This document shows positions 1 to 55,282 of a DNA stretch of 55,282 nt, piece after piece. The position numbers and the translations under genes were made by a program. Positions within the stretch are counted from its first letter, which is position 1, and the number at the start of each line of letters is the position of its first letter. Source of the DNA: Zygnema cylindricum. Its lineage: Eukaryota; Streptophyta; Zygnematophyceae; Zygnematales; Zygnemataceae. The notes beneath the pieces were generated by a model. It did no database searches and was not told the origin of the DNA. It was given only the letters and a program-made list of their open reading frames with translations. Where the stretch lies: assembly GCA_037447655.1 (NCBI GenBank), contig JBBHKE010000779.1:110813-166094 (forward strand), given 5' to 3'.

Positions 1-1427
1 ATGTTAAGAGAGATGAGTTCTCTTGATAGAAGTAATGAGTAAGTTGATGGAAACGCAAGGAATGAAACAGTCAGGACAGAATAATGGGGGGGGGGGGGGG
101 GGGGGCAAGCAAATAGCATAAGGAAATTGGAGAGGATGACAAAGGAGCAGATGGAATAAAGAGAGTAATAAGACAGGACTGACAAAGTAAGGAACGCAAA
201 GGTAGTTGAATGAGTAATGAAGATAGTTCTCTTGAGTAGAGAGAATTGTAAGTAACAAGTAGAGCAGAGAAAGATGGTAAATAGGGGAGAGAGGAGGGAA
301 AATGGAGAAAGCCCAGGTATTGTTCGGAACAATTAACTGACGTCCAAAGTTTCTCAAAAAGACAACATCCCTTTAAGTAAATATCGTACACTACTTTTAC
401 TTCAAAATCGACACAATCCTTTACAAACCTAACAAAAGAAAGTCAGCCAAATAAATACCAAATCATTACCGGATACAAGCTATTCAAAAGACGGGAAATA
501 AGGGTTCATAAACTACAGCTGACTTCTCTGCTTCACATAAAACATGTAGTTTGCACCTATAGTAATCTGGGTCCTCTATGCCCATGACCTTCTACCAATG
601 AACGTTGTGGAATACACATAATCAGAGATACAGATTTAGGCTATAGCCATCCTTCTCCTTTACCAAATGATTATCAGGAGCCTAAACAAACAAATCAAAG
701 CTGCAAGATTTCAAACAATAGTTCACTCAACTTTCTGCCGTTCGTATTCATTATTACAACCATACCCTTTCAAACTGACAACGATATAAGTACGTGACTT
801 TAAATAACCACCATAGGAAGTTTTTTACGCCCTTTCCAACTTCCTAAAATAATACATCCAAATATACTTCGAAAATATTTTAATCTTCCTAGAAAGCAAG
901 CCCAAGATCTAACAGTTTTAGTTAAGTAATTTTTCTATCTCTCTAATGGTTAACCCATAGTCTTGCTTACCAAACGAGAACAAAATAACAAGGCTCTCCA
1001 AACCCTCCCAGTCAAGTCTTCCAATCTAGGATCCTTACCTGATAAAGGGATCACTCAAAAGGATTTTAATCACATTATTATGAAAATGCATTCATGTCAG
1101 TAAAAATGTACAATTTTCCCATACAAAAACCGCACCTATTTACTTTTAACTCCTAGTGATTTAGTAGAATTGATAACATATGTGATCAGATGGCCCATCT
1201 CTTTACTAAAATGTAGAGTTTTCTTTCACTTTTTCTTCCATCACAAAAACCTAAGTAATAAAACCTACTATCACTTGTTCCTGACATTCTGACCAGACTA
1301 AGACTTTTATCATCATCCTATAATATTTTTCTCACAATCTCGTACGCACTCTCCATAGAAAAAGCTTTTGAACACACATCTCAAACTTCTCACCTTCATT
1401 CCTCTCCAGAACTTAGTGTGGACTCCA
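1..1427. other. No gene seen; homopolymer G tract
   Basis: AT-rich sequence without a convincing exon. The open frames on the minus strand at the left edge are proline- and leucine-rich readings of simple sequence. A run of 20 G lies at 86-105; such a run is prone to assembly or sequencing error. The minus strand has splice-donor-like sites, for example around 1,036, but I could not connect them to a protein. Confidence 0.5.
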
Positions 1428-1619
1428 TCAGGTACTTGGGAAGTACAACAACACACCATGTTCAAAATGACAAGCAGCCAAAGCCTCCATCTTCTTCTCC
1501 TCGTTTATGCTCAACCTCTCCACGGGCTTCCTGTCACTGCTCCGGTTTTGCCTTATCTCACTGCTTGAATCTTTCTCCTTTTCCAGCCCAAATTCAGCAG
1601 ACGGCTCCATTCTCTCCAT
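1428..1619 (-). CDS. Possible first exon of an unidentified gene
   Basis: A 63-codon frame begins MERMEPSAEFGLEKEKDSS and is hydrophilic, with gene-like codon use, unlike the low-complexity frames around it. It contains the segment SSDRKPVERLSINEEKK. The R-K-x-V-E-R pattern recalls the basic motif ahead of the core of plant DEK chromatin proteins, but the resemblance is short and no DEK core follows. If this is an exon, it probably ends at one of the GT sites near 1,440-1,460 and continues at lower coordinates, where I could not find the next exon. It may also be a chance open frame. Nothing here establishes a function. Confidence 0.25.
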   Translation of the reverse strand: MERMEPSAEFGLEKEKDSSSEIRQNRSSDRKPVERLSINEEKKMEALAACHFEHGVLLYFPST

Positions 1620-2503
1620 TTTCTCAGAAGGTGCGGCAAATCTTCACAAAAAAGTAATGGTCTGTGATTAAAAACTGCATGTTTCAGTAGGTAACACTGT
1701 CCTCTATAAATAACACGACAGTTACACTTCATTCATTTAACTACTTATATTGTTTAGTTTGTTCCCTTCATGATCAGTTGAGTCATTTTTCGTCCTTGTA
1801 GAAGTTCTCGTAAAAACTATTACACATGGTAGAAAATAAATAAAAATAGAAGTAACAACAATAGATTTGTATGTAGATAGCTCTTACATTCGGTGAAGAA
1901 AGTTCATAAACAGGTTTAAGCAGCGATTGAGACCATGTCTTTTTTCACACTTAACAAATTTTGTTTTCAAATTTTTGATTGACTGTTCATTGCCTCGCGC
2001 AACACAGTTTTTGTAAGTCACTGATCTTCAGTCACTCACTCAGTAGCCCAGATTTGAAAACGCAAAAAGAAAAGTGAGGCCTGATCGTCAAAATAGAAAA
2101 TCAGTTGTGAAAGAAATTTGTTTTGTAACCGAAAAAGTTGGAGTCTAGACTGTCACAGAAAATAGGTCAGGGTTTCCAAGACGCATAAGTTTTCCATCCC
2201 TTCAAAGAAAAAATTAGGGTTTCGAAAATTGCGTCAACGCACAAGGCATTGAGACACCTTAGCCGAAAGATTGGGACATTTGAACTTTAGCTTGGAAATT
2301 AGAAGGAATTTAGGCTTTAGTTAGAAAGTGTTGTCTTTGAAGATTCAGTTTCGTGCGTGCGTGCGCGTGTTTGCGTGCGTGCGCGTGTTTGAGTGCGTAC
2401 GTAATTACCGGAAGTAATGTGGTGGTTCGAATGGAGGTTCGAATGGAGTTGCGGATTGGGGGAGTAAATGTACGGGTTAAATTAAAGGGACGTGAGGGAC
2501 TAA
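1620..2503. other. Spacer with a short GTGCGTGC repeat
   Basis: No coding frame is supported. At 2,353-2,402 a unit of about 20 bp, GTGCGTGCGTGCGCGTGTTT, is present about twice. The remainder is AT-rich and could be promoter sequence for the possible minus-strand exon at 1,428-1,619, but I see no distinctive element. Confidence 0.4.
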
Positions 2504-2590
2504 GGGCGTGTTCCCATGTAGCCGAAACTTTGAAACGTTACTTTGGATTTTAGTGCAGATTTTACGGTGTACTTTTCAAAGTGTTCCTAT

Positions 2591-3544
2591 GGGTACGTCC
2601 CCATGTATTAAAGTATCGACTTTAATCTGTCTTTTCACCGAAAACGCAGTTCCGTACGAGAAAAACTTTAGCCGTACAAAAAAAACAATTCTTTAAAAGT
2701 ACAGCAATCCTCAAGTCGATACTTTGAATGTACTTCATGTTTATCGTCGTGTGAACGCATTTTGGCGTTTTCCTTTTTTCGACCCCCGGGCAAGAGAATC
2801 CAGCCCCTCAAAAAACTTCATCAAAAATCACCTCGCGACCCGATTTCAGGAAAAGTACCGCCCAAACAACGAATGAAAAATGACCCACCCACACGCCACA
2901 CGAGTGGGAAAATTTTAGGACGAGGGAGAGTACTCGCTATTTTTCTCCCTGCCCGTCACGTGCATGTACGGAAAAGACGAGGATGTACGGAAAAAAATCT
3001 GCAGGGGTCTCGGACCTCCAATTTCATTCATGGGTCCTCGGTAGAATTTTGCATCGTCGTCGCCTCTCCCCTCTCCCTCTCACACTATCACTTTTATCTC
3101 TCACTTTTTAGAATGAGGCACGACAAAACTGGTATGAAATGAAAGATATTTGAAAAATAATTCTTTTGACTACCTTTATGTATATTTTTATGGCAAGTAG
3201 AGCGAAAAAAGTTTAGAAAACGAAATCGGGTATCCATGGCCGAAAGTTCTTGAATATGTGATATCACAAGTGAGCGTGAAGTCACAATCTTACAAAACCC
3301 TAAACATCTGCCATGTCACAAAATTACAAAAATGTAGATGTCTACAACTGTCGTTGTTTTTGTTGGCGTCAACAATTTCGTAGTCGTCGTCAACCGTCAC
3401 AAAGTTGTACCTACGTCTACAACCGTCACATTTCAAAGTTCCCATTCCATTTTCGCACATAGGGACGCTTTTCAAAGTAGTACGGAAGACTTCACTACAG
3501 TCCAAAATACTTTTTCAATGTATCGCTCACATGGGGACGTACCC
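2591..3544 (+). repeat. Repeat B, copy 1
   Basis: This 954-bp repeat has inverted ends GGGTACGTCCCCATGT / ACATGGGGACGTACCC and a TAT triplet on each side, so it may itself be a Harbinger-like insertion nested in E0. It matches the copy at 8,991-9,936 along most of its length with many substitutions; shared landmarks include TTTTAGGACGAGGGAGAGT-type sequence near 2,925 and a CCCTAAAC segment near 3,297. It has no protein-coding content. A third, inverted partial copy lies immediately to the right. Confidence 0.7.
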
Positions 3545-3599
3545 TATGTCAATCATTACTTGCGCCTTTATTACTTCAAATATGTGACATGTGTAGACG

Positions 3600-4260
3600 T
3601 CTACAAAATATGCGGCAGCCTACGATAGTACGAAACGAAATGTAGACGACTACGAAACTTCCTAAAATTAGTGACGTTTACAAAAACGGCGACGGTTGTA
3701 GGCGTCGAGTTTTTGTGACATTGTAGATGTTTAGGGTTTTGTGACATCGCGAAGTCATGCTTCTGTACCTTACGAAGTCATGCTACCTTGTGACGTCATC
3801 AACACGTAAACTTTCCGCCATGGCTTTTCGATTTCTTTTTCTTACCATTAATCATTCAATACGCCATCAAAATGAGATCCAAAATATAAAAAAAAAGGCA
3901 AAAAATATATCTTTCATTTGATACTATTATTGCTGCATTTCATTTAGAGATGAGAGAAAGAGGAGCGGTCGAATGAAAAAGATGGGGAGAGACAAGGACG
4001 TTGTAAATTTTTGCAAAGGACCCATGAATGAAAGTGGAGGTCCAAGACCCCAACAATTTTTTTCCGTACATGCTCGTCATTTTTTGTACGTACATGCGCG
4101 TGACGAGCATGGAAAAAAATATCGTGTACTCTCCCTCGTTCAAAAATTGTCGAAGACGCTTCACGCGTGCAATACATGCTTTAGATTCGTCGATAGGGTG
4201 TTATTTTGGTTAAAATCAGGTCGCGATTTGATTCCAGTGCAAGTGTGAAGATGAGCTGGA
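3600..4260 (-). repeat. Repeat B, inverted partial copy 3
   Basis: Read on the minus strand, this segment follows the same order of landmarks as repeat B copies 1 and 2: a CGCGACCTGATTTT block, an ACGAGGGAGAGTACACG block, a TCGGACCTCC-like block, then the CCCTAAACATCTAC block. It lacks the GGGGACGT terminal repeat. Copies 1 and 3 face each other within E0, so this stretch could fold into a long imperfect hairpin. Confidence 0.65.
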
Positions 4261-4440
4261 AGTGGGTCGCGATGACAATAACCCCAAATTGTCGTACCTT
4301 CCAAGTTCCAAGAGGACGCAAATTGTACTTCTGTTTTTGCCCATTTTTCGTACGACGTAATATTTTCTCGTTGGAAGTCCCATTTTATGTGAAAACGACG
4401 GAAAACAACCCTTACTTGAACACATGGGAACCCGCCCTAA

Positions 4441-5202
4441 GGGTAGAATTCCATTAGACGAAAAGTGTGGTTCGTTACTGGATGTCGTACGTTTATGTAC
4501 AGCGCCGTACCAGGTCATACCCTTTTTTTTTTGTCAGACGAAATATCGTTACTGGAAAGCTGTCGGGAAGCTCCAATGATGTAGGCGTAATTCCTGGCCG
4601 TTGGATATTCCACTTTTTCAGATCCGCGAAAGCAATCGAGCACATCATCCAGTGTCACGATACTCTCCTCGCGAGGAGAGTTGTTCGATACTGGGTCGTG
4701 CACCATTGTGTACCATTGGTACACGTAAAAATGCAAAAAAATATCTGCTTTGAACAGATACAACAAACAAGCGATCACAGGTCTACACGTTGTACATGCC
4801 ATGTGCCTACGTCGTACAGTCCATGTGTCACCTGCCACCCTGGATGCAGGTGAGCCCACAATATTTTCGCACGGTCCGTCTGACATCCACCGAGATTCAA
4901 AGTTTGCCGCGTCTATTTGCCATTCCGTTTCAAAATTTTGATTTATATTTTCATAATCAAACATCTGGCCGCAAACTTTACGTACGAATCATTAACTACC
5001 CCCGGTCGTACAGATATCTCGTTCTGACTTTCCGTTTAAAATTTTTGTTTAAGAATTTCAAAATCTATTCTGTAACCTATATGGCGCCAATCATAATTGG
5101 GGAAAGTTTGTTATTGGCTCGACAAAATGGAATAGTCTTCTAGTAACGCTGCCAATATAATTTTCTGTACATTTACTGGGACCGCCAAATGGAATTCTAC
5201 CC
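4441..5202. mobile_element. Harbinger/Tourist-like MITE E1
   Basis: The 762-bp element has inverted ends GGGTAGAATTCCATTAG and (inverted) GGGTAGAATTCCATTTG, with TAA on the left and TAG on the right. It is related to E3, E4 and E6 in this window by end sequence and by interior blocks such as TACCATTGGTACACGT (4,708-4,725). A perfect 20-bp palindrome, ACTCTCCTCGCGAGGAGAGT, sits at about 4,663-4,682. No transposase is present. Confidence 0.7.
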
Positions 5203-5205
5203 TAG

Positions 5206-6647
5206 GGGTGAAGTTCCATCAAGGGAAAAGTGGCGTTTTTTACAGAAATCCGCAACTCTCCGTACCAAATCGTACCGCCTATTTTGTTTTTATAGGAAAA
5301 ACATCATTACAAAGAATCTTGCCGATACTCTCCAAAGGTCTTGGAGGTAATACTGGCCGTCAGATGTTCATCTGCGAGGAGTTAACTTCAATTTTCTCTG
5401 TTACACTCAACCCACCTCGAGGAGGTGGGTTGGCATATACAGAAAAAATTAAATTGTGACACGTTGGACAATTAACCTACGTGTCATGATGGAAAACCAA
5501 CAAAAAATCATAAGATTTGCATATGACACGCGATTTCCAAAATATAACCGAAAATAAAAACGAAATTTCGTAACATTCCCTCGTCACGCTATTTTCGGTA
5601 ACTTTTGTTCGTCACACTATTTCAAAGGACTTTCGTTATGTTCGAAAACTGAAACCCTAAAAAATGAGCTGGCGTACACTGGTGTCTGCAAAATGTATAA
5701 AAGTTTTGTCGTATCATTACTTCGTACGCAGGTACATGGTATGCAAGTCAAGATTTGAATTTAAGTTTGTCGCTGCTAAAAAATTGAAAGATATTCAATA
5801 TCGGATCGTAGCTTGCGTGGCGCGAGTCAATTTAAAACACGTGGCTTACAGACTCTACGTGAGGAAACGTCGACTCATAGCGTTGTTCCATTAGGCGCTG
5901 TCAGTAAATGTCAAAAAATCGTTTACTAAAGCGATTGTTCAATTGTGTCGGGCCTGTAACCTACATTTGTTTTGCGTGGCACATGTTGATTGGTCCACGT
6001 AATAGATGAATACGATTATGCTAATCTTCAAAGAATCTTTGAGTGCAAATTGCGACCACATATTTGTACCAGCGAAAGGTAAAAAGTGACTTGTACGACG
6101 TATTGAATGAAATTTGTACTGGCGGACGAAATGTAAGTTATGTAAAAGCGTACGAAAATGTCAGAATGGCTAGTGGATACCAACAGAAGCGTGAAACAAT
6201 ATCTTCTGTCAAAGATATTATTGCGGCTTCCGGTGGCCTCGCATCCTCCCTGGCGGAAGGCACATGTCATATGCGACGTGTACCCATGTGGTAGCACGGT
6301 CGTCATGGATATTTGTTCACTTTTCCACGAGGCACAACGGTATTTGTTCAGGCGCTGAGAATTGACCTACTTCGGGTCACTTGTTGCGAACTAAAAGTGT
6401 CAGACAACGTCGTATCCGATTATGCATCCGACGGTCCACGTTTACGCCCATGAACGTGGATAATCAAATCCTCATTCAGTAGCCTTGTTTTTCTGATATT
6501 TTTTTTTATTTTTGGTACAACACTGTACAAAACAGTATTGCTTTCAGTAAACAACATCATTTTTTCCCTAATGGAACCTTGCCCACAATCGACCCGGTTT
6601 GTAGAGTTTGTCGTACAATTACAGAAACGCATGATGGAACTTCACCC
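5206..6647. mobile_element. Harbinger/Tourist-like element E2
   Basis: The ends are GGGTGAAGTTCCATCA on the left and the same sequence inverted on the right (6,632-6,647), flanked by TAG and TAA. The element is 1,442 bp. A second, inner copy of a right-type end lies near 6,575-6,594, so the right side may be duplicated or carry a nested fragment. A hairpin with 11-bp arms, CAACCCACCTC and its complement around GAG, lies near 5,409-5,433. The segment near 6,240-6,330 matches the segment near 27,780-27,890 in E4. Confidence 0.6.
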
Positions 6648-6650
6648 TAA

Positions 6651-6955
6651 GATGTACCACATATGTACGTTTCTGTACTGTCAAAACTAATCTTTATTGG
6701 ATGACAAAATTACAGTAACTTTCATAATATAATCGAACTATATCTCAGGATTAGAATCAAATGTATGCGCTAGCAGAAATACCTTTTTCTTTTTATTTTT
6801 CTTATGCTTTCTACGCCAATATTGCGGGGGCTGCACCTAAAATTATTACATTCATCGACGGGGACATATGTAGATTTTTGACCCAAGGCATTTCACGTAA
6901 AGCAGGTACACCTACGCCCGCAAATACTTGGGATAACTGGAAGCATGAAATTGTA
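6651..6955. other. Spacer, nothing recognised
   Basis: This is AT-rich DNA between E2 and the next MITE. The short open frames here are hydrophobic and unsupported. Confidence 0.4.
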
Positions 6956-7625
6956 GTTCAAAAGTAGGTTTTTTTATGGTAGGCCTTTGGTAGGCGCACA
7001 AAACTTTGCACAAAACTCGCGCAACGTAGGCATATTGTATGTGTGTGCTTCGTGCACACTCCTGTACGAACGTCCGAATCTGACGTAAGATCAAAGTACA
7101 ACGCATGCCGCCGGACGAAATTATTTAGCGAACTGACATGGCGTAGGATGACATTCCGGGAGAAAAGCCACCAACGGGGTTGGTCCGTAGGTTTTGGTAA
7201 TTTTTTTGGCAGTGTGGTATTTTTTTTTTTTATCGTCCCATACTGCCTGTTGGTCAATTAGAGGCTTTATTTAGTGTGGCCCTCAAAATTGCAGACGCTA
7301 ATATGACAGATTGTCTTTTCGTAAGTTGTGTTATGGGCTTTTCATGTGATCTTTTTAAATCGCCTACTTTGATCAACGACCGTCCGATCGTCCAAATCTG
7401 ACGGTTTAAATAAAAAGTCCCTCAAAACTCACAGTTTTTTTTTTCGTCCGATTAGTTTTCAAAATTTAGACATGTCGTTTAATTCTCTATCGATCGATGT
7501 GCAACTCAACCCTGTTCCTATTTCATTTCATTGTGCGGCCAATACAATATGGGTCTTAAGGGCATATTGTATGTTTTGCGTACAATAGGCATATTGTATG
7601 GGCGTACGGTCACCTACTTTTGAAC
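6956..7625. mobile_element. TA-flanked MITE, copy 1
   Basis: The inverted ends are GTTCAAAAGTAGGT and ACCTACTTTTGAAC, with TA immediately outside both. A TA duplication suggests a Tc1/mariner (Stowaway-type) target, though the end sequence is not one I recognise. The interior shares long blocks with the copy at 36,280-36,832 in the opposite orientation, such as TTCTCTATCGATCGATGTGC near 7,481 and paired CATACAATATGCC motifs near the end. There is no coding frame. Confidence 0.75.
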
Positions 7626-7810
7626 TATGCCTGAAATCCTTTTGAGTTTCGAGCCAACAGGAAATGCAAAGAAAAATGTACGGATTGTGTAGGATATCAT
7701 GGCGTTCCCATGAAAAGCCACAAATCCGTAAAAAAACTGCCACATTGACCAGCGTTTTACGGTTGTGCTGGTTGTTGAATCGAACGTGACTTGTGCCACT
7801 GCTAGAGTAC

Positions 7811-8356
7811 TGTACACCGCCAATCGTTATTAGCGTGGGAGTTTGATTAGCGTATAATAATAATTACAGTGGTGTACGCTTTTAAGAATTTGAAAATTCT
7901 GGAAAAAATCATACATTCTAATTGTTTGATTATGGTAATTTAGATCTTTGAAAAAAAAAATGTCGGTCGCAAACATGCTTACACTAATATAGGTTTCCGT
8001 ACAAAATCTGACAAATTGTACACAAATCGTACAATCACACGGTCGAAACGCGACTGTCGGACGAATATGTGGGAACGGGAATTTTTACGACCTGATTTTT
8101 TTTCCTTTTTAGAACGCACATTCTCATGCGTATGCGGTTACTAAAACTAATTTATTGTAATTTTTAACTTAAAAAGGTACATTTATGTACGGTCCGACAC
8201 TGACCGTACACAACTCTATTTTTTGAGACGACGTACTGAAAATAACCCTAAATGGAATAAAGAAAAAAATAGAATGAACTACACTAATGGAGAATAATAT
8301 AAAAAAAAGCGGGACGGAATTAGTGTACACAACGCTAATAATGATTGGCGGTGTAC
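7811..8356. mobile_element. Inverted-repeat element, about 550 bp
   Basis: ACACCGCCAATCGTTATTAG near 7,814 returns inverted as CTAATAATGATTGGCGGTGT near 8,335-8,354. Both ends have ACTGT directly outside, a possible 5-bp duplication. The interior is AT-rich and non-coding. I cannot assign a superfamily. Confidence 0.5.
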
Positions 8357-8867
8357 TGTACAGTATGGGTATCGAACTAGAATTTTGTTTACGAAAGCCC
8401 TTATTCTGGAAACCCCAAAAATCCGTACATTATTGTACACTTCTAGGACAACCACTGCGTCATGAAGGGGTGTCCAACCCAAACCCGTCAATTTTTTTTG
8501 TCCGCACTCGCGGCAGCAAACGCAGCTCTCTCACACGCGCGTGGCGATGCCGCCAAGTCGCCAACCGGCGAAGCAAGATACTTCTGAAAGCGCTTGCCAC
8601 GCGACATCGCCGGTCGTCCATGCTGTACAGCGTGGACAGACGAATCGAAGCTTCTATTTGGCGCCAACGCAGCAAAGTGCAGGAACTCAGGAACCGGTGG
8701 ATTTAGATATACCAATTTAAAATAAAGTTCGACGTCGTTCGGAAACAGAATAAATAAAGTTCGGTGAATGCCACGAGTCCGCTGTTATTCGAATCGTGCG
8801 ATTTTTTCATTTTTTCCGATTTCTACGTATAATTCTTGACTTTTGAAAAAATCGCAAAAAAACGTAG
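8357..8867. other. GC-rich island between transposons
   Basis: The stretch 8,500-8,700 is much richer in CG and GC than its surroundings. An open frame runs through it in several frames, but the translations are arginine- and serine-rich and unlike a known protein. I treat it as non-coding. Confidence 0.35.
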
Positions 8868-10060
8868 AGTACTTTCTGTCCGGTAAACTGAACAAAAAAA
8901 TTACGGGAATCTACCTCATTTTACGGGAAATGTACGGTGTTTTACGTAAAATGTACAAACTTTGACGAAAAGATACGTTGCACTTCGTAGGGGGTGTCCC
9001 CATGTTTTAAAGTACATACTTTTCTCTGTCTTTTTGCCCTAAAATTCAGGGAACTTTGACAAAAACTTTAGCCGTACGAGAAAATCGTTTTTACCAAAGT
9101 ACAGTGAACGTGAATTCATACTTTGAATGTAAGGCGTGTTTGTCGTCATGTGAACGCATTTTGGCGTTTTCCCCTTTTCGACCCCCAGGCAAGAGAATCC
9201 AGCCCAAAAAAAAACTTCATTTAAAATCACCTCGAGGAGGTGATTTTAGTTAAAGTACCGCCCAGACAGCGAATGAAAAACGACCAACGCGCGCGCCACA
9301 CGAGTGGGAAAATTTTAGGACGAAGGAGAGTCCTCGCTATTTTTCTCCGTCCCCGTCACGCGCTATGTACGGAAAAAAAATTCCAGGGGTCTCGGACCTC
9401 CACTTTCAATCATGGGTCCTTTGCAAAAAAATTCGCCATCGTCGCCTCTCCTCTCTCCCTCTCACACCATCGATTATATCTCACACTTTTCGAAATGAGA
9501 CACGACAACATTGGTATAAAATGAAAGATGTTTTAAAAATATTTATTTTTACAATTTTAGGTTTTTTTTTAATGGCAGGTCGAGTGAGAAAAGTAAAAAA
9601 ACGAATTCGGAAAACCATGGCGGAAAGTTCTTGAATGCGTGACGTCGACGTTGTCACAAGAGAGCGTGACGTCACTATGTCACCAAACCCTAAACGTCTA
9701 CAATTTCACAAAAATCTAGACGTCTACAACCGTCGCTGTTTTTGTTGGCGTCACTATTCGTCGGAAGTTTCGTAGTCGCCTTCAATCGTCACAATTTGTA
9801 CCTACGTCTACAACCGTCACGTGTCAAAGTTCCGATTTCATTTTTCGCACATTGGGACGCTCTTCAAAGTAGTACGGCGAATCTTCACTACAGTCCAAAA
9901 TACTTTATCAAAGTACCGATTACATGGGGACACCCCTTAGTACTTCTTGTCCGGTAAACTGAACGTAAATTTGACGGGAAATGTACGAAATTTTACGGAA
10001 TTATACAAAATTTTACCGAAAATGTACGGAATTTTACGAAAAAGACGTTGTAGTGTTGCA
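8868..10060. repeat. Direct repeats of about 115 bp bracketing repeat B copy 2
   Basis: A block starting CTGTCCGGTAAACTGAAC at about 8,876 and ending near ACGTTGCAC (about 8,983) recurs at 9,948-10,060, starting TTGTCCGGTAAACTGAAC and ending GTTGCACC. Both copies are rich in ACGGGAAATGTACG-like words. A diverged relative of the opening block is at 51,191 inside a hAT-like element. The arrangement of direct repeat, insertion and direct repeat resembles a miniature LTR element, or an insertion into a tandem repeat. I cannot separate the two. Confidence 0.5.
8991..9936 (+). repeat. Repeat B, copy 2
   Basis: This is the second copy of the roughly 950-bp repeat at 2,591-3,544, in the same orientation, with inverted ends GGGGTGTCCCCATG / CATGGGGACACCCC. 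Near its left third it carries a hairpin absent from copy 1: AAAATCACCTC and its complement around GAG at 9,223-9,247. It is non-coding. Confidence 0.7.
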
Positions 10061-10461
10061 CCATTTGCGCGCGGTAAGTTTAAATTCTGTACGATCGTAC
10101 GAAATAAGATTTACATGTATGGAATAGTACAGATACAAAATCATTAACTTATTTAGCATATTTTTCAAATCGTTCAATGCGTTACTTACGTATAATTCGC
10201 GAGATTGAATCGTGAGTAAAATACGGTTCGAACAACTATGCACGAGGCCCAACAGACCAACCCTATCAAAGTATAGGTGTACGGTTCTTACTGTTTTGTT
10301 TCATTCCGAATTTCAATATAACTTTATGATGTCCACATAGCAGCTCCTCCCTTTGTTAAATATGGTCATTATTCTCTTAGGCAAAGTCTGTGCGAATGCA
10401 GTAATGCACCCTTTTTTGTTTTTCCGTGACGGATACAATTTGTTTTTTTATGGTTGGCTAA
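10061..10461. other. Spacer, nothing recognised
   Basis: AT-rich sequence rich in GTACG words, with no supported frame. Confidence 0.4.
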
Positions 10462-11453
10462 TGGTGCGTCTCAATGTACTTCAAACTTGGAGAATTTGCT
10501 TTGTTTTTTAGCGCGGATTGGGCGGACTCGGATTTCGGGCGTCCCTATATGTACCAAACGAAGTCTTCACTTAAGGGCGTGACAGTTGTATACGTCGACT
10601 ATGCCCGTAATGGTTGTCGACAGTGTAAAATCTGTAATGACGCACCAAATTGTAAAAAAATGCTTTAAACGTCGCATAACCTTACGTGACATATGTAGAC
10701 GATCAACCTTCCAACACTATGCCATGGAGGATGTCCATGGCTGAAGAAGTGTCGTTTCCGCTACCTTCCTTGTACGGTTGCCTCTTTGGCAAATTCCACG
10801 CGCTTTGAATCCTTGTTCTAGCTCATTTGTAGGCTGCATAGCCGCCTCGTTACAGGATGAAGAATAGCGCAGTTTGAAGGAAAAATAGTGCAGTTCGAAG
10901 GAGGAATAGTGCATTCGAAGGAGAGAATACGAGACTGCGTGAGAGAGGCGGCGTGTGCTACTTGTGGGGCTCCCTCAGTGATTTCTCATGATTTCGTCAA
11001 ATGGCATCGTAATTTTGAGACCCCTAAGAATGGAAAAACCCGTACTGAACGAAACGCGACAAAACAAAACAAATTGTGTAATTTGATGGACGCAAACAGA
11101 CAAAACATAACGAATAGTGTAACTTTCGCCGTCGCTTGAATTCGTTTGGAACTTTTGTAAATTTATTTACAGGTGCGAATACGTGTTCCTATTTGTTTTT
11201 CGAAAATACTTTGTTTTAAAACACATCGGCTTGTGTTTTAAAGAAAAGTTTGAAGATGACGTATTTTAGCGTGGCCGTGGGTCGAAGAACACAAAACGAC
11301 AACATGCAGTACATCTTAAATTCGATGATGACGCAAAATGTACTTCTCCTTTTTTATATTTTTTTGTACGGTTAAAACTTACGCGTTACGACTCTAAGTT
11401 TCACACGAAAACGACAACAAAAAACCTTTACTTTGGCACAGAGAGACGCACCC
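10462..11453. mobile_element. Harbinger-like element E7
   Basis: The left end is TAA then TGGTGCGTCTCAATGTAC. The right end inverted is GGGTGCGTCTCTCTGTGC with TAA outside. The 992-bp body contains no transposase. At 10,856-10,925 a unit of about 20 bp (GGAAAAATAGTGCAGTTCGAA and variants) is repeated about four times. Confidence 0.5.
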
Positions 11454-11456
11454 TAA

Positions 11457-12879
11457 ATGTAAGTACAGGTGAGCATGTGTATATTTTTCAAAATAAAGAT
11501 TCTACATGGAGTTATGCGTATTATGTACAGATACGATCCTACTTCAACAAGGAGCCAATTTCAGAATTTCTGAAGTTCGCATTTAGATTTGTTTTTAGAC
11601 TTCACATGGGGCTCGGCCCTAAGAGAGACGGAAGTAGATGCATACGCTCGCATTTCCCTGATTCCGTCGGCTGCATCCTGCATTGTTATGTTTTAGTTGC
11701 TGTGTTCACCATCATAAAAGGAAGAAACATATTGATTTCTGTTTACATCACAAAATGATGTATAATCCAGCCATTCTTCTGTCTTTTCGAGGTGAAATGC
11801 AATGAATGTCGAAAAATAAAATACAGTGCTTTTCGAAAAACGAAGTAGAAAAAATTACGTACGTTTGAAAAACACGAACTTTCTGTTTCTTTGTGGTTTG
11901 TCGTTGTGCGTAATCGCAAAGTAAATCTTCTGACACCTGTCATGGCAATTGATTTGCGGGAATCGAAAATTTGTCAAAAGTCTATCAATTAAAACATATT
12001 GCGGAAAGTGAATCCATTCCAGCCGTCAATTGTTTTTCTGGACGGCTGTCCAATACTCTCATGGTTATGCCCTTTACTGTCCCGGATTTGGCGTGTGAAG
12101 TCGATTTCGTACTAGATATCGTACTTCTTGTACTGACCACTGTACTAAGTAGAAGTGCGATATTTCTCGTACTCAAAATGACTTAGTACGAGAAGTACGA
12201 ACTTATTCTGGTCACCAAAGGTGAAATGCTGCCAACATCACCTCACTCATCAGAGACTCCGTACGAACATCACTTTTATTCTACGCAGAGCCGGCTTACC
12301 CTCTACAGAAGTCAACGACATCTGCTCCGAAATTTTCAAGGGTGATGCCAGACCTACCATGGCGTATGTTGTTTGTCGTCCTTTTCTCTTGGAAGTTTGA
12401 CCCTTCCTACTTTAAATCTCGCTTCTTCACCGCCATCTCAGTACGGTCAGGTATTTGCTCACGATACGAAGGCGGTGGTTGGCTCATTGCTCGTACATGC
12501 AAACTTAGTAGTTGGCTTGTTGCAGGAGTAGGAGAATGTATTGAGACTCTGAGTGATTTACTTCAGGTGTTTTGTTGGTTTAGCAAAGAAGCTTTTGTTA
12601 TTCTCTGTTATTTACTTATTTTACTTAGTCTATCCTTTAAGAGACTGTTATATGGAATAAGGTACTAGTAGCCAAACACGAATCTGCATTGTCCTCTGAT
12701 CTAGTGGAGAGACTTATTACTTCGTCTTTTTGGCTTCCCGTTATATCCTGGTATTCGGTGAAAACTAGTGATATGTGCCACTAATTGATTTTTATTTTGG
12801 TTTGAGAGGCCATTTCGGTCGATCTGCTATCTTAGAGGTACCGGCAGCAGTAGAAAGGTTAGTAGACGAGGGGGTAATA
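11457..12879. other. Upstream region of the proton pump interactor gene
   Basis: This should contain the promoter and 5' untranslated region of the next gene. A perfect 10-bp inverted repeat, TTCTCGTACT / AGTACGAGAA, occurs at 12,164-12,173 and 12,185-12,194, inside a cluster of GTACTT/GTACTA words. The open frame that runs into the gene from 12,775 is probably untranslated leader. I see no unambiguous TATA box. Confidence 0.4.
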
Positions 12880-15800
12880 ATGGCTCTTAACGGAACCTCC
12901 AATGGCTTCACTGTTATTGCGAATCCTGGTCCAGTTGAAGAGGATTTTGTGGAAGGGACTAATGGCTCCGAGTTTATGATAAAAGATGTCGACCAGCTAG
13001 TTCCTGTCGGAAGGATTGATGCTACAACACAGGGAGGAGGAGATTCTGAATGTGATCTTGAAGGGGATAATGGAAACGACAACGGTGAAGGTTTGGAAGA
13101 TAAAGCTAAAGCAAATGGTTTTGTCAGTGAGTTCGTTGCAGGAAGCTCTCCTGAAGAAGCCGATGCGGAAAATAACATAGCGACTGAGTTGAGCCAGTCA
13201 GGATCTGACAGTCTTCCTCCTGATACCTCTGTACGATCTGTGGATGGATTTGAACTTGTGCAAGATCCAAAGGCTGCTGTTAACAGCACAAGTCAAGAAG
13301 ACGGTAGTTCAACACTTCCTGTTAATGGAGTTCTTGGAGCTGCTCCAATCTCAAATGGAGATGTGGTTGAAGGCATGACGCGAACTCCTGTTCAACGAAC
13401 TTTCTATTTTGTCAGAACTCCAAGGCCAGATTTGTCTGACATTTTGAGTGAGATATCGAGAGAATCGGAGAAGTTGGAGGAAAAGAGAAAAATCACTCAG
13501 TTATTGCACACAGCTATAACTGTTAAGCAGGTGCCTAATCTTCCAATTCATATTATTTATTAGATCCAATGTTTTTTCCCTCTGTTTCGTCTGACAGATA
13601 GTTTACCTTTCTGTTTCGTAATCATAATGAGCCTTGTCGTCAATACATGACATTTTCCCAAAAGCACTATGGTGGTTGCAGAGTAAACGGAGGGAGATTG
13701 CAGAACTGAGAAGGGACCATCGTTCCAAGGCTACATCTATTACTGCAGAGCTTAGTAAAAAGTTTGATGAGATCAAGCCAATGCAAGACAGGGTCAGGGA
13801 AATTCGTGACGCAGGAAGTGAAGCCCGCTCAGCTGGCCGCAGTTTGCAAGTTAATTCTGTGGCTGAGCTTCGGCAAAGGGTATGTTTCGGACCATGTATT
13901 ATATAAACATTTTGATCAAAGGGTATGTTTGGAACCACGTGTTACCTTAATGTCTTGGTGTTTTCGGCAGTTTTCTGGAGGAAAGAAATTCAAATTTGCT
14001 GTTTTTTGTGAAATTTTCAATTCATGGTGCTGGATTAAAGACTCATTTTTGTTGTATTGAAGTATATTAAAATGACGATAATGTTGATTATTCTTAGTGG
14101 TTTTTTTTTTCTCCACTGGTGCTGTTAAAATCCACCAGCATGTTTTCTTCTTGTGTTACCATTTTTCTCACATAATTCAGATACGTGTGATACGGGGTTG
14201 ACAGATTGCTGATATTGAGCACAGGATGCAGCATGAGAGCATATCTTTGCAAGAAGAAAAAAAGCTCCTTAGGGAAATGCAGGCTTTGGAAAAGTCTCGT
14301 CCAGAAGTTGAAGCACATGAGGCTCTGAGGTCGACAGTAACTGATCAACAGGTTCACAAAGAAGGTCTTCAGTCTCAGCTTAAGGTATGTTGTACAACGG
14401 AACTGGTAGAAGTCATCCTGTTGCAACTCGTTTGCCTCTCTTTTCCTCTATTAGCAGCTTGTCTGAGTCCGGGTATATCGGTGTTTTCTACATAGATCCA
14501 TTGCCCAGTTAGATTATTGGTTGGAGGTCAGGGGTTAGGGGTTCATTGGAATTGGTGAGTACTTGTGTAGTTATGTTCCATTGCTGTCAATGTGTTAGTT
14601 GTTGGATCTGGACAGATTCAAACATGGTTTTGATGAAGCGAAAGTGTGTTTTAAGACGTTTTGCTGGCTTGTTGTGCATGCAGCCATTGATTGCAGAAAT
14701 CGATGCTTTAAAATTACAGCGTGAAGGTCAAAAAAAGATAGCTGATTCGTATAACGTTGAAGTGGAAGCTTTAGACGCGGAACTTGAGAAGCTTAACAAA
14801 GAGAAACAGGCTGCACTGGTAGCTCAAGAAAAAGCCTTCGGTAGGGTGAAGGCCCTTCGACGAGAAAGGGGCAACAGAGTAAGTGTACAAAAGTCCCCAG
14901 TAACCTTAATTCTTGATTTTTACTCATTGTTTCAATAAGCTGAAATATCTTTTGGCGAAATGACTTTCAACTAATAGCTAAATTCCCTTGAAATACAGGA
15001 GGGTGACTTCTGGCAATATCGGGCAGAGTTAGATGAAACCCAAAAGCTGGTTTTCTCAAAGGATATTGCTGCCTTGGAGAAGTTCTGCTCTGATCAGGTA
15101 TGTTTAGTTCTGGATTTACAATGGTTGGGTTGGCTAGAGCAAAGCATTGTGAAGATGTTGCAGAAGTTTTCATTTTGCAAAAAAGACGTAAAAACTATTG
15201 ATTGTATGCGGAGTAACTTGGTGATGTTATTGTTATGTAGGTTGAGCATTTTCACACAAAGTGGAAAGATCCTACATTTCGTGCAGATTACATTAAGGCC
15301 AATGAGAGGAGCACTCTTCGCCGTTTTCAGACTCTGGACACGCGCCGTCCAGGAGTTGATGAGGACCCAGCTGAGTTAATTAGTGCTTATAATGCTCAGA
15401 ATGAGCAGTCAGCTGGTGTGAAGGACAAAGCCAATGGTATGGCAGTGTCTCAAAAGAGTGAACTTAAGTCATCAAAACCGGCTAAACCACCTAGCAAGGA
15501 AGCCAAAGAATCAGATATCTCCCAGACAAGGAGGTTGGATTCTGCTGTATCTACAGAGAAAAGTGAGAAAAAGCCAGTTGTTGAAGTGAAGGCAGACACG
15601 CCAGCGGTTAGCACCGAAGAAACGGAGAAGGCGAAGAAGGAGGCTGAAGAAGAGCAGGCTGTATTGAAGGAGAAGAGGAGAGAAGAGGCCTTGGCAAAAG
15701 CGAAGGAGGCTGAGGAAAGAAAGAAAAGGACGGCAGAAAAAGTGCAAGCAAGGGCTGTAGCCCGAGCTGCCAAAGAAGCTGAGGAGGCTTCCAAACGACG

Positions 15801-18800
15801 AGAGAAGGTAGGCTGATATTTCATGGTACTTTCCCACTTATCTGCTTATCAGTGCTTCTAGTTCCAGTCCAAGGATCTGCAACAAGATCTTGGGGAGGTG
15901 TTTGTAAATTTGTGCCTGCCATTTAAGGGTACAGGATTGGTGTATGCATAACAGTGTCACTCATCAAGTTTGGTCTTTCTCAGTCAAACAAAAGGACGAA
16001 GATGGCTCTCTTGTTTAGTTTTCTAACTGGAGCTTGCCAGGGTCACTTGACAAGTTATATGAGCTTCCGACAGAAGAGCGCTTAGTGATACTGGCAGTGC
16101 TTGTGACATGACGCATGTTGTCTGAGAGGGGAGACGAGAGTGTTCACAGTTTTTTGAAGTTAGTTTCGACCATCCAGTCAATAAACTTGATAGTAGGTTT
16201 TGTACAGTTATTAGGCTGGTGAACCAGTTCAGGAATGCATTCAGCAAAGATTTCGGCATATTGGTTTCAATTGCTGCGACTGAATTGATACCTGGTGCAC
16301 ATGCAGTATTGATTAGTTGTAAGGTTGATGAATTCTCCAGGTTGATGATCTATGTTCTTTCGTGATGGCTAGGGTGGGCAATGTTGTGGCATGGTGTGGA
16401 ACAGACTAGATCCCATCTACACTATATTCAAAGTGCAGTGTTAGTCGTTCAGAATTGGTGTGGGGGTTGTAAGTTGCCTGGCCAATCATAGGAGGATATT
16501 TAAAATTTTACCACGAGACTTAAAATGACCCTGGTACAGCTATGGAAAGAATAATCCCGCAGGAAGATGGAAATTTAGGAAGGATCACCTATGTTGATTA
16601 ACAGCTAGTTCTGATCTATATCTGAAATGGTCTTTCGTTGTGCTTTATAATGTGGGAGGAGCAGATATTGATGAAAGATTCAGGCTTGCATGGAAGGTTT
16701 GAGTTGTTGCTGTGAAAGTGAGAAAATCAGGTCTCGGAAGGTAACTAGTTACTGGACTTTTATTTGGGTGACTAAGATTGGGCTTGCCTTGAGTTCTGTA
16801 TTTGATGCCGCCCACATCTGTGTGGATTTTGGAATTATGGGGAGGTGTATGCTGTGATGGCTTGTTTAACTGTCAGTTCCACAAGACATGATTGTGGAAG
16901 TATACACTGTTAACACTTAGTTACTTATTCCTGTGTGGACAGGAACGGCAGCGAAAGGAGAGGAAAAGAGTGGCTACTGCTGCTGCAACATCAGCTCAGA
17001 AAACTGAGGGAGCATCTGGAACATCTGATACAGGAGGGGAGGAGGCTCCTGAGGACACTTCTGGGGAGACAACTCAGGCCCCAAAAGATGATGGATTGAC
17101 AAGCAGACAGCGTAAGCGCGTTAATTTGCAGAAAAGAAAGGCAGGTATTGTTACCGAGACTGGAGCTCCTCAAGAGATGACAATCAAGAAGGCTTCTGGA
17201 GAATGGCCTATGGCGCTGATCTACATATCGGGGCTGGTTGGTGTGGTCCTAATTTTGGCGATCGTGGTATGTACACCCTGCATTTAAAGAGTGTTTTTGG
17301 ATTAGTTGATCGGGGAATTGGTAGTGTTTTACGTTATCAATTTTTTGAGGAATATCCTCTACGATGCGGTTCTTGTATCTGATTGAGGTCAGCAAACATA
17401 CATTGCTGGTTATGTTTACTCAATACTATCATACACGATACATAAATATGAATAGCATAGGTGCAGTAATTTAAGTACGAGTTCAGATAAAAATATGGTA
17501 CAGTAAGTATTGTACCTAGACTTCATGACGTGCACACTGCCTTAAATGTGATGATTTCACAATTTCTGCACCCTTTGTCAGAAATTGACGTTTCAGATCG
17601 TGTAGGCTCCTTTTTTTTGTTTTGCTTCGGGGAGGGGGGGGGCTGGAGGGGATCCCTTATCTTATTCTGCTTTCGATACAGAAACAAATAAAGTATTGCG
17701 CATCGATGTTTAAACGAATTCCCTGTATTACACACTGAGAAATTGTCCTCGATATTCATCAGTAGGAATTGCAGTACCCAAACTCTACCCTTGTTTTGGA
17801 GTAATCTAGAAAGAGTACGGATCATTAACGGAAGCCAGTAATCATTCAGTAAACGCCCTTGATATTTCACCCTTAATTTAAAAAACTGAGGGCATATAAT
17901 GCGCACCAGTAATTTGAAAAGATCGTGCGTAGTTTTTTTTTTTCCATACGTTTCCTAGTTTTAAATCTTTGCCCAGTCACAGGCATTGATTAGTTCATCG
18001 CAAAGGTGCATTTTTTCATGTTAAACAGCTTTTTGCTTTTCCACAACGTTTTTCCTGTGCTTCACTATTTTGCCTTTTTACTGAAGTTAAAACTTTGATG
18101 ATACAACTCCTCTGTGAGGGAGGATAAAGCTATTTGTCATTGTTGTAGTAGGATTCCAATGGCGTCCTCTGGTTGAAAGATGGAAATTGAAAACAAAGTC
18201 GCACAGATTGTCCAACTTATTAGGTGGAAGATTATGGAAACCTCAAGCTGTCTACACACAGGCTATTAAACAGCAAATATCCCAACGTGATTAAGAGAGT
18301 TTTGAACTGCTGGTTGTCGTTTCCTTCACAGCTTGATTAAGACTGTGCAAGATCGCATGGCTACTGCCATTGGTTGCCTTCCCTCATGCATGGTGACTAT
18401 TTCTGGGAATAATACCTTAGAAAATGAGCACTAAATCGTGAGTTGTTATTAGAGTAAAGATATTATTAGGCAGGGTTTATTCTAATTCAGTTCCAAATGA
18501 CGTGGCTGGTACTGAACCGTACCGTTTAAATTATTACTGTTAAGAAAAAAACAATTTGTGTCGAGGAGAAAAACAGTGTAGCTGAAGCTCATAACAACAC
18601 ACGACGCAGTTTTGCAAGTAGCTTGTGGCTACTGCTTGCCTGGGTTTAGTATGCTGTATGCTAGAAAATCAAATTGAGTTCCCTGAAATCGTAGTGATTA
18701 GAGGTGTATGTCTATTTTAACTTGGTTTTTTGTTTGTCATTCTGTTTTCTGTTCTGTTTGAATGTCTCCCAGAAGTTCAGGTTATGGATATTTTTCATGA

Positions 18801-19322
18801 AGTTGATCGTATTTTCCTCTGATTTTTTTATAAGGCACTCTTCATTTTTGAGGTTTTGCAGTTTTTCTGGTCGTTTGTTTAGGGTGGCATCCTTATTGTA
18901 TATTCTGGTCTGTAACTGGAAGCTGAACAACTTCCAATGCTTTGCATGACATGGTCCATTGTTCTTGCGCTTAATTGTACAGTATTGGCTCTGGTGACTG
19001 TCTGGGCTTCTTGGGAATGCTTGGAGATTGGCTAGATAGCTTCTCCGTTTTTCGACCTAGTAAGCTGCTGCTCATTATATGTCTGTGTGTTTTCAGTGCA
19101 GTCATTTTCATTCAAGTTGACAGTTTTCATCTCCCACGTACTTCTGCTTATTTTCGCTTCCTGGTGGGACAGAAACTTTGATGGCAATGATGATGGTGTA
19201 TTGAGCTGTACACCATTTGCCCTTCGTCTGGAATATTGTTTAGTTTGCTAACTAATAATATTTTTTTTTTGTCCATTCAGATGATTACAGCATACTCTCC
19301 TTGGACTACCAGCTCTGCTTGA
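12880..19322 (+). CDS. Proton pump interactor (PPI1-like) coiled-coil membrane protein
   Basis: The eight-exon model is 12880-13530, 13682-13879, 14205-14384, 14684-14878, 14999-15097, 15241-15807, 16943-17266 and 19281-19322, giving 751 residues. All internal junctions are phase 0 with GT-AG introns. Start MALNGTSNGFTVIANPGP was chosen because its context (AATAATGGCT) is good. Order: acidic variable N-terminus; family core with FYFVRTPRP (about residue 184), coiled coil with RMQHESISLQEEKKLL, FWQYRAELDE, and KANERSTLRRFQTLDTRRPG; long Lys/Glu/Ala helix; C-terminal membrane segment about 718-738. In Arabidopsis PPI1 binds and stimulates the plasma-membrane H+-ATPase; here that role is inferred from family. 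The last exon rests on a strong polypyrimidine acceptor at 19,280. If the exon 7 donor is not used, translation stops at 17,287 instead. Confidence 0.85.
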
Positions 19323-21466
19323 GCTGAATGAACGGCACGTGGGAGTCGGAACTCGAAGACGAAGCCTCTTAGGGCAGACCATTTAGGGTTGGCTTCGAGC
19401 AAATGGACTTCCATTACGGCTGAGGAGAGGCTTTCAGAGTGAGTTGAAATTTGAGAGTTCGCGAGTGTTTGTTTAGTCTGATAAAGCATGCCAATGCCTT
19501 AAGTTTTGTATTGCGAGTCCAAAGCCAAATTGCTAGCTACTACTTTTTGACACGGTATGGCAAAACTTCCGATATCCAGTTGTATAAACCTGCCACCTGC
19601 GTCATGCAACTAGTTCATTATGGTGGACTTCAGGAACGCTGTGATCCTGGTTCCAGTCTTTCACGTCACAAAAGTTACTGAATGGCTTGTCCGTACTGTT
19701 TTTTTATCTACGTGGAACAAATGGTGGTGGTTCTGGCACTTTTCCATGCATTTTAATAGCTTGCACCATCCTCCGATTCATTGTTCAATGAGGGCTTTAC
19801 CTGGTGTGCCACTGGTTTCTTCACATATAACGGGTTCTTCTTGGTTTTTACTGTTGTACTGAAGATTTTGACGGAGTTGTTTTCGAAATTCAACTTCTAG
19901 AGATGTGGACTTTTTATGTGATTTGTTCAACATTAACTTTGAATACTCAATTTTGTTGGTTCAATTTGCTGATGAAGTGATGCGTATCGTTGATGCGTAT
20001 TGTTTCATTTGACAGACAAATGTATTGCTTACGTTTTGACTCTAGTTTAAGGCAACTGTGTATTTTTACTGATGTGTTGTTGAAACATATTGCAGTATTT
20101 CAACTCTTTTGGGTAAAAAGCAAGTGCATTGGACTCTGCGGCATTTTTCATGGATAGGAAGTTGACTCTGTGCAAAGTAGTGACAGTGAAAGTACAATTG
20201 CTGTCATAAAGCTAAGCACTCGTCAAAGTTATGTTGCGGTGTTTTTGAAAATAATGTACTGTCAATTAGTAATCGCCACAAAAGATATTTGTTTCAGTTT
20301 ACTACTTCCGAAATGGCCAAAAAAGACAGGCTAAGCATAGTGCTTGTATGGTGATTGGTTTATTGCCATACATTTGAGATACTACTTTTTTTATTTTTTT
20401 ATGAAATGTTTTTTGGCCACCTGTACCGAATACTGTGGTTAGGGCCATGAAAAGCATTCAATACCCAACTTTGCTCAACTAGAGAGCCATGAAACCTCTT
20501 GCACTAGTATCTGTATTCTGGATGAAAGGCGATTCAATGTCGGCGAATTAGAAATGAAAATTGAGGCTTCTCAAAGCCTATGTTATTGGCACTGTGTTTT
20601 ACATAACGTACGTTCCCCGTCTGTCTCATTTCTTCAGATACCTGACTGCCTTTGAGCCCAGCTTAGTACTTTTAAATGGGATTTTCTCTGTCCATTGTTG
20701 TTCAATGTTGTTCACCAAAATCTGGATTTGTTCACACCCACACTTCTGCAACTCTGAGTGTGTCCCAAAAAGACAATAATAATGTTCCCTGTTTCAGGGA
20801 GGTGTCTAACAACATGAAATTGGTTTCGCTAAAAATGCTTGAAAAATTCAAGCATTGAATGAAACCACAAGCAGCTGACAGAACAGCTTGATGATAAAGT
20901 CCCACCTTCAAAAATATGGGAGAAAACAGAGAAATTATTAATTTTCTAGTCGCGGGAAAGTGGCCGCACGTGTCAGAAGTCCTTCCAAGCTTCTGATTGC
21001 CAATGTTAGGTAACCGAAGAGTTAGCAGTTATGTCACCAAACTGTATCGACATTCACTCGAGTGTGCGTTAAGACGTATAATGTGACATCGCTTTCCGTG
21101 ATTTATAACGACATCGTCGTCCATGCAAAAGCAATTGCTTAATAACGACAGTGTGGTGATATGACGGGTTTGTGACGGGTTTGTGACGGGTTTTTAGAAG
21201 CCAGAATATGTACAATGTGAATAGTTTTTTAGCCCGCAAGTTTGTAATTTCCTGCCACGTGTCGCAGAACTGGCTGACCAGTCAATCTCGAACGGTTTTC
21301 CCAAAATCGAGAGTAATGTTAAGCGCAAAACCGAGAAAAAAACAATTGAACAAAACAAATTACGTAGAAGAAACGCACGAAAAGAGAGGGAAAAAAAAAA
21401 CCGCGTATGATATATACATTCATATTCTCTCTTTGGACATTTGACATCCTGTTTCTGTTTTCCTTC
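19323..21466. other. 3' region of the interactor gene and spacer
   Basis: This is presumed 3' untranslated sequence followed by intergenic DNA. TGTGACGGGTT-type words occur three times in a row at about 21,160-21,195. The short frames here have no protein character. It ends in the 5' region of the propeller gene. Confidence 0.4.
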
Positions 21467-23921
21467 ATGGCCCTTAACACCGCTTTTTCTCTCTTCCCCC
21501 ATATCAACCGAAGATCGCCGATATTTTACCCTAGTAGTAAGACAAATCCTTGTCACATTGCCACGTGTCTAATAGAAAATGTGACTACAAAGAAGACAGT
21601 GGATCCTCGTTTTCAAGGTCGTGTGCTCTCTCCAGTTCCGTTGAACGGAGGCGCATGGGACGCACTTCTGTTCTCTGTTCCCCTGGTTGTACGGACGGAT
21701 CAGGGTGGCTGGAGAATGTACTATAGTGGTCGTGGAGAAGACACGTGGCATCAGGGAGTGAAGGCACTCCCAGGAGCGCCCTTTGGGCGTGTAGGTTTGG
21801 CAGTTAGTGAGGATGGTGTTATTTGGGAAAGGTAGGCGCAGAGCTTAGAAAATTATCTACGATTACTGTTTTCTTTGTTTTCGTTTTGTTTTTCGTTCTA
21901 GTTAGTGGGGACAAAGAATTGATAAATGTATGTTTAAAGAAAGGTGACCGACCGCTTGTTGTCGTTGTATCTTTGTTTTTGATTTTAATCTTTATTTTTA
22001 TTTGCTGACTTGCATTCATTTATCATCCCATCCAGCGTGTTTTATATGCTGAATTTTATTCTTTCTTAGTTTTTGCCCATTAGGTTTGACGGTCCATTAG
22101 CTGGCGGAGCACTTTTCGATCCGAGTGACAATCCAACGGCATTTGACAGTGTTCAGATCGGGGCTTCGGATGTGTGCCACCTGGCAAATGGAGATTGGCG
22201 GATGTATTACTATGGAGGTGGGTTTCTAGCGTGATTTTTTCATATAGGCAACGGGCAACGAGAATGTAAATTTTTTGAAACACTTTGTATTTTGTGTGCT
22301 TCATTACTACGACTAAATTTCAAATTCATAATGATCGTTGATGTCAAGTTCCATTGCACCTAAAAAAAAAAAATCTTTAACTTTTATTCAAATTCGATAT
22401 TTGTGGGAGTGTACAGTCTTGAAGTTGGAGGATTTAAGTTTTTAGTTTTTCCACTTCATTCATTGCTGGTTAACATTGTACATGTAACATTGGATAATTG
22501 TTCTTTATGTTCAATTATGAACCGCAAGTCCAAGCCGCCTTAACTTCATTTATGCAATGAATACACCATTGTCAACATCTATTTTAAGTTGCCTTGATGT
22601 CCAAATACTAAATGGCCATTCATAACTAAAATTTCATAAACAACATCCAGCCTGTATATTTCTCCTCCCACTAGGCGGTCCTAAAAATCGGAAAAAAAAA
22701 AATTTTTATATGTATATAGATATATATTATATCCCTATTGACCCTTTAGTCACTCAAAAACTGTATCTCATGATGCCCGTCCATCTCCTAGCCTCCCCGT
22801 ATGCAAACCCTTTCAACTCCACCTACAGGTGGTATGGAAGAAAAACCCCTTCCTGGATGGCCGAATAAGATGAGTTACAAGGGAACAGTAATGCGTCCCG
22901 GATTGGCCACATCCAGGGACGGCCTGACATGGCAACGCTCCCGTGACTTTCTATTGGACGTTGGGCTCGAGGGTGAATGGGACTCAGTAGCCGTGGCATG
23001 GCCTAGAGTCATAAATTTGGGCCCGCAAGAATGGTTAATGTTTTATCAAACAGTAGGTGATTCGTCGTCGCCTGCGCACGTGCCACCTGGCGAAAAGAGA
23101 AATCACATCGCCAAACCTCCGGGTGGTGGATATTGTTATACCGTTGGGGTTGCTGTATCACCAGATGGCGCCTCGAATTGGTGAGATAATGAGAACACAA
23201 GAAAATGATGTCTGTTTCTCCTTATATTTCTCGTGGCTATGTATTTAAACGCTAAAAAGCTCGCTCACACTGGAAAGTTACAAACATTGAAAGAATTGCA
23301 CACTTTGAAAGATTTGACCTCTGTCTCTTCAGCTTTTTAGGAAGAAGAGAAAGAATCGATAAACTGAATCATGATGCGAGAAAAATAACTTATCTCATTA
23401 CATGTTCCAATATTACACGATAAACGCTACATTTGCTAGGATGTCAGCTGTATCCCTCCTCGACTGTTTTTAAATGCTTTAAAGACATTCCCATCCATGA
23501 TTCCTTCAGGGTCAAGAAGGGTCCTTGCCTTTTCCGTGGCGCCCCAGGCACCTGGGACGAAGCGGGTGTAAACAAACGCCACGTCATCAAAGTAAATGAC
23601 ACGTGGCTCATGTTCTACGAGGGCATGAACTATTCTGGAGAGTACGCGATCGGCCTCGCCACCTCAGCAGATGCATACACATGGCAGAAAGACGAGCGTG
23701 CAGGACCAGAACCAGGAGGGCCAGTTTTAAGAGCTCGGCGAGGGGAAGATGTGTGGGACAATTGGCTGGTCAGTGCACCACATGTCGTCCAAAGAGAAGA
23801 TGGTGCACTATGGATGTACTATGTGGGAGTAGGGGAGATAGAGGGCCAGGGGAAGACTAGAGGGGTGGGAATTGCAGTGAGTAATGGGACGAGGTACTGG
23901 GAGTGGAATCGGATGTTATAG
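21467..23921 (+). CDS. Five-bladed beta-propeller, arabinanase/levansucrase/invertase-like, probably plastid
   Basis: Four exons, 21467-21831, 22084-22217, 22829-23180 and 23510-23921, encode 420 residues. The phases match at each junction (2, 1, 2). The first 45 or so residues are rich in Ser, Thr, Asn and Arg and look like a transit peptide. The rest shows five copies of a three-part pattern. W/F-D starts each unit at residues 64, 142, 217, 299 and 366. W-x-M-Y/F-Y follows at 82, 160, 235, 316 and about 384. A G-[LIV]-A-[VT]-S-x-D/N...W strand closes at 107-120, 189-201, 271-284, 330-342 and 402-414. Five blades with this grammar fit the GH32/43/62/68 fold. Aspartates in the blade openings could be catalytic, but I cannot identify a full acid pair, so enzyme activity and substrate are unproven. 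Intron 2 (22,218-22,828) is AT-rich. Confidence 0.8.
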
Positions 23922-25006
23922 TAGCCATGGATGCAGATAAATCATCGCATATCCAGAGAGCTAGGTGACACCATGGAAAGCTGTGTCCTATAAACGTTGA
24001 AAGAGAATTTTGCTGGGGAAATTTTTGACGGATGGAGTAGTTAGATTTACTATCCAGTATTACGGCAACAAGAGATAAGCATGTCCAGTTTGTGACATTG
24101 TTAAAGAGATGTCTTTTTAATGGAAGGAAGAGATGTGTTGAGCATCTCATTTGCGACAGTATGGCAACGATGACACAGTGTTCAATTTTTTCATATACTT
24201 GTCATGGCCATGATGATGATTCTCAAGATGTACTGTGATGTTTACGGCTATATTTAAAGCAATAGTGGATAATTGTCTACGTCAGCCAATTTCCAACCAT
24301 AAACACACCTATTGGCTTGTGGCCATCACAAATATTATGACAGTGTGTTGCATAGTCGTAGTTAGAACTTGTGGAGCACAGACAAGTACTTGAAATACTA
24401 CGAGGAGTAAGAAAAGCTTGGTCCATGAAAAAAAAAAAAAAAACCAGAGGCTGCCAGTCATTAAATCCCCATGCTTCTCTTCGTTTTAGGAAGCACAGGA
24501 CAACAAACGTAGAGGTACTGCCTCTTTTAAAGATTCGAATTTCCAGAAATGCAATCCACAACTTTGGCTGGCAAAGTAATCGCATATTGGAGATTTAATT
24601 CAAAGAAATTTACACAGGAAATTCAGAAAAAACAAAGAAAGTTAAAGAAACAGAACACGAACTCGGTTGTGAATGAGCAGAATGTTTGTACACGCGCCTA
24701 AGTATTTACACAACATCTTTTTTTTCAAAAAGACATTGCACAAGCATCATCTTGAAAGTCCTTTAAGACCTTAGGTATTTTCCTAAACCAAAACACAGGT
24801 TCCATGACTTCACAAAAGAAGCAAATTTATATTCTAAGCCGACTTTGACAAACCTTTACTTCACTTTTCTCTCCTTTGTAGCTGTCCAGAATAGCATTAG
24901 CCAACTAAAACACGCGTAAAAGACTAGAAAAATGTCTTATTGTCAAAACGTATTTACATTCGAACTGCAAAAACCTAAACTAAGCAAGTAAACTGACTAA
25001 AACACT
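23922..25006. other. Intergenic, converging 3' ends
   Basis: This lies between the 3' ends of the propeller gene (+) and the heat-shock gene (-). It is AT-rich with an A17 run near 24,428. No gene is seen; it probably contains both 3' untranslated regions. Confidence 0.5.
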
Positions 25007-25510
25007 TTAAAGCCGTGATTGTCCAAACAGGCCTGTTGCTCCTTTCACCGGGACTACTCGTAATTTTTCTTCGTCCTTCTGGACCTTCTTAGGAACTGAA
25101 ACTACTAGCAATCCATTATCACAAACTGCACTTATCTTTCCAATGTCAACATTATCTGGCAGCCGAAACTTCCTTGTAACTGTTTTTTCTCTGTTTCTTT
25201 CAGTCAAAAGATAAAAATCACTAGATTCCTTCTTCTGTTCCTCTTCCTTCTTGACTGCTTGTAAACGTAAAACGCGACCTAACTGCACTTGAACTTCCAC
25301 ATCCTCCTTCCTAGCTCCAGGAACCTCAGCATAAAGGATAAAGGCACGGTTTGTCTCCTTAATATCAACAGGCATGGCTTGATTGCTCAACCGACTCAAC
25401 ATCATTTTGCCAAAAAGTGAATCTGTATCAACGAGACGTGACAAATCAGACTCAGAATGTTTTCTTTCGCCTTTTTGCACCGAGTCAACAATGTTTGCAG
25501 GTATTGCCAT
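25007..25510 (-). CDS. Small heat-shock protein (HSP20 family), cytosolic-type
   Basis: An uninterrupted 167-residue frame carries an alpha-crystallin domain at about residues 46-142. It begins MPVDIKETNRAFILYAEVPG, has the loop TERNREKTVTRKFRLPDNVD (about 103-122), and ends with the hallmark DNGLLVVSVPK (131-141). A V-V-P-V segment near 152-155 may stand in for the usual C-terminal I-x-I oligomerisation motif. These ATP-independent chaperones form oligomers that hold unfolding clients. There is no signal or transit peptide, so a cytosolic location is likely. The N-terminal arm is diverged from the canonical class I MSLIP start. The lack of introns is typical of this family. A gapped heat-shock element lies about 100 bp upstream. 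Confidence 0.93.
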   Translation of the reverse strand: MAIPANIVDSVQKGERKHSESDLSRLVDTDSLFGKMMLSRLSNQAMPVDIKETNRAFILYAEVPGARKEDVEVQVQLGRVLRLQAVKKEEEQKKESSDFYLLTERNREKTVTRKFRLPDNVDIGKISAVCDNGLLVVSVPKKVQKDEEKLRVVPVKGATGLFGQSRL

Positions 25511-25605
25511 GGCTGAGAGGCCACAGACGTGTGATCAATTAGGTCAATTAATTATTTTTGTCATACCTACAGTTGAATTATCTCTAGTTTGGCAATGGGA
25601 GCTTT

Positions 25606-25629
25606 GAATGTTCCAAGGATTCTTTCGAA
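25606..25629 (-). promoter_or_regulatory. Candidate heat-shock element
   Basis: The sequence GAATGTTCCAAGGATTC contains a perfect GAAnnTTC pair (25,606-25,613) and another TTC exactly 10 bp on, as expected for a gapped heat-shock factor site. It lies about 95 bp upstream of the HSP20 start codon, a normal distance. An AT-rich stretch at about 25,545-25,560 could serve as TATA region. This is inferred from sequence only. Confidence 0.55.
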
Positions 25630-26009
25630 AATACAAATTGAGAGGGAGCGTTGGGAAGCTATCCAGCCAAAAAGCGAAGCTACGTCACACAATCTTGAGT
25701 GGATCAACTGTAAGAATTGGTGACGTACACATTGACTACGTTTCTAGAAGCGGAAAGAATATCCGCAAAAGATCTTTAACCTATTTAAGTATTTATATTA
25801 TATTTCGTATTGTAGCGTATTTCCTTTGATTTCGGGACCATAAATAGGAAAATCGTACCGAATGGAGAATTGGATTTATGACGAAAGGTACTGTAGAGAA
25901 CAAAATCAGATCCAGTCATCTTTCTAGAACTAATGACATGCTGACGTATGCATGAACATCTTTCTGCATCATGATTGCAGGCTGACGCCATTAGTGTTAA
26001 ATAATTTTT
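25630..26009. other. Spacer upstream of the heat-shock gene
   Basis: No gene is seen. It ends with TAATTTTT at 26,002-26,009, the left copy of the 8-bp target duplication of the foldback element that follows. Confidence 0.5.
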
Positions 26010-26698
26010 GGGAATTGATCATGACAGTGACTGTTTTGGTTGCGCACAGTCACTTACGTCATTTTTTCAAATATTGTACAGTTGAAGTACATACTGGTAC
26101 AAATAAAGTACCGTTGAATACAAATTTGACGGTCAATCGGTTGAACAACTTTGACTTTCAAAATATTTCAACCGGTTAAAATTTTGTCGCGCTTGCGAAC
26201 GTCGACCGTCATAATAAAATTAGCAATTCACACGGCCGGCGAACGTTTACGGTAACAAAACTGCGGCAACCACATGTAAATAAAATGGTTGCATACAGTC
26301 ACTTTTTGTCTTTACGTGAAGTGAGAGCACTTAGCCGCAAAATTGAAATTTAATCGTGTAAGCGTTACATTGAACTTAGACGCAAATTGAAACGAAACCT
26401 CTTTAAATTAAACTGAACTACTGTAAGTTTTGTACGGAAATATTAAAACGCACGAAACAAAATTTTGCTGTCAATGTAAGAATGTTGAATCGTAGATAGT
26501 GTGGCTCGATTTCGTCGCGCGTGACGACGCGCATTTTTTTCATTTAATTTCAATTGATATTTTTACGCCGGTCCGTTTTATTATAGTGAACAAAGTTTAT
26601 TTCGTTTCGTGCGGTTTAATATTTCCGTACAATACTTATAGTACTTTAGTTTAAAGAGGTTTCGTTTCATTTTGCGTCTAAGTTCAATGTAACGCTTA

Positions 26699-27413
26699 GG
26701 GTGAATCTCCATCAGGCGAAAAGTGGGGTTCTTTATTTTAAAAAGTGTACTTTCGTACAGATCCAGCTCATTTTCGTACAGAGACGTACTGATTTTATAT
26801 ATATACTTTTTTAAACATGATTGCTGTCGGCGCGTCAGCAAGATTCTCCAAACTTCTGGGCGACAACGTCGACCGTCCGATTACGTGTTTTCGAAGCAAG
26901 CGGTCACGTCGTCCAGTGATTAATTACTCTCTTCAAGAGGAGAGTCATCAATCACCGGACGTGTAAAATGTTTACGCGTGGAAAGGTGACGTACGGGCCG
27001 CGCGCCTTCGGACAGGTGGGAATCAAATCCAACGAAAACCACCAAAAAAAAAATTTGTTGAAGAATGTGTCGTGACGCCTCCTCCACGATCCGCTGACAT
27101 CCGGAATTTATGGCGCCACGACGAAACACGAACGACAAATCAGCTACAAAAAATACAAAACACGAACGTACAGATTGTACATTCACGTAATTTAATTTTG
27201 CGACTGGATGTACAGATACAAGTCCAGATAATTGTGCTTTTGGAATCTTTGACTGCTCGTCGTCAGAATATGAACCTACGTGCGTCCAATCGAAAGAAAG
27301 CACGTACGCGATAGATTCCATTTCTGACACGACCTGATGGAGAAGTGAACGAAGTATTACTGCCAGTAAACGTTTCCGTACGATTACTGTCGGCGCTTGA
27401 TGGAGGGTTACCC
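26699..27413. mobile_element. Harbinger/Tourist-like MITE E3, nested
   Basis: The ends are GGGTGAATCTCCATCAGGCG on the left and GGGTAACCCTCCATCAAGCG (inverted) on the right, with TTA at 26,696-26,698 and 27,414-27,416. It interrupts the right arm of the foldback element. The left arm at 26,359-26,361 has the single uninterrupted triplet. A near-palindrome ACTCTCTTCAAGAGGAGAGT lies at about 26,926-26,945, in the same place in the element as the palindrome of E1. Confidence 0.85.
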
Positions 27414-27444
27414 TTACACGATTAAATTTCAATTTTGCGACTAA

Positions 27445-28141
27445 GGGTGGACTTCCATTAGACGTCCCAGTAATTGTACGGAAAATTTTACTGAAGGGCG
27501 TGCCTTCTATTAGGTCGCGTCTGTAAACCTGCGTGGCTCATTCTGGTTGGTAACACGTAGGTTAATATTCGATGCTTAAAATCTAGAAAGAATCTTCGAA
27601 TGCAATGTCAGAACGCAATATCTGTACGAGTGGAAGTAATATCTGTACCAGCAGAGATAATATCTGTACCAGCGGAGGTAATTAATGACTCGTACAGAGG
27701 GCATTAAATGTACTACCCAAAATTTCAAAACGCAACGACAAAAAGGCGGCGGCAAACTTTGATGGTGGGGAGCGTGACGGAATAATTTCGGCGGATTCGC
27801 AGCCACCCTGGCGGAAGGCACATGGCCCTTGCGACGTGTACGCACATACGCGCGCGCTCATCGTGGATTCTATATACCTTTTCCACGCGGCCTATTTTTA
27901 CACGTTCTGTATTCGAGAATTGTCCTCACTGTGCACGGTCTTAGAAAACTGTAGGTTGATGACGTGGCGTCACGGATAAAAAGTGTAATAAAAATCGGAC
28001 GGTCCTAATTTACGCCTACAACCTTGGACAATTTTCTGTAATGTTGTTTTCGTTGAAAAAAATAAGATTCTGTACGAACCTGTACGAAACGGTACGGCCC
28101 TCAGTAAAAAACCTCACTTTTTCGCTAATGGAAGTCCACCC
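27445..28141. mobile_element. Harbinger/Tourist-like MITE E4, nested
   Basis: The inverted ends are GGGTGGACTTCCATTAG, identical over 17 bp, flanked by TAA on both sides. It is inserted in the right arm of the foldback element. Its interior shares with E2 the segment CCCTGGCGGAAGGCACATG and the following GCGACGTGTAC word. Its right TAA doubles as the left TAA of E5. Confidence 0.88.
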
Positions 28142-28144
28142 TAA

Positions 28145-28782
28145 GGGTATGGTTACATCAGGCGGTCTCTGTAATAGTACGGACAGCAAAATTTCTGTAT
28201 TACAGAGGCCTCGATTACATCGCGTATCGTCTGCAAACAAGTTTTTACATACGTGTTCTGATTTGAGTGGTTCCACGTAAGTCGACTATCAAATCTCTAA
28301 AATCGTCAAAGATTTGAAAACCGACCATTTTCGTATGTAAATACGTACTTACGTCTTCCGTACGTGTACTTCGCAAGTGTACCACGTCAATGTACCTCAG
28401 AGATCTCCTTCACTCTGCTGACTTTCAGGAAAAAACCGTATTTCTTTTCGGCAAAGATTTTACGGTCACCTTGTCCGAAGGCACGTGACTTTGGGGGCGT
28501 GTGAAAATTTTCATTTTTCATCGACGCGTGTCTATCGTCCAGGTGTAGCGAACTGACAGGTTCTGGGTTCACCAATACAGAGGCGTATGGAGCGATTGCT
28601 TCGCAGATGAAGACCAAAATGTAATTGGACGGTCGACGTCTTCACCCGGATACTTGGAGAATCGTAATCTAATTTTCTGTAATGTTGTTTTCAAGAAACT
28701 CACGAAAATGTAGTACGGGATGGTACGGACAAGTACAAAATTCTGTATTAAACCTCACTTTTCGTCTGATGTAACCATACCC
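28145..28782. mobile_element. Harbinger/Tourist-like MITE E5, nested
   Basis: The inverted ends are GGGTATGGTTACATCAG, identical over at least 17 bp, flanked by TAA. It lies head-to-tail with E4 and shares one TAA triplet with it. It has no coding frame. The intact counterpart of the target is the single TTA at 26,331-26,333 of the opposite foldback arm. Confidence 0.88.
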
Positions 28783-29124
28783 TAAGTGCTCTCACCGTGG
28801 AGCTCACGTAAAGACAAAAAGTGACTGTCTGCAACCATTTTATTTACATGTGGTTGCCACAGTTTTGTTACCGTAAACGTTCGCCGGCCGTGTGAATTGC
28901 TAATTTTATTATGACGGCCGACGTCCTCAAGCGCGGCAAAATTTTAAACGGTTGAAACAATATTTTGAAAGTCAAAGTTGTCCAACCGATTGACCGTCAA
29001 AATTTTACTCAACGGTACTTTATTTATACCAATATGTACTTCAAACGTACAATTTTTGACAAAGTGACGTAAGTGACTGTGCGCAACGAAAACAGTCACT
29101 GTCATGATCAATTCCCTAATTTTT

Positions 29125-29779
29125 TCGCCCCTTAATTTTTTTTTTCTGTGTACACACTTGTCCGATTTTCAATTTCAGACCGCCAATCGGAAGCTGAGAA
29201 CTTTGCCTTTCAATCGCAACCATCAGATCCACAATCCGACATGTGTGTACGAGGAAAGATGTTTTAAGTGGCAAAAAAAAACATTAACACTAATAGCGAT
29301 ACGCGGTGTAGAGTTGCGTATCCTACGACCTACATTGGTACAACGATTTAATCGAATTACGGATGCAGCCAATTCGGCTGGCAATCGATACGTTGAGTCG
29401 ATGCGATTTTCTGATGATTTTTTTATGTCGACCTGTCGACAAATTCTACCACGGAGTTCGAAAATTTATTTTTCAGAGATATTTTTTTTCATACCAAAAT
29501 TTCTATGTTTCATTCCAGGAAGAGGGAGGTGGACAGGCCATGGTGGTTGAGACTTCAGCTCTCGAGGTTGTTGACGTTTAGGTTTGAAGAGGAAATGGCA
29601 TGACTTGCGAAAAAAGGAAGACGACAAACTGAAGTACATACCAGGCTCCAGGATGACTAAATTGTACTTCGGCCTCCTCACTTTCTTAGTAAGGCAACAA
29701 ATTTTCTCGGTGTGCAATCATTTTTTTGAGGAAAACGACAGAAAAGGACTTACTCAGGCACATTGGCGCATATCCTGAA
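29125..29779. other. Spacer, nothing clear
   Basis: AT-rich DNA. A word like GGCAAAAAAAAACATTAACAC near 29,272 matches the ends of the small MITE at 40,476-40,576, so a half element may be present. No gene is seen. Confidence 0.35.
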
Positions 29780-29871
29780 GTCCGTTTAGAAAGCTAATCG
29801 ATGATGACTAAATGATGCCGCCTTCCCGTCTTTGTTCTGGACAAACCTGTGACGAAGTCAACGGACACGTT
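29780..29871 (-). pseudogene. Ty3/gypsy integrase relic
   Basis: The minus strand reads NVSVDFVTGLSRTKTG...HHLVIID-stop-LSKRT. This matches the integrase core of plant Ty3/gypsy retrotransposons, in which an M/V-D-F-V-T-G-L-P block is followed by a V-V-D-R-L-S/T-K block. The D of VDF is the first catalytic aspartate. An in-frame stop replaces the R of D-R-L-S-K, and stops occur just upstream, so the copy is dead. Adjacent sequence up to about 30,330 may be more of the same element but is too decayed to assign. No LTRs were found. Confidence 0.65.
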
Positions 29872-31269
29872 TTATCATGGTTGATAAGGACCGGCCATGG
29901 CTGGAGAACTCTGGCCAAAAGCACGACAATAACATTCACAAGTCCTGAATGGTTTTTGGGAAATAGTAACAGTGGTGTCCATTTGTTAACGAGTGTTGCA
30001 ATAGGAATGGAGTACGACAAGGTTACTTGTCAAGGATTCGGCCGGGAAATCTGTCTTCGACTTTAGCATGGCATATCTGATAAAGATGTCACAGTTACTA
30101 CAGAGAGCGGAAAGGTGTGCTCGGCAGGAAAATGCACTCTTTAGCGTTCTCTACTGTAGTCAAAATTGCAGATGTCTTGACTTGCCAAAATAAGTCATAC
30201 CCCTGAATCTTAACATTCGGCGTGTCTGTCCCTTTGCTGATTGAGCCAAAGCTTGCATATACTCCCGATTGCCTATTTTGATCCTGAATGAGGATAAGTT
30301 TCCATGAAGACGAAATCTGTAAGTTGTTACTGGTTGTTACTAGTTTACATAATAATACTTTGCATGTTCTCCACTACCTGTTTTTATTTCAGTTTATGTC
30401 ACTAGTAACCTATTCAACAGCTAATCAGGAACAAAAACGTGTCGTTATACTGTGAAACTGTGCCTATTCACCTTAGTAATGGCAGCACCGCACAATCAAT
30501 AGAACGTCATGCAAACAGGTGACTGGGTTTGTAATTTTCACGGCGCAAACATTGCAGACAAACAAGCATTTTGCCGAGGAACACTCCGGCCTACCGGGCA
30601 TGGTAAAATAGGATCATGGCACATTGTGGAATACAACGGTACACCATATTGAGGAAACCACATGCCTGGTTAAGGATCCATGTGATGAAATTGCATGCAA
30701 GAAGCACCTAAATTTAGATAAACAGCAACCACTGTTCATATGTCACAAGTGACCTACCTACAGGATGCCAAAAGTAGCCACGACTAGCCAATATAACGGT
30801 TCAAAGTCAGAAAATCAATGAAACACACAACCATCATTTTGGTCAAAAATGGAGCATTCTAGCAGACGGATTCAATAAAGGCTGTGAATGGGAAAACTAA
30901 ATGGATATCAATGTTTTTATTACTGAGTATGTAAGAATAACATAAACTTATAAAACGGACACAAATTATTTTACTTTACTACCAGCTCACCCTCGAGTAC
31001 CTCCATAATCCTACTTAATGCAAAATAAACTGCCCATAGCAAAACCACAAAAGTTAAACATGCAATAAGCAACGACTTGAGCTTACAACAAAGTAAATAC
31101 AAAACAGGAATAAGGTAAAGCGGGCTCAAGTACAAAAATCGTTATTTCCAGAAGAACTGTAGTCTTTCTCGGATCAGCAACGGAGCAGTTGCTCCAAGCA
31201 AGGCAATCTCTGCTTCGATTTTCCTACACGCCATTTTTCTCGAAGAACTTATGGTATACACCCTTCCAC
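29872..31269. other. Spacer including 3' flank of the prolyl hydroxylase gene
   Basis: No independent gene is supported. The part next to 31,269 should be the 3' untranslated region of the minus-strand prolyl 4-hydroxylase. Reading frames around 30,150-30,310 on the minus strand are broken. Confidence 0.4.
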
Positions 31270-34200
31270 TTATGTCCTATATTCGTGAACTCGCATCCAC
31301 TTTGTAGCCGACCACTTGTTACCTTCAATCACAGGACAGCCGGCTGATTGCCATTCCAGCCCACAACAAGACAGAAGCCATGTTTGTTAGCAAGGCTATG
31401 TGCAAAACTAAGTAGAAATCTAAATCAGGTATACTGTTCTAATCAGCCTTTGCTCTGGGTTAACAACAAAAAAACTATAAGCTATAGAAGGCCACAATTT
31501 CTTGCGTTTTTTCAGAACCATCATTTTACAAACCATAAAACACTAAGACACAAGGGAAATAAAGGCAGCTTCAAATTAATTACATATTTCCATTAATGGC
31601 CATCAATCTCCGGTGTTGATTCGTCTTTTTGTGGTCACGTGGCGCTACCACAGATGGCTACACCCTGTGATCGCCAATAACTTCGACAAAACTCCACATC
31701 TACAATAAGACTACCCATTGTATAATTGCCCCAGAGTTTCACAGTCTCACAATTGAAAGCAAACACCTTTACCTTTTAGTAAGTATATCCAGTAATACCA
31801 AAATTTGTGCAATACCAACCACAATCTCGAAGTTTCTGTTAGCACTGAAAACCGCAAAAACCAAGTTGGGGGCAGAGAGAAAATACGAACAAAAAAACAT
31901 TGGCAGAACGGGTGTGATACCTATATCGCATTTCTATGCCAGTAACTACACCGATGCCATGTTCTTAACGACTCTTATGTTGTTGCAACCTTGTCAGCTA
32001 GTCAGCATGCCTTGACAATGTTTCTTTCAGTGTTGTTAACTTGCGAAGCCCAGGAGACTTGGACCGATTATTGAAAAATCTGACCCAAATGCTCTTATAA
32101 TTGCCTTACTTTGCTCCATTTTCGCTGTGAACTCCCAACCCAGAAAGAGAACTACGATTTTCTCCTTCATGGAGCCTGAACCACACTAGTTTGACCAATT
32201 TGAGTTCAGACTGAATACAAACAGAATAACATATCCTACCACGTGAATCGCTAGTAGTGTTAAAAATAACGTAGCATGGGGTTTATTTCAGTGTTATCGA
32301 TTCTTATTTTGTCCAACGTGGACGAATTTCAACGGCTGGCCAAATTAGTATTAAAAATAATTATTAGGATTATTAATGCTACTTTATGTTCAGGGGCCAA
32401 AAAAAAAAAAAAACCAGCACTGAAATAGTGTCATTAACTCTGATAATGATTCACAGTGTAGCACTCAAGTGAACAAGAGAAGTCTCACCGTGCAAACTTT
32501 TGGCATCCACGGTAGCGTCAGGCTTCATGCTCCAGAAAAGGAGGGCATCCCCACGTTTAGGACGAACAGAAACTCCTCCTTTCCCACATTCTGAGAGATC
32601 ATTCCAACCGGGCTTGTTAGGGTCACCATCTGTCGCTGGAAAGACAGTCTCGCCTCCGGAATCGACGTCAGAGAGGTACATCAGAAGAGTTGCTATTCTC
32701 TGTCCTCCATTTTTAGTATTTACAGTATCATGAAAGTAGTCGTAGTGGCCTTCATATTTCTGTCCTTTCTGGTAATGTAGGACCTGAATACCCTCGCCAT
32801 GAGCTTTTATGTGACATCCCACAACACAATTACCCAAGAGCCCAGTCAGTACTGGTCTATCTGGGCAACAACTGAGAGAGGTATTTAGAAGGGGTCAACT
32901 CTCACTTGCAATAAGGCACATCATCCCAATTTCTTGACCTGAGATACCTTCAACTGCATAAGAGAACATTATCATATAACTACCATAAACCTGATTCAAG
33001 GTCCTTCCATGATCAGTCCCATTAACTCTACTTTCATATTCATATCTAATTCTGTAAGACTTATTCCCCAAACAGCTTCAAACCTCTTTAAGCGAAAAAT
33101 AGATCTGACGCAATTCAAACATTCAAAGTGAGGCTCAAATACTTTTTCTTATCCTCCCATTTTCCTTCCTGTACAAAAGCCATCAGTGATGAATGCTTAC
33201 AAACAGGAATGAAGGTAAAATCTGCAATACGCTGTTCAATTTTGCGAATCACCTCATCCTGCCCACGTCGCAAAAAGGTGCCTGAGGACGTTCGGACCCT
33301 GCCCAGGGGAAGTACAGAAATACACTGTGAGACATTGTTAGCGTTAAGAGATAATTACTATGAGGACTCTTTTGGTGTCAATAACTCCATTTGCGGTCCA
33401 AACAACGTGGACAATTGTGAACTGCAAAAAGAATAAGCGTTTGGAAAGAACAATTAGTATTAATAGCACCGTTTTGTGTTCAAAGGGCAAGAAAAAACAA
33501 GACGGACTAAGTCTTTTTAACATTAATATCGATTCACGGTGTAGCATTTCACAGTTAAATGAAACACCAACAAAGGCATCGAAAGACACTTTCTGACCAT
33601 GAATGAAGAGTTAAAATTAGTTGGAACAAAATATTAAAAAAAAAAAACAAAATTAATTCAAGTTTGCTGGGTCTCCCATTACTAATCAGGCTGGCAATGC
33701 CTTGTTGATTACCACTCAGGCAAGTGCAACGAGAGAAACAACAAAAAGAGGGAAAGCGAAAGAACTGTCGACATGCATGAAGTTGTTGAAAGTAAATTGT
33801 TATAAATTGACATCAAAGACCACTGACGACCCAAACCATATTTGCATTGTATATTACTGCGTGAAATACTGCTCAGTCCCTTAAGACTTACAAGGAAAAG
33901 AAATGCTACCCGCTAGTTCAAAACAAATATTGACGTGCATACTCAAAGAGAACTCCAAATGGTTGGCTGCATCTGAAGCAAGATCATAAAATGTATTACT
34001 TAATACTGAAAAAAGCTATGACATCATATAAAAACAAACCAAGAGCATTTCTTTCTTCATTTTGCTATTTTCATAGCTGTCAATATTGAGCTTCGACAAA
34101 GAAAATCTAAGTGACGCATGATTATCCGAACCTGCTAAAAGTCAACTCAAGTGGTCATGATAAACACTTGACCAGTGCCCTTCTGAAAAATGACGGTAAT

Positions 34201-35338
34201 GTACAATGAAAACTATTCAGACAAGCAAGAACTTTATTTTCATCACCCCAGGATACAACTGCCTATAACCATCACCATGGAAATCTTTGCACTGTGGCCT
34301 GCTTATAGAATTGATCATAGATCAAATGTGCGAAAACAATTGCGACCATACCACAATATGGGGTTACAGCATATATCGATTCCAACTGTTTTTACACATT
34401 TGAACTATAGAATTGACTTGCTTTAGTGGCTTCCAATGCCCGCCATGGCTCTTGCCTGCTGTCTTTGCTACCGCCCGTTGCCGCGTCCACAACTGTTGAT
34501 TTCACCATGGCTGGTGCTGCTTGATGGATGAGGTAAAGGCATTCCTTTGGGGTCTGCATTTTCATTAATTTCATAAAAGAATCTGTTACCTGACTGTTTG
34601 TTATTCATCAAATCAATAAACAGCAAAAATCAGAGGAAAACTATGATGCTTACGTTTAAATTTACACGGTAAGTGGGTTCACCACCAGGTAGGCAACATG
34701 GATTACATGCTCCTTTCAAGATCCAATGCAGAAAGTTATGCGGTTTTTGAGGGTGGAGGTTGCTTGGATTAAAAAGAATAGAGAACAGTCTCTCATAGCT
34801 GACAAAAAAATCACCACTGAACAAGGCATTTCAACTTACCAAAAAGTTGTGATAAAGAAAAGCTCGGGGCGACCAGGATAAAACCTCTGCCCACGGGGCA
34901 TGTGCTAACTCAGTCTTATGGTCAACGCCCCCCCGGAGACTACCTGGCGAAGGAACATAACTGCAAATACATTAAGATATCAGTTAGCATTCCAGATACT
35001 TTTTTACAACAGAAAGATATGATTGAGCAACAAATACCACAGGCTACTGTGCATGTCAGATACAAGATCAGACAAAAGGATCACAAGGTAAACGCAGGGA
35101 AGTAACAACTGGCATAATACCTCTAAAATAAAATCGTTCGTCTTCTATAAGTGAAGTCAACAATTGTAAGGTCAAATGGCGATGAGATAATTCACAAATC
35201 TTAAAAGTTGGGATAAACAGATTTTACTCACGTTTGTCCCTGCCAGCCGATAAGCCGATCATCTCCAGTAACAAAAATTGCAGAATTCAGGAGCGTACCC
35301 AGTAAGATAAAAACCGCAATTTTTCCAAAATCCATCAT
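31270..35338 (-). CDS. Membrane-anchored prolyl 4-hydroxylase (2-oxoglutarate/Fe(II) oxygenase)
   Basis: Six exons (descending coordinates 35338-35232, 34960-34840, 34553-34456, 33298-33201, 32803-32489, 31343-31270) encode 270 residues. Phases agree throughout. Residues about 4-24 form a hydrophobic signal anchor, as in plant P4Hs of the ER/Golgi that hydroxylate proline in cell-wall glycoproteins. The catalytic domain begins VLSWSPRAFLYHNFL and includes STVVDAATGGSKDSRVRTSSG. It keeps H161 and D163 (HYD), H246 (SLH) and K256 (GNKW): the iron triad and the 2-oxoglutarate lysine. It ends KWMRVHEYRT. Intron 3 uses a GC donor (34,455-34,454) with a normal AG, required to restore SRVRTSSG. The 57 bp at 34,943-34,887 are read through; they could also be spliced out in frame. 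Intron 5 (32,488-31,344) carries a small MITE-like segment. Confidence 0.92.
32281..32460. repeat. MITE-like segment in prolyl hydroxylase intron 5
   Basis: GTTATCGATTCTTATTTTGTCC at the left and an inverted counterpart ending GATAATGATTCAC at the right resemble the ends of the small MITE at 40,476-40,576. A related segment lies at about 33,430-33,560 in intron 4... near the 33,298 exon. Divergence is high, so the assignment is tentative. Confidence 0.35.
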
Positions 35339-36279
35339 TCCTGCAATCGCTTAAACTGTAGTGGATACAATCACACAGTATGGTTAGGTGAATTATATGA
35401 GCCCCCTCGCATTTCTGGCGCAGTAACCATAGTACTCGCACATAAACATGTAAAAGTTTGTAAAAACAGTACAGTTTTCTGTACAATTACAGTGACTACT
35501 GGGCAGTATTAGCAGTAATTGCATGCGTAGAATTACTCTATTAGCCAGCTTTTGTAAAATCCAACAAAAAAATCGAGTAAAGAATGAGCTTCCAGATAAT
35601 GCTGATAAATAGTAAGTTAGAAGAAGCAATCAAACATAAAACATAGAGTAATAAAAATGGACCCTACAAAATCAAACGGCCGGTTAAAGTTGATTTCCTA
35701 CCACCATAATCATTTTTCCCTTTTCCCTTGCTTTCTTGAAAAAACTAAAAAAGAATCAAAACAGGCAAATCAACAATAGCAGTTTCTTACCTTCGATCAA
35801 AAAAACGATATATTCCAGCATGAGAAAGAATCAACCGAGGCTTCTACCCAGCACTTTTTCCAACAAATTTCGGACGAGAGCTTTGGAGCTCTACGGTCCT
35901 ACCTTGAAAGTTGAAAGTTGAAACTGTGTAACAAATCAGTTCACAATTCAAAACTCTGATTCCCATGACCGTGCCAATCTAAATCTTATGTACCGTCGTA
36001 ACTTTTCATGCACACTATTGAACCGTGGGGGGACTGGTGTGGCTGGCACCGTACAATACAACAATACAGTATAATACAATACAGTATAGTACTGTAATGT
36101 ACTAAAAATTTAAAAAACGTGAAGAATTAATTAAGAAAGCACGAGGGTAAACCATCTGAGTACACGGGGAAAAAAATATATGTAATAATAACAATAGACA
36201 TATAATTTCTGAGCGTAATAAAGCGTACGGTACAGTGCTCTCCAGCACTGTACGAAAAGTTCTAAAAGTATGAAACATA
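35339..36279. other. Upstream region of the prolyl hydroxylase gene
   Basis: This is the promoter and leader of the minus-strand gene, followed by simple sequence: ATACAATACAGTATA-type words at 36,053-36,105. A copy of the GGTAAACCATC repeat is at about 36,130-36,180 (described under findings). No gene is seen. Confidence 0.45.
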
Positions 36280-36832
36280 GTTCAAAAGTAGGTGAATGTA
36301 GGCCCATACAATATGCCTATTGTATACAAAACATACAATATGCCCTTAAGAGTTAAGACCCATATTGTATTGGTCGAAAAATGAAAAAAAATAGTTACAG
36401 ACTACAGGGTTGAGTTGCACATCGATCGATAGAGAATTAAACGTCATGTCTAAATATTGAAAAAAAATCGGACAAAAAAACAGTTTTCTGTGAGTTTTGA
36501 GGTAAAACTTATTTAAACCGTTAGATTCAGACTATCGGACGGTCTCTGATCAAAGTAGTGATCTAAGAAGATCACATGAAAAGCCCATAATACAACTTAC
36601 GATAGCACTATCTGTCATATTAGCGTCTGCAATTTTGAACGTCCGCGTGTTTTAGTTCGCTAAAAAATTTCGTCCGTCGGCGTTCGCTGAACTATGATCA
36701 TACGTCAGATTCGTACGTCCGTACAATAGTGTCCACAACGAGCACCCATACAGTATGCCTACTCTACGTGAGTTTAGTGCCAAGTTTTGTGCGCCTACCA
36801 AAGGCCTACCATAAAAACGCCTACTTTTGAAC
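36280..36832. mobile_element. TA-flanked MITE, copy 2 (inverted)
   Basis: The ends are GTTCAAAAGTAGGTG and CGCCTACTTTTGAAC with TA outside each. It is the reverse-complement relative of 6,956-7,625 and about 117 bp shorter. Shared words include CATACAATATGCCTATTGTA and GCACATCGATCGATAGAGAA. It is non-coding. Two copies of unequal length argue against an artefact of assembly. Confidence 0.75.
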
Positions 36833-37481
36833 TATGGTATGAAACTACGATAAGAAGTTAAGAACGATGACTTCATACAATTCTGATTTGTTTGAAGGTC
36901 ACCTGCTGCACACTTTCCTGTGTGTCAAATAACGCGCAGTATTACTGACCACGCTGGAAAATGGAACGTAATTTACGGGCACAATTCACCCTGACCAGGA
37001 ATCCATACTAGTTCCAGTGATCTACACAGAACTGCACCGTAATTCAAAAGTTCAAAAGAAAAGGTCCGAATGAAATGCGGTACCGTGGTTCCCTCACATC
37101 CTTTTATTTTTCCCCAAGGTATTACTAAGAGAGCATCTCTTTCAGAGCCATCTGTGTCCTTTTTCCATCTCGAGAATTATGGAGGTCGCTTGTAGAACGG
37201 CGCTGTGCGTGACTTCACCTGCTGGTTAGCCTTCGGTCCTCTAATGCCACGATTCGATTTGCTCTCGAGCTGACATGTTTTAAGGGAATTTCATGGGCGT
37301 TTGTTTGAACAGAATTTAGTTCTTTGCTACGTTTATGTGTGAAACTCCTAGTGACGTTTCTGTAACTTAGGAATGTCTTATTCCTGAATTTTTCGCTTGC
37401 AATACTTGGTCAGCTGTAGGCGTTCGAGGTGGAGCTATAAATTATGCGATTTTGTAGGCGAAGGCAGAGGAACAACTGCCT

Positions 37482-37645
37482 TTTAGTTCACCGTTTCTCA
37501 GATTCCTTTATGTAGTCGTCCTTTAGTTCACCATTTCTCTGGTTCCTTTTGTATAACTGTCTTTTTAGTTCACCATTTATGTGATTCCTTGTGTATGACT
37601 GTCCTTTAGTTCACCATTTCTCTTACTCCTTTTGTCTCTGCAAAA
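37482..37645. repeat. Tandem repeat, four units of ~41 bp
   Basis: Units begin at about 37,482, 37,522, 37,564 and 37,605 and follow the pattern TTTAGTTCACCATTTCTCTG then ATTCCTTTTGTATAACTGTC, with substitutions between units. The array lies about 0.5 kb upstream of the two-helix gene. Confidence 0.7.
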
Positions 37646-38171
37646 ACTCCATGATTTGGAGTGCTATTTCTGATTTTTTGCCTAAGCTGATTGTTTTTTT
37701 GTTTCTTTCATTCTAAGCAGAAACCACAGCGGTTCTTCCTTCCTCTTCACTCAGTAAAAGGACTCCTACTATATGCTTTGCCGGGAAGAATTTGCGGAAA
37801 TCCGTGGCCTTATCGTCAGTCCACACTAGCCAGTTCCTGAATGGAGGATTTACTGGTATTTGACCCACATTGCACCACTAGACAATTTCTGAATCACAAA
37901 ATAGAAAATTACGTCGTGGTTTTAATATTTAAGGATTATTTTTCAACACAATAAAAGATAGGGATTCGTCCTGTTAATTCGCGTATTCATGTGCGCTTTT
38001 CAAGGTCTCCTTTAGTTTTGCCTTGAGCAATAACACTAGCAAAGCGTTTTCCGCTGTTTGAATGTACTAGTTGCAGCATTTCTTATTTTCTTCACCTTTT
38101 CAGTCTTTTACTACCTTTTGGTGAATTTATTCCCTATGATTCCAGTTGGGCCTCATTTGCCATTAGCCAGC

Positions 38172-38880
38172 ATGGCAACCAAACACTTTTGCCTTGACCT
38201 CCTTGTAACTCAGATAGGTCGAGGATGCAATGTTGGGCAACAAGACGATTATGCTTATCATACCTTGCGTAGTTGTGATTCGTGACAATGCAGGCACTTT
38301 ACGGCAAGCAGTTGCTGTCAGGAAATCTGATCGACTTCCAAGGACATGCGGTGGTGTTCGTTGCATGGCTCAGGAAGAGGATAGCAATAGCAGTATAAGC
38401 ACTTGGCTTGGACGTTCTGCCATGCTAGCATTTGTTGGTGCCTTAGGCCTTGAAGCTGCAACTGGTAAAGGATTGCTCGAGGTAGGTTGACCTTCACTCC
38501 ATTTGTCCAAGTCAACCTTTATGACAATTTATTGATGCATTTGTGAAAAATGAAAGGGATTCATTGTCTTCTTTGAAGCTCCATCTGCAGTTTGAAGGGC
38601 TAGCAGGTCTCTTATCCTGACTGCATCGAACTTAGGATTTTTTCATTCTTTGAGGAATTTCCAGAATTTAACAGATCTTTCCGCAATTGGCATGTGTTTC
38701 CAAAGCTGCAAAACCGCTGAAGCTAATACTCTGGCTATAATTGGATTTGATGCATGCTGGATGTATGTTTTGCAGACATTGGGAGTCACTGGAGCTGTTC
38801 CAGGACTTGGACTGGCAATTGTAGCAGCTGTTGGAGGAGTAACTGCCTTTGGAATCTTCCGGTCATCTAACCAAGACTGA
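38172..38880 (+). CDS. Light-harvesting-like two-helix protein (stress-enhanced/LIL type)
   Basis: Two exons are firm: one ending at 38,481 and one at 38,776-38,880, joined in phase 0. They encode a basic leader (AVAVRKSDRLPRTCGGVRCM), a first membrane helix STWLGRSAMLAFVGALGLEA (about 38,394-38,455), a short loop, and a second helix PGLGLAIVAAVGGVTAFGIF ending SSNQD. The G-R-S-A-M core resembles helix 1 of chlorophyll a/b-binding relatives, which act in thylakoid photoprotection. The family's usual E-x-x-N/H-G-R lacks its acidic and Asn/His positions here, so pigment binding is uncertain. The start is unresolved. ATG at 38,172 (MATKHFCLDLLVTQ) needs a short intron with a weak donor at about 38,216 and acceptor at 38,293; ATG at 38,230 gives an uninterrupted frame. 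Confidence 0.65.
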
Positions 38881-39503
38881 TCTGGCCGAGACTGATCTGG
38901 CTTACCAAGTTTCTGTTGATCGAAGCAGTGAATTCTTTATCAGCTAGACTTTGGAAGGTGTAATGTTATGGATTCATTGGATCTTTAAGCTTTTACTGGT
39001 CCTCATATCCCCATTGTCTTAAAATTGTGATAGTTTTTGGCCTAGGCTTTGCAGCAGGTTGTTAGTCAATGATTGTTTCGTTTTTGGTTCGATTGCAATT
39101 CTTTTGCCATAGTTGCTCAGTTTTGTTAGCCTTAAATTTAAGGAAGTTGTTGGTAATTACGAGGCTTCGTCCTTTTTCCTTGATGAACCTCTTGTGATGA
39201 GCAAATTGTATTTTTTGGTAACTGCATTTACATGTACATGACGTGTTTTATGTTGAAAGTGTCCGCTAAAGTCATCTTCAGTCCATGTTTCTGTGGGAGG
39301 CGTGATATTGCGCAGTCCACTTCGTTGAGAGTTACATTTCTTATCTTTTTTGTACAGCTAGGCATACAAATGACTTGAAAGGGATCTGCTACAGGATGTA
39401 TCTGCCCTCACTTTCCAGGTTGCAGAAAGCAAGACGAGCCAACTACTAAGTGTTCGCAATAGCTACATACACACGTAAAAAAAAAAAAACTTGACTATAG
39501 CTT
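38881..39503. other. 3' region of the two-helix gene
   Basis: T-rich sequence, presumably 3' untranslated region and spacer. It ends with an A-rich run near 39,478-39,490. No gene is seen. Confidence 0.45.
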
Positions 39504-39840
39504 TTTGGTATAAATAAGCCTCGCAATCTATATGCCTGGAGTTTTATATGAATTCCATCGTACTTTTGCTGGTATTTAAAAGCCTTCCAGCCTTATGCTT
39601 GAGGGCTTTTATGAATTATATCATCGTTTTGTAGGTTCAAGTTAGCCTTCCAAGCCTTCCAACGCTTTTCTCTGAGGTTTTGTATGTATGTTGTCATAGT
39701 TTGTTGATGTAAGAAAGCTTTCCAACCTCTTGCTTGGGGTTTTGTATCAATTTTCACGTACTTGTTGGTATACATAAGCCTTACTGTAGTTTGTTTGTAT
39801 GAATTTCCAACCTTATGCCAGGAGTTTCGCACGCATTTTG
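39504..39840. repeat. Degenerate tandem repeat, five units of ~62-72 bp
   Basis: Units start at about 39,504, 39,569, 39,631, 39,703 and 39,765. The recurring frame is TTGGTATAAATAAGCCTTCC, then a CCTTATGCTTGG-like block and GGTTTTGTATGAATT. Divergence between units is high, so the array is old. Confidence 0.65.
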
Positions 39841-40475
39841 TGATGCATCATGGTGCATGGTGTCTCTATGATATTTCTGCAGATTACTTACTGCTATCCA
39901 CGATATATCATGTTGTATACCGGAATACACGAGTTACAATATAATAGTGTATCGTGTATTATTATCACATTTCAACTTCATTAAAAAGCGCGATGGTAAA
40001 CCATCTAAGTCCAAGGGTACAAAAGGGGTGGCATGGCCAAAACTGAAAAACTACAAGCAGGGTAAATGAAGATATCAAAAGAGAGAACCTCAACCAGGGT
40101 TTATGTTGAATTGCATCGGCCCCTTTTGCCTACATTGAGCTAAGCATGGTGTTGGTATTAGGGAGAGCTATACAATCCCGACGAATAGGAAGCCTGCCTT
40201 GGGATATCTTGTTTAAAGTCGTAATAACAACATTGCTTAGATTCAAGATTCATTTGAACAAAATCCAAATGAGAAGAAAGTGTTTTATATATAAAATAAC
40301 CTTTTCCAAGTATTTTCAAAGGGAATGTCAATATGCTCATGGCCTCAAAAACAAAACAAGAGCTCCAATACTCTTACCTTAAAAGATATGACTTAAACCA
40401 GACTATTGAGGACATATCGCACAGATTTATTATGACAACCAAAACTGCAGAGCAATCTGAAATTTCAACCATTTA
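39841..40475. other. Spacer with a GATGGTAAACCATC repeat copy
   Basis: No gene is seen. GCGATGGTAAACCATCTAAG lies at about 39,989-40,008, a member of the three-copy repeat described in the findings. Confidence 0.4.
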
Positions 40476-40576
40476 ACGCTATTAGCATCAACGTTTTTTT
40501 TGCCATTGCGGACTTTGTTTCCCCGTGCACACTTGAAGATTTATTAATTGGCGAAAAAAACATTGACGCTAATAAC
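40476..40576. mobile_element. Small MITE of ~100 bp
   Basis: ACGCTATTAGCATCAACGTT at the left returns inverted as AACATTGACGCTAATAACG at the right, both extended by a T- or A-run and a TGCCA/TGGCG word. The whole can fold into one hairpin. Similar ends occur near 29,272 and 32,290. Confidence 0.55.
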
Positions 40577-42305
40577 GATTCACTCTTTATTTTTTATTGC
40601 ACAATCTAAAATCTAGAATTTGGTGTGATTGGACGATGTGTGAGGATAAACCATGTATAGTAACCAACGAGCATAGATGGAAAAGAAGCTCAGGGGTTAC
40701 ACCACTGGGCATAGTAGGGCAATCAAGGTGTCTTTTAGCCAATCTGGCAGTGAATTCAGTTCACATCATCTGGCATAAACATTCAGCAAGGCATTAATTT
40801 AGCATTAGTTATGTTCGCCAAAGTTACCTTGTCTTTAAAAAAACACTGCTTTATTAAAGAAGCAAGATGGTAAACCATCTTTGTACACGGGAACAAATGA
40901 AACGAAAGCCAAAATGAAACATGGGAGTGTATATTATGGACGCTATACTCCATATACATGTATAGTGTGCGTTACTAATCTTGACCTCATTAATTGTGAC
41001 ACAGTGGTTTAAATATTTTTTACAATCGGGTTTTTTTTTATTTTAACAGACGAAGGGTATAGCTCAACTGCGCAAAAGAGTAACACCAAATGTATGCCTT
41101 AACCATACAACGATTCTGATTATTGAACTACAATTCATTAAAATCAAGATCAGTCATCATAGTCATAAATGACCAATTCAGAGAATGAAATAGGGCATTT
41201 TTTCATTTCAATCCATCTAGATACATCTGGAGAAACTGTCCAGATGGACTCAAAGAGCATTTGTTTTCCAGCTAAGAGCCGATTGGTCCATGGCAGATCA
41301 TGTGCGCAAGTAGCAAATATGATGCATCCCACAAATCCATAGAAGGCAGTACAGAAGACAAAAAAACTAAAATCACAGGGAACCATACAAATTTCACCAT
41401 GTTGGATTTTTTATTTCTTAATATTTTAATGCCAAACACACAAGTTGGAAGGTGCCCACGTCGCAGGCAATTCCTTGAACGATGAAAACATACAATGAAT
41501 CTGGTGAGTGACAAGACAGCCTGTTTTGCTCATTCCTTAAGTACATGCGAATGTTTGGAGACAAAAAGGTTGCATTTATTTCTACAAGAAGAACGACAAT
41601 GAGGACGACAGTGCCTACAACAGAACCTAATAACTGGTAAAATTAAATGGAAAGAGAATGTAACACACAGACACTTACAAATGGACATGAGTGACATACT
41701 ACAAAAATGAACGTGCAAACCTACCTAGAGAATCCTACATGAGCGAAAAACAACTTTCGGAAAGGAAATCCTGAACAGTAGAATAGTCGTAGTAACACTG
41801 GAAAAAAGGAGGGAGGTGGGGAAATGGAGTAAGATGCTATGCGTGTAGAGGAAAAAAAGTTGAGGAAAAAAAAATGCAAAAGACTCTTAAGGATGTCAGC
41901 CCCATAAGAGCGTTCAGTCGAAAACCCGCTATCAACCAGCATTCAAACACGATACTACACAAATCCAAATGACCGCTACTCTACCTCTACTTGAAATTGT
42001 TCCATTTCTACAGATCCTCGTCTTTGTCCACAAACCCTCCATGGATTATCCCCTCAAACTAACTCTGTCACTGAGATAGTTGCAACAGAAACATTTTTTG
42101 ATGGTTTTTGCAACTCGAGCTAGTTCAAAATTTGAAAAAAAAATAGATGGTCTTTGTTCGTTGCCCCTTAACCTAGTGTGCTGTACATCTCCAAGGTTTC
42201 ACCTGTTTTGTTCTCTCCGATTCCATTAAAACCTTCACTGACAATGTTCTGACGCCGGCCTTTCTTGGCTGTCACATTGAATGACATGATATCCTGTGAA
42301 ACTAA
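40577..42305. other. 3' flank of the GTD-binding gene and spacer
   Basis: A third GATGGTAAACCATC copy is at 40,865-40,878. A minus-strand frame at 41,150-41,386 looks protein-like but is unsupported. The part next to 42,305 is expected to be 3' untranslated region of the minus-strand gene. Confidence 0.4.
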
Positions 42306-44529
42306 TCAAAAACCTGCCCCCTCACTCCCATGTTCACTCACAAAGACACTCATATTTACTGTAGTCGGAGGTTCACTGATTTCACAATCTCTTTTTCCAT
42401 CTCCCATATCTACATCATTTGTCATTGCTGCTACCTGTCCAGTCGTCCGAGCAATTCCCACCTCTTGGTTATCCAGCCATGCCACTCCACCACCCTGCAA
42501 CCCAAGCATTATACTTTCCTCACCATTGGCCACATTCTCTTTACCCATGGCCCAAGTTGATCCTCGTTGTGGCAAAGATCCTGCATTGGCCTTCAGAAAA
42601 ACCGATCGCTTGCCTTGATGTCCATTTACATTGCCATTACTGCCATTTTGATGCCCTTGTTTCTCTTCTACTTCACAGCTGCTGTCTCTCCAGTGGCTCA
42701 CCCGTTTCTCATTGGATGAAGCGTGGTTGAATTTTGATGCCAACAAGTTTGGCTCAGAGATGTGACGCAGAGCACAAGTTCCACCAAGAGAAGGAGAAGA
42801 TGGTTGCCTACTAAATGGCCTTCTTGGAAATTTCCGGGCCCCTCCTCTCTCTGCAATAAGCTCCTTTGCGGTCGCTTTTTTTGAAGCTTCCATCTCAAAC
42901 TTCTTTACAAGTGAAAGAATATTCCCCCCAATCCCCGACCTTTTCTGTTCTTTGGCTACATTTTCCACTCCTGGTTCTCGTGCAGATTTCAGTTCTATTG
43001 CCTCCCTTTCTGAGAAATCCTTGTGTGTCACATCGTCTGTCTTTGCCCTATCATTTTTGCCGTGATATACAAACGCGTCAGAGAGAGGGAGAGAGAAGGC
43101 TCTTCCAGCAGCCTTTTGACTGTGAGATGTTTCTTCAAGCTGAATGGAAGCAATTTCTTCCTCCAGGCAATCAGGTGACTTATCGTTTTCCTCCCTTAAA
43201 TTCATTATTGCATCTTCCTGCTTCTCAACAACTGATCCTGGAAAATAGGATTTTCCTGATTCTCCCAACCTTCCAACTTCTACATATTGCAAAGTGTTAC
43301 TGCACTTATCACCCTCCTTGCAGTTTCCTTCCTCATGATCCAATGCCGGATACAATTCAGATTCCACATCCATATTAGAATCATCGCCGTCTACCTTTCC
43401 CGAATCAGAACAAGCCAATTTTATGGCAGCCTCCTCCGTGCTTTCTATCCTGTTTATTTCAATTGCTTCAGTATGTAATTTTGCAATCGCAGAACTCTTC
43501 ATTTCATCCTGGTTTAAATCTTCCTTCTGAAAAACATCAAGCTCGGGTCCAGATCCTTGCATCAGTTCATCTCTATCGCTGCTATGAATGATGTTATTCT
43601 TGGGCACACATTGCATCTTCAGAATGTCTGGCAACTCCCCTTCCACACAATCTTTGACGAGATTGATTATTTCTTGTTCTGTATCCTCGTCACATGGAGA
43701 TGGTTTTTCAGTATCAAGTGTAGCAACTTCCTTGGCATCTCCTGTGAAATTATCGGTGGATGCCACATCATCAAAAGGGTTAGCCAAGTCCACTCGTGAG
43801 GAGGGCAGCCTCTCAAGCTCATGTAAGCGGGCAACATAGACAGGGTTTAGACTGTCAATTGGCGTGGTATGGTTTTCTAAAAGACGATCACTTGGCAACA
43901 GCTCACTTGGCTCACTGTTTGCAACCCCTGTCCTAAAGGTCAATAATTCATGTTGTTGCTTCGTAATGATTGTGGACATTACTTTCATAGCCTCCTCGTC
44001 ATGAATGGCTTTCTCGATGGTGATCCGAGCCTTTTGATTCGCCTGAGTTGCCTCCATACTAGCCAGGGCTTTCTCCTTCTGCAACTTTTGGATCATATTC
44101 ATAGAAGCCTGGGCTGCTGACTCAGCACCCTCTCTTTCATATTCAAGCTCCTGTCGTAACTGGTCACTGACTGCCCTTTCCTTCTCCAAGGCACGCCTAA
44201 GAACAAGGATATCATCATCACACATTTCCTCTTGACCCTCTTCCCTCCTTGCTTTGGCAGAAGGCGAGTGTACCGGTGAACTCCTTTGGCTGTCCAATAT
44301 TTTCTCCGTAACTGCAGCAAACCTCACTTCTAAACCAGATGTGGCACCCATTCTATCCCTCTTTCCCACATCTTCATCATCCTCTGCCTTAGAATCACAT
44401 AGAAAGTGGTCTTTTTCTGCGACTGCTTCTTCATAAGCTTTACCAAGTCTCCATTTGCACTGAAAGTGGCAAGGGCATTCCAGCATGGACGCTCGGATCA
44501 TAAGGCTAACCAAAAACATGAGGAAAGTC
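42306..44529 (-). CDS. GTD-binding (DUF593 / zein-binding) protein, myosin-receptor type
   Basis: One long exon encodes about 740 residues. It begins at an acceptor after a T-run at 44,530-44,531, or translation could start inside it at the ATG at 44,519. After a hydrophobic stretch (FLMFLVSLMIRASML) comes a coiled coil with the family signature: LRRALEKERAVSDQLRQELE, then ESAAQASMNMIQKLQKEKA, then ASMEATQANQKARITIEKA (about residues 105-195 of the exon). In plants DUF593 proteins of the MyoB group bind the globular tail of class XI myosins and tether them to vesicles; here that is inferred from family. The remainder is acidic, Ser-rich and probably disordered. The 5' exon is unresolved. A minus-strand frame at 44,540-44,775 with LGEALGEELGEAAIYGL could belong to it. 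Confidence 0.8.
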
Positions 44530-44539
44530 CTGAAAAAAA

Positions 44540-45423
44540 ATACCAGTGCCATAAAGAAGCCATGGATCTCTTCTTTTAGGGGACAACAATGGACAGCCAT
44601 AACTGGACACCGATCGAGTTATTATTGAGAGAAATGACAGATATCTTAGCCCTGGTGCTAGTCCATATATAGCTGCTTCTCCAAGTTCTTCTCCAAGTGC
44701 TTCTCCAAGCAGTAGGCTCCCAATATCCAAAGCAAACACTGCACGGAAAGTACAACCAAAAGGAAAAAGTAGCAAAGTGAGGACAAGGAATTTTACATGA
44801 TTAATGATGTATCTAACATAACCTTATGTGAGGAACAAAGTTATGCATCCTTCTAAATCTGGAAATAACCGTAATATATTTCAGTGCACTCTGTAATCTT
44901 TATTCTGTACTGCTTTCACGCATCAATTACCATGGCTTTCTGCAGGCTTCACAGTGTCATGGCGATCACAAACAGGTTCAACAAAGAGTTCCCTACAATG
45001 ATCGAGAGTCAACTGGAGGACAGCTGTCCGTTACTGTACCGTTCTGTCAAGGATCTACTCGTGTCAAAGAAGACCTCGCTTTGGGTCGTTCGATTTACAG
45101 GAGCTGAACGGCTAATTAAGAAGCCAAGCTGAAAGGAAAATAAAATTCAAATTTGCACGGAATATAATTGATTTGCCTTAAAAATGCGGGAATCGTGGTC
45201 GCGGGACCGCTAGGTGCCATATGCCAGTACGGAAATGAATCATCCATATACTGTATACGTGTCAGAGATTTAGCGACAGAAGAGATGGTTAGGACAGCAG
45301 GTCGCACAGGATGACGAATCGCACGTAACGTGTGAACAGTCGACAAACAAATGGTGCACGAACGCAATGATGCGCCGGTTGCTCACTGAGTCACTGGCGA
45401 GGCCGGGTATTGTTAAAGATTTT
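44540..45423. other. Upstream region of the GTD-binding gene
   Basis: It holds a candidate 5' exon (minus, 44,540-44,775) in which CTTCTCCAAG is repeated three to four times near 44,677-44,708. Further right no gene is seen. Confidence 0.35.
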
Positions 45424-46536
45424 TAGTGTTGTGTATCGGGTAATTTTTTATCGCGATAAATCGAGTGAAACGATATATTGGTTACCGAACGGTCAAAGGG
45501 CCAGATATATTGCTCCGCAACCAACAATATATTTGTTGGGGGAGGGGAGGAACGTACCATAGGGAGATGGTTTACAGAATACGTACAAACTATTGTGACG
45601 GGGGGAGCTTTTGGAATTTTTTTCTTCAGTCCTTGCCGTAGCACAATATGATCTGCGGTACGAAAAGAAAGTACAAAATAAGTACGGATTTTTTCGCGAC
45701 GATGAGGGTGGCTTGAAATTGTTTTTCAGGAGTGAGGGTGAACTTCCATTAGAGGAAAAGTGGGGTTGTTTACTGGAATCCATACGATTTCGTACAGATT
45801 CGTACCATTTTTTTTTGTCAAACGAAACATGATGAAACATGTCTACTGGATGGGCTCCAATATTATAGGCGTAAGTATCGACCGTTGGATTTTTCACTTT
45901 TTTAGATTCGCAAGGTAATCACGCACATCGTCCAGTTTGGAAAGACTCTCATCGGCGAGGTGAGTTTCTTTAGACTCCTCGCGTACCATTGGTACACGTG
46001 AAAAGTTAAAAAAAAATCCACCACCAACAGGCAATGAGAATCGAACACGTCGTAAACGCCATGTGCCTTCCGCCACAGTGTATGAAGGTCGACCGAAATA
46101 TCTTCACACACTACTTCTGACATCCGCTGACCTTAAAAGTTTGCGGCGCCTTTTTGACAATCCGTTTCGAAGTTTTGATTTTCAATTTCAAAATTAAAAT
46201 CTGGTCGCAAAATTTTCGCACAAATCATTAACTACCTCCGCCCGTACAAATATTAGGTACATATTTTCAGCTTGAATAATATTTCTATATATTAAGAATC
46301 TGAAAATTAACCTAAGTGGCGCCAATCATAATTGAGAAACGATGTCTACTGGCACGACATAATGGAAGGTCGTGCCAGTAACCACTAGAAATAGAAGCAT
46401 CCGCATGTTTACTGGGACCGCCCAATGGACTAGAAATAGATGTATCCGCATGATTACTGGGACCGCCTAATGGAGAACAGGCCTCATCGCGATAAATATC
46501 GGTCCGAAGTTTTTATTGCGATGTATCGGTACTGAT
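45424..46536. mobile_element. Decayed hAT-like element with nested E6
   Basis: The left end TAGTGTTGTGTATCGGGTAA is nearly the same as that of the element at 50,919. The right end, read inverted, is TAGTGCTATAAACCATCAGT followed by a GATACATCGCAATAAA segment. I found no matching 8-bp target duplication, so the right end has decayed or been truncated. It is interrupted by E6. Confidence 0.55.
45736..46477. mobile_element. Harbinger/Tourist-like MITE E6, right end degenerate
   Basis: The left end is GGGTGAACTTCCATTAGAGG, preceded by TGA. The interior follows E1: TACCATTGGTACACGTGA near 45,986 and GGCGCCAATCATAATTGAG near 46,318 correspond to blocks of E1. The right end contains two tandem 46-bp units (46,383-46,428 and 46,429-46,474), each ending ACTGGGACCGCC(C/T)AATGG. 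Only the last few bases of the terminal repeat remain. Confidence 0.55.
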
Positions 46537-49500
46537 GGTTTATAGCACTAATAGATCGATTATCGATATGTCCAAGTAAGGTACATATCGACAATCGGTA
46601 AAAAGCTATCGTTACAAAACACATATTTTGGCGAGTGACGACGTGACGTACACCGTTGAAAGCGTTAATTATATCGGCGATCGTTTAGTCTACAATAAAA
46701 TTTGATAATACGATTTTATCTTCTACGCTAATACAGGTACAATTTCAAAAAATGTCAATTCAGGAGGTAGTTAAATAGTGTGATGTACCAGATGTCCAGT
46801 CCCTACGTTAATTTGCTCGCCATTTCGTACAAAGGTACATAAAAAGTGTCGAATAGGCGTCGACACGGGAAAGAAGAGAAAGCGCAGTCAGATTAGTTTT
46901 ATAATGATAAAGACGAACGGGAATTCGCGCGAACATGTTCTCACGTGTCAATAGTCAACTATATAAACAAGCGGCTACACTATGGGACTGTGTAGATAAA
47001 TTAGTGTTGTTTATGCTAATCAGTGTTAACTCATTTGCTGGATTTAGATCATTACACCCAGAGAAGCGTTGAAAATACTAATTTTTATCCACACTAGCAA
47101 TATTTACACTTTTAGCTGTTAAAATGTGTGTATTTTCTAAGTTTAATTTATTCTAATTTTTCAAATAGGTTGTCTAAGTCATCTATACTTGTCGTAGTCA
47201 CTAGAAGACAGAGATAGCCATGGCTACCTAGGTAGTCAAGGAGACAGGAAGGAGGAAGGAGGGGAGTTTGTCTGGGCGGCACCAAAAGATATGCCGGTGC
47301 GGAAAGACCACGAATTGATACTGGACCGTCTGGTCAACGGCCGTACAAATGTAGCTTTCACCCATATCCGCTAGATGAAATGAAGATATATACACATATA
47401 GAGTTTGAATAATATTTAAAGTTGTTCACACCGGTATCATCCATTTAACGGCAAAACCAAACTACATGTACATAGAAAGGAACCGCACGAAAAATAATAT
47501 CAAACTCTGTGTGCTCCATTGCCCACAGAAATCGCAGATCCAAAAGAAGCTTATCTAGATAGTGCTGACTCCAAGTTGATATAAACCCTTGACTGACCCC
47601 TTGACAATCACAAACCCATTATAGCTTCACCCCTGTGAAATAAGACTTTCTGTGTGCTCAGTTCCACCACAAAATGCAAAGTTAGAATATGAGTTTTGGA
47701 CACATTCACCCACTTTGACTTTCCCTTAGAAATGCAGCCACCCTGGCAGGCAAAAACTCTGATTTACTACACCCTTGTGTAGCGTGGACTCCCTTGAGTC
47801 CGCAGCAAAAATAATCACTGAAAATGGTCAAGTAAATTGATAGATATGAATGGTCACAATCCACACTCGTAGAATCAGCTCACGCAGTCACTATGAAGAC
47901 TCGGTGGTCAGATCTAGCAAAAAGCCGTTATACCAAAACCTCTACCCTGCAAACAAGGGGCAAGGCCGAAGGGCCAGATATATAAACAAGCAGACAGCTA
48001 TCCAAGCACCTTTCGGTGCACATCTAAAGTAACACTGACAGAAAAACACCTATGTAGTGCCACCCACGGCCAGATCTAGAAAGCAATTCCACACCAGATA
48101 GTCACAAGAAAAATGCAAGGCCACTTAGGGCTAGATAGCATCCAGGGAAAACAGGAACAATGCCAATGCTCAATCAGAAAGGTTCCAATCAAAACCGATC
48201 AACACCGGTCCCCTAAACGAGTGTCGAAACTATAACGGAACGCTCCTGCACCCGCAAGGCATCGGCTACTTACACACACCTTTAATACTCTGGTGAGTAT
48301 TAAAAGTGAACCGGACTTGTTCGGTGCAAGTCGGATTTTGCAGAGCTCCCTAATGTGACCCGCTCCGAAATCCGCTCGGAAATCCGCTCCGAGGAGCGTC
48401 TCCAAAAGTGACCCTCTACGAGACTGTTGGTAACGTGAAGATGTACACCGTGGAATGTTAAAGGACCAATTAAAAGGAAAAAAGAAGGTGCCGATATAAG
48501 AAAAACAACAAATAAATAACACAAATACGATAGATATGGAAAGTGCGTTATAATAAAGTTAGAGGTTGCTCTAACTCTAGATGTAAAGCGCAACTTGTGA
48601 CCACAATAATCCAAAGCCAACTGTAAACCCTTATTCCACTTGAAAAACCCTATTTCCAAAGCCAAACCCTAATTCCAGACGGCCAAAACTCCAAATCTGC
48701 GGCCAAGGAATATAATTATACCCACCTAAAGACTATAATAACAAGGAATAAACCCTAAATCTGCTACAACCCTAATATTGCAGATTAACCCTAAATTTGC
48801 TGCAGAATTTAGGTTTAACACTATAGCCAAGAAATAGAGTGGCACCAGAATAAGAGACCAATATTGAAAGCAAGAAATAGGGGAAAACAAAAACAAAATG
48901 TTTTTTTTTTATATAAAATATAATCTATATTTTTAATATAATTTAGTTACTTTTGGACAAGAATGCTAAGCCAAGAAATAGCCACTAGGTTCTCTGGTAT
49001 TTATTGTTGTGATTTGAAAACTTTAGTACTCAGTAAAAGGGTCAGTGAGAGAGGGATTAGTACATATAATATTTTTAGTGTAAACACTTTAGTACTGACC
49101 ACTAATAGTGTTACAGTAGTATAAGGATAAAAGAGTGTACCGTACTTCTACAGGGACACGCGTCGGCATATGAGGACTTTGCAGGTATTTCGGAATGGCG
49201 CCGACACTCACATACACGTGTCGCATATCGAACGAGCAAATTTACAGAATCGGATGGACGAAGTTTTCCGGAAAATGTACTGTACGAAATCAGTATGGAA
49301 CGTTGATTCGAATCGTGTCGACGGACGTGATTCGTACGGGACTACAAGTGACAAAACATGCCGTACGCACTCAGGTGTTTCGTACCGCACATCAACAGTC
49401 GACTGGACGTATATGAACTATGCTACAATACACGACAAAGAATGAACATCGGATACGAATCGAGTCAACGGACTCGATTCGAAATGGGACCACATTGGGA

Positions 49501-49739
49501 TAGTGATTTGGACGCGTGTCGTCCACGACGAAGATTTACTTTACATCTAACGGTGGTCCGCGAATTCGGAGCTGACTTGTACGGACGCGTGGACGGATTA
49601 GCAAATTGTTGACTAAGCAAGTGACACAATTTATGTACGGCTCCTATTTGTAAATATCTGAAACAACGTTAATTTGTATGTAGTGAATTATTTTTTAGTG
49701 TTGCAATTGTGAAATTAGATAAAAGTCATAATTAGGGTT
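46537..49739. other. Long gene-free stretch
   Basis: No supported frame. CTATATAAACAAGCGGC near 46,969 and GATATATAAACAAGCAGAC near 47,977 are similar TATA-like words 1 kb apart. AAACCCTAA and close variants cluster at 48,624-48,800. A CG-rich block at 49,150-49,610 has open frames without protein character and a possible inverted repeat (GACACGCGTCGGCATAT / ATACACGTGTCGCATAT). Confidence 0.4.
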
Positions 49740-50910
49740 TAGACGTACCTCCGGTACTGTAGATGTACCGTTGACGTACATTATCTTTATTTGAGTACAG
49801 TAATAAATTACACGTGTAGCTATTTCATTAGTTTAGGGCTCAATAGATAACTTTGTGAGTATAAACTTGTAGGACTTAGTTTATTCTATCATCAACTGAA
49901 TTTATCAAAGTAATGGCAGACTGTTTTTCTGCATCTTTGACCTGTCACTGTGATCACTCTGATTGACATCTGGATATGAAACTTTGTGTGTATGTTCTAT
50001 GATATAGAAAATATATGGTTGTGTAGTTTCATTCTGTTTTGCTGCTTCTGTAGAATTCTGTGAGAGATTTAATTGGTTAGTTTGATAAGCTGTCAACTGT
50101 TTTTAGGAAACTCTGGAGCTCATAACTTTTGGATTCCTTTGTGGATCAGGCTGTAATTTTGGGAAGTTATGGTGTCTAGTATATACTGCATATTGGTGCA
50201 GTTTGAGGTGATTCTGTATATTTTGAATTAATCTGTGTTGTCTGAAACACAGCTGTTTTCGGGTTGTCTGTGGGTGTCTTCCGTGAGTAATCCATGGCTG
50301 AAATAGGCCAAGGACATCATTTATCACGTTCCCTACAAGAGTTATCCCGTTATGACAGCAAAGCAATAAATATTCCAACCGGAACAAGGGAAAATCCAAA
50401 TCTGATCACAAATACACTCTTTCCAAGCCAACCGAAATACAAACAAGGCACACACTCACAACCAAACCGTCAAGTTGCCCAAGGAAGGCACAACCAGGTC
50501 CAGTAGTTCCCCCCCACGATCTCCAATTCCACACTTCCACCCAAAAGACCAAGTTTGGAGGGAAACCTTCCGGACGTGGCCTTAGGCCGTGTGGATTAAA
50601 AACGTGGGCAGAAATACAATGGCAAATATTCGTAACCTATCTAGCCTCTATAGCTAGCTAGCAAAAACAAATAGAAAGCATGAGCAATCGGTGAGAGAGA
50701 GCAAAAGAAAGCTCCGCCGCCAAGAGAAAATTCTTGTCCAAAAGCTAAAATTCTCTAAGTCAGAGAATTAGCCTAAGTAGGAGCTACGCTAGCCCTAAGC
50801 GAAACTAGCCTACGTCTAGCCTACTTTACATGCATGAAACTAATTAAGATGTGGGCTAATAGGCAGCCAAGATCGTCTGCTGTACGTCTAACAGAAGCCA
50901 CCGTCCGAGG
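49740..50910. other. Spacer, possibly old retrotransposon DNA
   Basis: It has the T-rich, then A/C-rich look of an LTR or leader, but no primer-binding site or coding match could be identified. It ends next to the left target duplication of the hAT-like element. Confidence 0.3.
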
Positions 50911-50918
50911 GTAAAAAC

Positions 50919-51811
50919 TAGTGTTGTGTATCGGTAAAAAACTTATCGCGATAACACCGATACCGATAGTTATCGGTTATCGAACGATCAGAGGTTTCCG
51001 ATATATCGGTCTGAGACCAACAAATTCCATATCGGCGATCACTTAAAAAATATATAGTATGCATACAATAGTACTTTATAGCATAATGTATTATTTTATT
51101 GACTTTATATAGCGTGGCATGCCACGTATAAAAATGTGTCCCCTTCCCGTTTAACTTCGATTTGTTAAGGGCAGCGCAGCACATCAACGTTGGCCGGATA
51201 ACTGAACATAAATTGTACGGCAACGTACGGAATTTTACCGGCAAACTGGTGAACATGGAACTGGAAAAGGATGGCGGACACAGTTCAACGGACGCAAAAT
51301 AACATTCTGCGCGGCGCCGAAATCGAACGGACGACTTGGAATGAGAAAACACGAACGGACGGGCCAACGTGAGCGCCGGCATCCCGGAATGGCTCTTTTG
51401 GCAGCTTATGCCAAAAAAGCCGACAGATTGACACGTGGCAGGTCCCTAGTGGATCTCAAGGAATAAAGGGACAAAGCCATGGCGTCGATTGTGAAAGGTA
51501 CATCGTTTTTACTGGATCCGTATAAAAACCGTACAGATCTCATGGCGGCTACTGTACTTTCTGTGCTTGTACACGTCCGGGCAATAAGACGTACAGCTGA
51601 GTGTATTGGCCGTACATTTATCTGTACGGCCCGTACAGATATCGCCAATAGTTATCGTTATCGGCATTATCGCCGATAATTACCCGATAATATCGGCTAC
51701 TTATCGGCGATAAGACCGATGTCGATATATCGTACCAATATATCGTTTATCGGATACCCGAAAAAAGGCCCATATCGGTTATCGGCAAATCCTTACTGAT
51801 ACATAACACTA
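50919..51811. mobile_element. Non-autonomous hAT-like element 1
   Basis: The 893-bp element has ends TAGTGTTGTGTATCGGTAA and, inverted, TAGTGTTATGTATCAGTAA. The 8-bp sequence GTAAAAAC is present directly outside both ends (50,911-50,918 and 51,812-51,819). Short inverted ends beginning TAG with an 8-bp duplication are the hAT signature. The subterminal regions are packed with TATCGG/CCGATA words, as expected for transposase-binding repeats. No transposase frame is present. Confidence 0.88.
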
Positions 51812-51852
51812 GTAAAAACCCTCCTTAACTACATGTACGCGCGAACCTACAT

Positions 51853-52540
51853 CAGATGTCGCAAACGGTCAACCGAAACCGTGACTGACCGTTAACCGAG
51901 CGCCCGCGCCAGATCCGGAACGGATTCGGTTGCCAAATTTTGGGGGTTGGGCGGTTACGGTCGGTTGATTCACCAGGAAAAAAAAGACGGTTGGTTACGG
52001 TCGGTCAACCAAAAAAAATGAAATTTTTGTACTGTCTCTATAATCCAACATTCTTGTACTTTTTACTCTTTGGGCATCGTGGAAGTACGTGACATCATGA
52101 TTAGCGTCGCAAATCTGACACGGTACTGTAGTAAGCTATTTATTTCGCAAATCAAAGGGAACGCGACAAAGTGTCGCAAATTTGACACGGTAGTACACTA
52201 TTCATTTCGAAAATCTTAGGGAACGTGACAAAGCGTCGCAAATCTGACACAGTACAGTAGTACACTATTCATTTCGCAAATCTTAGGGAACGCGACAAAT
52301 CGTAATTATTGGCTTATTCCGTCGTACATTGATTAATTTTGTACTTTTTCGGTTACGGGCGGGCACGGTTAGTCGCGAAAAATCAAGATTCGGTTAATTT
52401 TTTTTTTCGTAAACGAGGGTCGGTTAACGGTTAACTATTTTGGAGCGTTACAAAACGCGGTCGAGCATCGGTTACTCAATTTTGAAAAAAAAAAAACGGT
52501 CGGTTTCGGGTATGATTTTTTTTGACTTTTGCGACCTCTG
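51853..52540. mobile_element. Non-autonomous hAT-like element 2
   Basis: The 688-bp element has ends CAGATGTCGCAAACGGTCAA and, inverted, CAGAGGTCGCAAAAGTCAAA. It is flanked by an exact 8-bp duplication, ACCTACAT (51,845-51,852 and 52,541-52,548). Subterminal regions are full of CGGTTA/GGTCGG words. The interior carries a three-unit tandem repeat at 52,104-52,299. No coding frame. It lies only 33 bp from hAT-like element 1. Confidence 0.88.
52104..52299. repeat. Tandem repeat inside hAT-like element 2, three units of 62-67 bp
   Basis: Units at 52,104, 52,171 and 52,233 share GCGTCGCAAATCTGACACGG, then ACACTATTCATTTCGCAAAT and CTTAGGGAACGCGACAAA. Each contains TGTCGC/GCGTCGC, close to the GTCGCAAA core of the element's own terminal repeat. 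Confidence 0.75.
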
Positions 52541-52548
52541 ACCTACAT

Positions 52549-53060
52549 GGGTTCGCGACTTAAATATATAACATGTATCGAAGCGTCACCCGGAAATCGC
52601 GATTCGCCTCCAAACGATACTCCGCGTCCATACTTTGAAATCGCGAACATACGCACGAAACGAAGCATACCGCACGAAATTCTTGAAATTGAAATATCTA
52701 CGCACGAAATGAAAAGTATCGCACGAAATTAGTACTTTTCATCGAAACGTGCATGCGAATCGCGTACAGGTCACAAATAAGTGAATCGACAATATTGTAC
52801 TAATCAAACTACGAAACTCAAACGTGCGACTTAAAACCATGCGTGCTTGCGGAAATCGTGCGTGCATGCATGGTATCGTGAGCGCGCAACGAATATCGCG
52901 CGTGCGAGCTAAATATCGTGCGTGCAAGCAACGATACGATGCGGCATGACAGATACGATACAAACCCCTGCTGTTAACTGGCTGGTTATGTACTTTGTTT
53001 ATACGTGTATGCATGTAAATGTATGTTCGTATCTATGAATTGCTGTATGTATAAATTAAA
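52549..53060. repeat. Clusters of CGCACGAAAT and TCGTGCGTGC words
   Basis: CGCACGAAA(T/C) occurs four times at about 52,653-52,729, and the complementary-type word TCGTGCGTGC recurs several times between about 52,845 and 52,930. They lie in opposite orientations, as in the arms of an inverted-repeat element, but I could not fix its ends or a target duplication. Confidence 0.4.
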
Positions 53061-54660
53061 TTAATTTGATTAATGTGATTGTAGCTCCTGATGTCTTGCT
53101 ACCGTTACTTCCCCCAATGTTTTATTTTTCGAGTTCTTTCTTGCTGTCTGTTTCCTTTGTTCCCATATCCTCAAATGGCTTATCATTGCCCTTTCTTAAA
53201 AAAACTTATTTTTTCCTGTTTCGCACTCACAGAAAAAGCTCAACTAAGGAACCAGCCACCCAATGGTGCTTCTGGCTACTTAAGAAGTTCGTGGATGATT
53301 TTGTCCATTACACACTATTGCCTGCCACAATCGACCAAAAGGCAACTTAAACAGACTGCTTTGAACTCGCATGATTGACCACACAGCCTGGTTGTAGTCA
53401 GCAAGGGCCACCTGGCAATATGCTGTGTCAAAAACTACCACTGTGGGAACTATTTCTATGCACAAAATCACATGAGGGCGATACACAAGGACCACGGCTG
53501 TCAATCGCCACTACTCTCTGCAGTTGACTATTGCACTGTGGTGGAGACGTGATGATAGTTTACATTAGTTTGGTTGTCTCTATTTCATCCTCCAGAAATA
53601 TTGCAAACAAGGTTTATACATGGATATAAAGAGGGACAATGTACAATATTGATGTCGGAAACTTTCATTTCAAGCTATAAACTCTTCTCTCTCCCTCCTT
53701 TGGAGAAAATTTCATCCTCAACTTCATCTCTACTATCTACATCATTTCACCCACGTCTCTTCACCAATTGGTTATCCACACTATTTACCACTCAATTTCT
53801 ACAAAGAACACTTTATAAGTACGGATTTTTTTCTATGTAACTTGCCGTACTCTCTCGTAAATAAGATCAAAAGTTTCTCACACATTTTATCCACACTAAA
53901 AAGAGGAAAAAGGACCAAATTGAAGTGGAGGCAAAATAAACATCCGAAATCTCCACAAAGAACCTCCACTCCAAAAGGACAATTACAAGATCGAACGGTC
54001 GAAAAACATCATCATGAGAGAGGGAAACGTCTCCCCCTCTCTCTCTTTCCCTGTGTCTGTCGATATACATCTCCCCTTCTCCTTCCTCCACACTCTCTCC
54101 TTTCTTTGAATTACTTGATCGGCAAGGCGGGAAGGAGAGTTCCCACACATGTTCCAAAACCGATACTTTCCTGTCCTTCCCTTCCTCCCTGCGCCCCATT
54201 TGTACCCCATTTGTACCCCCCTTAATCACCATAAACTCCAAAAAAGGGAAGAAAAGTTTAATAAAAAGGACTGCGGACCATAGAAGTAGAAACCCGAAAA
54301 ATGAGCCATTTGGCAGAGAGAGCCAGGGGAAGAGAGAGAGGGAGGAAAAGAGGGAGAGAGAGAGAGGGGGGGAGGGCGAGGGTAGAGAAGGAACGAAGAG
54401 GGAGAAAAGGAGAGGGGCGAGAGGTTGTACCACACAAAATCCTGTAAGAATAACTTCGTCTCCGTCTTCCAGAAAGGTCCTCTGGTGTCCCCCACTCTCT
54501 AGTTCCACGGCTTCCCTCCCCCCCCTCGTAAGTTCCAAAAGACACCCCTGACTGCCCTCCTCCTGAAGCCACAAAAAAGGGAAAAGAAAAAGAAAGAAAA
54601 AAAGAAACAAAAGCTATCCTTCAGGAATTGAAAAGAGAGGGAGAAGGAGAGGGATCCTAT
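53061..54660. other. Gene-free, with purine/pyrimidine tracts
   Basis: Open frames here, including a 247-codon frame on the minus strand, are translations of CT- or GA-rich simple sequence (for example GAGAGAG runs at 54,315-54,375) and are rejected as genes. Such tracts are common in plant 5' untranslated regions, so a gene may start just beyond the window. Confidence 0.4.
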
Positions 54661-54671
54661 CCTGCCTCCCA

Positions 54672-54770
54672 ATCATCCTATCCCTCCACATATTCTATCT
54701 CCCTATCTTCCTATCTCTCCACATATTCTATCTCCCTATCATCCTATCCCTCCACATATCTACATACCCC
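54672..54770. repeat. Tandem repeat, about three units of ~38 bp
   Basis: The unit CATCCTATCCCTCCACATAT followed by TCTATCTCCCTAT is repeated with minor changes (CTTCCTATCTCTCC in one copy). Confidence 0.7.
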
Positions 54771-55282
54771 ACTAAAACCCAAGAAAACGTCCCTCCTTAC
54801 GACCCTTATCTCTCCCCATCGCTTCCCAAAAATGTGATAATATCGACTCCCACAAAATACTTCTTTCTACATCGCTATTAGTGTGAAACATTTTTCATTT
54901 TCCGGGGCAGTCAATTTTTTTTTTTTTCTCTTTCCTCATGTGCACCGTGACGCCACAATAGGAAGATACCGTACTTACCTTCAAATCCCTTACCTCAAAA
55001 AAGAAAACCAAACGGTTAAAAATAAAATAAAATTTAATACGCCTTTAACTGCCCGAAAAAAAAAAAGTTAAAAAAACCAACAAAGTCGAGGAACTATGTC
55101 CCTCCACTACCACTTCCCCCACCCTCCCTTCCCCCCCCCTCCCTCCCCCCCCACCTCTCCACTGACGGTCCCTGAGGCCAGGAGGTCCCCCGGGCGCATA
55201 TTGCAACCGGATATGGTGTGGTGGGCCACCTGCTGGGCCACGCTCCAGTACCTAGGGGAGAAGGGGAGGGAGAGGGAGGGAG
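54771..55282. other. Window end, C-rich simple sequence
   Basis: No gene is seen. Runs of C and CCCT at 55,110-55,160 are low complexity and may be hard to assemble. The last 100 bp are GC-rich, with a purine-rich end. Confidence 0.4.

Follow-up and report, generated by a model that had tools for sequence, protein, structure and literature searches.

A foldback element whose unbroken arm retains the empty sites of insertions in the opposite arm

In the stretch of DNA analysed here (the window, 55,282 nucleotides) we found a foldback element at positions 26,010-29,116, composed of an unbroken left arm, a 135-bp loop and a right arm that is interrupted by three inverted-repeat elements, E3, E4 and E5 (Table 1). 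The arm sequence was present in two copies before E3 and E4/E5 were inserted. The best overall explanation is very probably that the foldback arms existed first and that PIF/Harbinger-like elements then inserted at two triplets of the right arm.

Table 1. Positions of the foldback element, its inserts and a second chain of elements in the window.
Feature	Positions	Strand	Remarks
Left copy of 8-bp target-site duplication (TSD)	26002..26009	+	TAATTTTT
Left arm	26010..26463	+	continuous; from self-comparison and arm alignment
Empty counterpart of E4/E5 site	26331..26333	+	left arm; one triplet (TTA on +)
Empty counterpart of E3 site	26359..26361	+	left arm; one triplet (TAA on +)
Loop between arms	26464..26598	+	135 bp; from self-comparison
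Right arm, inner piece	26599..26698	-	up to and including left TTA of E3
TTA triplets flanking E3	26,696-26,698 and 27,414-27,416		
E3	26699..27413	+	715-bp inverted-repeat element; TIR 14/18 identical; TSD TTA
Right arm, middle piece	27414..27444	-	right TTA of E3 to left TAA of E4
TAA triplets flanking E4	27,442-27,444 and 28,142-28,144		
E4	27445..28141	-	697-bp inverted-repeat element; TIR 17/18; TSD TAA; family-forward on - strand
Single TAA common to E4 and E5	28142..28144	+	
E5	28145..28782	-	638-bp inverted-repeat element; TIR 17/18; TSD TAA
TAA triplets flanking E5	28,142-28,144 and 28,783-28,785		
Right arm, outer piece	28783..29116	-	begins with right TAA of E5
Right copy of 8-bp target-site duplication	29117..29124	+	TAATTTTT
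E1	2504..4437	+	1,934 bp; TAA on both sides; first of second chain
E2	4441..5202	+	762 bp; related to E4; separated from E1 by one TAA
E2b	5206..6647	+	1,442 bp; related to E4; separated from E2 by one triplet (TAG); TAA follows

Structure and ends of the foldback element

Self-comparison of positions 25,601-29,600 returned the inverted pairs 26,007-26,334 / 28,782-29,119 and 26,359-26,463 / 26,599-26,698, and as a third pair the 39-bp middle piece, 26,330-26,368 / 27,407-27,445. The right arm was defined as 26,599-29,116 minus the inserts; E3, E4 and E5 were deleted with one triplet each, and the left arm was aligned to the reverse complement of the right arm. The reduced element was 1,048 bp long, of which the arms (454 and 459 bp) formed the bulk, as is characteristic of foldback elements. 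The full-length alignment of the arms comprised 421 matches, 28 mismatches and 15 gap columns in 3 gaps, with 93.8% identity over ungapped columns. Both junctions aligned without a gap and with no base extra or missing, and 65 of 66 aligned bases in the junction regions were identical with 0 inserted or lost, the sole mismatch lying two bases ahead of the E4 triplet (right arm A, left arm G). When the reduced element was folded as a single strand with RNA energy parameters, 423 of the 454 left-arm bases paired with the right arm. A preliminary description of this locus had claimed a continuous left arm at 26,010-26,461 and a right arm representing its inversion, split by the three elements. 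Both claims were borne out, and the measured end at 26,463, two bases further, is immaterial. The remove-and-fold check proposed there was carried out and gave arms of the above lengths pairing through both junctions around the loop. Neither failed pairing nor unmatched triplets, which had been named as speaking against the structure, were found, since the arms paired through the junctions and the triplets matched.

The arms differed by a 7-column gap (26319-26320 versus 28797-28803, GTGA-AGTGAG versus GTGAGCTCCACGGTGAG), located 11 bp from the E4/E5 triplet, which might represent a deletion or a filler insertion in either direction. Within the left arm, TGGTTGCGCACAGTCACTT (26037-26055) and TGGTTGCATACAGTCACTT (26286-26304) were alike at 17 of 19 positions by reading, and these repeats are possibly candidate transposase-binding motifs.

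The foldback was flanked on each side by TAATTTTT, as expected of a target duplication, and both termini read GGGAATTGATC inward, directly adjoining this repeat. The match was 8 bp long and did not extend to 9. In simulations drawn from the adjoining 100 bases, a flank match 7 to 11 bp long occurred at a rate of 0.00015; because the flanks are AT-rich, the 8-bp repeat carries less weight than one in sequence of mixed composition would. A search for the initial 20 bases of the arm, allowing at most 3 mismatches, found them within the window at the two foldback ends only, with 0 expected. An inverted duplication of non-transposon origin that was later entered by MITEs would also fit an arm end without a further copy in the window and the lack of recognised coding sequence; we consider it very improbable, given that the arms end in GGG/CCC beside an exact 8-bp repeat which was reproduced in 0 of 20,000 of the local-flank simulations. 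Outside the foldback, on both sides, we noted a 24-bp inverted repeat of 79% identity (25986-26009, ATTAGTGTTAA; 29275-29298, TTAACACTAAT), for which no clear target duplication was seen by eye.

Insertions in the right arm and their empty sites

Each occupied site of the right arm showed one triplet more per inserted element than the corresponding empty site of the left arm, and the single left-arm triplets show the sites of the 3-bp TTA/TAA duplications in their empty state. They lay exactly at 26,359-26,361 and 26,331-26,333, as had been proposed, and the idea that the intact arm documents, within the element, how these sites look when empty was upheld. The further claim that each element duplicated TTA/TAA stood for E3; at the double site a single duplication would suffice if E4-TAA-E5 had arrived as a pre-formed dimer.

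All three elements were indeed located in the right arm, as the preliminary description had pointed out, which is not unusual: the probability of all hits falling in the same arm by chance is 0.25 for three independent hits and 0.5 for two. A bias towards one arm was rejected on these grounds. Since Tourist-like elements generally excise precisely, restoring one TSD copy (as stated in part of PMC4561436), the sites of the left arm may once have been occupied and later healed, instead of having always been empty. This scenario is highly implausible to us, as nothing in the left arm requires excision and the only nearby length difference between the arms is the 7-column gap, which is not at a triplet.

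Local pieces of sequence were common to E4 and E2, E2b, E5 and a copy at 45,736; to E5 and E2b, E3 and E4; and to E3 and E5, E2b and the 45,736 copy. Owing to these pieces, common to one another and to E2, E2b or the 45,736 copy, E3-E5 look like one extended family.

Order of events

The history that we propose starts with a non-autonomous foldback DNA transposon of 1,048 bp without inserts and with an 8-bp TSD, in what would be plant nuclear DNA. After formation of its arms, non-autonomous PIF/Harbinger-like (Tourist-like) elements would have entered two TTA/TAA triplets of the right arm, where a 3-bp staggered cut, once filled in, would have duplicated the triplet at each insertion. E4 and E5 finished with one TAA in common, presumably by one of the routes below, and the left arm retained both sites as single triplets. 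Of this history, the arms, inserts, triplets and flanking repeat are seen directly in the sequence; the superfamilies, the transposases and the way in which E4 and E5 came to be adjacent are inferred.

The preliminary description had further concluded that the foldback with its 8-bp duplication came first and the MITEs followed. For the formation of the arms this order was supported, but the 8-bp duplication dates only the arrival of the element at this locus, which was possibly later, so the MITEs could have entered a parent copy earlier. In such a composite arrival a parent foldback at another site would have received the MITEs in its right arm, and this 3.1-kb element with its load would then have moved here, with the 8-bp duplication made last. 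The locus reads alike under both histories, and the comparison of the arms dates the MITEs relative to arm formation only. Mobility would be expected to be higher for a small foldback than for a 3.1-kb copy carrying inserts, and for PIF/Pong elements larger size is associated with less reinsertion in a passage of PMC10288884; we regard composite arrival as improbable.

Insertion of E4 first, insertion of E5 first and a single insertion of a dimer all yield a string identical to the one observed, and the order of E4 and E5 is thus irrecoverable; any ordering of the two was rejected. E4-TAA-E5 might have arrived as a ready-made dimer in one event, for which the outer ends of the pair would have served; these agree at 12 of 18 positions, and one such insertion gives exactly the observed string. 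MITE multimers have been reported in rice, where they account for 11% of MITEs (Jiang and Wessler 2001, as cited in PMC10664404). The own ends of E4 and E5 are better matched (17 of 18 each), so that each element looks able to move alone, and we hold dimer arrival to be rather unlikely.

Dating of the foldback by the 6.2% difference between its arms was rejected, because the arms of one element need not begin identical: the TIRs of the nematode Mutator/foldback family Tm1 are 93.15% identical on average, according to a section of PMC3169594.

Classification of the elements

The foldback is probably MULE-like. Its TSD of 8 bp compares with the usual 9 bp of MULEs; MULE TSDs range from 8 to 11 bp, and hAT and P elements have TSDs of 8 bp, so that this length fits those too. 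The loop is too small for a transposase, and the foldback would probably have been mobilised in trans by a MULE-type transposase. In the portion of PMC3169594 on Tm1, TSDs of 8-10 bp are given for 45 of 53 elements. No relatives of the foldback arm were found by blastn in plasmids, and its exact 24-base end was absent from the viral and prokaryote contigs searched, all of these being collections not expected to contain plants. That no foldback relative was found, and no transposase that would tie the foldback or E3-E5 to a superfamily, counts against these assignments.

Judged from their sequences, E3-E5 were best fitted as putative non-autonomous PIF/Harbinger (Tourist-like) elements. They carried the 3-bp duplications of this superfamily (TTA/TTA for E3, TAA/TAA for E4 and for E5, each single in the opposite arm) and GGGT TIRs agreeing with its range of about 14-25 bp (for E3, E4 and E5, respectively, 14, 17 and 17 of the first 18 bases were identical). 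Their lengths of 638-715 bp lie towards the upper limit of MITE sizes. When the window was searched for pairs of GGGT-type TIRs with TTA/TAA TSDs, 6 hits were obtained, two of them composite (E4+E5 and E2+E2b); when it was resampled 20 times with a first-order Markov model, 15 of the resamplings had 0 hits and 5 had 1. This search returned E1 and the composite 4,441-6,647 rather than E2 and E2b apart, and the latter were split by sequence reading and self-alignments. No transposase domain, and none that would link the elements to a relative with a DDE transposase and ORF1, was found in 10 ORFs scanned against Pfam, 5 of at least 8 from the foldback region and 5 from E1, E2, E2b and an E1 relative at 8,991-9,936. 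Weak Pfam matches were obtained for 3 of the 10 (E 0.017-0.085), each under its family cut-off, and no Rfam family reached threshold in the window.

The maize PIF target consensus is CWCTTAGWG; our literature search found no paper giving it. The E3 site matched this consensus at 6/9 positions, the E4/E5 site at 7/9 and the joined E1-E2b site at 7/9; the test is too small, and 8% of the TWA sites in the window score at least 7/9.

A second chain and joints of a single triplet

A second chain of elements at 2,501-6,650 reads TAA-E1-TAA-E2-TAG-E2b-TAA, and its single-triplet joints hint at insertion into one another's duplications. Nested within E2b there seems to be another element, at about 5,880-6,587, whose flanks are decayed. 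The E1 relative at 8,991-9,936, whose end triplets were unmatched (TAG and TTA on +), sits between two copies, 76% alike, of a direct repeat of about 112 bp (8868-10050). Another relative of E2 and E4 at 45736-46472 has lost its right end and bears a short tandem repeat. With their mismatched triplets and missing right end, respectively, these two copies count against a fully regular family.

The window held three one-triplet joints, E1-E2, E2-E2b (TAG) and E4-E5. Counting 7 elements (E1, E2, E2b, the 8,991 copy, E3, E4 and E5) and the 2,031 TWA triplets of the window, the chance of 3 such joints was about 7e-6, or 2e-5 with 8 elements; the estimate assumes uniform use of TWA, was made post hoc with the TAG joint counted, and is a guide only. 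It does not distinguish sequential insertion from movement of dimers. Tentatively, a PIF-like family might prefer the duplicated triplet of a resident relative, building chains joined by single TWA triplets, and if family members target each other's duplications, MITE multimers would be partly explained. If E4 was first, its right junction CACTTAGGG scores 8/9 against the maize target, compared with 7/9 for the original site, so that every insertion would leave a better target for the one that follows. With E5 first there is no gain (7 versus 7). The notion of target improvement therefore hinges on the E4/E5 order, which the locus does not reveal.

Neighbouring sequence

The sequence of the window resembles plant nuclear DNA: one ORF had a Zein-binding domain, which is a plant family, and another an Hsp20 domain. 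The latter, a small heat-shock ORF, lies on the - strand with its start at 25,510, which places the near end of the foldback 500 bp upstream. Between them, TTCTAGAA, which we take to be a heat-shock-element-like core, occurs at 25,742 and 25,922; as the 4.6 kb scanned contain five TTCnnGAA, no clear enrichment is evident.

Significance and comparison with known systems

Nested MITEs, foldback elements and comparisons with empty sites are established kinds of observation, and this locus is ordinary in kind. Its internal empty-site control is elegant and the reading of it accurate. The locus represents a clean demonstration, within itself, of 3-bp target duplication and relative age, and is useful for teaching and for checking transposon annotation, in which the pieces would otherwise be taken for one 3.1-kb repeat.

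Related empty sites (RESites) have been used to show insertion and TSD (in parts of PMC2213677 and PMC4486113). As with RESites, a paralogous empty copy serves here as the comparison; the difference is that the empty copy is supplied by the other arm of the element itself.

Among plant MULEs there are foldback families, FARE1 being one of them, and 9 nt is described as the typical TSD length of MULEs (both in passages of PMC4486113). The long inverted arms of the foldback resemble those of the FARE and MuTAnT elements of Arabidopsis and Medicago, and MuTAnT ends begin with GGGG, typical copies being short foldbacks, in the same source. Unlike these, the element described here has a TSD of 8 bp instead of 9, had no mudrA-like relative found and lies outside a TA microsatellite.

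E3-E5 and their relatives share with the PIF/Harbinger superfamily and Tourist-like MITEs the TIRs of about 14-25 bp, the 3-bp TTA/TAA duplications and the lack of recognised coding sequence, as far as the superfamily is outlined in part of PMC2213677. They differ in their size of 638-1,934 bp, in being mutually diverged and in that no transposase copy was seen. Like the MITE multimers of rice, cited in a passage of PMC10664404, the MITEs here are joined together. A possible difference from those multimers is that neighbours here have exactly one triplet in common; in addition, one chain is located within a foldback arm, and the partner of this arm retains the empty site.
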